From the IMG/VR virus record IMGVR_UViG_3300021960_000367, positions 1-28,797 of that record: a stretch of 28,797 bases of DNA; one strand, written 5' to 3'. The notes under the pieces were generated by a model. That model was not told the origin of the DNA, did not search any database, and was given only the letters and a program-made list of their open reading frames with translations. Position numbers and translations under genes: made by a program. Below are positions 1 through 28,797 of this stretch, in pieces; within the stretch, counting starts at the first letter, position 1; each line of letters opens with the position of its first letter. The DNA is from a virus.

Positions 1-334
1 TATAGCTAAGTAAATCCATACATTGATAGTCACCCATCACCACAAACCAATCGTCTTCTTGATTTACATTGTCGACAATTTTTTGTTCACCAAATTGTAA
101 CCCTATCTTCATACCATAATAGTATTCCATTTCCAAGGGTTCCCAACCACCGACAGCAACCTTATGTTCTTTGTGATATCCACTTGTAATGATATCTACC
201 TGTTGAGGTATATCCATACAAAAGAGAATGTCAGGTGTTGCATCTTTGTAGATTCGATTACACCCCCACCATTCTCCAATGTCATTTAAATCATATTGTA
301 AACGACTTGGGCCGTTACCTACTATTGTGAGCAT
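1..334 (-). CDS. Conserved phage protein, NGPS motif (3' part outside window)
   Basis: An open frame of 111 codons starts at the ATG at 332-334 and runs off the window edge, so the C-terminus is missing. The first residues, MLTIVGNGPSR, have the hydrophobic strand plus G-N-G-P-S loop seen at the start of MptE-like (DUF115-type) and some nucleotide-sugar-binding proteins. The frame overlaps the end of gene 59 by 13 bases, which suggests translational coupling. In T4 gene 32 lies beyond gene 59, but this is not a gp32-like sequence. I can assign no function; the MptE-like resemblance rests only on the loop motif. Confidence 0.6.
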   Translation of the reverse strand, partial: MLTIVGNGPSRLQYDLNDIGEWWGCNRIYKDATPDILFCMDIPQQVDIITSGYHKEHKVAVGGWEPLEMEYYYGMKIGLQFGEQKIVDNVNQEDDWFVVMGDYQCMDLLSY

Positions 335-915
335 AGTTCTATAAGTCTCTTCTTATACTTATCGTGGTCAAAAGACACGAATGATTTGTATTTGTTTATC
401 TTCACTGAGATATCAGGATACACTACCTTTTCTGAGATTAGTTTATCCCAGTCTTTTGTAAATCCAATAATCTCATCCATAATACAGATGGTTTCTAGTG
501 ACACCTGTTTACTCATATAAGCTTTTAGTAAACGAGGATGTTGACCATTCATAACTTTGAGAAGAGTGTCTATCTTAAACTTTCTAAGTTGGTCTGACAC
601 TTCTGTGTCAAACATGTAAGATAGTTTTTGGTTTCTCTTCTTCCAATCTCTATACACTCTATCTGCTTCTTCCGTTAACAGGTCACCTGCCCACTGGTCT
701 TTAAACGATAGATTTGCAATATAGAAATCCTGTAAATCTTGTTTGTATGTTTTATAGAGTTTACCGAAATGGTATTTGTCCTTTCTCTTTAGAAAAGAAT
801 GAATGTCTGCTTTCACTTTACCATTGTATTTGATAAAATTGTAGTCCTTGGAATTGAAGTGTAACTTAATCCCAAGGTACAATGTATATGCATCATATCC
901 TTCTCTACTTGTCAT
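322..915 (-). CDS. 59: gp59-like helicase assembly (loader) protein
   Basis: This 197-residue protein matches T4 gp59 (217 aa) along most of its length. The shared pattern is YxLYLxIKxHxN near residues 10-21, then IKYN, KRxDKYxFxKL around residues 43-53, and D-x-W-x-GD near residues 73-78. In T4, gp59 binds gp32-coated forked DNA and loads the gp41 helicase, coupling recombination intermediates to replication. It lies two genes beyond gp33, as in the T4 order 33-59, with one small gene inserted. Its stop overlaps the start of the next frame. The next gene upstream stops or starts within a few bases, so it is probably co-transcribed. Confidence 0.88.
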   Translation of the reverse strand: MTSREGYDAYTLYLGIKLHFNSKDYNFIKYNGKVKADIHSFLKRKDKYHFGKLYKTYKQDLQDFYIANLSFKDQWAGDLLTEEADRVYRDWKKRNQKLSYMFDTEVSDQLRKFKIDTLLKVMNGQHPRLLKAYMSKQVSLETICIMDEIIGFTKDWDKLISEKVVYPDISVKINKYKSFVSFDHDKYKKRLIELCSQ

Positions 916-1200
916 TTAAGTGACAATCTTAGAGTCAGGTTTAACGATTGAACTAGTTGCAGTTGCATGTGCTTCTGTAACTTTATCGTTTGATTTTGCA
1001 ATGAACACATAAGAACCAAACACCATATTGTCAGGGTTCTCTTCACCTGTTACTGCAACACCACGTGCAAATCCCATACCACCCTCAGGGTTGGCAACAA
1101 TCATACGTGGTTTATTGAGTGTCAACGGTTCAAATGTTTCAAGTACACCAACGTACTCACCACTTGTAGCAACGACACTTACTGTATCACCTTTATTCAT
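916..1200 (-). CDS. Small conserved phage protein, SH3/Sm-like barrel suspected
   Basis: This 94-residue protein opens with K-G-D-T-V-S-V-V and continues with alternating strand-like segments (EYVGVLETFEP, PRMIVANPEG, MVFGSYVFIAKS), the layout of a small beta-barrel. A TAGGAGT ribosome site precedes the ATG at 1198-1200. It sits between genes 33 and 59 and abuts gene 59 without a gap. I do not recognise a named family; the barrel idea is inferred from the strand pattern alone. Confidence 0.72.
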   Translation of the reverse strand: MNKGDTVSVVATSGEYVGVLETFEPLTLNKPRMIVANPEGGMGFARGVAVTGEENPDNMVFGSYVFIAKSNDKVTEAHATATSSIVKPDSKIVT

Positions 1201-1209
1201 AGTATACTC

Positions 1210-1446
1210 CTAATTACTAAAGAATGAAGTAATTGTCCCTTGTGAACCTTTACCTCGATTAATTAACTTTAGAGACTGTGCTTCAGCCTCTAACTTTTCT
1301 CTAAGAGGGTCACTTAGTAACCTCTTAGTACTTTCAGGTTCAATGTTGTTCAGTTCGCATACACGACATATCGCATCCATTACACCTGCCTTACCATTTC
1401 TAATAAGTTTTTCCACTTGTTCTGTGAAGTCTTTCTTACTAATCAT
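1210..1446 (-). CDS. 33: gp33-like late transcription co-activator (short form)
   Basis: The 78-residue protein follows the gp33 pattern: a helix with NGKAGVMDAI, then CELNNIEPES, LLSDPLREKLEAEAQSLKLI, and a C-terminal tail ending ITSFFSN. T4 gp33 (112 aa) bridges the host RNA polymerase beta flap and the gp45 sliding clamp, and ends in a hydrophobic clamp-binding tail (LDFLL). Here SFF near the C-terminus could serve the same role. It lacks the T4 N-terminal extension. Its ATG overlaps the stop of the upstream 112-aa gene by four bases (ATGA). The position near gp59 supports the call. Confidence 0.82.
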   Translation of the reverse strand: MISKKDFTEQVEKLIRNGKAGVMDAICRVCELNNIEPESTKRLLSDPLREKLEAEAQSLKLINRGKGSQGTITSFFSN

Positions 1447-1781
1447 GATAATGGGGCGCCTTCATGTTCTAAATCGAAGTTCTCAATCCAGTCCATCATA
1501 ACTCTATAGTAGGCATAATATGTTGGACTATGTCCATTCATATCCATACCTTCACCACCTTCAGCATAAGGGGTCTCTAAGTAGTCAAGCAGTGCTTGAC
1601 ATTCATCTAAGTGAACTTCGGTAAGTTCGTCTGCACTTCCTATTTCAAGATACTCTAACATATTATTATATGCATTATCGTATGCTTCTTGATGAATCCA
1701 ATCATCTGCTTTATGAAATATCTTACCCCAATTCCAATCTTGTTTTAGATTGAATTTATTTTCATCATAAAAATCTGCCAT
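1443..1781 (-). CDS. Hypothetical acidic phage protein, 112 aa
   Basis: The protein is acidic and rich in aromatic residues (FHKADDWIHQEAYDNAYNN, YYAYYRVMMDW), probably helical, with no signal peptide or membrane segment. It is separated from the upstream Api92-like gene by one base and overlaps gp33 by four bases, so it belongs to the same translationally coupled run. I recognise no family. Confidence 0.72.
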   Translation of the reverse strand: MADFYDENKFNLKQDWNWGKIFHKADDWIHQEAYDNAYNNMLEYLEIGSADELTEVHLDECQALLDYLETPYAEGGEGMDMNGHSPTYYAYYRVMMDWIENFDLEHEGAPLS

Positions 1782-1782
1782 T

Positions 1783-2403
1783 TTATCCCCCTTTTAGAAT
1801 ATTAAGTTGTTCTGATTGATAGTTAGAAATAACGTCCCATACATTATCGTAGTATGGTTCTTGTATTGCATCATAATCAATTAGGTCATAGAAGTCTTCT
1901 TGTTGTTCGAGAAGTTCTGATTTAGCAATTCCTTCTTGTTCTGCAACTATTTCTAATGCATTGTTGAAGTCTTCACTATACTCTTCTGACCATCGTTCAA
2001 AGATTTCTTCGTTATCTAATTCAACACCATCGATGCAAGTATCCTTTCCACCATTGCCATCATCTACTGGTTCAAAAAAGTAGACACCTGCAAAGTTAGG
2101 TGCTTCATCTGTATAGTGGATTGTTGCAGTTGCATCAGGTGACACTTTCAATAATGCACCATGCAATGCTTCCAAGTAGTCCGTAGGTGGACTCCATGCA
2201 CTTTCACCATACACTGTAAAGGTAGTATCGTAACTATCCGTGTCATCGATTGTTGCCCACTTGGGCCCACATTCACTTAGATTCTGACCTTCAAACTCAG
2301 TTTGATGTAGGTCATCCTTTCCCTCAAATACATTTCCGAGGAATTTTTGTCCTTCTTCGTTGACATTTTCAATGTCAAAACTAAAGGTTACATGATTTGC
2401 CAT
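1783..2403 (-). CDS. Api92-like ferredoxin-fold protein (DUF1281-type)
   Basis: The N-terminal half (about residues 1-120) carries the marks I associate with Api92/YubB-like plasmid and phage proteins: an early beta strand (HVTFSFDIENV), C-G-P-K-W-A after a helix, and FTVYGESAWSPPTDYLEAL, matching the family's tAWSPP signature. The C-terminal half is strongly acidic and ends in a helical segment. A GGAG site 7 nt upstream supports the ATG at 2401-2403. The biochemical role of the family is unknown to me. Position between the RecB-type nuclease and gp33 suggests the DNA-metabolism operon. Confidence 0.62.
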   Translation of the reverse strand: MANHVTFSFDIENVNEEGQKFLGNVFEGKDDLHQTEFEGQNLSECGPKWATIDDTDSYDTTFTVYGESAWSPPTDYLEALHGALLKVSPDATATIHYTDEAPNFAGVYFFEPVDDGNGGKDTCIDGVELDNEEIFERWSEEYSEDFNNALEIVAEQEGIAKSELLEQQEDFYDLIDYDAIQEPYYDNVWDVISNYQSEQLNILKGG

Positions 2404-2405
2404 AA

Positions 2406-3080
2406 TTATACTCCGTAAAGATTTTGATATTGATTACGTAATCCGACCAACTCGTCCACATAATCCACTGGATTACAAAAGAACATTTGAAAATTACCAT
2501 CAGGTAAACAGACTAATGCCATACACTCATCGACTGGAACTCCTGTGAGTTCTTCGACCATTAATGCATATGCAGTCATTTGGACATACCAAGGTTTTGC
2601 ATACTTCTCTTGTTTAAATTTGTTTGATGTCTTGAAGTCAATGATGCATAATGAATCATCATATAGACCCACACAGTCAACACGACCAGCCATCTTTAAG
2701 TGTCTTGAATAAAGGGGTGCTTCTAGTGCAAGGGGTGTTATCTCATCTAACACTGGTTTCACACCTTTAAACATTGCCTCTTCTAAAATGTTTTTAAATT
2801 CAATGTATGGTTTATCTTTTCGAAGATAGTCTTCAATGTGTTGGTGAATACGAGTACCACGTGATGCAGCTTTAGTTGACACACGGTTTGCTTCTTCTTC
2901 ACCTACACGTTCTCTCCATAGTTTAATTTGGTCTCTAGTTAAGAGACTGGTAACAGTAGTGACACTAGGATATTTGTTTCCTACTGAATCTACATAGAAT
3001 CTTTTGCCGTCTATTGTTTCTGTGTGAAGGTCAAGATGTTCTAAATCAGTAATCTCCAGTGTACTCGTTTTAATTTCCAT
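2406..3080 (-). CDS. PD-(D/E)XK exonuclease of RecB/Cas4/MGME1 type
   Basis: This 224-residue protein has a full PD-(D/E)XK core: R-G-T-R-I-H-Q-H-I-E-D near residues 75-84, G-R-V-D at 132-135, I-I-D-F-K-T-S at 146-152 (D148, K150) and Q-M-T-A-Y-A at 167-172. This order is that of single-domain RecB-like nucleases such as MGME1 and Cas4. No four-cysteine iron-sulfur cluster is visible, which argues against Cas4 itself. It likely acts on single-stranded or flapped ends in recombination-dependent replication. Spacing to the downstream gene is 2 bases. Confidence 0.82.
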   Translation of the reverse strand: MEIKTSTLEITDLEHLDLHTETIDGKRFYVDSVGNKYPSVTTVTSLLTRDQIKLWRERVGEEEANRVSTKAASRGTRIHQHIEDYLRKDKPYIEFKNILEEAMFKGVKPVLDEITPLALEAPLYSRHLKMAGRVDCVGLYDDSLCIIDFKTSNKFKQEKYAKPWYVQMTAYALMVEELTGVPVDECMALVCLPDGNFQMFFCNPVDYVDELVGLRNQYQNLYGV

Positions 3081-3088
3081 AATCTATT

Positions 3089-3397
3089 TTACTTCTTTTT
3101 TGACTGGATGTCACGGTGTTTTTTGATAATACCTACAGTTTTTTCTCGTTTGATATCTTTGGTTCCATACTCATTGTAAACATTAGAGCCTGGATGTGCA
3201 TCACCTATCTTTGACATTACCTCTTTGAATCCACCATCACGTTTATCTTTTACTGATACACCACTGACAATACTAGGTGCAGTGACTCGTGATTCAAGAT
3301 GTGGGTTGGATTCTTTGAACTCATCTAACTTAGTGTAAGACATGAAGTGTTCTTCAAGTTCATTTGTTTCTGTATTCAGAAATACATATGTTGGCAT
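3089..3397 (-). CDS. Conserved marine T4-like phage protein, MPTY start
   Basis: A longer open frame exists, but the ATG at 3395-3397 is preferred because MPTYVFLNTETNEL is the conserved N-terminus of this phage family. It also lies one base after the upstream gene's stop at 3399. The 102-residue protein begins like FmdB-type zinc-ribbon proteins (MPTYxF) but has no cysteines, so a metal site is unlikely. The basic C-terminus (REKTVGIIKKHRDIQSKKK) could bind nucleic acid. No function is known to me. Confidence 0.78.
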   Translation of the reverse strand: MPTYVFLNTETNELEEHFMSYTKLDEFKESNPHLESRVTAPSIVSGVSVKDKRDGGFKEVMSKIGDAHPGSNVYNEYGTKDIKREKTVGIIKKHRDIQSKKK

Positions 3398-3398
3398 A

Positions 3399-3938
3399 TC
3401 ACGTTCCCATAAATGAAGGGACGTTTCGATTAGTCCACTTCGCAAAGTCTTTTTTGTATTTATTGTAGTAATTTTGATATGCTTCAATGACGTTAACATT
3501 CTTAACATCGTCAGGCATTGCACATGGAGGTGCAGAGAATAAACCCTTGTCCATGTTCTTAGGCAGTCTTTCTAATACGTCTCTGAGTAGAGAGTCAGTC
3601 TTGTGGACTTTACCATATCGATATGTGTATTCGTCACACAATGCACAGAACAGTTTGTAAAGGTATTCATAGTTACCAGTCTTCTGACGTGTCCATATTG
3701 CAGTAGGGTGATTGATGTGTGATGCTTTGTATAACAATGCATCCATGTATGCACTAGGGTGTTCCCACCTACGAATGTTTCTACCGTTTGCAGTCTTGTC
3801 CATCCACTCATTACCGTCTAACATACGATGAGCAGTAGACATCAATTGAGCATACTCAATAATCATTTTGACTACGTGTTTATCGCAGTGCAACTCTGCA
3901 CACTTCTTTGGTTTCCTGTGTAAGTAAAATAAATTCAT
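3399..3938 (-). CDS. Conserved phage protein with CDKHVVKM motif, 179 aa
   Basis: The protein opens with MNLFYLHRKPKKCAELHCDKHVVKM, then AQLMSTAHRML. I recognise this as a widespread phage family (short start, C-D-K-H-V-V-K-M, STAH), but know of no demonstrated activity. The cluster of C13, H17, C18, H21 and later H36 could form a metal or catalytic site. W-E-H-P-S-A and INHPTAIW are further conserved-looking segments. It overlaps the upstream 94-aa gene by four bases (ATGA). An annotation as a DNA-repair enzyme would be a guess. Confidence 0.75.
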   Translation of the reverse strand: MNLFYLHRKPKKCAELHCDKHVVKMIIEYAQLMSTAHRMLDGNEWMDKTANGRNIRRWEHPSAYMDALLYKASHINHPTAIWTRQKTGNYEYLYKLFCALCDEYTYRYGKVHKTDSLLRDVLERLPKNMDKGLFSAPPCAMPDDVKNVNVIEAYQNYYNKYKKDFAKWTNRNVPSFMGT

Positions 3939-4219
3939 AATTGTTTAATCTCCGATAAGAACTCTTCAACGTTTTTCCATGAAAGGTGTCCTATCACATC
4001 ATCAGTGATACCACTAGTATAACATAAGTCACCGTCTTCGTCTATGGTAAAATCTAAAACTGCTAGTTCCCATAAACCATTTTTACCACCGTATGAGAAA
4101 TCATGTTTAACTACACTTGCACCATAACCATTTGGAAATGCATACTTATGTTGCACTCCATTGTTAACATAATTAGTATTCTTAAGATACTCTCTAAAGT
4201 TTTCTACTGTATCATACAT
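3935..4219 (-). CDS. Conserved hypothetical phage protein, 94 aa
   Basis: A GAGG site precedes the ATG at 4217-4219. The sequence alternates strands and turns (YAFPNGYGASVVKHDFSYGGK, ELAVLDF, LCYTSGITDDVIGHLSW) and ends in a helix, EEFLSEIKQL. The N-G-Y-G-A-S-V and ITDDVIG segments recur in small phage proteins of unknown function. It lies 8 bases after the SleB gene and overlaps the next gene by four bases. Confidence 0.7.
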   Translation of the reverse strand: MYDTVENFREYLKNTNYVNNGVQHKYAFPNGYGASVVKHDFSYGGKNGLWELAVLDFTIDEDGDLCYTSGITDDVIGHLSWKNVEEFLSEIKQL

Positions 4220-4227
4220 AATTTCCT

Positions 4228-4797
4228 CTACTTATAAAATAAATGGTTATCAATGGTTGTTGTTCTGTTGAGACTGTCTGCCCAAAAGGGATAGACAAAA
4301 TCTGCATGATAATGGGTTGCACCCTCAGTGATATCAGTCCACTCACCGTTTACAATCCTACGTGCAAGTTGCATAGATGCAATCCAAGTCTTACTGTCTA
4401 CAGGGTCATCAGACTTGCCATCACAATACCAACTAAACTGACACTGATTTCTTATTGGCACTTCGTTACCCTTCCAGTTGATACGAGTCTTTGAATCATA
4501 AACAACGTCACAGATAGTGTCAGGATACAAGTCAGATTTAACTCGATTTAACACTACGTGTGACACTGCTATTTTACCAACCATAGGTTGGTTACCACTC
4601 TCAAAGTAAATGTTTTGTGCAAGACAAAAGACATCACCGTTTTCATCAGATGCATGTGCTTGTTGCATTGTTGCAAACATAACTAACATACCAACAATAA
4701 ATCCTATTGTTGTACCACCTGCACCTGCAAGTAAAACACGAAGTGTTTCTCTTTCCTTTGCAGCTCCGTCTATTCCATATTTGTGTTTATGAATCAT
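4228..4797 (-). CDS. SleB-type cell-wall hydrolase (endolysin candidate) with N-terminal membrane anchor or signal
   Basis: Residues 55-189 form a Hydrolase_2/SleB domain: C-L-A-Q-N-I-Y-F-E-S-G-N at 58-69 with the likely catalytic Glu66, V-G-K-I-A-V-S-H-V-V-L-N-R-V, C-Q-F-S-W-Y-C-D-G, and a C-terminal ATHYHADFVYPFW. SleB enzymes are lytic transglycosylases that cleave peptidoglycan between MurNAc and GlcNAc. Residues 21-43 are a hydrophobic segment after a basic N-terminus and are followed by AHA-S, so it could be a cleaved Sec signal or a signal-arrest-release anchor. It is the best endolysin candidate here. The start overlaps the preceding 37-aa membrane ORF by 11 bases. Confidence 0.83.
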   Translation of the reverse strand: MIHKHKYGIDGAAKERETLRVLLAGAGGTTIGFIVGMLVMFATMQQAHASDENGDVFCLAQNIYFESGNQPMVGKIAVSHVVLNRVKSDLYPDTICDVVYDSKTRINWKGNEVPIRNQCQFSWYCDGKSDDPVDSKTWIASMQLARRIVNGEWTDITEGATHYHADFVYPFWADSLNRTTTIDNHLFYK

Positions 4798-4900
4798 CTT
4801 CTTTCTCCCACGGAAAAGGTTTGTTGATATGCAAACCTACAAAAACCATACTTGCCATAATAATACATAGTAGGGTTCCACCTAAAAATCCAATCTCCAT
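4787..4900 (-). CDS. 37-aa single-pass membrane protein directly before the wall hydrolase
   Basis: The ORF starts at the ATG at 4898-4900, whose upstream gene ends in TAA one base earlier (TAATATG). It encodes MEIGFLGGTLLCIIMASMVF and then a short charged tail ending WEKEDDS. There is one hydrophobic helix (about residues 4-24) and an acidic C-terminus. It overlaps the SleB gene by 11 bases. A lysis role (holin or holin partner) is only a context-based guess. Confidence 0.55.
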   Translation of the reverse strand: MEIGFLGGTLLCIIMASMVFVGLHINKPFPWEKEDDS

Positions 4901-4901
4901 A

Positions 4902-5108
4902 TTAATACCCACTTGTTGTATGAACATATCCATCAGGACAGTTGTATTCACCACAAACACATTGACCATTATCAGTGTCAATGTCATCGTTAGGTGCAAG
5001 GTCACGTGGATGTGTTGCACCGTACTTCTCTAGATTGTACACATCTTCTGCAGTGTACTTACCACCACTAGTCTCAGCAAGAATGTGGTGTCGTTTTTCA
5101 ATAGTCAT
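4902..5108 (-). CDS. Small Cys-containing phage protein, 68 aa
   Basis: Two in-frame ATGs exist, at 5114 and 5108. GGAGGAG ends one base before the first and eight before the second, so the second (MTIEKRHHIL) is chosen. The protein has a GGKYTAEDVYNLEKYGATHP segment and a C-terminal C-V-C-G-E-Y-N-C trio that could bind a metal. No family is recognised. It overlaps the end of the upstream two-helix membrane ORF by 11 bases. Confidence 0.62.
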   Translation of the reverse strand: MTIEKRHHILAETSGGKYTAEDVYNLEKYGATHPRDLAPNDDIDTDNGQCVCGEYNCPDGYVHTTSGY

Positions 5109-5265
5109 AATCATTCTCCTCCAGTTCGATAATGAACCAAAACATTAGTAGGAATCCTACTATTATAACACATAAACTGTCAAGTGGTAAGAGGGTTTCT
5201 GTATTGTGTTCAATACCACCTACACCACCTAACACCAAAATAAATCCTAACATAAATCGTATCAT
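5098..5265 (-). CDS. 55-aa protein with two hydrophobic helices (holin-like topology)
   Basis: The ATG at 5263-5265 shares a base with the TAA of the gene before it (TAATG), and GAGG lies upstream. The product starts MIRFMLGFILVLGGVGG, continues through a short loop with acidic residues (EHNTET) and a second helix (LCVIIVGFLLMFWFII), and ends ELEENDYDY. Two membrane helices with a charged tail fit class II holins, and the SleB hydrolase lies 300 bases downstream. The frame also carries the GGAGGAG site of the next gene. The holin role is inferred, not shown. Confidence 0.6.
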   Translation of the reverse strand: MIRFMLGFILVLGGVGGIEHNTETLLPLDSLCVIIVGFLLMFWFIIELEENDYDY

Positions 5266-5612
5266 TATGCAACCTCACTATAAGCAGGAGTGATATTACC
5301 ACTCACAATTGCATCAACAACTTCTACAGCAGAGTAATTGAAACCACCAACATGCCATTGACATTCGCCTAGAGGGATATAACCATCCTTCCAATTGTAG
5401 ATTGTTGCATGTACATAATCCCAATCGTCATCACCATCAGGAACTTTAACAGTTAACGCCCATTCACAATTCACTTTTGCATATGGGTCTGCATCAGTGT
5501 AAGAAGGTTTACCCAACACAGACACTAGAGTGTCGTAGTCAGTATTAATGTACCCTTGTAAGTGGGAACCATTCTTACCATATTCATTTACATCGTATTC
5601 TAATATATTCAT
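5265..5612 (-). CDS. Conserved hypothetical phage protein, 115 aa
   Basis: The soluble protein has conserved-looking segments GSHLQGYINTDYDTLVSVLG, CEWALTVKVPDG, ATIYNWKDG and WHVGGFNYSAVEVVDAI. I recognise this combination as a small phage family of unknown function that compares a reference property with a local value (strand-rich, many aromatic residues). Its TAA shares a base with the ATG of the two-helix membrane ORF. Confidence 0.72.
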   Translation of the reverse strand: MNILEYDVNEYGKNGSHLQGYINTDYDTLVSVLGKPSYTDADPYAKVNCEWALTVKVPDGDDDWDYVHATIYNWKDGYIPLGECQWHVGGFNYSAVEVVDAIVSGNITPAYSEVA

Positions 5613-5621
5613 ATCGTCTCC

Positions 5622-5801
5622 TTAGTGAACTGCAATAGCGAGACCATTCTCAACTATATCGTTCAACTCATTATTATCACAAAAATCGAATTCAAAATTC
5701 AAAACAGCTTTAGACCTCTTTGATGTGATATTGTAATTTTCTAACTTGTCATCATCAAGAACTTTAATTTCAGGTTTTGGGTATATTGGATTGTTTATCA
5801 T
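5622..5801 (-). CDS. Hypothetical 59-aa phage protein
   Basis: The ORF starts at the ATG at 5799-5801, with a perfect AGGAGA ribosome site five bases upstream, the same site used by its neighbour at 6094. The product begins MINNPIYPKPEIKVLDDDKL and contains SKRSKAVLNFEFDF; it is acidic and soluble. It follows the 94-aa gene by 8 bases, so it is probably in the unit driven by the promoter at 6124-6153. No family recognised. Confidence 0.68.
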   Translation of the reverse strand: MINNPIYPKPEIKVLDDDKLENYNITSKRSKAVLNFEFDFCDNNELNDIVENGLAIAVH

Positions 5802-5809
5802 TTTGTCTC

Positions 5810-6094
5810 CTATGCTACTAGTTTATCCCAATGACCACTCACACCTATTGCAGAGTTGTCACATCCTTGTCCGTAAAACCAAAATTCCATATCTAAACCT
5901 TCGAATGATTCAGCATAGATGATACCTGTGAAAGGTTTTTTATCCAGTCTTTGACTATAACTGGTTGTTTCGTAAACCTCAGCTTCGATAAATGGAAAGT
6001 CATTGTTGACAACTTTGGTAATAGTACCTTCGTAAAACTTACCACTTTGTTTGTATCTGATGTCATCGTATTCGTTTAAGTATCCTATGTTCAT
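5810..6094 (-). CDS. Hypothetical 94-aa phage protein
   Basis: This is the first full gene behind the composite promoter at 6124-6153. AGGAGA lies 6 bases before the ATG. The protein is strand-rich (KFYEGTITKVVNNDFPFIEAEVYETT, MEFWFYGQGCDNSAIGVSGHW) and has no membrane segment. The start codon overlaps the stop of a possible 8-codon leader ORF (ATGA at 6091-6094). No family recognised. Confidence 0.7.
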   Translation of the reverse strand: MNIGYLNEYDDIRYKQSGKFYEGTITKVVNNDFPFIEAEVYETTSYSQRLDKKPFTGIIYAESFEGLDMEFWFYGQGCDNSAIGVSGHWDKLVA

Positions 6095-6117
6095 TTGTCT
6101 CCTTTATTAATCATCAT
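6091..6117 (-). CDS. Possible 8-codon leader ORF (MMINKGDK)
   Basis: ATGATG begins exactly 7 nt after the -10 box of the 6124-6153 promoter, that is, at the predicted transcription start. The frame reads MMINKGDK and stops in an ATGA overlap with the 94-aa gene. Translation would have to be leaderless. It could equally be only a conserved initial transcribed sequence. Confidence 0.3.
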   Translation of the reverse strand: MMINKGDK

Positions 6118-6123
6118 GTAACC

Positions 6124-6153
6124 ATTATATAAAAAAATGGGGGGCATTGTCAA
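6124..6153 (-). promoter_or_regulatory. Sigma70-type promoter TTGACA-18-TATAAT (composite element 1)
   Basis: On the minus strand TTGACA occupies 6153-6148 and TATAAT occupies 6129-6124, with an 18-base spacer. The -35 box lies in the loop of a hairpin and the spacer contains seven T. The predicted start (7 nt after the -10) is the A at 6117, in CATGATGA. It drives the 94-aa gene at 5810-6094 and those after it. Confidence 0.85.
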
Positions 6154-6159
6154 CCCCCC
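6131..6159 (-). terminator. Intrinsic terminator overlapping promoter (composite element 1)
   Basis: The minus-strand transcript forms a 6-bp G:C stem (6159-6154 with 6144-6139) around a 9-nt loop, TTGACAATG, then A and seven U. It lies 8 bases after the stop of the 108-aa gene, where a terminator is expected. The same bases supply the -35 box and spacer of the next promoter. Confidence 0.75.
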
Positions 6160-6166
6160 AAGAAGA

Positions 6167-6493
6167 TTATATAAGATAATCAGGCCCATACTTTCTCATT
6201 CCAAATATCTCATATCCATCAAACAGGTTACCACGTCCTGCATTCAGAGTTGGAGTTGACCAACCTGCAGCCTTCAGAACAGTACCAGTTTCAAATTTAG
6301 AGTTGGTTTTATTAATGAAACCCCACACAGTAAGTTGATTACCAGTGTTGGTAATTACTTTGATGTACTTACGTGCAACCTCAAAATAGGTATGATACTC
6401 AGTAAGAGTAGGGTATTCTTTGATATGCAGTTCATTGATGTCATCACACAACTTTTGCACAAGAGGGATTAAGTTTTCTAGATTACGTTCCAT
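6167..6493 (-). CDS. Hypothetical 108-aa phage protein
   Basis: The ATG at 6491-6493 has AGGAGA six bases upstream and is the preferred start (MERNLENLIPLVQKL). An in-frame ATGATG at 6517 lies exactly at the predicted +1 of the 6524-6553 promoter and would add eight residues if leaderless translation occurs. The protein combines an N-terminal helical region (LIPLVQKLCDDINELHIKEYP) with strands (KYIKVITNTGNQLTVWGFIN) and a Gly-rich end. No family recognised. Confidence 0.7.
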   Translation of the reverse strand: MERNLENLIPLVQKLCDDINELHIKEYPTLTEYHTYFEVARKYIKVITNTGNQLTVWGFINKTNSKFETGTVLKAAGWSTPTLNAGRGNLFDGYEIFGMRKYGPDYLI

Positions 6494-6523
6494 TTCAGTC
6501 TCCTTATTTGTCATCATGTGTAT

Positions 6524-6553
6524 ATAATAACAAAAAATGAGGGGCTTTGTCAA
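6524..6553 (-). promoter_or_regulatory. Promoter TTGACA-18-TATTAT (composite element 2)
   Basis: TTGACA at 6553-6548 and TATTAT at 6529-6524 are separated by 18 bases, the same geometry as element 1. The predicted start is the A of ATGATGA at 6517. It drives the 108-aa gene. Confidence 0.78.
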
Positions 6554-6559
6554 CCCCTC
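6532..6559 (-). terminator. Intrinsic terminator overlapping promoter (composite element 2)
   Basis: The stem GAGGGG/CCCCTC (6559-6554 with 6544-6539) encloses the 9-nt loop TTGACAAAG and is followed by A and six U. It lies 25 bases after the CCA end of tRNA-Leu, so it would terminate the tRNA transcript. It shares its bases with the promoter for the next gene. Confidence 0.75.
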
Positions 6560-6584
6560 TAAGTCATTGAATTGTCTCGTAAAA

Positions 6585-6669
6585 TGGTGCCTGAGGCGAG
6601 ACTTGAACTCGCATGTCCGAAGACGAGGGATTTTAAGTCCCTTGTGTATACCAATTCCACCACTCAGGC
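6585..6669 (-). tRNA. tRNA-Leu (anticodon TAA)
   Basis: The 85-nt gene has acceptor stem GCCTGAG/CTCAGGC, discriminator A and an encoded CCA. The D arm has the GGAATTGG type, the anticodon loop is ACTTAAAAT, and the variable arm is long, as expected of class II leucine tRNA. It reads UUA. It starts one base after the CCA of tRNA-Pro, so the two are probably processed from one transcript. Confidence 0.93.
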
Positions 6670-6670
6670 A

Positions 6671-6747
6671 TGGTCGGAGATACAGGATTTGAACCTGTGA
6701 CCACTCGTCCCCAAAACGAGTGCGCTACCTGACTGCGCTAATCTCCG
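6671..6747 (-). tRNA. tRNA-Pro (anticodon TGG)
   Basis: The 77-nt gene has acceptor CGGAGAT/ATCTCCG, discriminator A, encoded CCA, anticodon loop TTTGGGG and a normal T arm (GGTTCAAATCC). It reads CCA and neighbouring proline codons. Its first ten bases also form the end of the upstream CDS, whose stop codon is tRNA positions 8-10 (TAG). The 5' end is part of a 12-bp direct repeat. Confidence 0.93.
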
Positions 6748-7082
6748 TATTTTAGGTCTATAATCTCCGTATCAGTTAGGTCTCTCAGTGGAATATCGTC
6801 AATACCTTCTAATTCTAATTGTACGAACTCATCGTTATAAAAATCACTTTGAAACTGACCATCCTTAATCATATAGTCAAAGACATCCCATAGTTTTTGG
6901 AATCGCATGTCATAGAGTTCTTTGACTCCCAACAATTTGTTCATTACTTTGTCAACGTACTTGGGTGGCATGTCAACAAACTCACCACTGTCTCCAATGT
7001 GTTCATACAAATCATTCACATCATCAACCACACTCCAACACTTCATGATTTGTTCTTCTAAATCAAAACGGTCATAGTTCAT
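6738..7082 (-). CDS. Hypothetical 114-aa phage protein, 3' end inside tRNA-Pro
   Basis: The protein is helical and acidic (DRFDLEEQIMKCWSVVDDVNDLYEHIG, YVDKVMNKLLGVKELYDMRF) with no membrane segment. AAGGAGG lies 9 bases before the ATG at 7080-7082. It ends with IIDLKYGD and a TAG stop formed by bases 8-10 of tRNA-Pro, a 10-base CDS/tRNA overlap. The last codons duplicate a sequence 22 bases upstream. No family recognised. Confidence 0.7.
   Translation of the reverse strand: MNYDRFDLEEQIMKCWSVVDDVNDLYEHIGDSGEFVDMPPKYVDKVMNKLLGVKELYDMRFQKLWDVFDYMIKDGQFQSDFYNDEFVQLELEGIDDIPLRDLTDTEIIDLKYGD
6739..6772. repeat. 12-bp direct repeat across the CDS/tRNA-Pro junction
   Basis: The plus-strand sequence TAATCTCCGTAT occurs at 6739-6750 and again at 6761-6772. 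One copy is the 5' end of tRNA-Pro and the other lies in the 3' end of the CDS. The arrangement is what a duplication made when the tRNA was acquired would leave. Confidence 0.85.
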
Positions 7083-7209
7083 CTTCTTCTTCCTCCTTAG
7101 GAAATAAATCGAACTTAATTAAATCATAGGTCAACCAAAAGGATACTCCTACTACGGTTATTGTGATAATTATTATTAACCACAAAAAGATTGTTAGTGT
7201 AAGTTCCAT
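7072..7209 (-). CDS. 45-aa single-pass membrane protein
   Basis: The ORF begins at the ATG at 7207-7209, 18 bases after tRNA-Arg. It encodes a long hydrophobic segment (LTIFLWLIIIITITVVGVSF) and an acidic tail ending KEEEEDEL. Its C-terminal codons carry the AAGGAGG site of the next gene, and it overlaps that gene by 11 bases. Topology suggests an inner-membrane microprotein; function unknown. Confidence 0.6.
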   Translation of the reverse strand: MELTLTIFLWLIIIITITVVGVSFWLTYDLIKFDLFPKEEEEDEL

Positions 7210-7226
7210 AACTTACCCTCTGTATT

Positions 7227-7303
7227 TGGCGTCCCTGACAGGAGTTGAACCTGTAACCTACGGTTTAGAAGACCGTTGCTCTATCCGATTGAGCTACAAG
7301 GAC
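7227..7303 (-). tRNA. tRNA-Arg (anticodon TCT)
   Basis: The 77-nt gene has acceptor GTCCTTG/CAGGGAC (one G:U pair), discriminator G and an encoded CCA. The anticodon loop is CTTCTAA and the T arm contains GGTTCAACTCC. It reads AGA, a codon common in AT-rich genomes. The upstream CDS stops 7 bases before it. Confidence 0.93.
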
Positions 7304-7310
7304 GGAAAGA

Positions 7311-7559
7311 TTAAAGTTGAATTTGTTCTTTGATTACAAGTTTCTCTAGTGGTGTGAGGTCATTGATAGATTCAAACCGAGACCAAGTTGTACCATAAGT
7401 CACTAGTTTGTTTCCTGCAGTCACAGCTGCATTCCACTTCTCATCTAATTCACGTTGTTTATCCAACGGTTGTTTTGAATTAGATGCATATATTTTATTG
7501 TCTTCGCAATCTCTAATCAGTTTCTGACCGAGTTTTACGTAGTATTCTTCTGCATTCAT
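7311..7559 (-). CDS. Hypothetical 82-aa phage protein
   Basis: A GGAG site precedes the ATG at 7557-7559 (MNAEEYYVKLGQKLIRD); a longer open frame runs back into the promoter and is not used. The protein is mainly helical, with DKQRELDEKWNAAVTAGNKLV and a C-terminal LTPLEKLVIKEQIQL. It is driven by the promoter at 7584-7613 and is followed by tRNA-Arg. No family recognised. Confidence 0.65.
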   Translation of the reverse strand: MNAEEYYVKLGQKLIRDCEDNKIYASNSKQPLDKQRELDEKWNAAVTAGNKLVTYGTTWSRFESINDLTPLEKLVIKEQIQL

Positions 7560-7583
7560 AATGTACTCCAAGTTAAGAAGTCT

Positions 7584-7613
7584 ATAGTAACAAAAGTGGT
7601 GGGGCATTGTCTA
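7584..7613 (-). promoter_or_regulatory. Promoter TAGACA-18-TACTAT within a hairpin (composite element 3)
   Basis: TAGACA at 7613-7608 and TACTAT at 7589-7584 keep the 18-base spacing of elements 1 and 2. The -35 lies in the 9-nt loop of a GGGG/CCCC stem (7617-7614 with 7604-7601), 4 bases after the stop of the 82-aa gene at 7622. The U-run is only four bases and is displaced, so termination may be weak. This is a degenerate copy. Confidence 0.65.
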
Positions 7614-7621
7614 CCCCTTTT

Positions 7622-7870
7622 TTATATGTTTTTTTGGATTTCGTTTAATTCGTTGATTTTCTTAGTGATAATCTCGACACGATTGGGCCAGTAGATGTAG
7701 TCTTTGTCAGAATCCTTGGCAAGATTCTCAAGGAGTGGTCTGATAAAGTTGTCTAATTTGTTGATGACTTCTGTTGCACTGGTGGTCTTTTCTACAATCT
7801 TAGTATCTACTGATGCAAGTTCATCAGCATCCATTGCAGTGAAACCAAAGTCGTTATATTCTATACTCAT
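7622..7870 (-). CDS. Hypothetical 82-aa phage protein
   Basis: A small acidic, helical protein (MSIEYNDFGFTAMDADELA, TSATEVINKLDNFIRPLLENL) with no membrane segment. It starts 11 bases after the SDR gene and is followed at once by composite element 3. No clear Shine-Dalgarno is visible, so translation may be coupled to the SDR gene. No family recognised. Confidence 0.62.
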   Translation of the reverse strand: MSIEYNDFGFTAMDADELASVDTKIVEKTTSATEVINKLDNFIRPLLENLAKDSDKDYIYWPNRVEIITKKINELNEIQKNI

Positions 7871-7881
7871 AATGTTATTTA

Positions 7882-8496
7882 TTACATTCCGTTCTGTGGA
7901 TATAGTGATTTTACCATTTTATCTACATCCTGTAAAGTGGATTTATCATCCTGAACTTCAAGATAGTTTGCATGTGCTTGAAGTGTCAAGTCAGTAATCT
8001 CTAAGTGTGGATAGATTGTAACCAACTTGTAAAGTAAAGATGCAACCTCTTGATGCTGTACAGATGGTAACTCATGGTTTAGTAAACCTAAGTTGACAGT
8101 GGTCATCTTATATTTTCTATTAGAATTATAAGTTAGATTATTTGCAAGATGATTCAATGCATTCTTTTGTGCAGAGTACATGTATCCTTTTGAGATGTTA
8201 GGTTGTGATGCACGTGACGATATGTTGATAATATACTTTGTACTATCATCGCACCACGCTTTGTGTGCAATATCTAAAACCTTTACTTGGTCAAAGTCCT
8301 GATGTGCAAAGTTGATAAGAACATCAATGTGGTTTTTATTCTCTTTGTCAAATATCCAACACTTGGTGTCATTGGCTGTAATGTCTTCTATTCGTAGAGA
8401 CTTGACTGTAAATGTTTTACCTGCATTGGGTGTTGACTCAAATGTTCGTTTGATTAACTCTGCAAGTCCTGTACTACCTGTTATTGCTATTTTCAT
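7882..8496 (-). CDS. SDR-family NAD(P)-dependent oxidoreductase/epimerase-like protein
   Basis: The N-terminus MKIAITGSTGLAELI is a Rossmann strand with a Gly-rich loop. I-N-I-S-S-R and Y-S-A-Q-K further on match the SDR catalytic Ser and Tyr-x-x-x-Lys. At 204 residues it is short for the family and closest to small classical SDRs. The start overlaps the end of the radical SAM gene by 23 bases, so the two enzymes are very probably used together. Substrate unknown; sugar or nucleotide-sugar modification is a possibility. Confidence 0.72.
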   Translation of the reverse strand: MKIAITGSTGLAELIKRTFESTPNAGKTFTVKSLRIEDITANDTKCWIFDKENKNHIDVLINFAHQDFDQVKVLDIAHKAWCDDSTKYIINISSRASQPNISKGYMYSAQKNALNHLANNLTYNSNRKYKMTTVNLGLLNHELPSVQHQEVASLLYKLVTIYPHLEITDLTLQAHANYLEVQDDKSTLQDVDKMVKSLYPQNGM

Positions 8497-9397
8497 AATA
8501 CTCTCTCACTATATCAAATGACGGTTTACCAAATAATGAACCGTCAACACTACACTTGTTACAAGGCGAATGACTTCTATCTCCTTTCATTAATCTCTTA
8601 CGAATCTTTGTCATGGGTTTACTGAACCATACATCATGCAAAGAATCTTGTAGAAGATTACCTACAACGTGTTCTCTTCCCCAATCGTTAGAACAGAACA
8701 ATACGTCTCCGTTCCAATCAACAAACATTTTGTAGAATGGATAATGACAAGGTTTGCCTTTTAGATTCTCTACACTGTCGTCTTCTATGCCAACCCAATC
8801 GATAACACCACTTCTATTATTTAGAATGAGTCCATGTTTTTCAAAATCACCCCAATGCATTCTGTATCTATAATTGTCTTCTCTTATTCTTGCATCTGAC
8901 ATCATTTTATCAAAATGTTCCATTTGATGAATGCCATCGTAAAGATTAATGTAAAGTAAATCTAATCCATTTTTAAATAACTTTTTAGCATATTCAATAT
9001 CTAACTTATCACCGTTAGTGTTACACTCAAGTGTTGCTTGTGGTAAACTAAATCTAAACTCTCTTACAATTTCGATAAAATTAGGATTCAGTAAGTTCTC
9101 ACCAAATCCACTAAAAGATATTTTACCTTGAAAATTATTGTCACCTAACTCTTCTGCAATAGTGTTTGCACCTTTAACAGTCATGTGTAGATTTCTATTT
9201 GGGAATACTTTAGGGTCATGTCTAGGACAAAAGACACAAGTTCTATTACAGAGTTCAGTAGTGTTTACTTCAACGGTAAGAATAGAGTCGAGAGGATTAT
9301 TACCAGTGTTTTTTTCCCAATGTTTGGTTTCTTGTTCTCTACGATGTTCTAAGAAGTCGTATTGGTCGACAGCAGTTACAGGGATTCTATCTGACAT
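8474..9397 (-). CDS. Radical SAM/SPASM-domain enzyme
   Basis: C-N-R-T-C-V-F-C at residues 50-57 is the CX3CX2C site for the [4Fe-4S] cluster that binds S-adenosylmethionine. F-S-G-F-G-E-N near residue 97 fits the family's GGE-type strand. The C-terminal third has the SPASM layout: C before HYPFYKMFVDWNGDVLFC, then GNLLQDSLHDVW and a terminal C-N-K-C. SPASM proteins carry extra clusters and modify peptides or sugars. At 307 residues it is full length. It overlaps both neighbours (149-aa gene and SDR), which makes the three a coupled set. Confidence 0.88.
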   Translation of the reverse strand: MSDRIPVTAVDQYDFLEHRREQETKHWEKNTGNNPLDSILTVEVNTTELCNRTCVFCPRHDPKVFPNRNLHMTVKGANTIAEELGDNNFQGKISFSGFGENLLNPNFIEIVREFRFSLPQATLECNTNGDKLDIEYAKKLFKNGLDLLYINLYDGIHQMEHFDKMMSDARIREDNYRYRMHWGDFEKHGLILNNRSGVIDWVGIEDDSVENLKGKPCHYPFYKMFVDWNGDVLFCSNDWGREHVVGNLLQDSLHDVWFSKPMTKIRKRLMKGDRSHSPCNKCSVDGSLFGKPSFDIVREYYENSNNR

Positions 9398-9825
9398 GTT
9401 ACGTGTCTCTCCCTATCTTCTGTTTCATGCACATATCTGTACACTATGTCTGAACCAACGGTAAAGGGTTCTGCATAATATTTTGGAACACAGTAGAACT
9501 GTTCATCTTCATATTCGTCTAGTATTTTTGTTAGAGGATTTTTATTTGGGTTCCACAAAAAAGGTCTGAGAAAAATATGGTCACCTAGTGGTTGTTCTAA
9601 TACAGAGAACACTAGAGTGTCACCATCTTTATAAAGGCATACTTTATCGATGTCATATTGACATCCTAGTTTTATGGTATAATCTTTTGGAAAGTTAAAA
9701 CGAAGTAAATCCTCACAGACTTCCTGCTGGAACTCTGAATAAATTGGAGATACTTCGTTTGGTTTTAGTTCTCTTACAGTTGAGTTACTAGAAGTAACCA
9801 CCGTCCCTCGAATTGTCGTTGTCAT
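9376..9825 (-). CDS. Hypothetical 149-aa phage protein coupled to radical SAM gene
   Basis: The start is uncertain: the ATG at 9823-9825 has GAGG six bases upstream and is preferred, though the frame is open back to 9864. This start overlaps the end of the 404-aa gene by 38 bases. The product has strands VCLYKDGDTLVFSVLEQP, HIFLRPFLW and an acidic YEDEQFYCVPKYYAEPF region; no membrane segment. It overlaps the radical SAM start by 22 bases and could be its partner or substrate. No family recognised. Confidence 0.6.
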   Translation of the reverse strand: MTTTIRGTVVTSSNSTVRELKPNEVSPIYSEFQQEVCEDLLRFNFPKDYTIKLGCQYDIDKVCLYKDGDTLVFSVLEQPLGDHIFLRPFLWNPNKNPLTKILDEYEDEQFYCVPKYYAEPFTVGSDIVYRYVHETEDRERHVTCQIESL

Positions 9826-11002
9826 TGTCATCCTCATCGGTTTCACTCGCAGAGATAAAACCACTATCTTCTGTTAATTCTTTAATGTATGCTTCTGACT
9901 GTTCGACAAATGAGTCAATCATTTTTGCTTTAGTTTGAGTTAAGTCTACTTCAAAACCTAGTACATCTGCAGTCTCTTTGATTTTAGACTTGGTTAATGA
10001 TTGTAATTCTGATTTATTTGGAATAACAATCTCATCATACTCTTCTTCACCTTCTTCTTCTTTTGCAGATTCAAGGTCTTTGTAGTCATCCACTAATCTT
10101 AGATTGGGTGCATTACCAGCAGTTATTGTTGGTGCAAAGTCAGGTTGAGTTTCAGTGTCTTCTTCTTGTACTTGGAATGCATCATCAATATCTACGTCTT
10201 CGTCTTCTACGTCTTGAATGACCTCTTTATCAAATTCAGAAAGGTCTTCTAAGTCAGGAAGTGTATCAACATTATCTTCCTTCCATTGTTCGACTGCTTG
10301 TTTGGTTTCGTCAATCTTCTCTTGCAGTTCTTCGTCTTCAGTGATTACGTCTTCTTGTGTAACTTCTGAGAAAGACTTCAAACCTTTTGATGCATTATCC
10401 CATTCTTCAGGTGTTACATCATCAAGTGATTTTGTTTCTTCTTCTGTTGCAGGATTTAATGCACGTACCATATCCCATGCTTTTGATTTGGGTTTAGGTG
10501 CAGGAGTTGGTTCAGGTTCTTGAACTTCTTGAGGTGTTAACTCAGGTGGAGTATAAGGTGTCCAATCAGGTGACTGTCTTATATCTTGACCGTTGACTTG
10601 AGCAATCAGTTCTTCAACTCTCTTCTCAAGTTCTTTTCTTCGAAGTCGTTCTTCATTGAGTTTGGTTTTTTCCAAATCAATTCGTTTTGCAAACTCTTCT
10701 TGTTTCTCAAGTTCTTCTATTGCAACAATCTCATTGAGTCTTTTCGTTGCAGTTTCTACTGCAAGATTGTACTCTCCTAATCCATTACCAATATCATCAC
10801 GTACTAGAATCATTGCTTCTAGTTCATTGAGTTTTGCACCACCATTTTTAAGGTGAGTCTCTAGTAATGCATTTACAACTTGTGCTGTCTGAGGTTTTAG
10901 ACCAATACGAAAGTCTTGAATACGTTTTTGAATTCTTTCCTTTTCGGAAAGTTCAGGTGGAGTTTGACTAAACTCCGAAGGTTTGTTTATTTCATCTGCC
11001 AT
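9788..11002 (-). CDS. Large acidic phage protein with coiled coil and C-terminal HeH/SAP-like domain
   Basis: The ATG at 11000-11002 with GGGA upstream is chosen over an in-frame TTG at 11014. The 404-residue protein has a helical N-terminal region, a charged coiled coil (residues about 95-145, rich in E, K, L), a Pro-rich linker (EPEPTPAPKPKSK) and a long acidic stretch. Near residues 330-380 is an HeH/SAP-like fold, SELQSLTKSKIKETADVLGF. Such domains bind DNA or termini-associated complexes. The acidic tail ends DEDDNDNDNSRDGG. Role unknown; a DNA-associated scaffold is possible. Confidence 0.72.
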   Translation of the reverse strand: MADEINKPSEFSQTPPELSEKERIQKRIQDFRIGLKPQTAQVVNALLETHLKNGGAKLNELEAMILVRDDIGNGLGEYNLAVETATKRLNEIVAIEELEKQEEFAKRIDLEKTKLNEERLRRKELEKRVEELIAQVNGQDIRQSPDWTPYTPPELTPQEVQEPEPTPAPKPKSKAWDMVRALNPATEEETKSLDDVTPEEWDNASKGLKSFSEVTQEDVITEDEELQEKIDETKQAVEQWKEDNVDTLPDLEDLSEFDKEVIQDVEDEDVDIDDAFQVQEEDTETQPDFAPTITAGNAPNLRLVDDYKDLESAKEEEGEEEYDEIVIPNKSELQSLTKSKIKETADVLGFEVDLTQTKAKMIDSFVEQSEAYIKELTEDSGFISASETDEDDNDNDNSRDGGYF

Positions 11003-11120
11003 AATATATCCCAATTAAAATCCATGGAGTCCTACTCGACTAGAAAGTTCTACACACTAGGAAATGTATATACATAACTTTCCCTTTTATCATATGTATA
11101 GTCTCTGAGGACAAAAGTAT
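11003..11120. other. 118-base gap with inverted repeats
   Basis: The gap between the AT-hook gene and the 404-aa gene holds a 12-bp perfect palindrome, ATGTATATACAT (11064-11075), nested inside GAAAGT (11043-11048) and ACTTTC (11077-11082). No convincing TTGACA/TATAAT promoter is visible. The nested symmetry could be an RNA stem-loop or a dimeric-protein site. Confidence 0.45.
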
Positions 11121-11642
11121 TTAGTTAAAAACTGTGTTCGGAAATGTCTTTTGTACGAACTTCTTATCAATGTTTTTGAATGGATTTACCTTGTCTTTGA
11201 CTAGGTCAATCAACTCTGCTTCCTTAGCAGTAACACCTTCTAGGAGTTGAATCCACATTGCTTCTCTTCGTACAGGTGGTACCTGTTCCGTTACAAAATA
11301 TTTGAACTTCTTAAATTCAAATCGTAATGCAGTCTCAGTTAAGTCAGGGCCTGGTGCTGAGTTTTCACCGTATGGTGTTTTACCTTCAGGTAGTTGTGAT
11401 ACAATCTTATCATCAAACAACCATTGTAATACAGGTTTTACTGCACCGTTACGGTCACTGAATACTTGTAATCCAGTGATTGCATTTTCTTCTGACTCTG
11501 CAAGAACCAAGTCTGTTTGACATAGAATCTCGTAGACATCTGCATTGTTAGTTAGTCGAACTCTCTTTTCGATGAGTTCCATTTTAGGTTTGTTAGGAGC
11601 ACCCTTAGGTCTTCCTCTACCTCGTTTTTTCTCTTCTGTCAT
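11121..11642 (-). CDS. DUF6433-type T4-like phage protein with N-terminal AT-hook
   Basis: Residues 4-14 (EKKRGRGRPKG) are a textbook AT-hook, the R-G-R-P core that inserts in the minor groove of AT-rich DNA. The C-terminal part, REAMWIQLLEGVTAKEAELI and KDKVNPFKNI, matches a family I recall as DUF6433 in cyanophages and other T4-like phages. A central segment has FEFKKFKYFVTEQVPP. It overlaps the end of rnh by four bases and so is probably in the replication operon. It may be a small DNA-binding accessory factor. Confidence 0.75.
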   Translation of the reverse strand: MTEEKKRGRGRPKGAPNKPKMELIEKRVRLTNNADVYEILCQTDLVLAESEENAITGLQVFSDRNGAVKPVLQWLFDDKIVSQLPEGKTPYGENSAPGPDLTETALRFEFKKFKYFVTEQVPPVRREAMWIQLLEGVTAKEAELIDLVKDKVNPFKNIDKKFVQKTFPNTVFN

Positions 11643-12481
11643 AATTTAAAATCCTCGATATTATTTAGCAATTCATTCAGACGATGTGTTCTCAAGTAGT
11701 CAAATACTTTTCCACTTGGTACATCCACATTATCAAACTCACTTAGAATTTTGTCTTCCATGTCACTAGGAATGAAATCCAAATCAATAAGAGTTTGGTT
11801 TCGTAAGTAATTACGATAGTATTTATCGTCATTTTCAATGGTGATTCTCATATACTTATCAACCATTGGTTTACGAAGTGGAGTTTGCCTGATACCTTCA
11901 TCCAAACAATTGTCATTGGATAGGATGTTTGGTATACCGTCTGACTTATCACCTCTAAGGATATGTTCTTTTAGGAATGCATTAGGGTCATCACACCGAA
12001 TCATTTTGTTCAGGTTAGGTGAGAACTGTTGTACACCCCTGTATTTGTGTAACTGTTGAAAGTCTTTATCACCACTCACAATAAGAATGTCTTCCTTATC
12101 ACTGTAGTGTTTAGTGATGACTGCAATAATGTCATCTGCTTCTGCTTGTTCTACGTACATATACTTGTACGGAAAGTTGTCTCTGATTTCTTCTTTGACT
12201 GTTTGGAGTGTATCGAATATCATCTTCCAATCCATATCAGATGCTTCACGTGCTTTCTTTCTGTTTGCTTTGTACTGAGGATAGAAGTCACGTCTCCATG
12301 GATTTGCAGCATCGGTACATAGTACAATTTGTCCGTAGTCACCACCGTGTCTTTTTTGGTAGTTACGAACAGAGTTAATAATCATATGACGAAGTAAATC
12401 TTCAGAGATTTCACCATCGTTCATTTTAAGTTGTGCCATCAAACCAGCAATAATGGTTTGAGTAAAGTCTATTAAAATCAT
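11639..12481 (-). CDS. rnh: T4 RNase H (5'-3' exonuclease/flap nuclease)
   Basis: The 280-residue protein has the FEN-1/T4 RNase H metal site: LIDFTQTI at the start, L-C-T-D-A-A-N-P-W-R-R-D-F-Y-P-Q-Y-K near residues 53-72, E-A-D-D-I-I-A-V-I near 113-121, I-V-S-G-D-K-D-F near 134-142 and G-D-K-S-D-G-I-P-N near 176-184. T4 RNase H removes RNA primers and adjacent DNA from lagging-strand fragments. Length is close to the T4 enzyme (305 aa). It overlaps both neighbours by four bases. In T4 the order rnh-dsbA-33-59 is contiguous; here about 10 kb separates rnh and 33. Confidence 0.92.
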   Translation of the reverse strand: MILIDFTQTIIAGLMAQLKMNDGEISEDLLRHMIINSVRNYQKRHGGDYGQIVLCTDAANPWRRDFYPQYKANRKKAREASDMDWKMIFDTLQTVKEEIRDNFPYKYMYVEQAEADDIIAVITKHYSDKEDILIVSGDKDFQQLHKYRGVQQFSPNLNKMIRCDDPNAFLKEHILRGDKSDGIPNILSNDNCLDEGIRQTPLRKPMVDKYMRITIENDDKYYRNYLRNQTLIDLDFIPSDMEDKILSEFDNVDVPSGKVFDYLRTHRLNELLNNIEDFKL

Positions 12482-13179
12482 TTTATCACTTTTACTAATA
12501 ATGTATTTTTGGTAATCAAATTGTTTCCGTCCTTTTCTTTTGACCTTGGTATCTCATCTAAGAAACCTTTAGCAATAATATTACCACCCACTACCAGTCT
12601 ATCAAGTAATTGCAAATCTGTCAAGGTCTTTTCTTTACAAGTATTATATCCTGTAATACGAGAACCCTTAACTGACAATCCTCCGTTACCTGCATCAAAC
12701 TGTGTAAGTTTTTTAGATGAAGTGTTGTAAGTGTAAAGCATCCTTGCACGAATAATTTCTTCAGGGTTAATCGATTCGTACTTGGTAAACTTCTGTTGGT
12801 AAGGTAATTTACGAACCATCTGTTTAGGTGTTTTGATACGAACCTTACGTACAGGTTTGTATTCTTCAACGTATGCATCCACATCTTTTTCGATGTCTTG
12901 TAAAAATTTGATGAATCGTTTACGTTGAGGTTTGGTGAGGAAGTTGTATGCCTCTTCTATTTGTTCACACCCTTCTTTGTTTTCCAGTTCCTTTATCTGT
13001 TCGTTTAATAGTCCTCGCATGTATGCAACAACCTTACCACTGTATTCTAGTTGTTTTAAATACTTGGACATGGAGAAAGAATTCTTACAGTCGTTATCTA
13101 CAAACTTATCAATTTGTGCATCGACTTCAACATAAGCATCCAGTGCTTTCTGTCGCATTCTTTCTTGAATATTAACCAC
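12478..13179 (-). CDS. Conserved phage protein of unknown function upstream of rnh
   Basis: The preferred start is the GTG at 13177-13179, six bases after GGGAG and overlapping the upstream stop by eight bases. An ATG at 13158 is the alternative. The roughly 233-residue product is helical in the first half (KALDAYVEVDAQIDKFVDN, EEAYNFLTKPQRKRFIKFLQ) and basic in the middle (KPVRKVRIKTPKQMVRK). The C-terminal part is strand-rich: KGSRITGYN, LQLLDRLVVGGN. It could bind nucleic acid. No family recognised. Confidence 0.66.
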   Translation of the reverse strand: MVNIQERMRQKALDAYVEVDAQIDKFVDNDCKNSFSMSKYLKQLEYSGKVVAYMRGLLNEQIKELENKEGCEQIEEAYNFLTKPQRKRFIKFLQDIEKDVDAYVEEYKPVRKVRIKTPKQMVRKLPYQQKFTKYESINPEEIIRARMLYTYNTSSKKLTQFDAGNGGLSVKGSRITGYNTCKEKTLTDLQLLDRLVVGGNIIAKGFLDEIPRSKEKDGNNLITKNTLLVKVIK

Positions 13180-13840
13180 CTTGACTCCCTGCAAATTGGA
13201 AGTTACCTGCAATACTAATTCGTTCTGCACCTTCTTTATAGAAAGAGTGAACACAATGTTGCAACCATGATGGGAACATAATAATATCACCTACTTGAGG
13301 GTAGTGTTGATATTGTGAAAAGTTCATCCAGTTCATTTCACCGTATTTTAGTTCAAGTGAACCACCTAGTGACTGACCTTTTTGTCTGTCGAAATGATTA
13401 TCCAATGCTTCTTCATAAGAGATATCATTCTTAGTGTACATTACAAATGACCACATTCCATCATGTAGGTGAGGGGGGTTGTACTCGTTTGCTTTTTGAA
13501 TGTTAACCCATAGTGCATCAACTAGACATTGATTGATATCAAAATTTCCGAATTCATAACCAGTAACCTTTTCTATTCCATCACACATATTACTTAAGTG
13601 TTGATGTAGATGAGCATAGACTCTATCAGAGCAGAGGTCTGAAATATTGTATTGTTGAATGATACGTCCTGCAAGACGGTCACCCATATCACGTGACTCA
13701 TCATTCCTAACAGTATCAACATGTGTTTGAAGTTCATGTAAAATATTTACATCTAATTGACCCACATAAACTGGTGGCCCAAAAGGTGCAAATACATGAC
13801 CTTGTGTTTTAGTCCAATCTTCTGGCATTCCTGTATTCAT
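13172..13840 (-). CDS. 2OG-Fe(II) oxygenase (2OG-FeII_Oxy_5-like)
   Basis: The 222-residue protein carries N-P-P-H-L-H-D-G near residues 119-126 (metal-ligand histidines), then G-D-I-I-M-F-P-S-W-L-Q-H-C-V-H with the distal histidine, and E-R-I-S-I-A-G-N-F with the arginine expected to hold 2-oxoglutarate. This layout is the double-stranded beta-helix family common in marine T4-like phages. These enzymes hydroxylate or oxidise an unknown substrate. It lies next to a small nuclease gene and the split carbamoyltransferase. Confidence 0.8.
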   Translation of the reverse strand: MNTGMPEDWTKTQGHVFAPFGPPVYVGQLDVNILHELQTHVDTVRNDESRDMGDRLAGRIIQQYNISDLCSDRVYAHLHQHLSNMCDGIEKVTGYEFGNFDINQCLVDALWVNIQKANEYNPPHLHDGMWSFVMYTKNDISYEEALDNHFDRQKGQSLGGSLELKYGEMNWMNFSQYQHYPQVGDIIMFPSWLQHCVHSFYKEGAERISIAGNFQFAGSQGG

Positions 13841-13842
13841 AA

Positions 13843-14175
13843 TTAATTCTTATGTAGTTTAACAAAATATTCTGCATCAACAAGTACTAAAGGTTTGGTA
13901 CGATTACGTTTGATAACTACAAGAGGTTCATACCCTTTGCAATTCTCAGTTGCCTGTTCGTATGCTTTCCAAACATTTACTGCTTCTTGATTCTTACATT
14001 CTACACTATAAGGGAAGATTTGTCTAGTCTGTTTTCCCATAATGATGTCCTCACCTTGAGAACCCATTGGACGTGACTCTATATCTTCTTCGTCTGCACC
14101 TAGTGTTTCAACTAAAAGACTCGCAAACCATTGTTGTAGTTTTCGTCCCTTAGCTTTCGCTGAACTTGTTTTCAT
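13843..14175 (-). CDS. Small PD-(D/E)XK nuclease (Holliday-junction-resolvase-like)
   Basis: The 110-residue protein has the minimal nuclease core: a first helix K-G-R-K-L-Q-Q-W-F-A-S-L-L, then G-S-Q-G-E-D-I (Asp43), a strand ending S-V-E-C-K-N (Glu59 and Lys61) and a helix after it. This GxD/ExK pattern is that of archaeal Hjc-type and VRR-type nucleases. Many T4-like phages use endonuclease VII instead, so this may be an alternative resolvase or nickase. The start overlaps the carbamoyltransferase C-terminal gene by 26 bases. Confidence 0.72.
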   Translation of the reverse strand: MKTSSAKAKGRKLQQWFASLLVETLGADEEDIESRPMGSQGEDIIMGKQTRQIFPYSVECKNQEAVNVWKAYEQATENCKGYEPLVVIKRNRTKPLVLVDAEYFVKLHKN

Positions 14176-14785
14176 AATCTTCAGGGTTGGGTGATTTTTG
14201 TCTTAGACATTCGTAAGGAATGTAGAGGTCACCTTCTTCTTCAGGAATGTAAAGGTGATTAATCATTGAACGGTTACAAGTGTCGATTGCATCGTAGACA
14301 CTCTCCACTAAACTTTCTCCACCCAAGTTAAACGAGGTGTTGAAAATAATAGGAGTCCCAGTTCTTTCTCCAAACTTTTTAATTAGATTGTAGTAGACTG
14401 GATTGCCTTCTTCGGTTACGGTTTGAATTCGACACGTACCATCTGCATGAACGAGAGAAGGAATCTCTTCGTATGCTTTGTCTTTAGCTTGAATTGCAAA
14501 AGACATGTAAGGTGAACCGTGTTCTTCTAATTGCAACATATCAAAGTATTCACTTGCATGTTCTTTAAGAACACTACATGCAAAAGGTCTGTAGTCTTCT
14601 CTCTGTTTGACCTCGTTGACAATTTGTTTTGCTTCAGGATGACGTGGGTCAAATATGATGGAACGATTTCCTAATGCACGTGGGCCCCATTCAGACTGAC
14701 CTTGATAGATTGCAACGATTTGTTGGTCATCAATGAGTTGGTCTAAGACCTCATCCATATCACGAATAATATTTGTTACAATCAT
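14150..14785 (-). CDS. Carbamoyltransferase C-terminal (YrdC-like) domain protein, NodU/TobZ family
   Basis: The motifs Y-Q-G-Q-S-E-W-G-P-R-A-L-G-N-R-S-I near residues 28-44, REDYRPFACSVL, and P-I-I-F-N-T-S-F-N-L-G-G-E-S-L-V near residues 143-158 are those of the second domain of O-carbamoyltransferases. In TobZ this domain makes carbamoyl-adenylate from carbamoyl phosphate and ATP. Here it is a separate 211-residue protein. It overlaps the first-domain gene by four bases (ATGA), so the two chains are made by coupled translation and probably form one enzyme. Confidence 0.88.
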   Translation of the reverse strand: MIVTNIIRDMDEVLDQLIDDQQIVAIYQGQSEWGPRALGNRSIIFDPRHPEAKQIVNEVKQREDYRPFACSVLKEHASEYFDMLQLEEHGSPYMSFAIQAKDKAYEEIPSLVHADGTCRIQTVTEEGNPVYYNLIKKFGERTGTPIIFNTSFNLGGESLVESVYDAIDTCNRSMINHLYIPEEEGDLYIPYECLRQKSPNPEDYENKFSES

Positions 14786-15975
14786 TCTTCTTCTCCATTT
14801 AATGTTTCAGTTACTTCCTCAACGATTTTATCCTCTAAGTGTCTTGCAAGATTTAATGTAACTCCAACTGCAGTTCCACCATCGTGTGCAATAGGGTCAA
14901 CGAAAAATTCTACATCAGGGAATCGTTGCATGTACTTATAATTGTTTGTACAGTTCAACGAGTAACCGCCTGAGAGGACGATTTTCTTAAGGTCAGGGTT
15001 TAGGTCTAATGCACGTTGAATAATTGCACAGGAGTGTTCTAAGGACTCCAGTTCACATTGTTGTGCTACTGTATGTCTAGAAAACACATTGTCTGTAATC
15101 GGTTGAGGTGCATAAGATGCCATACCCATAACCTTACCTGCTGCACGACCTTTTGTATCACATCCTAATGCATAGGACAGATTACTAAAGTTCATACCAC
15201 ATGAGGGTAGGGAAGTGAACACTGTTGGTACACCTTCAATCTCAACTTCTAAATCGTCAGGACAATCCAAACAATTTTCTAACATGTTAACAAACCCATC
15301 AGCTTTCCACTCACTTAATCCTCTATGATTAGAGAGTCTTTGCCATTGTAACTTGGGTTCTGTGTGTTTAGAATCGATACGATAGATGGATTCAATTTCT
15401 TGATAATTAGGATAACGTTCATAGTGTCTCATGGCACCACCACCGTCCCATGCGATTGCAATCACTGGTTCATCGTCTGCATACCAAGGTGAGAAATAAT
15501 ATCCACACTCTGCATGATACAAATGATGTTCAGTTTCAAAATGATATTTGTCCACTCCAAGTTGTTGTGCCATCTTGTCATGGATAGTGTTATCACCGTC
15601 TAGTAGTTCTTCCTTAATCGTAATACGAGGTTTTGCACCTTTAACATTGAACTCTTCCATGATAAGTTCAAGACGACTACGAGTTACTTGTTCGTGTGCA
15701 AAGGCATTTGCAATATCGATTTGTAGTCTACGGTCTTGTTTAACTTCTTCAGATAAACCTAAGAGAAGAACTCTACGGTCAAAGGATGCAAATGCAAGGT
15801 GTTCAGGTGTTTCAATACCACGTTGAACAATGGTTAAGAGTTCTGCTTCACTCTCTGAAGGTGACCAATACTTGTCACGTCTGTGTCTTTCTTCTTCCCA
15901 CACATTCGTAATCTCACCGTCTTTAAAGGTAACAATCGAAGTATCGTGTGAAGAATTAATCGCAAGAATTTCCAT
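14782..15975 (-). CDS. Carbamoyltransferase N-terminal (Kae1-like) domain protein, NodU/TobZ family
   Basis: The 397-residue protein has the ASKHA/Kae1-like layout: I-N-S-S-H-D-T-S-I-V at residues 6-15, the metal-site segment H-H-L-Y-H-A-E-C-G-Y-Y near 150-160, I-A-W-D-G-G-G near 173-179, V-L-S-G-G-Y-S-L-N-C near 335-344 and H-D-G-G-T-A-V-G near 366-373. In the family it passes the carbamoyl group to a hydroxyl acceptor. With the downstream 211-aa protein the total (608 aa) equals a normal single-chain enzyme. Acceptor unknown: candidates are a hydroxylated base, a glycan or a virion protein. Confidence 0.88.
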   Translation of the reverse strand: MEILAINSSHDTSIVTFKDGEITNVWEEERHRRDKYWSPSESEAELLTIVQRGIETPEHLAFASFDRRVLLLGLSEEVKQDRRLQIDIANAFAHEQVTRSRLELIMEEFNVKGAKPRITIKEELLDGDNTIHDKMAQQLGVDKYHFETEHHLYHAECGYYFSPWYADDEPVIAIAWDGGGAMRHYERYPNYQEIESIYRIDSKHTEPKLQWQRLSNHRGLSEWKADGFVNMLENCLDCPDDLEVEIEGVPTVFTSLPSCGMNFSNLSYALGCDTKGRAAGKVMGMASYAPQPITDNVFSRHTVAQQCELESLEHSCAIIQRALDLNPDLKKIVLSGGYSLNCTNNYKYMQRFPDVEFFVDPIAHDGGTAVGVTLNLARHLEDKIVEEVTETLNGEEE

Positions 15976-16008
15976 AATATATTTTCCTGTTTTATTTTAT
16001 ATAGTTAT

Positions 16009-16173
16009 TTAGGAGTCCGAATATTTTCTTTCCAGTTGCTCTATTGTTACCAAGTCATCGTCAATAAACATATTAATGATGTCTCGTTTACCTTGTTTCC
16101 ATCCTGCAAACCAAGAACCTCCTGCACATGCAAGAATAAAAACAGCGTGAATTAAAATTAAATCTGTGGTCAT
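16009..16173 (-). CDS. 54-aa single-pass membrane protein
   Basis: The ORF starts at the ATG at 16171-16173, in an ATGA overlap with the upstream gene's stop. It has one hydrophobic helix with small residues (LILIHAVFILACAGGSWFAG) and then a basic turn (WKQGKR) and an acidic C-terminal helix ending LERKYSDS. It is the last in a run of five tiny genes. I recall similar small proteins in cyanophages but no function. Confidence 0.62.
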   Translation of the reverse strand: MTTDLILIHAVFILACAGGSWFAGWKQGKRDIINMFIDDDLVTIEQLERKYSDS

Positions 16174-16358
16174 ATACCATTCTCCCAATCGATGTCATCG
16201 TCATCCTTATTACGTTTAGGAAACGACAACTTATCTTTGTATTTATCCCAGTAGAATGTTACCACTGCATACAACCCAGTAAGTATCATCACCCAAAATA
16301 AAAGTGTAAATATTAAATGATACATGAAAAGAGGAAAGTTCCAAAACACATCCCACAT
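16170..16358 (-). CDS. 62-aa membrane protein
   Basis: MWDVFWNFPLFMYHLIFTLL and FWVMILTGLYAVVTFYW make one long or two short membrane helices, followed by a strongly charged tail (KRNKDDDDIDWENGI). GGAGA lies upstream in the end of the previous gene. It overlaps the next gene by four bases (ATGA). Function unknown. Confidence 0.64.
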   Translation of the reverse strand: MWDVFWNFPLFMYHLIFTLLFWVMILTGLYAVVTFYWDKYKDKLSFPKRNKDDDDIDWENGI

Positions 16359-16359
16359 A

Positions 16360-16539
16360 CTATTCTCCTTTAGCGAAGTGTAACCTTCGTTCTACTATTT
16401 CACGAACATCTTTTTCTTTGTACCAAAGTCCACTAAACATTTGTGTGGAATCAGGCCATTCAACGATGTATCGTTTATACCCATAAGGACGTTCATAAAA
16501 AATACGAACATCCCCATAACTTTCTACTAATACTCTCAT
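16360..16539 (-). CDS. 59-aa soluble phage protein
   Basis: The ATG at 16537-16539 overlaps the upstream TGA (ATGA). The product is MRVLVESYGDVRIFYERPYG, a hydrophobic core YIVEWPDSTQMFSGLWY, and a helix EKDVREIVERRLHFAKGE. Its end supplies the ribosome site of the next gene. It is the only non-membrane member of the run. Function unknown. Confidence 0.62.
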   Translation of the reverse strand: MRVLVESYGDVRIFYERPYGYKRYIVEWPDSTQMFSGLWYKEKDVREIVERRLHFAKGE

Positions 16540-16847
16540 GATATTGTATTAAATAAATTCCTTAATAAAAAGAATAACCCTGCACCGTTTAAAATAATCA
16601 ATGCACGGTCATTCCATAAGACGGACACTACTAACCATAGGACGATGCCGATGATGGACATGACTAGGTCATAGAGTTGAAACCCTTCGACTCCTCGCAT
16701 CGACATTGCAACCAAAACAAATGCAGATGCAACCCATTTAAGATACCAGTCTAAGGTATACTTAGGAGTTGCAGATTTAAATATTCGTGGGGATTTTAAT
16801 TTCCCAATCTGTTCTTTTTGTTCTTCTGTAAATTCTATTTTTGGCAC
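16536..16847 (-). CDS. 103-aa membrane protein, GTG start
   Basis: GGAGG lies four bases before the GTG at 16845-16847, giving a start at (M)PKIEFTEEQKEQ; the frame is open further upstream from a TTG at 16874. After a soluble N-terminal helix there are about three hydrophobic segments (WVASAFVLVAMSM, LVMSIIGIVLWLVVSVLW, ALIILNGAGLFFLL). It overlaps the 52-aa membrane gene by 13 bases. Function unknown. Confidence 0.62.
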   Translation of the reverse strand: MPKIEFTEEQKEQIGKLKSPRIFKSATPKYTLDWYLKWVASAFVLVAMSMRGVEGFQLYDLVMSIIGIVLWLVVSVLWNDRALIILNGAGLFFLLRNLFNTIS

Positions 16848-16993
16848 GTTACCTCCAACGTCTTTGCTAACCAACTAGGGTCAATCGCAAATGCAATTAT
16901 TAAAATAAACATGGTGACGAGTGTCACCATGTTTAGAAAGAACCATAGGATTGCTACGATATTCGTAAAACCTTTCCATGCAAAATCAAGCAC
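16835..16993 (-). CDS. 52-aa membrane protein, GTG start, containing a perfect hairpin
   Basis: AAGGAG lies eight bases before the GTG at 16991-16993, and the frame overlaps the stop of the DUF262-HNH gene. The product has a long hydrophobic region (NIVAILWFFLNMVTLV, TMFILIIAFAI) and ends WLAKTLEVTCQK. The codons for the middle of the helix form the 13-bp inverted repeat at 16906-16935. It is not in the usual six-frame ATG set, so it is easily missed. Function unknown. Confidence 0.6.
   Translation of the reverse strand: MLDFAWKGFTNIVAILWFFLNMVTLVTMFILIIAFAIDPSWLAKTLEVTCQK
16906..16935 (-). repeat. 13-bp perfect inverted repeat with 4-nt loop inside a coding region
   Basis: TAAACATGGTGAC (16906-16918) and its exact complement (16923-16935) are separated by GAGT. 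In the minus-strand mRNA this is a 13-bp stem with an ACTC loop followed by a U-rich run. It could attenuate transcription after the DUF262-HNH gene or block ribosomes. Confidence 0.8.
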
Positions 16994-18557
16994 CAGTCAA
17001 CTCCTTAAAGTAAGTGTCATGGTCATAATCCAAGTCATAATTCTCTTGAATATATTCTGCAAAGTGGTCTGCTCTCATATTTAAACGTTTACCGTTTATT
17101 TGTTTTGATGTTACGACTAGGTTGTCCATGGTAGTTTCACCACCAAGTGAATGTAACACATAGTGGTCTCCTACTGCACGGTCAAGTGTCAAAGGCACTC
17201 CAGTCCAAAAACACTTACCACCTTGTTCAGTCAGTCTTTGACTTTTCTCTTCGTCAGTAAAGGCACGCTTACCATCTTTTTTTGTGATACCCCACTCTTT
17301 AGGAGTGCAGGTATCTAGTACTTTTTTAATCGTCCCAATTGCAACTGCATTCTTACCACCAAACAATTGTTTGAAGGGTTGCATGACAGCAGCTGGGGGT
17401 GCATCATCGGAATTCTCTGCCTTCTCTGCAGTCCACATGGTTTCTTTTTCAAAAAGTCTTTTCGTCATGCAACTCCAGTCGGTATAAATCTTGTCGAATT
17501 GAAGACCAAACTTAACAGGGTCTAACGAAACTGTTGGAGTGAGTTTTCTTCCAGTGCCTTTACCTGTGATGTCAATCAGTGACACTGCATAACACACCAT
17601 TATCAACGAAACCATAGGCGACAAACGTTGTCTGTTAGGATAGTTCGAAATAATATTGAGTGCAAGGTTAAGAATCTGTCTGATAAGTTTTTCATCGGTA
17701 TAGTTTACTGCAAAGATACCACCACTTTTTTGAATTTCCTTTACCCACTTGGTTTGCATTGCTTGTGAGGATATACCTTTTTTCCAATCTTTACCGTATG
17801 AAAACAAGTAACACAAGTTCTGTAACCATTCGTCCACTTCCATTCTACCGTTGAGTTTAAACCCTTTAGAGAAATAGTTGAGTGTTTGTTTGCCGTTTCT
17901 ATCGGTGGTTCTCTGAAACAGAGGATGCACAAATTGTGAATACTGTGCAAGACCATCGTCTCTTGCAGTGTTACGAACAAAGTCAGAATACACACCCAAC
18001 ACGGCGTTTCGCATTTCTTGATGATTCATGGTATTGACATTGTTCAGAATTTTAATAAACAAGTTAGACGTTTCTTGGTCGTCTAAATTAACATACCACT
18101 TACAAGATATCTCATAGTTGCGAATTGCATCCTTGACTTCATCAGGAAGTTCAGAATACAAGAGACCACTATAGTCTGTGTTTCTAAAAATAGTTTTAGG
18201 TGCAAGAGGAAACCCATCCTGCATATAGTCTAGGGGTGCAGAGGTTCTCTGTTGCCCATCGGTGAGTTCAAACCTCAGTGGACTCATCACTCGAATGTGA
18301 ATTTCAGGAATGGACTTGTATCCTTCCTCTAAAATAGTTTTAAGGACTTCCTGTTTCCACGGTACCGAAGCCACCTTTTCACGCTGGTAGGTACGTACAC
18401 CTGTGAAGAAGTTTTTCTCTTTGAAACAAGAGTCGAATAACCAATCGATAGTCACTCCACCCTTAATAAAAGTCGAAGTCCCCTCATCGAAGGTTGGTTG
18501 AAATTCCGTGACAAAGTTTTCTTTGTCAGGGTCTAGTACATAGTTATGTTTTGTCAT
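16986..18557 (-). CDS. DUF262-HNH nuclease-like protein (GmrSD-related architecture)
   Basis: The 523-residue protein has an N-terminal DUF262 domain: Y-Q-R-E near residue 57 and D-G-Q-Q-R-T at 100-105, the nucleotide-binding/hydrolysis motif of this ParB-related superfamily. A helical middle region follows. The C-terminal HNH segment (about residues 440-495) has C-F-W-T-G, D-H-Y-V-L-H-S-L-G-G and DNLVVTSKQINGKR. DUF262 plus HNH is the architecture of GmrSD-type modification-dependent restriction and related defence enzymes. In a phage it could exclude competitors or cut host DNA. It has its own strong promoter (18643-18671). Confidence 0.82.
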   Translation of the reverse strand: MTKHNYVLDPDKENFVTEFQPTFDEGTSTFIKGGVTIDWLFDSCFKEKNFFTGVRTYQREKVASVPWKQEVLKTILEEGYKSIPEIHIRVMSPLRFELTDGQQRTSAPLDYMQDGFPLAPKTIFRNTDYSGLLYSELPDEVKDAIRNYEISCKWYVNLDDQETSNLFIKILNNVNTMNHQEMRNAVLGVYSDFVRNTARDDGLAQYSQFVHPLFQRTTDRNGKQTLNYFSKGFKLNGRMEVDEWLQNLCYLFSYGKDWKKGISSQAMQTKWVKEIQKSGGIFAVNYTDEKLIRQILNLALNIISNYPNRQRLSPMVSLIMVCYAVSLIDITGKGTGRKLTPTVSLDPVKFGLQFDKIYTDWSCMTKRLFEKETMWTAEKAENSDDAPPAAVMQPFKQLFGGKNAVAIGTIKKVLDTCTPKEWGITKKDGKRAFTDEEKSQRLTEQGGKCFWTGVPLTLDRAVGDHYVLHSLGGETTMDNLVVTSKQINGKRLNMRADHFAEYIQENYDLDYDHDTYFKELTGA

Positions 18558-18642
18558 AAGCAGTCCTCCATGGACGTTTTTAAATATGTTGTTGTCTTAA
18601 GAACCTTTCTTAAATTTAACATATTCGTTATTAATTATATTC
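18558..18642. other. Leader of the DUF262-HNH gene
   Basis: The 85 bases between the -10 box and the start codon are AT-rich, with TTAAGA...TCTTAA symmetry around 18595-18612. AGGA lies before the ATG at 18557. I see no ORF with a plausible start here. Confidence 0.4.
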
Positions 18643-18671
18643 ATTATACACAATAATGGGTGTAATGTCTA
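18643..18671 (-). promoter_or_regulatory. Promoter TAGACA-17-TATAAT for the DUF262-HNH gene
   Basis: TAGACA at 18671-18666 and a perfect TATAAT at 18648-18643 are separated by 17 bases. No hairpin surrounds the -35 here, and no co-directional gene ends just upstream. It lies back to back with the plus-strand 50-aa ORF at 18691. Confidence 0.78.
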
Positions 18672-18690
18672 GGGGAAAAATAAATAAAAG

Positions 18691-18843
18691 ATGAATAAAC
18701 ATCTAAAAGAAGTCGGAATGTCCTATATGGTACACCTAGTCCACGCTTGGAAAATTGCAGGAATATTAATCATTCACGGAATATTCCCCAGTATATACAC
18801 TCACAAAGCAAGGGACTTAATTAATCAGACTCACAAGCTATAA
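18691..18843 (+). CDS. 50-aa DUF6356-like protein on the plus strand
   Basis: The product starts MNKHLKEVGMSYMVHLVHAW, then a hydrophobic ILIIHGIFP and a basic tail. The segment H-L-K-E-V-x-M-x-Y-x-x-H and the later I-H-x-I-F-P match the DUF6356 family as I recall it from bacteria and phages. It is the only plus-strand gene outside the 20.8-21.5 kb island. It converges on the 74-aa gene with a 6-base 3' overlap. A purine-rich AGGGG lies well upstream, so the ribosome site is weak. Function unknown. Confidence 0.66.
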   Translation: MNKHLKEVGMSYMVHLVHAWKIAGILIIHGIFPSIYTHKARDLINQTHKL

Positions 18844-19062
18844 TATCTCATAATCTTTTATAGATGCAATAAAAATATCTTCGTATCTATCGTTGAGTAT
18901 GTCGTAGCAAATAATACGCTCAGACTCTTTCTGTGACTTAATAATAGTGTCATGTAGAGTGTAAGTAGAGGTAATCATTCTTCCACTTTTCATACTCTTA
19001 AACGTAATACGGACTTGGTTTCCCTTTAAATCCTTGTGTAGACGGTCAAAGGAGACAACCAT
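18838..19062 (-). CDS. Small beta-barrel-like phage protein, 74 aa (DUF2693-like)
   Basis: The strand plan (NQVRITFKSMKSGRMITSTY, ERIICYDILNDRYEDIFIAS) resembles small phage proteins of DUF2693 type, in which a short barrel ends with a D-x-x-x-x-x-W/Y-R-x-I motif. The family resemblance is weak. It shares a base with the stop of the lipoprotein gene. It overlaps the convergent plus-strand ORF by six bases. Confidence 0.62.
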   Translation of the reverse strand: MVVSFDRLHKDLKGNQVRITFKSMKSGRMITSTYTLHDTIIKSQKESERIICYDILNDRYEDIFIASIKDYEIL

Positions 19063-19259
19063 CAGTGGTCTTCCTTCAGTATAGGGAAATCAATGTACTC
19101 GCAGTGAGTGTTGTCTTTGTTGCAGATAAGCACATTAGTCCAAACAAAACACTCATGATTGTCACACTTCCATTTAATAAGGTTATCGTTAGGGATAATA
19201 CTGCAACCTGATAAAAAGGTTACGGAAGTGAAAATGGCCAGAAAAAAAATTTTAGTCAT
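19062..19259 (-). CDS. Small lipoprotein, 65 aa
   Basis: MTKIFFLAIFTSVTFLSGC is a lipoprotein signal with L-S-G-C lipobox (lipidated Cys19). The mature part has four further cysteines (WKCDNHECFVW, LICNKDNTHCEY), which could form two disulfides in the periplasm. No ribosome site is visible, and TATATA lies just before the ATG. Phage lipoproteins of this size include superinfection-exclusion factors and o-spanins. With no transmembrane partner next to it, exclusion is the more attractive guess. Confidence 0.72.
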   Translation of the reverse strand: MTKIFFLAIFTSVTFLSGCSIIPNDNLIKWKCDNHECFVWTNVLICNKDNTHCEYIDFPILKEDH

Positions 19260-19353
19260 GTGTTTATATATCCACTGAGAATATTAAAGGTGGGGGGTTT
19301 AGTCGTTTCTCAGACCGTCTAGGAGTCCCTCAGCACTGTTCTAAGACGTTCCC

Positions 19354-19578
19354 CTATACGTACCCCTTAGTCCACTCTTTGAACTCCTCAGAGACCAGTC
19401 TACGCAGTTCTACGATATGACCCTTTGATTGCAACTCTGAGAGCATCCTATCTGCCTCTGAGAGACTCACAGGGGTCTCTGTGCGCTTCATTAAACCCAT
19501 ATAACTGTTGACACGAGTCCAATCACCTGTTATAGGGACGACCTTAGTGTCAATACTGTACACATCAAATAGATACAC
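19354..19578 (-). CDS. Hypothetical 74-aa phage protein, GTG start
   Basis: A GAGG site six bases upstream supports the GTG at 19576-19578 (VYLFDVYSIDTKVVPI); the frame is open back to a TTG at 19608. It continues with VSLSEADRMLSELQSKGHIV, a helical segment, and ends KEWTKGYV. It follows a 270-base leader with two promoters. Function unknown. Confidence 0.55.
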   Translation of the reverse strand: MYLFDVYSIDTKVVPITGDWTRVNSYMGLMKRTETPVSLSEADRMLSELQSKGHIVELRRLVSEEFKEWTKGYV

Positions 19579-19851
19579 GTCTATCCTCTTGTTTATAACC
19601 TTGTTCAAGAAAAGGTGGGGGTCTTTCTCATTCCCCCCATGGATGGTCTCGGTGGTGTCTACCCCAGTGCCGTCACATTATTCATTACAAATACAAGAGT
19701 CTGCACTGGTTACTCTTATGTGTCTATTATATCATACTTCTCACCAAATTAAAAGGGGAAAAAACGTCAAGCAGTTAATGTCTAGTCCATCATCATGGGA
19801 TTCTCACCCACTTGGAGGACGCCAGAAGACGTTTTCCCAAACAACATAGGT
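19579..19851 (-). other. Long leader with second promoter and G-rich hairpin
   Basis: These 273 bases carry no sizeable gene. They hold an extended -10 TGATATAAT (19734-19726), a 21-codon ORF starting at the ATG at 19847, and a GGGGG/CCCCC stem-loop around 19617-19640 followed by a short T-rich run. The arrangement resembles a regulated 5' leader or a small-RNA gene. Confidence 0.4.
19726..19734 (-). promoter_or_regulatory. Extended -10 promoter TGATATAAT
   Basis: A perfect TATAAT preceded by TGA makes an extended -10. TTTTAA is 17 bases upstream at 19754-19749, a poor -35. It lies between the composite promoter at 19852-19881 and the 74-aa gene. Confidence 0.55.
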
Positions 19852-19881
19852 AGTATATCAAAAAATGAGGGGCTTTGTCAA
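19852..19881 (-). promoter_or_regulatory. Promoter TTGACA-18-TATACT within a hairpin (composite element 4)
   Basis: TTGACA at 19881-19876 and TATACT at 19857-19852 have the usual 18-base spacing. The loop is the same 9-mer TTGACAAAG as in element 2, closed by a short GGG/CCC stem (19884-19882 with 19872-19870) and followed by six T. It lies 2-5 bases after the TAA at 19887 of the upstream gene. The stem is weak, so termination may be partial. Confidence 0.72.
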
Positions 19882-19886
19882 CCCTT

Positions 19887-20258
19887 TTATACCACCTGAT
19901 ACTCTTTATTCCACTGTCCTACGTTCACATCCACATAATATGCAGTGTCAAAGTAGTCAATCATCGCATCAGTGTTATCATACCACACATCTGCAGGTTT
20001 CATAGCACTAAACAACTCAACAAGAAAGTCCTTTGCCACACCACTGAAGTGTTCATGATACCAATAGGGGTTAATCTGATAATGATAACCACCATCAGAG
20101 TTAGAATCTTTTTTAAAGTCTATAGAACCACTCTTCAGGTTAACCACTAGAGTAGAATGGTTATTCACTGCAATAGACCCCTTCATACCGTACTTCTTCA
20201 GTACTTCTTTAATAGAAGGAGAGAGTTTCTTTTTAAGTTCTTGTGATACGTATGCCAT
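19887..20258 (-). CDS. Conserved hypothetical phage protein, 123 aa
   Basis: The ATG at 20256-20258 (MAYVSQELKKKLSPSIKEVL) follows GAGG by nine bases and is preferred to the longer open frame. I recognise the family by KKYGMKGSIAVNNHSTLVVN, then a short H-F-S-G-x-A-K-D-F-L segment and a C-terminal YYVDVNVGQWNKEYQV. It is widespread in phages and plasmids, with no known activity. It is the main gene behind the promoter at 20365-20394. Confidence 0.75.
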   Translation of the reverse strand: MAYVSQELKKKLSPSIKEVLKKYGMKGSIAVNNHSTLVVNLKSGSIDFKKDSNSDGGYHYQINPYWYHEHFSGVAKDFLVELFSAMKPADVWYDNTDAMIDYFDTAYYVDVNVGQWNKEYQVV

Positions 20259-20259
20259 G

Positions 20260-20358
20260 TTAGATAACCTCTGCAATAGTAAGTAATAGAAAGACTGATA
20301 CCATAGGGACGATAAAGTCACCATCTAAAAGTCCGTGTTCTTGTATAAATCTCATCAT
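20260..20358 (-). CDS. Possible 32-aa leaderless membrane microprotein
   Basis: ATGATG starts exactly at the predicted +1 of the 20365-20394 promoter. The frame reads MMRFIQEHGLLDGDF and then a hydrophobic IVPMVSVFLLLTIAEVI. It ends one base before the start of the 123-aa gene and covers that gene's ribosome site, so it may control its translation. There is no room for a Shine-Dalgarno. Confidence 0.42.
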   Translation of the reverse strand: MMRFIQEHGLLDGDFIVPMVSVFLLLTIAEVI

Positions 20359-20364
20359 GTAGCC

Positions 20365-20394
20365 ATTATATAAAAAAGTGAGGGGCATTGTCAA
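20365..20394 (-). promoter_or_regulatory. Promoter TTGACA-18-TATAAT
   Basis: Consensus -35 (20394-20389) and -10 (20370-20365) are separated by 18 bases. The sequence after the -10, GGCTACATGATGA, differs by one base from that after the element 1 promoter. The hairpin arms around the -35 do not pair well here (GAGTG against CCCCT), and no co-directional gene ends upstream. Confidence 0.85.
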
Positions 20395-20441
20395 CACTCA
20401 GAGACACACAGGTTTGACTCTGAATCTCTCTGAGATGCTGT

Positions 20442-20461
20442 GTGCGTGTGGGTGCGTGTGG
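20442..20461. repeat. 10-bp tandem repeat GTGCGTGTGG x2
   Basis: Two exact adjacent copies lie in the divergent region between the second and third CTCTGAGA octamers. Such short direct repeats are typical of protein-binding sites. Confidence 0.75.
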
Positions 20462-20701
20462 AGAAACCTCTGAGACCTACCACAAAATCTCCGCCGTGTC
20501 AACCCCTTGACTCCACGTTAAAAATCGTGTTTGTCTCCCCAAACAGCACCACCAAAACCCAAAATAATCCACTTTCTCCCACTCCCCTATATTTCGATTA
20601 TTATTACACACTTTGACACACTTCTACACACAATATATTCCCTTGCACCATAATCGCCTACAAATTATATTCAAAACCCCCTATACATAAGGGTTTCAGA
20701 G

Positions 20702-20710
20702 TGGTATAAT
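20702..20710 (+). promoter_or_regulatory. Extended -10 promoter TGGTATAAT, plus strand
   Basis: A perfect TATAAT with TGG immediately before it. No good -35 lies 17-18 bases upstream. It precedes the plus-strand nuclease gene by about 80 bases and is the only promoter seen for that island. Confidence 0.65.
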
Positions 20711-20788
20711 AGTTTTAAGTAACCGAGAAACGTAGATATATCCAAGGTGGAATAGTTACACGTCTCTCAAAAACAATAGGAGTAACCT

Positions 20789-21337
20789 ATGAACTTTGAA
20801 ATAAGTCAGACCTTAGATGGTCACATACAGACCTATGATACACCTCCATCAGCAGGTAAATCAGGTCAGAAAACAGGTGCAGAGTTTGAAAAAGAAGTCT
20901 TTGATTTCCTCACCTACAATGATATAAGTGTCCCTACACATTACCGTGATAATAAACGAATTGTTACACGTCCTGTCTACACTAATTATGTGGGCGCAAG
21001 AGGTAAAAAGGGTGATATGACTGCAATCATTAATGGTAAACAGTATCATGTTGAGTGTAAAAGACTTAACACTTGTGAGAGTCATATAGAGAAACTTGCA
21101 TATATCGACTTAAACCTGAGACATAATTGTTATAAATCGCAGCTCGTGTTAGTGTATTCTATAGGGTTGGTACCTGATAATAAGTACAATGAAGTGCAAA
21201 ACATGATGAATTCGATACGTGATGCAGGTGGGTTGGTGTTTGAATATAATGAATTTAGGAGTTGGATATATGAGTCCAAAAACAAGAAAGATACATCAAG
21301 AGACTATTACAACAGTCTTTACAGGATTACTGATTAA
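20789..21337 (+). CDS. PD-(D/E)XK nuclease-like protein, plus strand
   Basis: The 182-residue protein has T-G-A-E-F-E-K-E-V at residues 29-37, G-K-K-G-D-M at 72-77 (Asp76), and Y-H-V-E-C-K-R-L-N at 86-94 (Glu89, Lys91), the restriction-endonuclease core. TAGGAG lies seven bases before the ATG. An N-terminal extension of about 28 residues is Gly/Ser/Thr rich. Its strand, opposite to its surroundings, and its own promoter mark it as a separately controlled, probably acquired, gene. It could degrade host DNA or exclude other phages. Confidence 0.75.
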   Translation: MNFEISQTLDGHIQTYDTPPSAGKSGQKTGAEFEKEVFDFLTYNDISVPTHYRDNKRIVTRPVYTNYVGARGKKGDMTAIINGKQYHVECKRLNTCESHIEKLAYIDLNLRHNCYKSQLVLVYSIGLVPDNKYNEVQNMMNSIRDAGGLVFEYNEFRSWIYESKNKKDTSRDYYNSLYRITD

Positions 21338-21509
21338 TTACCCTTTGAATCTATTGGGTTTGTATATTTGTATTGACCTATTGGGGTGGTCTGATACGTT
21401 TTTAATAGGTACTACGATTACCCTATGGATGACACTTGTTGCATACACTAGAGTGTTTCTGATTCGCCGTCACTTTTACAATAAAGCACATATCGATTCT
21501 GATAACTAA
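21270..21509 (+). CDS. 79-aa membrane protein (DUF7220-like)
   Basis: The ATG at 21270 (MSPKTRKIHQETITTVFTGL) has AGGAG eight bases upstream. Two membrane helices (TTVFTGLLINYPLNLLGLYI, FLIGTTITLWMTLVAYTRVF) are followed by a conserved-looking R-x-x-L-I-R-R-H-F-Y-N end. I recall this layout from small T4-like phage proteins in the DUF7220 family. The first 68 bases overlap the nuclease gene in another frame, and the last 62 bases overlap the convergent oxygenase-like gene. Confidence 0.68.
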   Translation: MSPKTRKIHQETITTVFTGLLINYPLNLLGLYICIDLLGWSDTFLIGTTITLWMTLVAYTRVFLIRRHFYNKAHIDSDN

Positions 21510-22131
21510 CCGTCTTTTGATACATGGGTTTCTTTACGTATACGTCTAGTGCCATGGAGACACGTGGTTGTTGATATTGATTGGTTTTGACTTCGTGTTC
21601 GAGTCTATGTCCGACTATGGTGAGTTTCCCTACCTCGTTTGGTGTATATGAGGGTCGAGCGTCCCTGTAGTAGTGTGTACCAGTCTTGGGGTTACCTGAT
21701 AAAAACATGTTGCAGGGTATTACCTGATTAGGGTGATATTCATGGAAATGTCTATGCAGGTCTTCTCCTTGTCTCAGAACGTTGCACCAGCATTGTAATA
21801 ATACCCAATCCAAGTCTTTAAATTCATCCAGTCCCAACAAGCGTTGTGGTATATTCAGACGTTGGAAGTCAGGGTGATTTAACCAGTTATAGACATCATG
21901 TTGTCTTGTGAGACCCTTATAGGGTTTAGTGGAGGGGTTTGGTATGGCTTTGATTCTTTCTTCGTCTCTGAGGACGATATGAGTCATATAGTCGCATTCG
22001 TCAGGTGTGAAGAATGTATCAACTTCATTATAATAATAGGGGTCTAAGTCGAGACCCCTATTATCTTGAAGATATAACCTGTCTTCTTGTTGGTTATAAT
22101 ATTTGAGAATTTCTTGTTTTACAAAACCCAT
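21448..22131 (-). CDS. 2OG-Fe(II)-oxygenase-like protein
   Basis: The 227-residue protein has D-L-H-R-H-F-H-E-Y-H near residues 124-133 as candidate metal ligands, a G-T-H-Y-Y strand, G-K-L-T-I-V-G-H-R-L-E-H-E-V with a distal histidine, and R-V-S-M-A-L-D-V-Y with the 2OG-binding arginine. This is the family plan, but the first ligand motif is not a clear HxD. The C-terminus overlaps the plus-strand membrane gene tail to tail. It overlaps the glycosyltransferase-like gene by 13 bases. Confidence 0.65.
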   Translation of the reverse strand: MGFVKQEILKYYNQQEDRLYLQDNRGLDLDPYYYNEVDTFFTPDECDYMTHIVLRDEERIKAIPNPSTKPYKGLTRQHDVYNWLNHPDFQRLNIPQRLLGLDEFKDLDWVLLQCWCNVLRQGEDLHRHFHEYHPNQVIPCNMFLSGNPKTGTHYYRDARPSYTPNEVGKLTIVGHRLEHEVKTNQYQQPRVSMALDVYVKKPMYQKTVSYQNRYVLYCKSDGESETL

Positions 22132-22991
22132 AGGTGTAGGTACCTATCCGTAAATGGGTCTTTGTTGTCTTCTCCTCTTTCCAACACTAAGAATGAGCAT
22201 TGTTTGGTGATGTCACGATATTCATGATTGAATTCGATGAATTTCGCTTCAGGTTCACCACCCATACCTCTCCAGTTATCAGGATTAGATTCGAATTCAG
22301 GTCTGACGATGTCCTCATACAGGTCATTGACTTCCTTATTCTTTGCAACATTGTCGACATGGTAACCACCGAAGGTACCCTTTTTGACTGGTAAAACAAA
22401 CCCTTCGAATTCGTTCTCATAGAAATCAGCAACGTTATCGTACTTGGTTTGATACCCTTCAGGGTCTGTCATGAACTTACGATAAACATCACGTGTGTCA
22501 CCTGCAACAAAACCAAAATAACAGTCACTGTACGTATGTTCAGTGTCCCACCACTTTTCAGTTAGATGAATAAAGGGTAGGTTGTTGTCTGTGATATTGG
22601 TAATTTGTTCTGCATTGAACTTAAACGTTGTCTCACTAGTAGTCCCTCTGTCAGGGATACCATCAAAACAGAATCCTCCTGCTAGGTCACGTGCAATGAT
22701 GTTTGCATCGAAATACATGGTCTTAGTACCAGCACCGAAGAAATCATCGTAATTATGCAGTTCTAGTGGAATAAATTTAGGGTTGGTGATTTTATCGTTA
22801 CCCAAATAAGGAATAACACGAATGTCTTCATCCAATCCTGTCTTGTCGTCAGTCAATACGTTTAGACGACAATTTTGAAATCCTACGTCACGTAAGACTC
22901 GAATACGGTCTAAGGATAATTTGAATCGATTGATGTCCTCAGTCGTTACACCATTATCCTTGGTTTTTATACAAACTAATTCAATAGCCAT
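22119..22991 (-). CDS. Glycosyltransferase-like (GT-A fold) protein
   Basis: The 290-residue protein has an early strand (ELVCIKT), a helix R-F-K-L-S-L-D-R-I-R, then L-N-V-L-T-D-D and, after F-F-G-A-G-T-K, the strand T-M-Y-F-D-A-N-I-I. In GT-A enzymes this strand carries the D-x-D metal site; here it is D-A-N, so the second Asp is replaced. W-W-D-T-E-H and WRGMGGEPEAKFIEFNH follow. GGAG lies 12 bases before the ATG. It may transfer a sugar to DNA, a glycan or a virion protein. The assignment rests on layout only. Confidence 0.55.
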   Translation of the reverse strand: MAIELVCIKTKDNGVTTEDINRFKLSLDRIRVLRDVGFQNCRLNVLTDDKTGLDEDIRVIPYLGNDKITNPKFIPLELHNYDDFFGAGTKTMYFDANIIARDLAGGFCFDGIPDRGTTSETTFKFNAEQITNITDNNLPFIHLTEKWWDTEHTYSDCYFGFVAGDTRDVYRKFMTDPEGYQTKYDNVADFYENEFEGFVLPVKKGTFGGYHVDNVAKNKEVNDLYEDIVRPEFESNPDNWRGMGGEPEAKFIEFNHEYRDITKQCSFLVLERGEDNKDPFTDRYLHLWVL

Positions 22992-23016
22992 TTTATATTA
23001 TATCTCCAATAATAAA

Positions 23017-23355
23017 TTAACTTCTTCGCATCCGTGCAATATCTTTTGCATGTTCCTTGTCTTCCATGAAGATAGGCACCATGTTAGATTTGTGCATGGT
23101 TGCGATTCCTAACAATTTCCTCTCGCCACTATACACCATGGGTTCTTGACGTGGGGTCAAGTTTCCAGTTGTATGTGTGACTAGGGATGGAATTTCTTCC
23201 TTCACTTCTCTCATCACTTGGTCATAAATCTTCTGTTGTTGAGAGATTAGTTCATTATATTTAGTACGTTTTGACACAGTCTTAAAAGCATTGGTTTTTC
23301 TTTTCTTACCATGTGGCCCGTACTTGATACTTGAACCTAAATTTAAAAATCCCAT
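23017..23355 (-). CDS. Conserved phage protein, HKSNMVPIF motif, 112 aa
   Basis: The basic N-terminus (SSIKYGPHGKKRKTNAFKT) and a C-terminus with L-G-I-A-T-M-H-K-S-N-M-V-P-I-F and A-K-D-I-A-R-M-R-R are those of a family common in T4-like and other marine phages. There is no membrane segment and no activity known to me. It is transcribed from the promoter at 23388-23416. Confidence 0.75.
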   Translation of the reverse strand: MGFLNLGSSIKYGPHGKKRKTNAFKTVSKRTKYNELISQQQKIYDQVMREVKEEIPSLVTHTTGNLTPRQEPMVYSGERKLLGIATMHKSNMVPIFMEDKEHAKDIARMRRS

Positions 23356-23387
23356 AACTGACTCACTTATAATACAGTAATACTTCT

Positions 23388-23416
23388 ATTGTACTACAGA
23401 TGAGTCGTTCTGTCAA
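23388..23416 (-). promoter_or_regulatory. Promoter TTGACA-17-TACAAT
   Basis: TTGACA at 23416-23411 overlaps the TGA stop of the 72-aa gene, and TACAAT at 23393-23388 follows after 17 bases. There is no hairpin around the -35. It lies 33 bases before the start of the 112-aa gene. Confidence 0.78.
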
Positions 23417-23631
23417 TAGTGTTCTTCGTCTTTGTACATGAGTTTGTAGTCATCGTCTACCACTCTGAGTTCAATGCCGTTGTCTGTCACGTTGCACACT
23501 AGAGTGTCACCTAGTTCCAGTCCCAACATCTGTTGAGAAATCCCTGCATCTAATCGAATACCACTTTCCATCACTTCAATAACGTATCCATGAAGTGTTA
23601 CCGACCTACGGTCTCTATCTTGTTCAGTCAT
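23413..23631 (-). CDS. Hypothetical 72-aa phage protein
   Basis: The ATG at 23629-23631 has AGGAGA six bases upstream; the longer open frame is rejected. The protein is strand-rich (SVTLHGYVIEVMESGIRLDA, GDTLVCNVTDNGIELRVV), suggesting a small beta-barrel or AbrB-like fold. Its stop is part of the next promoter's -35 box. No family recognised. Confidence 0.68.
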   Translation of the reverse strand: MTEQDRDRRSVTLHGYVIEVMESGIRLDAGISQQMLGLELGDTLVCNVTDNGIELRVVDDDYKLMYKDEEHY

Positions 23632-23641
23632 TTTAGTCTCC

Positions 23642-23944
23642 TTAGACTTCTTTGATAAAAATACCATCGACCATCTTTCCTTTACGGTCTTTGATATCCA
23701 TCCATGCTTGGTTCATACAGTCACCCAAGGATAGATTGTTTCGTGTTGCAATGTTAATTAACACTACAATACAGTCTCCGATGTCGTCTGCAACATCCTT
23801 ACCCTTGCATACATTGTCACTGAGTTCACCGACTTCTTGAATCAGTTTGCATACTTGGTCTTTATCGTTTGCACCTTCGATAAGGTTTCTATCGTAGTGC
23901 CATTGTTTGATATTCTGTTCTAGTACATCTAAATCGTATCTCAT
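23642..23944 (-). CDS. mazG: MazG-like nucleotide pyrophosphohydrolase
   Basis: The 100-residue protein is one helical NTP-PPase domain: K-L-I-Q-E-V-G-E-L-S-D-N (Glu37 and Glu40) and V-A-D-D-I-G-D (Asp54 and Asp57) form the ExxE...(E/D)xxD metal site. MazG enzymes hydrolyse nucleoside triphosphates to monophosphates and may act on ppGpp or on modified or dispensable nucleotides. A MazG gene is common in marine T4-like phages. It is separated from tRNA-Ser by about 23 bases with a T-run. Confidence 0.8.
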   Translation of the reverse strand: MRYDLDVLEQNIKQWHYDRNLIEGANDKDQVCKLIQEVGELSDNVCKGKDVADDIGDCIVVLINIATRNNLSLGDCMNQAWMDIKDRKGKMVDGIFIKEV

Positions 23945-23967
23945 TACTGAGTCCTCATGTTAAAAAA

Positions 23968-24055
23968 TGGCGGAGAGGGTGGGATTCGAACCCACGGAAC
24001 CTTTCGGTTCGCTGGTTTTCAAGACCAGTCTATTCGACCACTCTAGCACCTCTCC
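23968..24055 (-). tRNA. tRNA-Ser (anticodon TGA)
   Basis: The 88-nt gene has acceptor GGAGAGG/CCTCTCC, discriminator G, encoded CCA, anticodon loop CTTGAAA, and the long variable arm of a class II serine tRNA. It reads UCA. Six T follow the CCA and could act as a terminator. It is four bases from tRNA-Ala. Confidence 0.93.
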
Positions 24056-24059
24056 TTCA

Positions 24060-24135
24060 TGGTGGAGCTGGGCGGGTTCGAACCGCCGACCCCCTGCTTG
24101 CAAAGCAGGTGCTCTCCCAACTGAGCTACAGCCCC
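24060..24135 (-). tRNA. tRNA-Ala (anticodon TGC)
   Basis: The 76-nt gene has acceptor GGGGCTG/CAGCTCC with the G3:U70 pair, the identity element of alanine tRNA, discriminator A and encoded CCA. The anticodon loop is TTTGCAAG. Its first ten bases end the upstream sulfotransferase gene, whose TAG stop is tRNA positions 8-10. Confidence 0.94.
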
Positions 24136-24809
24136 AAATCAAAATCTTCTTTCCATAACCATTGTACAAACAGTTTGGTCTGTTCGTCAAGGGGAAATTT
24201 GGGTAATATAAAATCATTTAGCATCTTTTTTGATGCATCTTCATTCGTCCATACTTTTGTGGTAAAATCTACAGACACATTATTACAGATGGGTGCAACC
24301 TCTCCTCTAACGTCCTTGATATGTATGGTACGTGCAAAAGGTTTACCGTCTCTACATATCCATCGTGCCTGTGGTGACATAATCATGTTAGTGTACACTT
24401 GATGGAATCTTGATTCACTCATCTGTCCTCTGAACTTAGGGACACCAGTTCCGTCTACATCTAAATTCATCATCACTGGAATGAATCGAAGACAAGACAC
24501 AAACCTTTCATATGGGTCACGTGTCATAGTGAACACATCGATGTTGTTCTCATCTATCCAGTCACCTAGTGTAGGATAGAGTTCAAATGCTTGGTCGATT
24601 GTGAGGTGAGCATGGTCATGCATTTCAACCTCTTCCATCTTTAAATTAGGATTATTAAAGAGTGGAAGAACACCATGCAGTGTCCTAAACCGATATTGAT
24701 GCCCATAGTTCATTTTTACATAGTTCAGTAAAAGTGAACCTGCAGTTTTAGGTGCATGAAAAAACAACCCTTCAAATTTACGTGTTTCTAAATTTTGTAA
24801 TCCGTACAT
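24126..24809 (-). CDS. Sulfotransferase
   Basis: [12 protein letters not shown] at residues 16-27 is the PAPS 5'-phosphosulfate loop (Lys21) of the Sulfotransfer_2-like family. [13 protein letters not shown] near residues 93-105 is the 3'-phosphate-binding site (Arg97, Ser105). The 227-residue protein is of normal size. It should move sulfate from PAPS to a sugar or other hydroxyl, so it depends on host PAPS. It ends inside tRNA-Ala. The ATG shares a base with the TAA of a small membrane ORF (TAATG). Confidence 0.85.
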
Positions 24810-24973
24810 TATGTAATCTGTAGTGTCAGTGACATGAGTATTGTTATAAGAATGAAAAACACTGCACCCAATCCGAGTGCAGTGAATAACACATTTGCTA
24901 AGTTAGGAGAGAACTTATCGAGTTCTCTTTTCGTCCCTACCCCTGTTAACAGGTTTTTTATTCTTCTTATCAC
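24809..24973 (-). CDS. Possible 54-aa membrane protein, GTG start
   Basis: The frame from the GTG at 24971-24973 gives a basic start (VIRRIKNLLTGVGTKRELDK) and one membrane helix (VLFTALGLGAVFFILITILM). It overlaps the zinc-finger gene by 59 bases and ends in TAATG with the sulfotransferase. No ribosome site is seen at this GTG; another GTG at 24892 would leave only the helix. The coupling to the sulfotransferase favours a real gene. Confidence 0.42.
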   Translation of the reverse strand: MIRRIKNLLTGVGTKRELDKFSPNLANVLFTALGLGAVFFILITILMSLTLQIT

Positions 24974-25103
24974 GTTCTATATGCCAATCATGAGAGCAAT
25001 ATGCATCACAAAATACATGAAGATTGCTATCATCAATCCAATACTTCACTTGAGTCAGGTCTAACATCGTCTGACACTGACTGCACTTCTGAAATTGACT
25101 CAT
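24915..25103 (-). CDS. 62-aa zinc-finger-like protein overlapping an oxygenase gene
   Basis: C-S-Q-C at residues 7-10 and, after about 21 residues, C-D-A-Y-C-S-H-D-W-H-I-E form a Cys-pair/Cys-Cys-His site like that of small treble-clef or MYM-type zinc fingers. The basic end (KKNKKPVNRGRDEKRTR) could bind nucleic acid. The first 71 bases lie in another frame within the acidic tail of the 2OG gene. Confidence 0.62.
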   Translation of the reverse strand: MSQFQKCSQCQTMLDLTQVKYWIDDSNLHVFCDAYCSHDWHIERDKKNKKPVNRGRDEKRTR

Positions 25104-25725
25104 CGTCTGTTCCTTCTTCTAATTGTTCGTCTTGAAATCCAAACCAAATTGCAAAGACCCATCGTTCTCCTTTGTATATGGGTTCCACTCCATGCCATCT
25201 TTTGGTTGAATGATTGAATGTTACCATTGTACCTCTACGAGGTTGAATTGTATGTCCTTCTACATTCAGTCTTCCTCCTTCATACTCCTCATTAAGAAAG
25301 AATATTGCAGTTGCAGTGTCCTCACTGTCTGCATCATCTTTATGAAACGGAAATAATGTACCCTCAGGATATCTAATAATTTGTGCATAATTAACTTTGC
25401 CATATTCAGGTGCTTTAGGTAAGTAGTCGTAACAAAACTCTATACATCTATCGAACTCTACACTGCCTGGCTGGAGAACTGTAAACTCTTTAGTGTCAGG
25501 TATAGAGTACTTCCAAGTGTGGTTCATGTCCTCTTCATTTACTGCAGCAACCTTATTTTCCTGTCCTTCATGTCCCATGGTTATTTCTGAAAAGGGAAGT
25601 CGCATGTGTTCATTAATTATATTATCACATTCCTCTCTTGACAAGAGTCTTTCTCCAATAATTAACATTGGAGGTGCATTGTCGTCAAAATCTTGTTTTA
25701 CTCTTTTAATATCTCTTCTTTTCAT
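25033..25725 (-). CDS. 2OG-Fe(II) oxygenase, P4H-type
   Basis: The 230-residue protein has a classic double-stranded beta-helix: F-P-F-H-K-D-D-A near residues 130-137 (HxD ligands), F-F-L-N-E-E-Y-E-G-G-R-L, P-R-R-G-T-M-V-T-F and K-R-W-H-G-V-E-P with the distal histidine, then G-E-R-W-V-F-A-I-W-F. It resembles prolyl-4-hydroxylase-type phage enzymes. The C-terminal 32 residues are acidic and low in complexity, and their DNA also encodes the zinc-finger start. It shares one base with the upstream oxygenase gene. Confidence 0.83.
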   Translation of the reverse strand: MKRRDIKRVKQDFDDNAPPMLIIGERLLSREECDNIINEHMRLPFSEITMGHEGQENKVAAVNEEDMNHTWKYSIPDTKEFTVLQPGSVEFDRCIEFCYDYLPKAPEYGKVNYAQIIRYPEGTLFPFHKDDADSEDTATAIFFLNEEYEGGRLNVEGHTIQPRRGTMVTFNHSTKRWHGVEPIYKGERWVFAIWFGFQDEQLEEGTDDESISEVQSVSDDVRPDSSEVLD

Positions 25726-26438
25726 TAGACTTGTCCATTGTAGTTAGGATTACCCCAAGGGTGGAAGAATCTCACCAATGTGTATCTCCACTTATCACCT
25801 GTAAATTTACTATAATCATCAATCCATGCACCATGTAATCTGTTGCCAGGGAATATGACACATCTATTGAACTTTGCAGGAATGATGTGTTCAACTGTAA
25901 AGTCATTCTCTACTGGATACAATAGATTCTTCTGTTCATCATTATGTATCCATTCACCACCATAGATTGCAGTACCACCATCATCCTCTTTGTCCAAATA
26001 CACTAGCATGTTAAGTGTTGCACTCAAATCAGGACATGAAAGTTCACTGTCGATATGAGGGTAGTGTTGCAGTTTATTATCAAACACTGTAAGAGTTTGA
26101 AAACAGTTCACTTCAATGATGTTCTGAAAACTGTATTCACCTTTCCAAAAATGCTGTCTGCATATGTCTTTGATTCTCTCGTTACTGTTAGTGTATAATC
26201 TTGTTGGATGACCAACTGTGTCTACAACTCTACAATCATTATAGTCAATACCGTTTCTAGAATTCTTTCGTTCTGAGTTGTATTTCCACATCGGCACTGG
26301 ACGTGACATTAAGTGTTCATAAATGTCATCAGGGTTCTCGTAAAAGTTATCAATTGTGATAACTTGAGTCTCCTCATCATATTGAGGTTCAATCGTTGGA
26401 CTTAATGCCCATAATTCTTCTGTTATATAAGGTTTCAT
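25725..26438 (-). CDS. 2OG-Fe(II)-oxygenase-like protein (DUF6445-like)
   Basis: The 237-residue protein has Q-H-Y-P-H-I-D-S-E near residues 124-132 (HxD), Y-L-D-K-E-D-D-G-G-T-A-I-Y-G, F-P-G-N-R-L-H-G-A-W with a distal histidine and R-Y-T-L-V-R-F-F-H with the arginine for 2-oxoglutarate. This matches DUF6445-type members of the cupin-like oxygenases. It is between two other oxygenase-like genes and overlaps the one before it by four bases (ATGA). Confidence 0.75.
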   Translation of the reverse strand: MKPYITEELWALSPTIEPQYDEETQVITIDNFYENPDDIYEHLMSRPVPMWKYNSERKNSRNGIDYNDCRVVDTVGHPTRLYTNSNERIKDICRQHFWKGEYSFQNIIEVNCFQTLTVFDNKLQHYPHIDSELSCPDLSATLNMLVYLDKEDDGGTAIYGGEWIHNDEQKNLLYPVENDFTVEHIIPAKFNRCVIFPGNRLHGAWIDDYSKFTGDKWRYTLVRFFHPWGNPNYNGQV

Positions 26439-27190
26439 TTTAAAAAGTTATAAGACATAGGTGTACCATGTTGAGTGTTATTCAATGGTTCGTTATGTGT
26501 AAGGTTAAAGGATATTGATATACGTTCATAGTTGTCTGCCCTCTCAGGGTCAGGTGCAGGAACACCATGCATAAGATATGAGGGCCATAATAAGAACTCT
26601 CCTTCTCTAGGGAAGACTTGTATTTCATGTTGCATGGTTGGAGTACCATACACTTTCATGTTTTCTAAACCTTGAATGTCATCATAGTATTCCATCTTTG
26701 CACGTGTAGCAAACTCTGCAACGTTATTTGGACTAAAAAACTTTATAGGTTGTGTGTCAACTGTCTTGACGTAAAATGTTCCTGAAATTAAAGAGTTGAC
26801 ATGGTTATGTGTGTCATGCCAATTTGCACCCTCATATCTGTTGACCCATGCACAAAAATGAATATCTGACCTATTCAATGCATCTACTTGATAATTGTAA
26901 TGCAATCTAATAAACTCAATGTAAGAGTCTTTCATGCAGTTTGCAAAATCCTCAAACCATGGCAATGATTCAGTCTTCTCTCTTGAATCTTCATGAAAAT
27001 ATGATGTGTATGTGTTGTTCACTTCACCATCAGGATTACGTTCTTTTATCTCTGCAATGATGTCTCTTACGTCATCTGCAACTTCGTTTAAGTTTAGTGG
27101 ACAGAATCCTCTGAACATGGGTGTTGCAAACAGTTGTAAGTGTTCACCTTTTGCAGGTTGATATTGTGTTTTAGGGTTGTTTGGTCTCAT
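26435..27190 (-). CDS. 2OG-Fe(II) oxygenase (2OG-FeII_Oxy_5-like)
   Basis: The 251-residue protein has W-H-D-T-H-N-H-V-N-S-L-I-S-G near residues 127-140, then F-L-L-W-P-S-Y-L-M-H-G-V-P-A-P with a distal histidine, and R-I-S-I-S-F-N-L with the arginine. This is the PF13759-type layout also seen in the 13172-13840 gene, but the two differ widely. It overlaps the end of the o-spanin gene by 20 bases. Confidence 0.8.
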   Translation of the reverse strand: MRPNNPKTQYQPAKGEHLQLFATPMFRGFCPLNLNEVADDVRDIIAEIKERNPDGEVNNTYTSYFHEDSREKTESLPWFEDFANCMKDSYIEFIRLHYNYQVDALNRSDIHFCAWVNRYEGANWHDTHNHVNSLISGTFYVKTVDTQPIKFFSPNNVAEFATRAKMEYYDDIQGLENMKVYGTPTMQHEIQVFPREGEFLLWPSYLMHGVPAPDPERADNYERISISFNLTHNEPLNNTQHGTPMSYNFLK

Positions 27191-27683
27191 TCTTTTTCAC
27201 TTCCACACCAACAGCAGGTTCGTCATTGATGGTTACATTACGATAATATACAACTACCTCACCCATTTGTTGGATGTATCTACGTAGTTCTTGCATGTTT
27301 GCAGACATCATTTCATAGTCTCCAATTGTGGTTGCAACAAATACTATGTCACCACCATTCAATCTTTTCATTTCATCTAAGAATCTATCTAAGTATGTAT
27401 AACCCTCAGGCCACTCAGGATTCTCTCTGTCTTCAGGTAGACATTCTTTTGGTCTCTTCATAGACCCATCGTCTTGCAATCGTTTAATACAAGGATTGGT
27501 GATGACTGCTTCTGACACTACGTACCACTTAGGATTCTGTAAATCAATTGGACGTGGTAATGTGGGTTGGATGATTTCCAACTTTACTGGTTCCGACTTA
27601 ACCTCTATCTGACGTGTTCCTAATAAGGAACAACCACTAATCAGAATCAGGAGAGTCGAGATTGCTAATGTTCTTGCTATCAT
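27171..27683 (-). CDS. o-spanin-like outer-membrane lipoprotein (Rz1-like)
   Basis: MIARTLAISTLLILISGC is a lipoprotein signal with lipobox I-S-G-C (Cys18). The mature part is periplasmic: P-K-W-Y-V-V-S-E, then D-I-V-F-V-A-T-T-I-G-D-Y-E-M-M-S-A-N-M-Q-E-L-R-R-Y-I and a final VVVYYRNV segment. I recognise the last part from T4-like phage o-spanins. It overlaps the i-spanin gene by 47 bases in another frame, the classic spanin-pair layout. The two link inner and outer membranes and fuse them at lysis. Confidence 0.77.
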   Translation of the reverse strand: MIARTLAISTLLILISGCSLLGTRQIEVKSEPVKLEIIQPTLPRPIDLQNPKWYVVSEAVITNPCIKRLQDDGSMKRPKECLPEDRENPEWPEGYTYLDRFLDEMKRLNGGDIVFVATTIGDYEMMSANMQELRRYIQQMGEVVVYYRNVTINDEPAVGVEVKKNETKQP

Positions 27684-28017
27684 TCTCTATATCCTCAAAA
27701 ACACTTGCAGTTCCATTGTTGATTCTTGTTTCAATCAAGCCTGGTTTTGCAAGTGCAAGTTTATCTAAATTATGTCTTCGAAAGATGTCAAGATATCTAT
27801 CTTTCTCTGCCTCTATTCGTGCATTTGCACGAGTCATGGTCTGTAGTGCTTTACCCTGTCTTTCAAAGTTTTCTTTGATGGTCTCTATGGTACGTTTCTG
27901 TTCTTCGACTGCACCTTCCAACTTGATGTTGTTTGCAGTGAGTGTTTGATTCTCATTATACAAATACCATGACCCTAGTCCTAGTACCAGTATAATTGCA
28001 ATAAAAAATTGATTCAT
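27637..28017 (-). CDS. i-spanin-like inner-membrane protein (Rz-like)
   Basis: One N-terminal membrane helix (residues 4-20, FFIAIILVLGLGSWYLY) is followed by a long periplasmic coiled coil (LEGAVEEQKRTIETIKENFE, RANARIEAEKDRY) and a conserved-looking L-A-K-P-G-L-I-E-T-R-I-N-N-G-T segment. This is the form of phage i-spanins. The ATG shares a base with the TAA of the upstream gene. The gene overlaps the o-spanin start. Confidence 0.77.
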   Translation of the reverse strand: MNQFFIAIILVLGLGSWYLYNENQTLTANNIKLEGAVEEQKRTIETIKENFERQGKALQTMTRANARIEAEKDRYLDIFRRHNLDKLALAKPGLIETRINNGTASVFEDIENDSKNISNLDSPDSD

Positions 28018-28238
28018 TATAACTCCTCTATGGTGTAAGTAAGTCCTTCTGCTGACCTAAACTCCACACATTTACCTGATTCATGTTCTTTGAATTTCAA
28101 GTGTTTTTCTTTCTGAATCAGAATTTTACTCACATTATGTACATGTGTGAAAGTGTTACCTGCATCTGATTTCCGATACACAGTAATCTTGTACTCAGGT
28201 TTCCACCACCTCTTTATTTTTTCCAAAATCTTCTTCAT
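28017..28238 (-). CDS. Conserved hypothetical phage protein, 73 aa
   Basis: After a basic start (MKKILEKIKRWWKPEYKIT) come strands K-I-T-V-Y-R-K-S-D-A-G-N-T-F, V-S-K-I-L-I-Q-K-E-K-H-L-K-F and C-V-E-F-R-S-A-E-G-L-T-Y. I recall this family from marine T4-like phages, with no known function. It shares a base with the i-spanin start (TAATG) and may be in the lysis unit. Confidence 0.68.
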   Translation of the reverse strand: MKKILEKIKRWWKPEYKITVYRKSDAGNTFTHVHNVSKILIQKEKHLKFKEHESGKCVEFRSAEGLTYTIEEL

Positions 28239-28261
28239 AATAATATTTATTTAGTGTATGT

Positions 28262-28285
28262 AAAAAAGGGTGACCCTAGTCACCC
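28262..28285 (-). terminator. Strong intrinsic terminator
   Basis: On the minus strand GGGTGAC-TAGG-GTCACCC forms a 7-bp stem with a 4-nt loop, followed by six T. A second hairpin (ACACTT/AAGTGT) lies just before it, nearer to the 133-aa gene's stop at 28303. It ends the transcript of that gene. Confidence 0.85.
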
Positions 28286-28302
28286 TGACACTTCCCCAAG
28301 TG

Positions 28303-28704
28303 TTATGCCACCATGTTCTTATTGTATTCTCTCAAGTCCTCGATTTCCTCAATCAAGTCCTCTGCACTACCTCTCCATGTTGGGTGGTCAGGTGTGTTAA
28401 AAGGTGAATCAATCACTTCAATGTTGGTGATATAATCAAATGAACCACTCAGACCATTCAGTCTGTTGACATGTTTCATAACAAGAGCAGCAACAGATGC
28501 CTCCGTAAGAGAAGGTGAATTGTAATAAGAGTGTTCACCCTCACCAAATGCATCTTCCTCATAGATTAGTTTGTCCACGTGGAATCCAATCACATACTCA
28601 GAACCACCTTTGAACTTATGGAAGTTAGTTCCATACTCCTCAAGATTCTGAGTGTTGACCACATACCATCTTGCAGTCCCATCTTTAATTCTATCTAATC
28701 CCAT
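28303..28704 (-). CDS. Hypothetical 133-aa phage protein
   Basis: The soluble protein has strands (KGGSEYVIGFHVDKLIYEED) and helices (SLTEASVAALVMKHVNRLNG, AEDLIEEIEDLREYNKNM). The last gene before the strong terminator at 28262-28285. GGAGTATAGT before the ATG at 28704 gives a ribosome site. No family recognised. Confidence 0.65.
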   Translation of the reverse strand: MGLDRIKDGTARWYVVNTQNLEEYGTNFHKFKGGSEYVIGFHVDKLIYEEDAFGEGEHSYYNSPSLTEASVAALVMKHVNRLNGLSGSFDYITNIEVIDSPFNTPDHPTWRGSAEDLIEEIEDLREYNKNMVA

Positions 28705-28705
28705 A

Positions 28706-28797
28706 CTATACTCCGTTTCTTAAACCTTTTAAAATATTGATTGTCTTTTCTGCACTCTCGTGGATGATACCAATACCACCTGCATCTTCTCATGCTT
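28706..28797 (-). pseudogene. 3' end of a broken or truncated coding region at the window edge
   Basis: A frame ending at the TAG at 28706-28708 reads EDAGGIGIIHESAEKTINIL and then KGLRNGV, which looks like a real C-terminus placed one base before the next gene. Only five bases from the edge the frame meets a TGA (28790-28792), and no ATG or GTG follows. Either the last bases are mis-assembled or the gene is broken. Confidence 0.3.

Follow-up and report, generated by a model that had tools for sequence, protein, structure and literature searches.

A putative terminator-promoter cassette with the -35 box in the hairpin loop, a probable PeSL-type element of a T4-like marine phage

We analyzed a virus record over its full length of 28,797 bases (hereafter, the window) and found that a short element on its minus strand (cassette A; 6124 to 6160), placed between two co-directional genes, combines a predicted intrinsic terminator with a putative sigma70-type promoter. 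As the -35 box lies in the loop of the hairpin and the T-run serves as the promoter spacer, the whole cassette takes 37 bases. Cassette A is a genuine element, chance having been ruled out. We estimate at about 0.78 the probability that it serves a T4-like marine phage as a compact punctuation mark of the PeSL (promoter-early stem-loop) type, separating two transcription units that run in the same direction. The sequence, the statistics, the matching of the arms, and the association with gene context are demonstrated here; termination, initiation, early timing, and the evolutionary order of the parts are what we infer.

Cassette A and related promoters in the window

Read on the minus strand from 6169 to 6124, the window sequence is TAA-TCTTCTT-GGGGGG-TTGACAATG-CCCCCC-A-TTTTTTT-A-TATAAT. 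The 5' arm GGGGGG (6159-6154) and the 3' arm CCCCCC (6144-6139), extended by a T and an A, form the stem around the loop TTGACAATG, which contains a -35 box matching TTGACA at 6/6 positions (6148..6153). An A and a run of seven T (6137-6131) follow the 3' arm within the promoter spacer, and the -10 box TATAAT (6124..6129) stands 18 bases after the -35 box. The layout given in an earlier note on this DNA (6-bp GC stem, -35 box in a 9-nt loop, A plus seven T, 18-base spacer, and TATAAT) thus matches the window sequence. The fold amounts to -15.5 kcal/mol, and a d'Aubenton-Carafa-type score based on RNAfold energies (+52.5) predicts a terminator. The upstream gene (tentatively 6167..6553, minus strand) encodes a small protein with phage-family matches, which we searched with window positions 6167-6502. 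Its stop codon TAA (6169-6167) is separated from the G-run by 7 bases, one less than the 8 counted earlier. The downstream gene (5810..6094, minus strand) lies 29 bases after the -10 box and has relatives in 42 virus loci.

A strict search of the window, with minimum values of 5/6 for a -35 box located in the loop, 4 bp including 3 GC for the stem, 4 for the T-run, and 4/6 for the -10 box, returned 3 instances (-35 at 6153, 6553, and 19881; the copy at 7613 is weaker) versus 0.03-0.07 in order-1/order-3 Markov shuffles (maximum, 1). Similarly, the pattern GGGTTGACAN{2,3}CCCN{0,4}TTTTT occurred 3 times in the window versus 0.00 in shuffles. A liberal promoter list was set aside as too noisy. 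The shuffled windows, together with the scrambled-loop scans described below, ruled out a chance origin of the layout. We also rejected control of the downstream gene by an attenuator or riboswitch, because the hairpin is upstream of the predicted start site. Besides tRNA, no Rfam family was found in the window. Elsewhere on the minus strand, positions 16907-16934 carry a 12-bp hairpin, AAACATGGTGACACTCGTCACCATGTTT, followed by ATTTTAAT.

The same plan had been reported at three further places. Cassette B (6524..6560, minus strand), located ∼25-31 bases after tRNA-Leu(taa) (6585..6669, minus strand), does repeat it, with a GAGGGG/CCCCTC stem around TTGACAAAG, T6, a TATTAT -10 box, and a score of +16.7 that predicts a terminator; cassettes A and B are ∼80% alike over ∼70 bp. 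The other two, on the same strand, have part of the layout, but their stems are short. Copy C (7584..7617) has a 4-bp GGGG/CCCC stem, TAGACA, five non-T bases (ACCAC) ahead of TTTT, and a TACTAT -10 box (4/6). Copy D (19852..19884), immediately preceded by a TAA (19889-19887), has GGG/CCC arms, TTGACA, T6, and TATACT, and its stem measures 3 bp with a 9-nt loop or 4 bp with a 10-nt loop. Since the terminator scores of copies C (7613; -34.7) and D (19881; -33.3) are negative and under threshold, these two fit the plan only loosely. The contrast drawn in the earlier note with promoters whose hairpin is absent or mismatched was borne out. In promoter E (20365..20400, minus strand), a homologous copy that adjoins a divergent ORF and has no co-directional gene upstream, the 5' arm is broken (GAGTG versus CCCCTC) and the score is -18.4 (20394), and the promoters at 18643 and 23388 are without a hairpin. 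Seven promoters of the window lineage align as one family, and four of them have the leader ACATGATGA in common.

Carrier phage and distribution of the layout

Judged from its homologues of gp59 and RNase H, nearest to Kyanoviridae, this marine phage is T4-like. Marine Kyanoviridae, such as HTVC008M and cyanophages, are found among the best matches of the gp59-type helicase loader, and the T4-type RNase H is nearest to that of Methylophilales phage Melnitz (47%) and to that of S-PM2. A megablast of the whole window against phage records gave only tRNA matches among the matches listed. Five IMG/VR contigs (G001-G005) belong to the window lineage, several of them overlapping the window or one another and being near-identical, and they contribute two further cassettes, one with arms TAGGGG/CCCCTA, located ahead of a predicted tRNA, and one with arms AGGGG/CCCCT. 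In the window, a Nol-like carbamoyltransferase is apparently split into overlapping ORFs (14782-15975 and 14150-14785) that match different parts of phrog_1601.

The -35-in-loop layout is widespread and occurs in many unrelated phages. The earlier note had proposed a scan of phage genomes, and ours of IMG/VR with the pattern GGGGTTGACANNNCCCCN{0,4}TTTT, which describes the hairpin and T-run and leaves the -10 box free, matched at least 119 stretches. Composition-matched scrambled loops matched 1 and 2. A -10 box of at least 5/6 stood at 17 or 18 bases in 72 of 110 distinct IMG/VR cases, for a background of 1.1% per position. In bacterial and archaeal genomes (257 Gb), the pattern was found 38 times, 13 of them with a -10 box of at least 5/6 at 17-18 bases. 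Patescibacteria account for 6 of these 38 matches, several with a TATATT-type -10 box.

A GGC/GCC version of the pattern led to the Saphexavirus phages of Enterococcus. Phage VD13 contains five cassettes (-35 at 35355, 38980, 40766, 43736, and 46461), each 19-25 bases behind a co-directional stop codon and with differing arms, for example, GGGGC/GCCTC and GAGGCC/GGTCTC; a sixth hairpin is at 32817, and all six have positive terminator scores. VD13 also has NUMOD4-type genes at 35408 and 47424, the former directly behind a cassette. Further cassettes, each just behind a co-directional gene, were located through similarity to a cassette in Synechococcus phages S-SRM01, S-H38, and ACG-2014f, in Aerococcus phage AVP (Herelleviridae), in DSL-LC04, and in Gordonia phage Pupper; given this mode of discovery, they establish existence and not frequency. 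The Pupper cassette is rich in GC, its arms GGAGGGGG/CCCCCTCC enclosing TTGACAAAG, and it lacks a T-run ahead of TATAGT. The named carriers thus span Kyanoviridae, Saphexavirus, Herelleviridae, and Puppervirus. It is possible that Kyanoviridae, Saphexavirus, Herelleviridae, a Gordonia phage, and perhaps Patescibacteria arrived independently at the -35-in-loop terminator-promoter, a recurrent design that would insulate adjacent units in <50 bases and that may pass a terminated, sigma-retaining polymerase straight to the promoter on which it stopped; we advance this wider reading tentatively, with more doubt than confidence.

Possible selection on the hairpin, and turnover of neighboring genes

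In arm-swap and Fisher tests, which treat related sequences as independent, exchanging the 3' halves among 107 viral instances lowered the mean stem from 6.36 bp to 5.65 bp, with 0 of 2000 swaps reaching the observed value, and a co-directional stop codon was found at most 60 nt upstream of 53 of 68 hairpin promoters versus 67 of 161 hairpin-free ones (P = 6e-7; intergenic promoters of the fetched loci, with genes taken from mechanical ORF calls). In the same set, a divergent neighbor adjoined 3 of 68 hairpin promoters versus 37 of 161 hairpin-free promoters, which supports on a larger sample the contrast drawn in the earlier note.

We then sampled the promoter family of the lineage with the pattern TTGACANNGNNNCTCANTTTTTNNTATNNT, which does not require a hairpin. 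Of 86 placed members, only 20 have a stem that reaches 4 bp and 3 GC, and the other 66 keep a T-rich spacer, a feature that the search pattern itself demands. The arms matched in 17 of 73 members versus 9.4 expected (0 of 5000 shuffles). A co-directional stop codon was upstream of 17 of the 20 hairpin members and of 42 of the 66 hairpin-free members (P = 0.10). Orthologues of the 6524 promoter in loci L264-L276, located via the neighboring gene and independently of TTGACANNGNNNCTCANTTTTTNNTATNNT, in most cases retain TTGACA, a spacer of the CTCACTTTTT type, and the -10 box but have no 5' arm. As the T-run spacer is conserved in the family without the hairpin, these alignments indicate that the T-run is part of the promoter family and that the hairpin is optional, being added to the promoter mostly via the 5' arm. 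As to the co-variation of stem pairs, which the earlier note had named as a check, the arms outperform swapped arms, and in loci L262 and L263 the 5' arms of cassette B are altered with pairing kept, but most of L264-L276 have no 5' arm to pair.

The hairpin could be a by-product, a G-rich 5' arm complementing the conserved C/T-rich spacer by chance or for promoter strength, without any selection for termination. Most family members retain the CTCACTTTTT spacer but not the arm, and copies C and D are weak, as would be expected in that case. It is nevertheless an improbable account, as it leaves aside the matching of the arms above swapped arms, the association of the hairpin with an upstream co-directional stop codon, and the use of different arms by unrelated phages, VD13 included. 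The earlier argument that the hairpin is selected for termination is partly supported by the predicted strength of cassettes A and B, by arm matching, and by the link to co-directional stops, which extends to VD13, but it is weakened by the promoter's own family, whose members are often hairpin-free in the same context.

Very unlikely, though compatible with our preferred explanation, is that the main role of the cassette is that of a repeated recombination site that moves small genes by PeSL-style shuffling, the transcription signals supplying the homology. PeSLs have a published role in modular shuffling, according to the titles cited in PMC4503421, and the likeness of cassettes A and B would provide such homology. 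The genes flanking cassette A seldom stay together in relatives: in L264-L268 the upstream gene (∼90% identical) has a different gene behind it and no cassette, and L287 has the two flanking genes in the opposite order. L262 and L258, the latter read for the window lineage, are essentially identical across the upstream gene's end, cassette A, and the leader, but in L262 the counterpart of the gene at 5810-6094 is missing exactly behind the cassette, the sequence running into the following gene. Gene turnover at cassette A thus fits PeSL-style exchange, with L262 as the one clean case, which we also count in favor of the preferred explanation. However, a recombination site explains neither the -10 spacing nor the arm pairing, and in L262 the junction falls within the leader/ribosome-binding site and not in the hairpin. 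Hairpin promoters are also known in N4-like phages, where they serve a virion RNA polymerase. That the hairpin of cassette A acts in DNA in this manner, as an extruded or single-stranded promoter, is scarcely credible. A hairpin does stand at a promoter here, but the N4-like type has a small loop and no sigma70 boxes, and it would leave the perfect -35 and -10 boxes at 17-18 bases, the U-run, and the position after a stop codon unexplained. No virion-type RNA polymerase was found among the 30 proteins scanned in the window, the record being a fragment.

Proposed mechanism and comparison with known composite elements

Under the PeSL-type reading that we prefer, host RNA polymerase coming off the upstream gene would transcribe the GC hairpin and the U-run and stop at a point that, in DNA, belongs to the promoter spacer. 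The putative sigma70-type (early) promoter would use the -35 box in the hairpin loop and a spacer composed of the 3' arm and the T-run, with the new RNA predicted to start ∼7 bases after TATAAT. This RNA would lack the hairpin, so termination and initiation would not interfere in RNA. The promoter with its T-rich spacer was probably first; the hairpin would have come later, mainly behind a co-directional gene, where a spacer-complementary 5' arm was favored. After intrinsic termination, RNA polymerase can remain bound to the template and begin again at a promoter close by (PMC6978380), so, speculatively, a polymerase stopped on the cassette would already sit on the next promoter. The likeness is confined to restart nearby, since post-termination recycling is a general in vitro mechanism with no sequence design.

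Should the cassette prove to both terminate and initiate transcription, a single short sequence would act as a stop and a start signal, and this natural insulated promoter would be small enough to use in synthetic circuits. Recurrence in unrelated phages turns the presence of the hairpin when a co-directional unit is just upstream into a testable general rule, and the cassette offers a natural substrate for the question of whether a terminated polymerase restarts in place.

The earlier note knew of no description of this design. This was wrong in kind, as PeSLs are published as composite promoter-terminator cassettes of T4-like phages (PMC4503421, citing Arbiol et al. 2010, 10.1093/gbe/evq006, and Comeau et al. 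2014, 10.1093/gbe/evu129). As far as the titles and the citing text of the PeSL papers go, the exact layout, with the -35 box in the loop and the T-run as spacer, may be undescribed. Our literature searches for a -35 box inside a terminator loop and for Saphexavirus promoters or terminators found none. When T4, RB49, phi1, KVP40, and nt-1 were searched for TTGAC with CC and a T-run behind it, no -35-in-loop copy was convincing; classical T4-like phages thus do not generally share the exact layout.

Related arrangements do exist in these genomes. The promoter-hairpins of KVP40 (97800, 150219, and 34965) also have the -35 box inside the hairpin and the 3' arm in the spacer, but the box is mostly paired in the 5' arm and not in the loop. 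A repeated promoter class of RB49 (158969, 122881, 121736, 115033, 43031, and others) has a 17-base spacer that is a palindrome, e.g., GGGGATC..GATCCCC. These spacer palindromes (TTGACAGGGGATC..GATCCCCTATACT) likewise place an inverted repeat within the promoter, but their hairpin lies almost wholly between the -35 and -10 boxes and has no U-run. RB49 also has nine elements with a hairpin and T-run 12-17 bases (in one case, 24) upstream of a promoter; in these PeSLs that distance runs from the end of the terminator to the -35 box and includes the T-run, whereas the window element encloses the box in its loop.

In other respects the cassettes resemble PeSLs. By sequence and prediction, A and B each pack a terminator-type stem-loop together with a sigma70-like promoter into a single short stretch; the carrier is T4-like by its gp59 and RNase H homologues; and the copies recur between small genes of variable regions, with seven aligned promoters whose neighbors vary among relatives and with a possible link to gene gain and loss. 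The cassette is a variant layout of the published PeSL-type composite.
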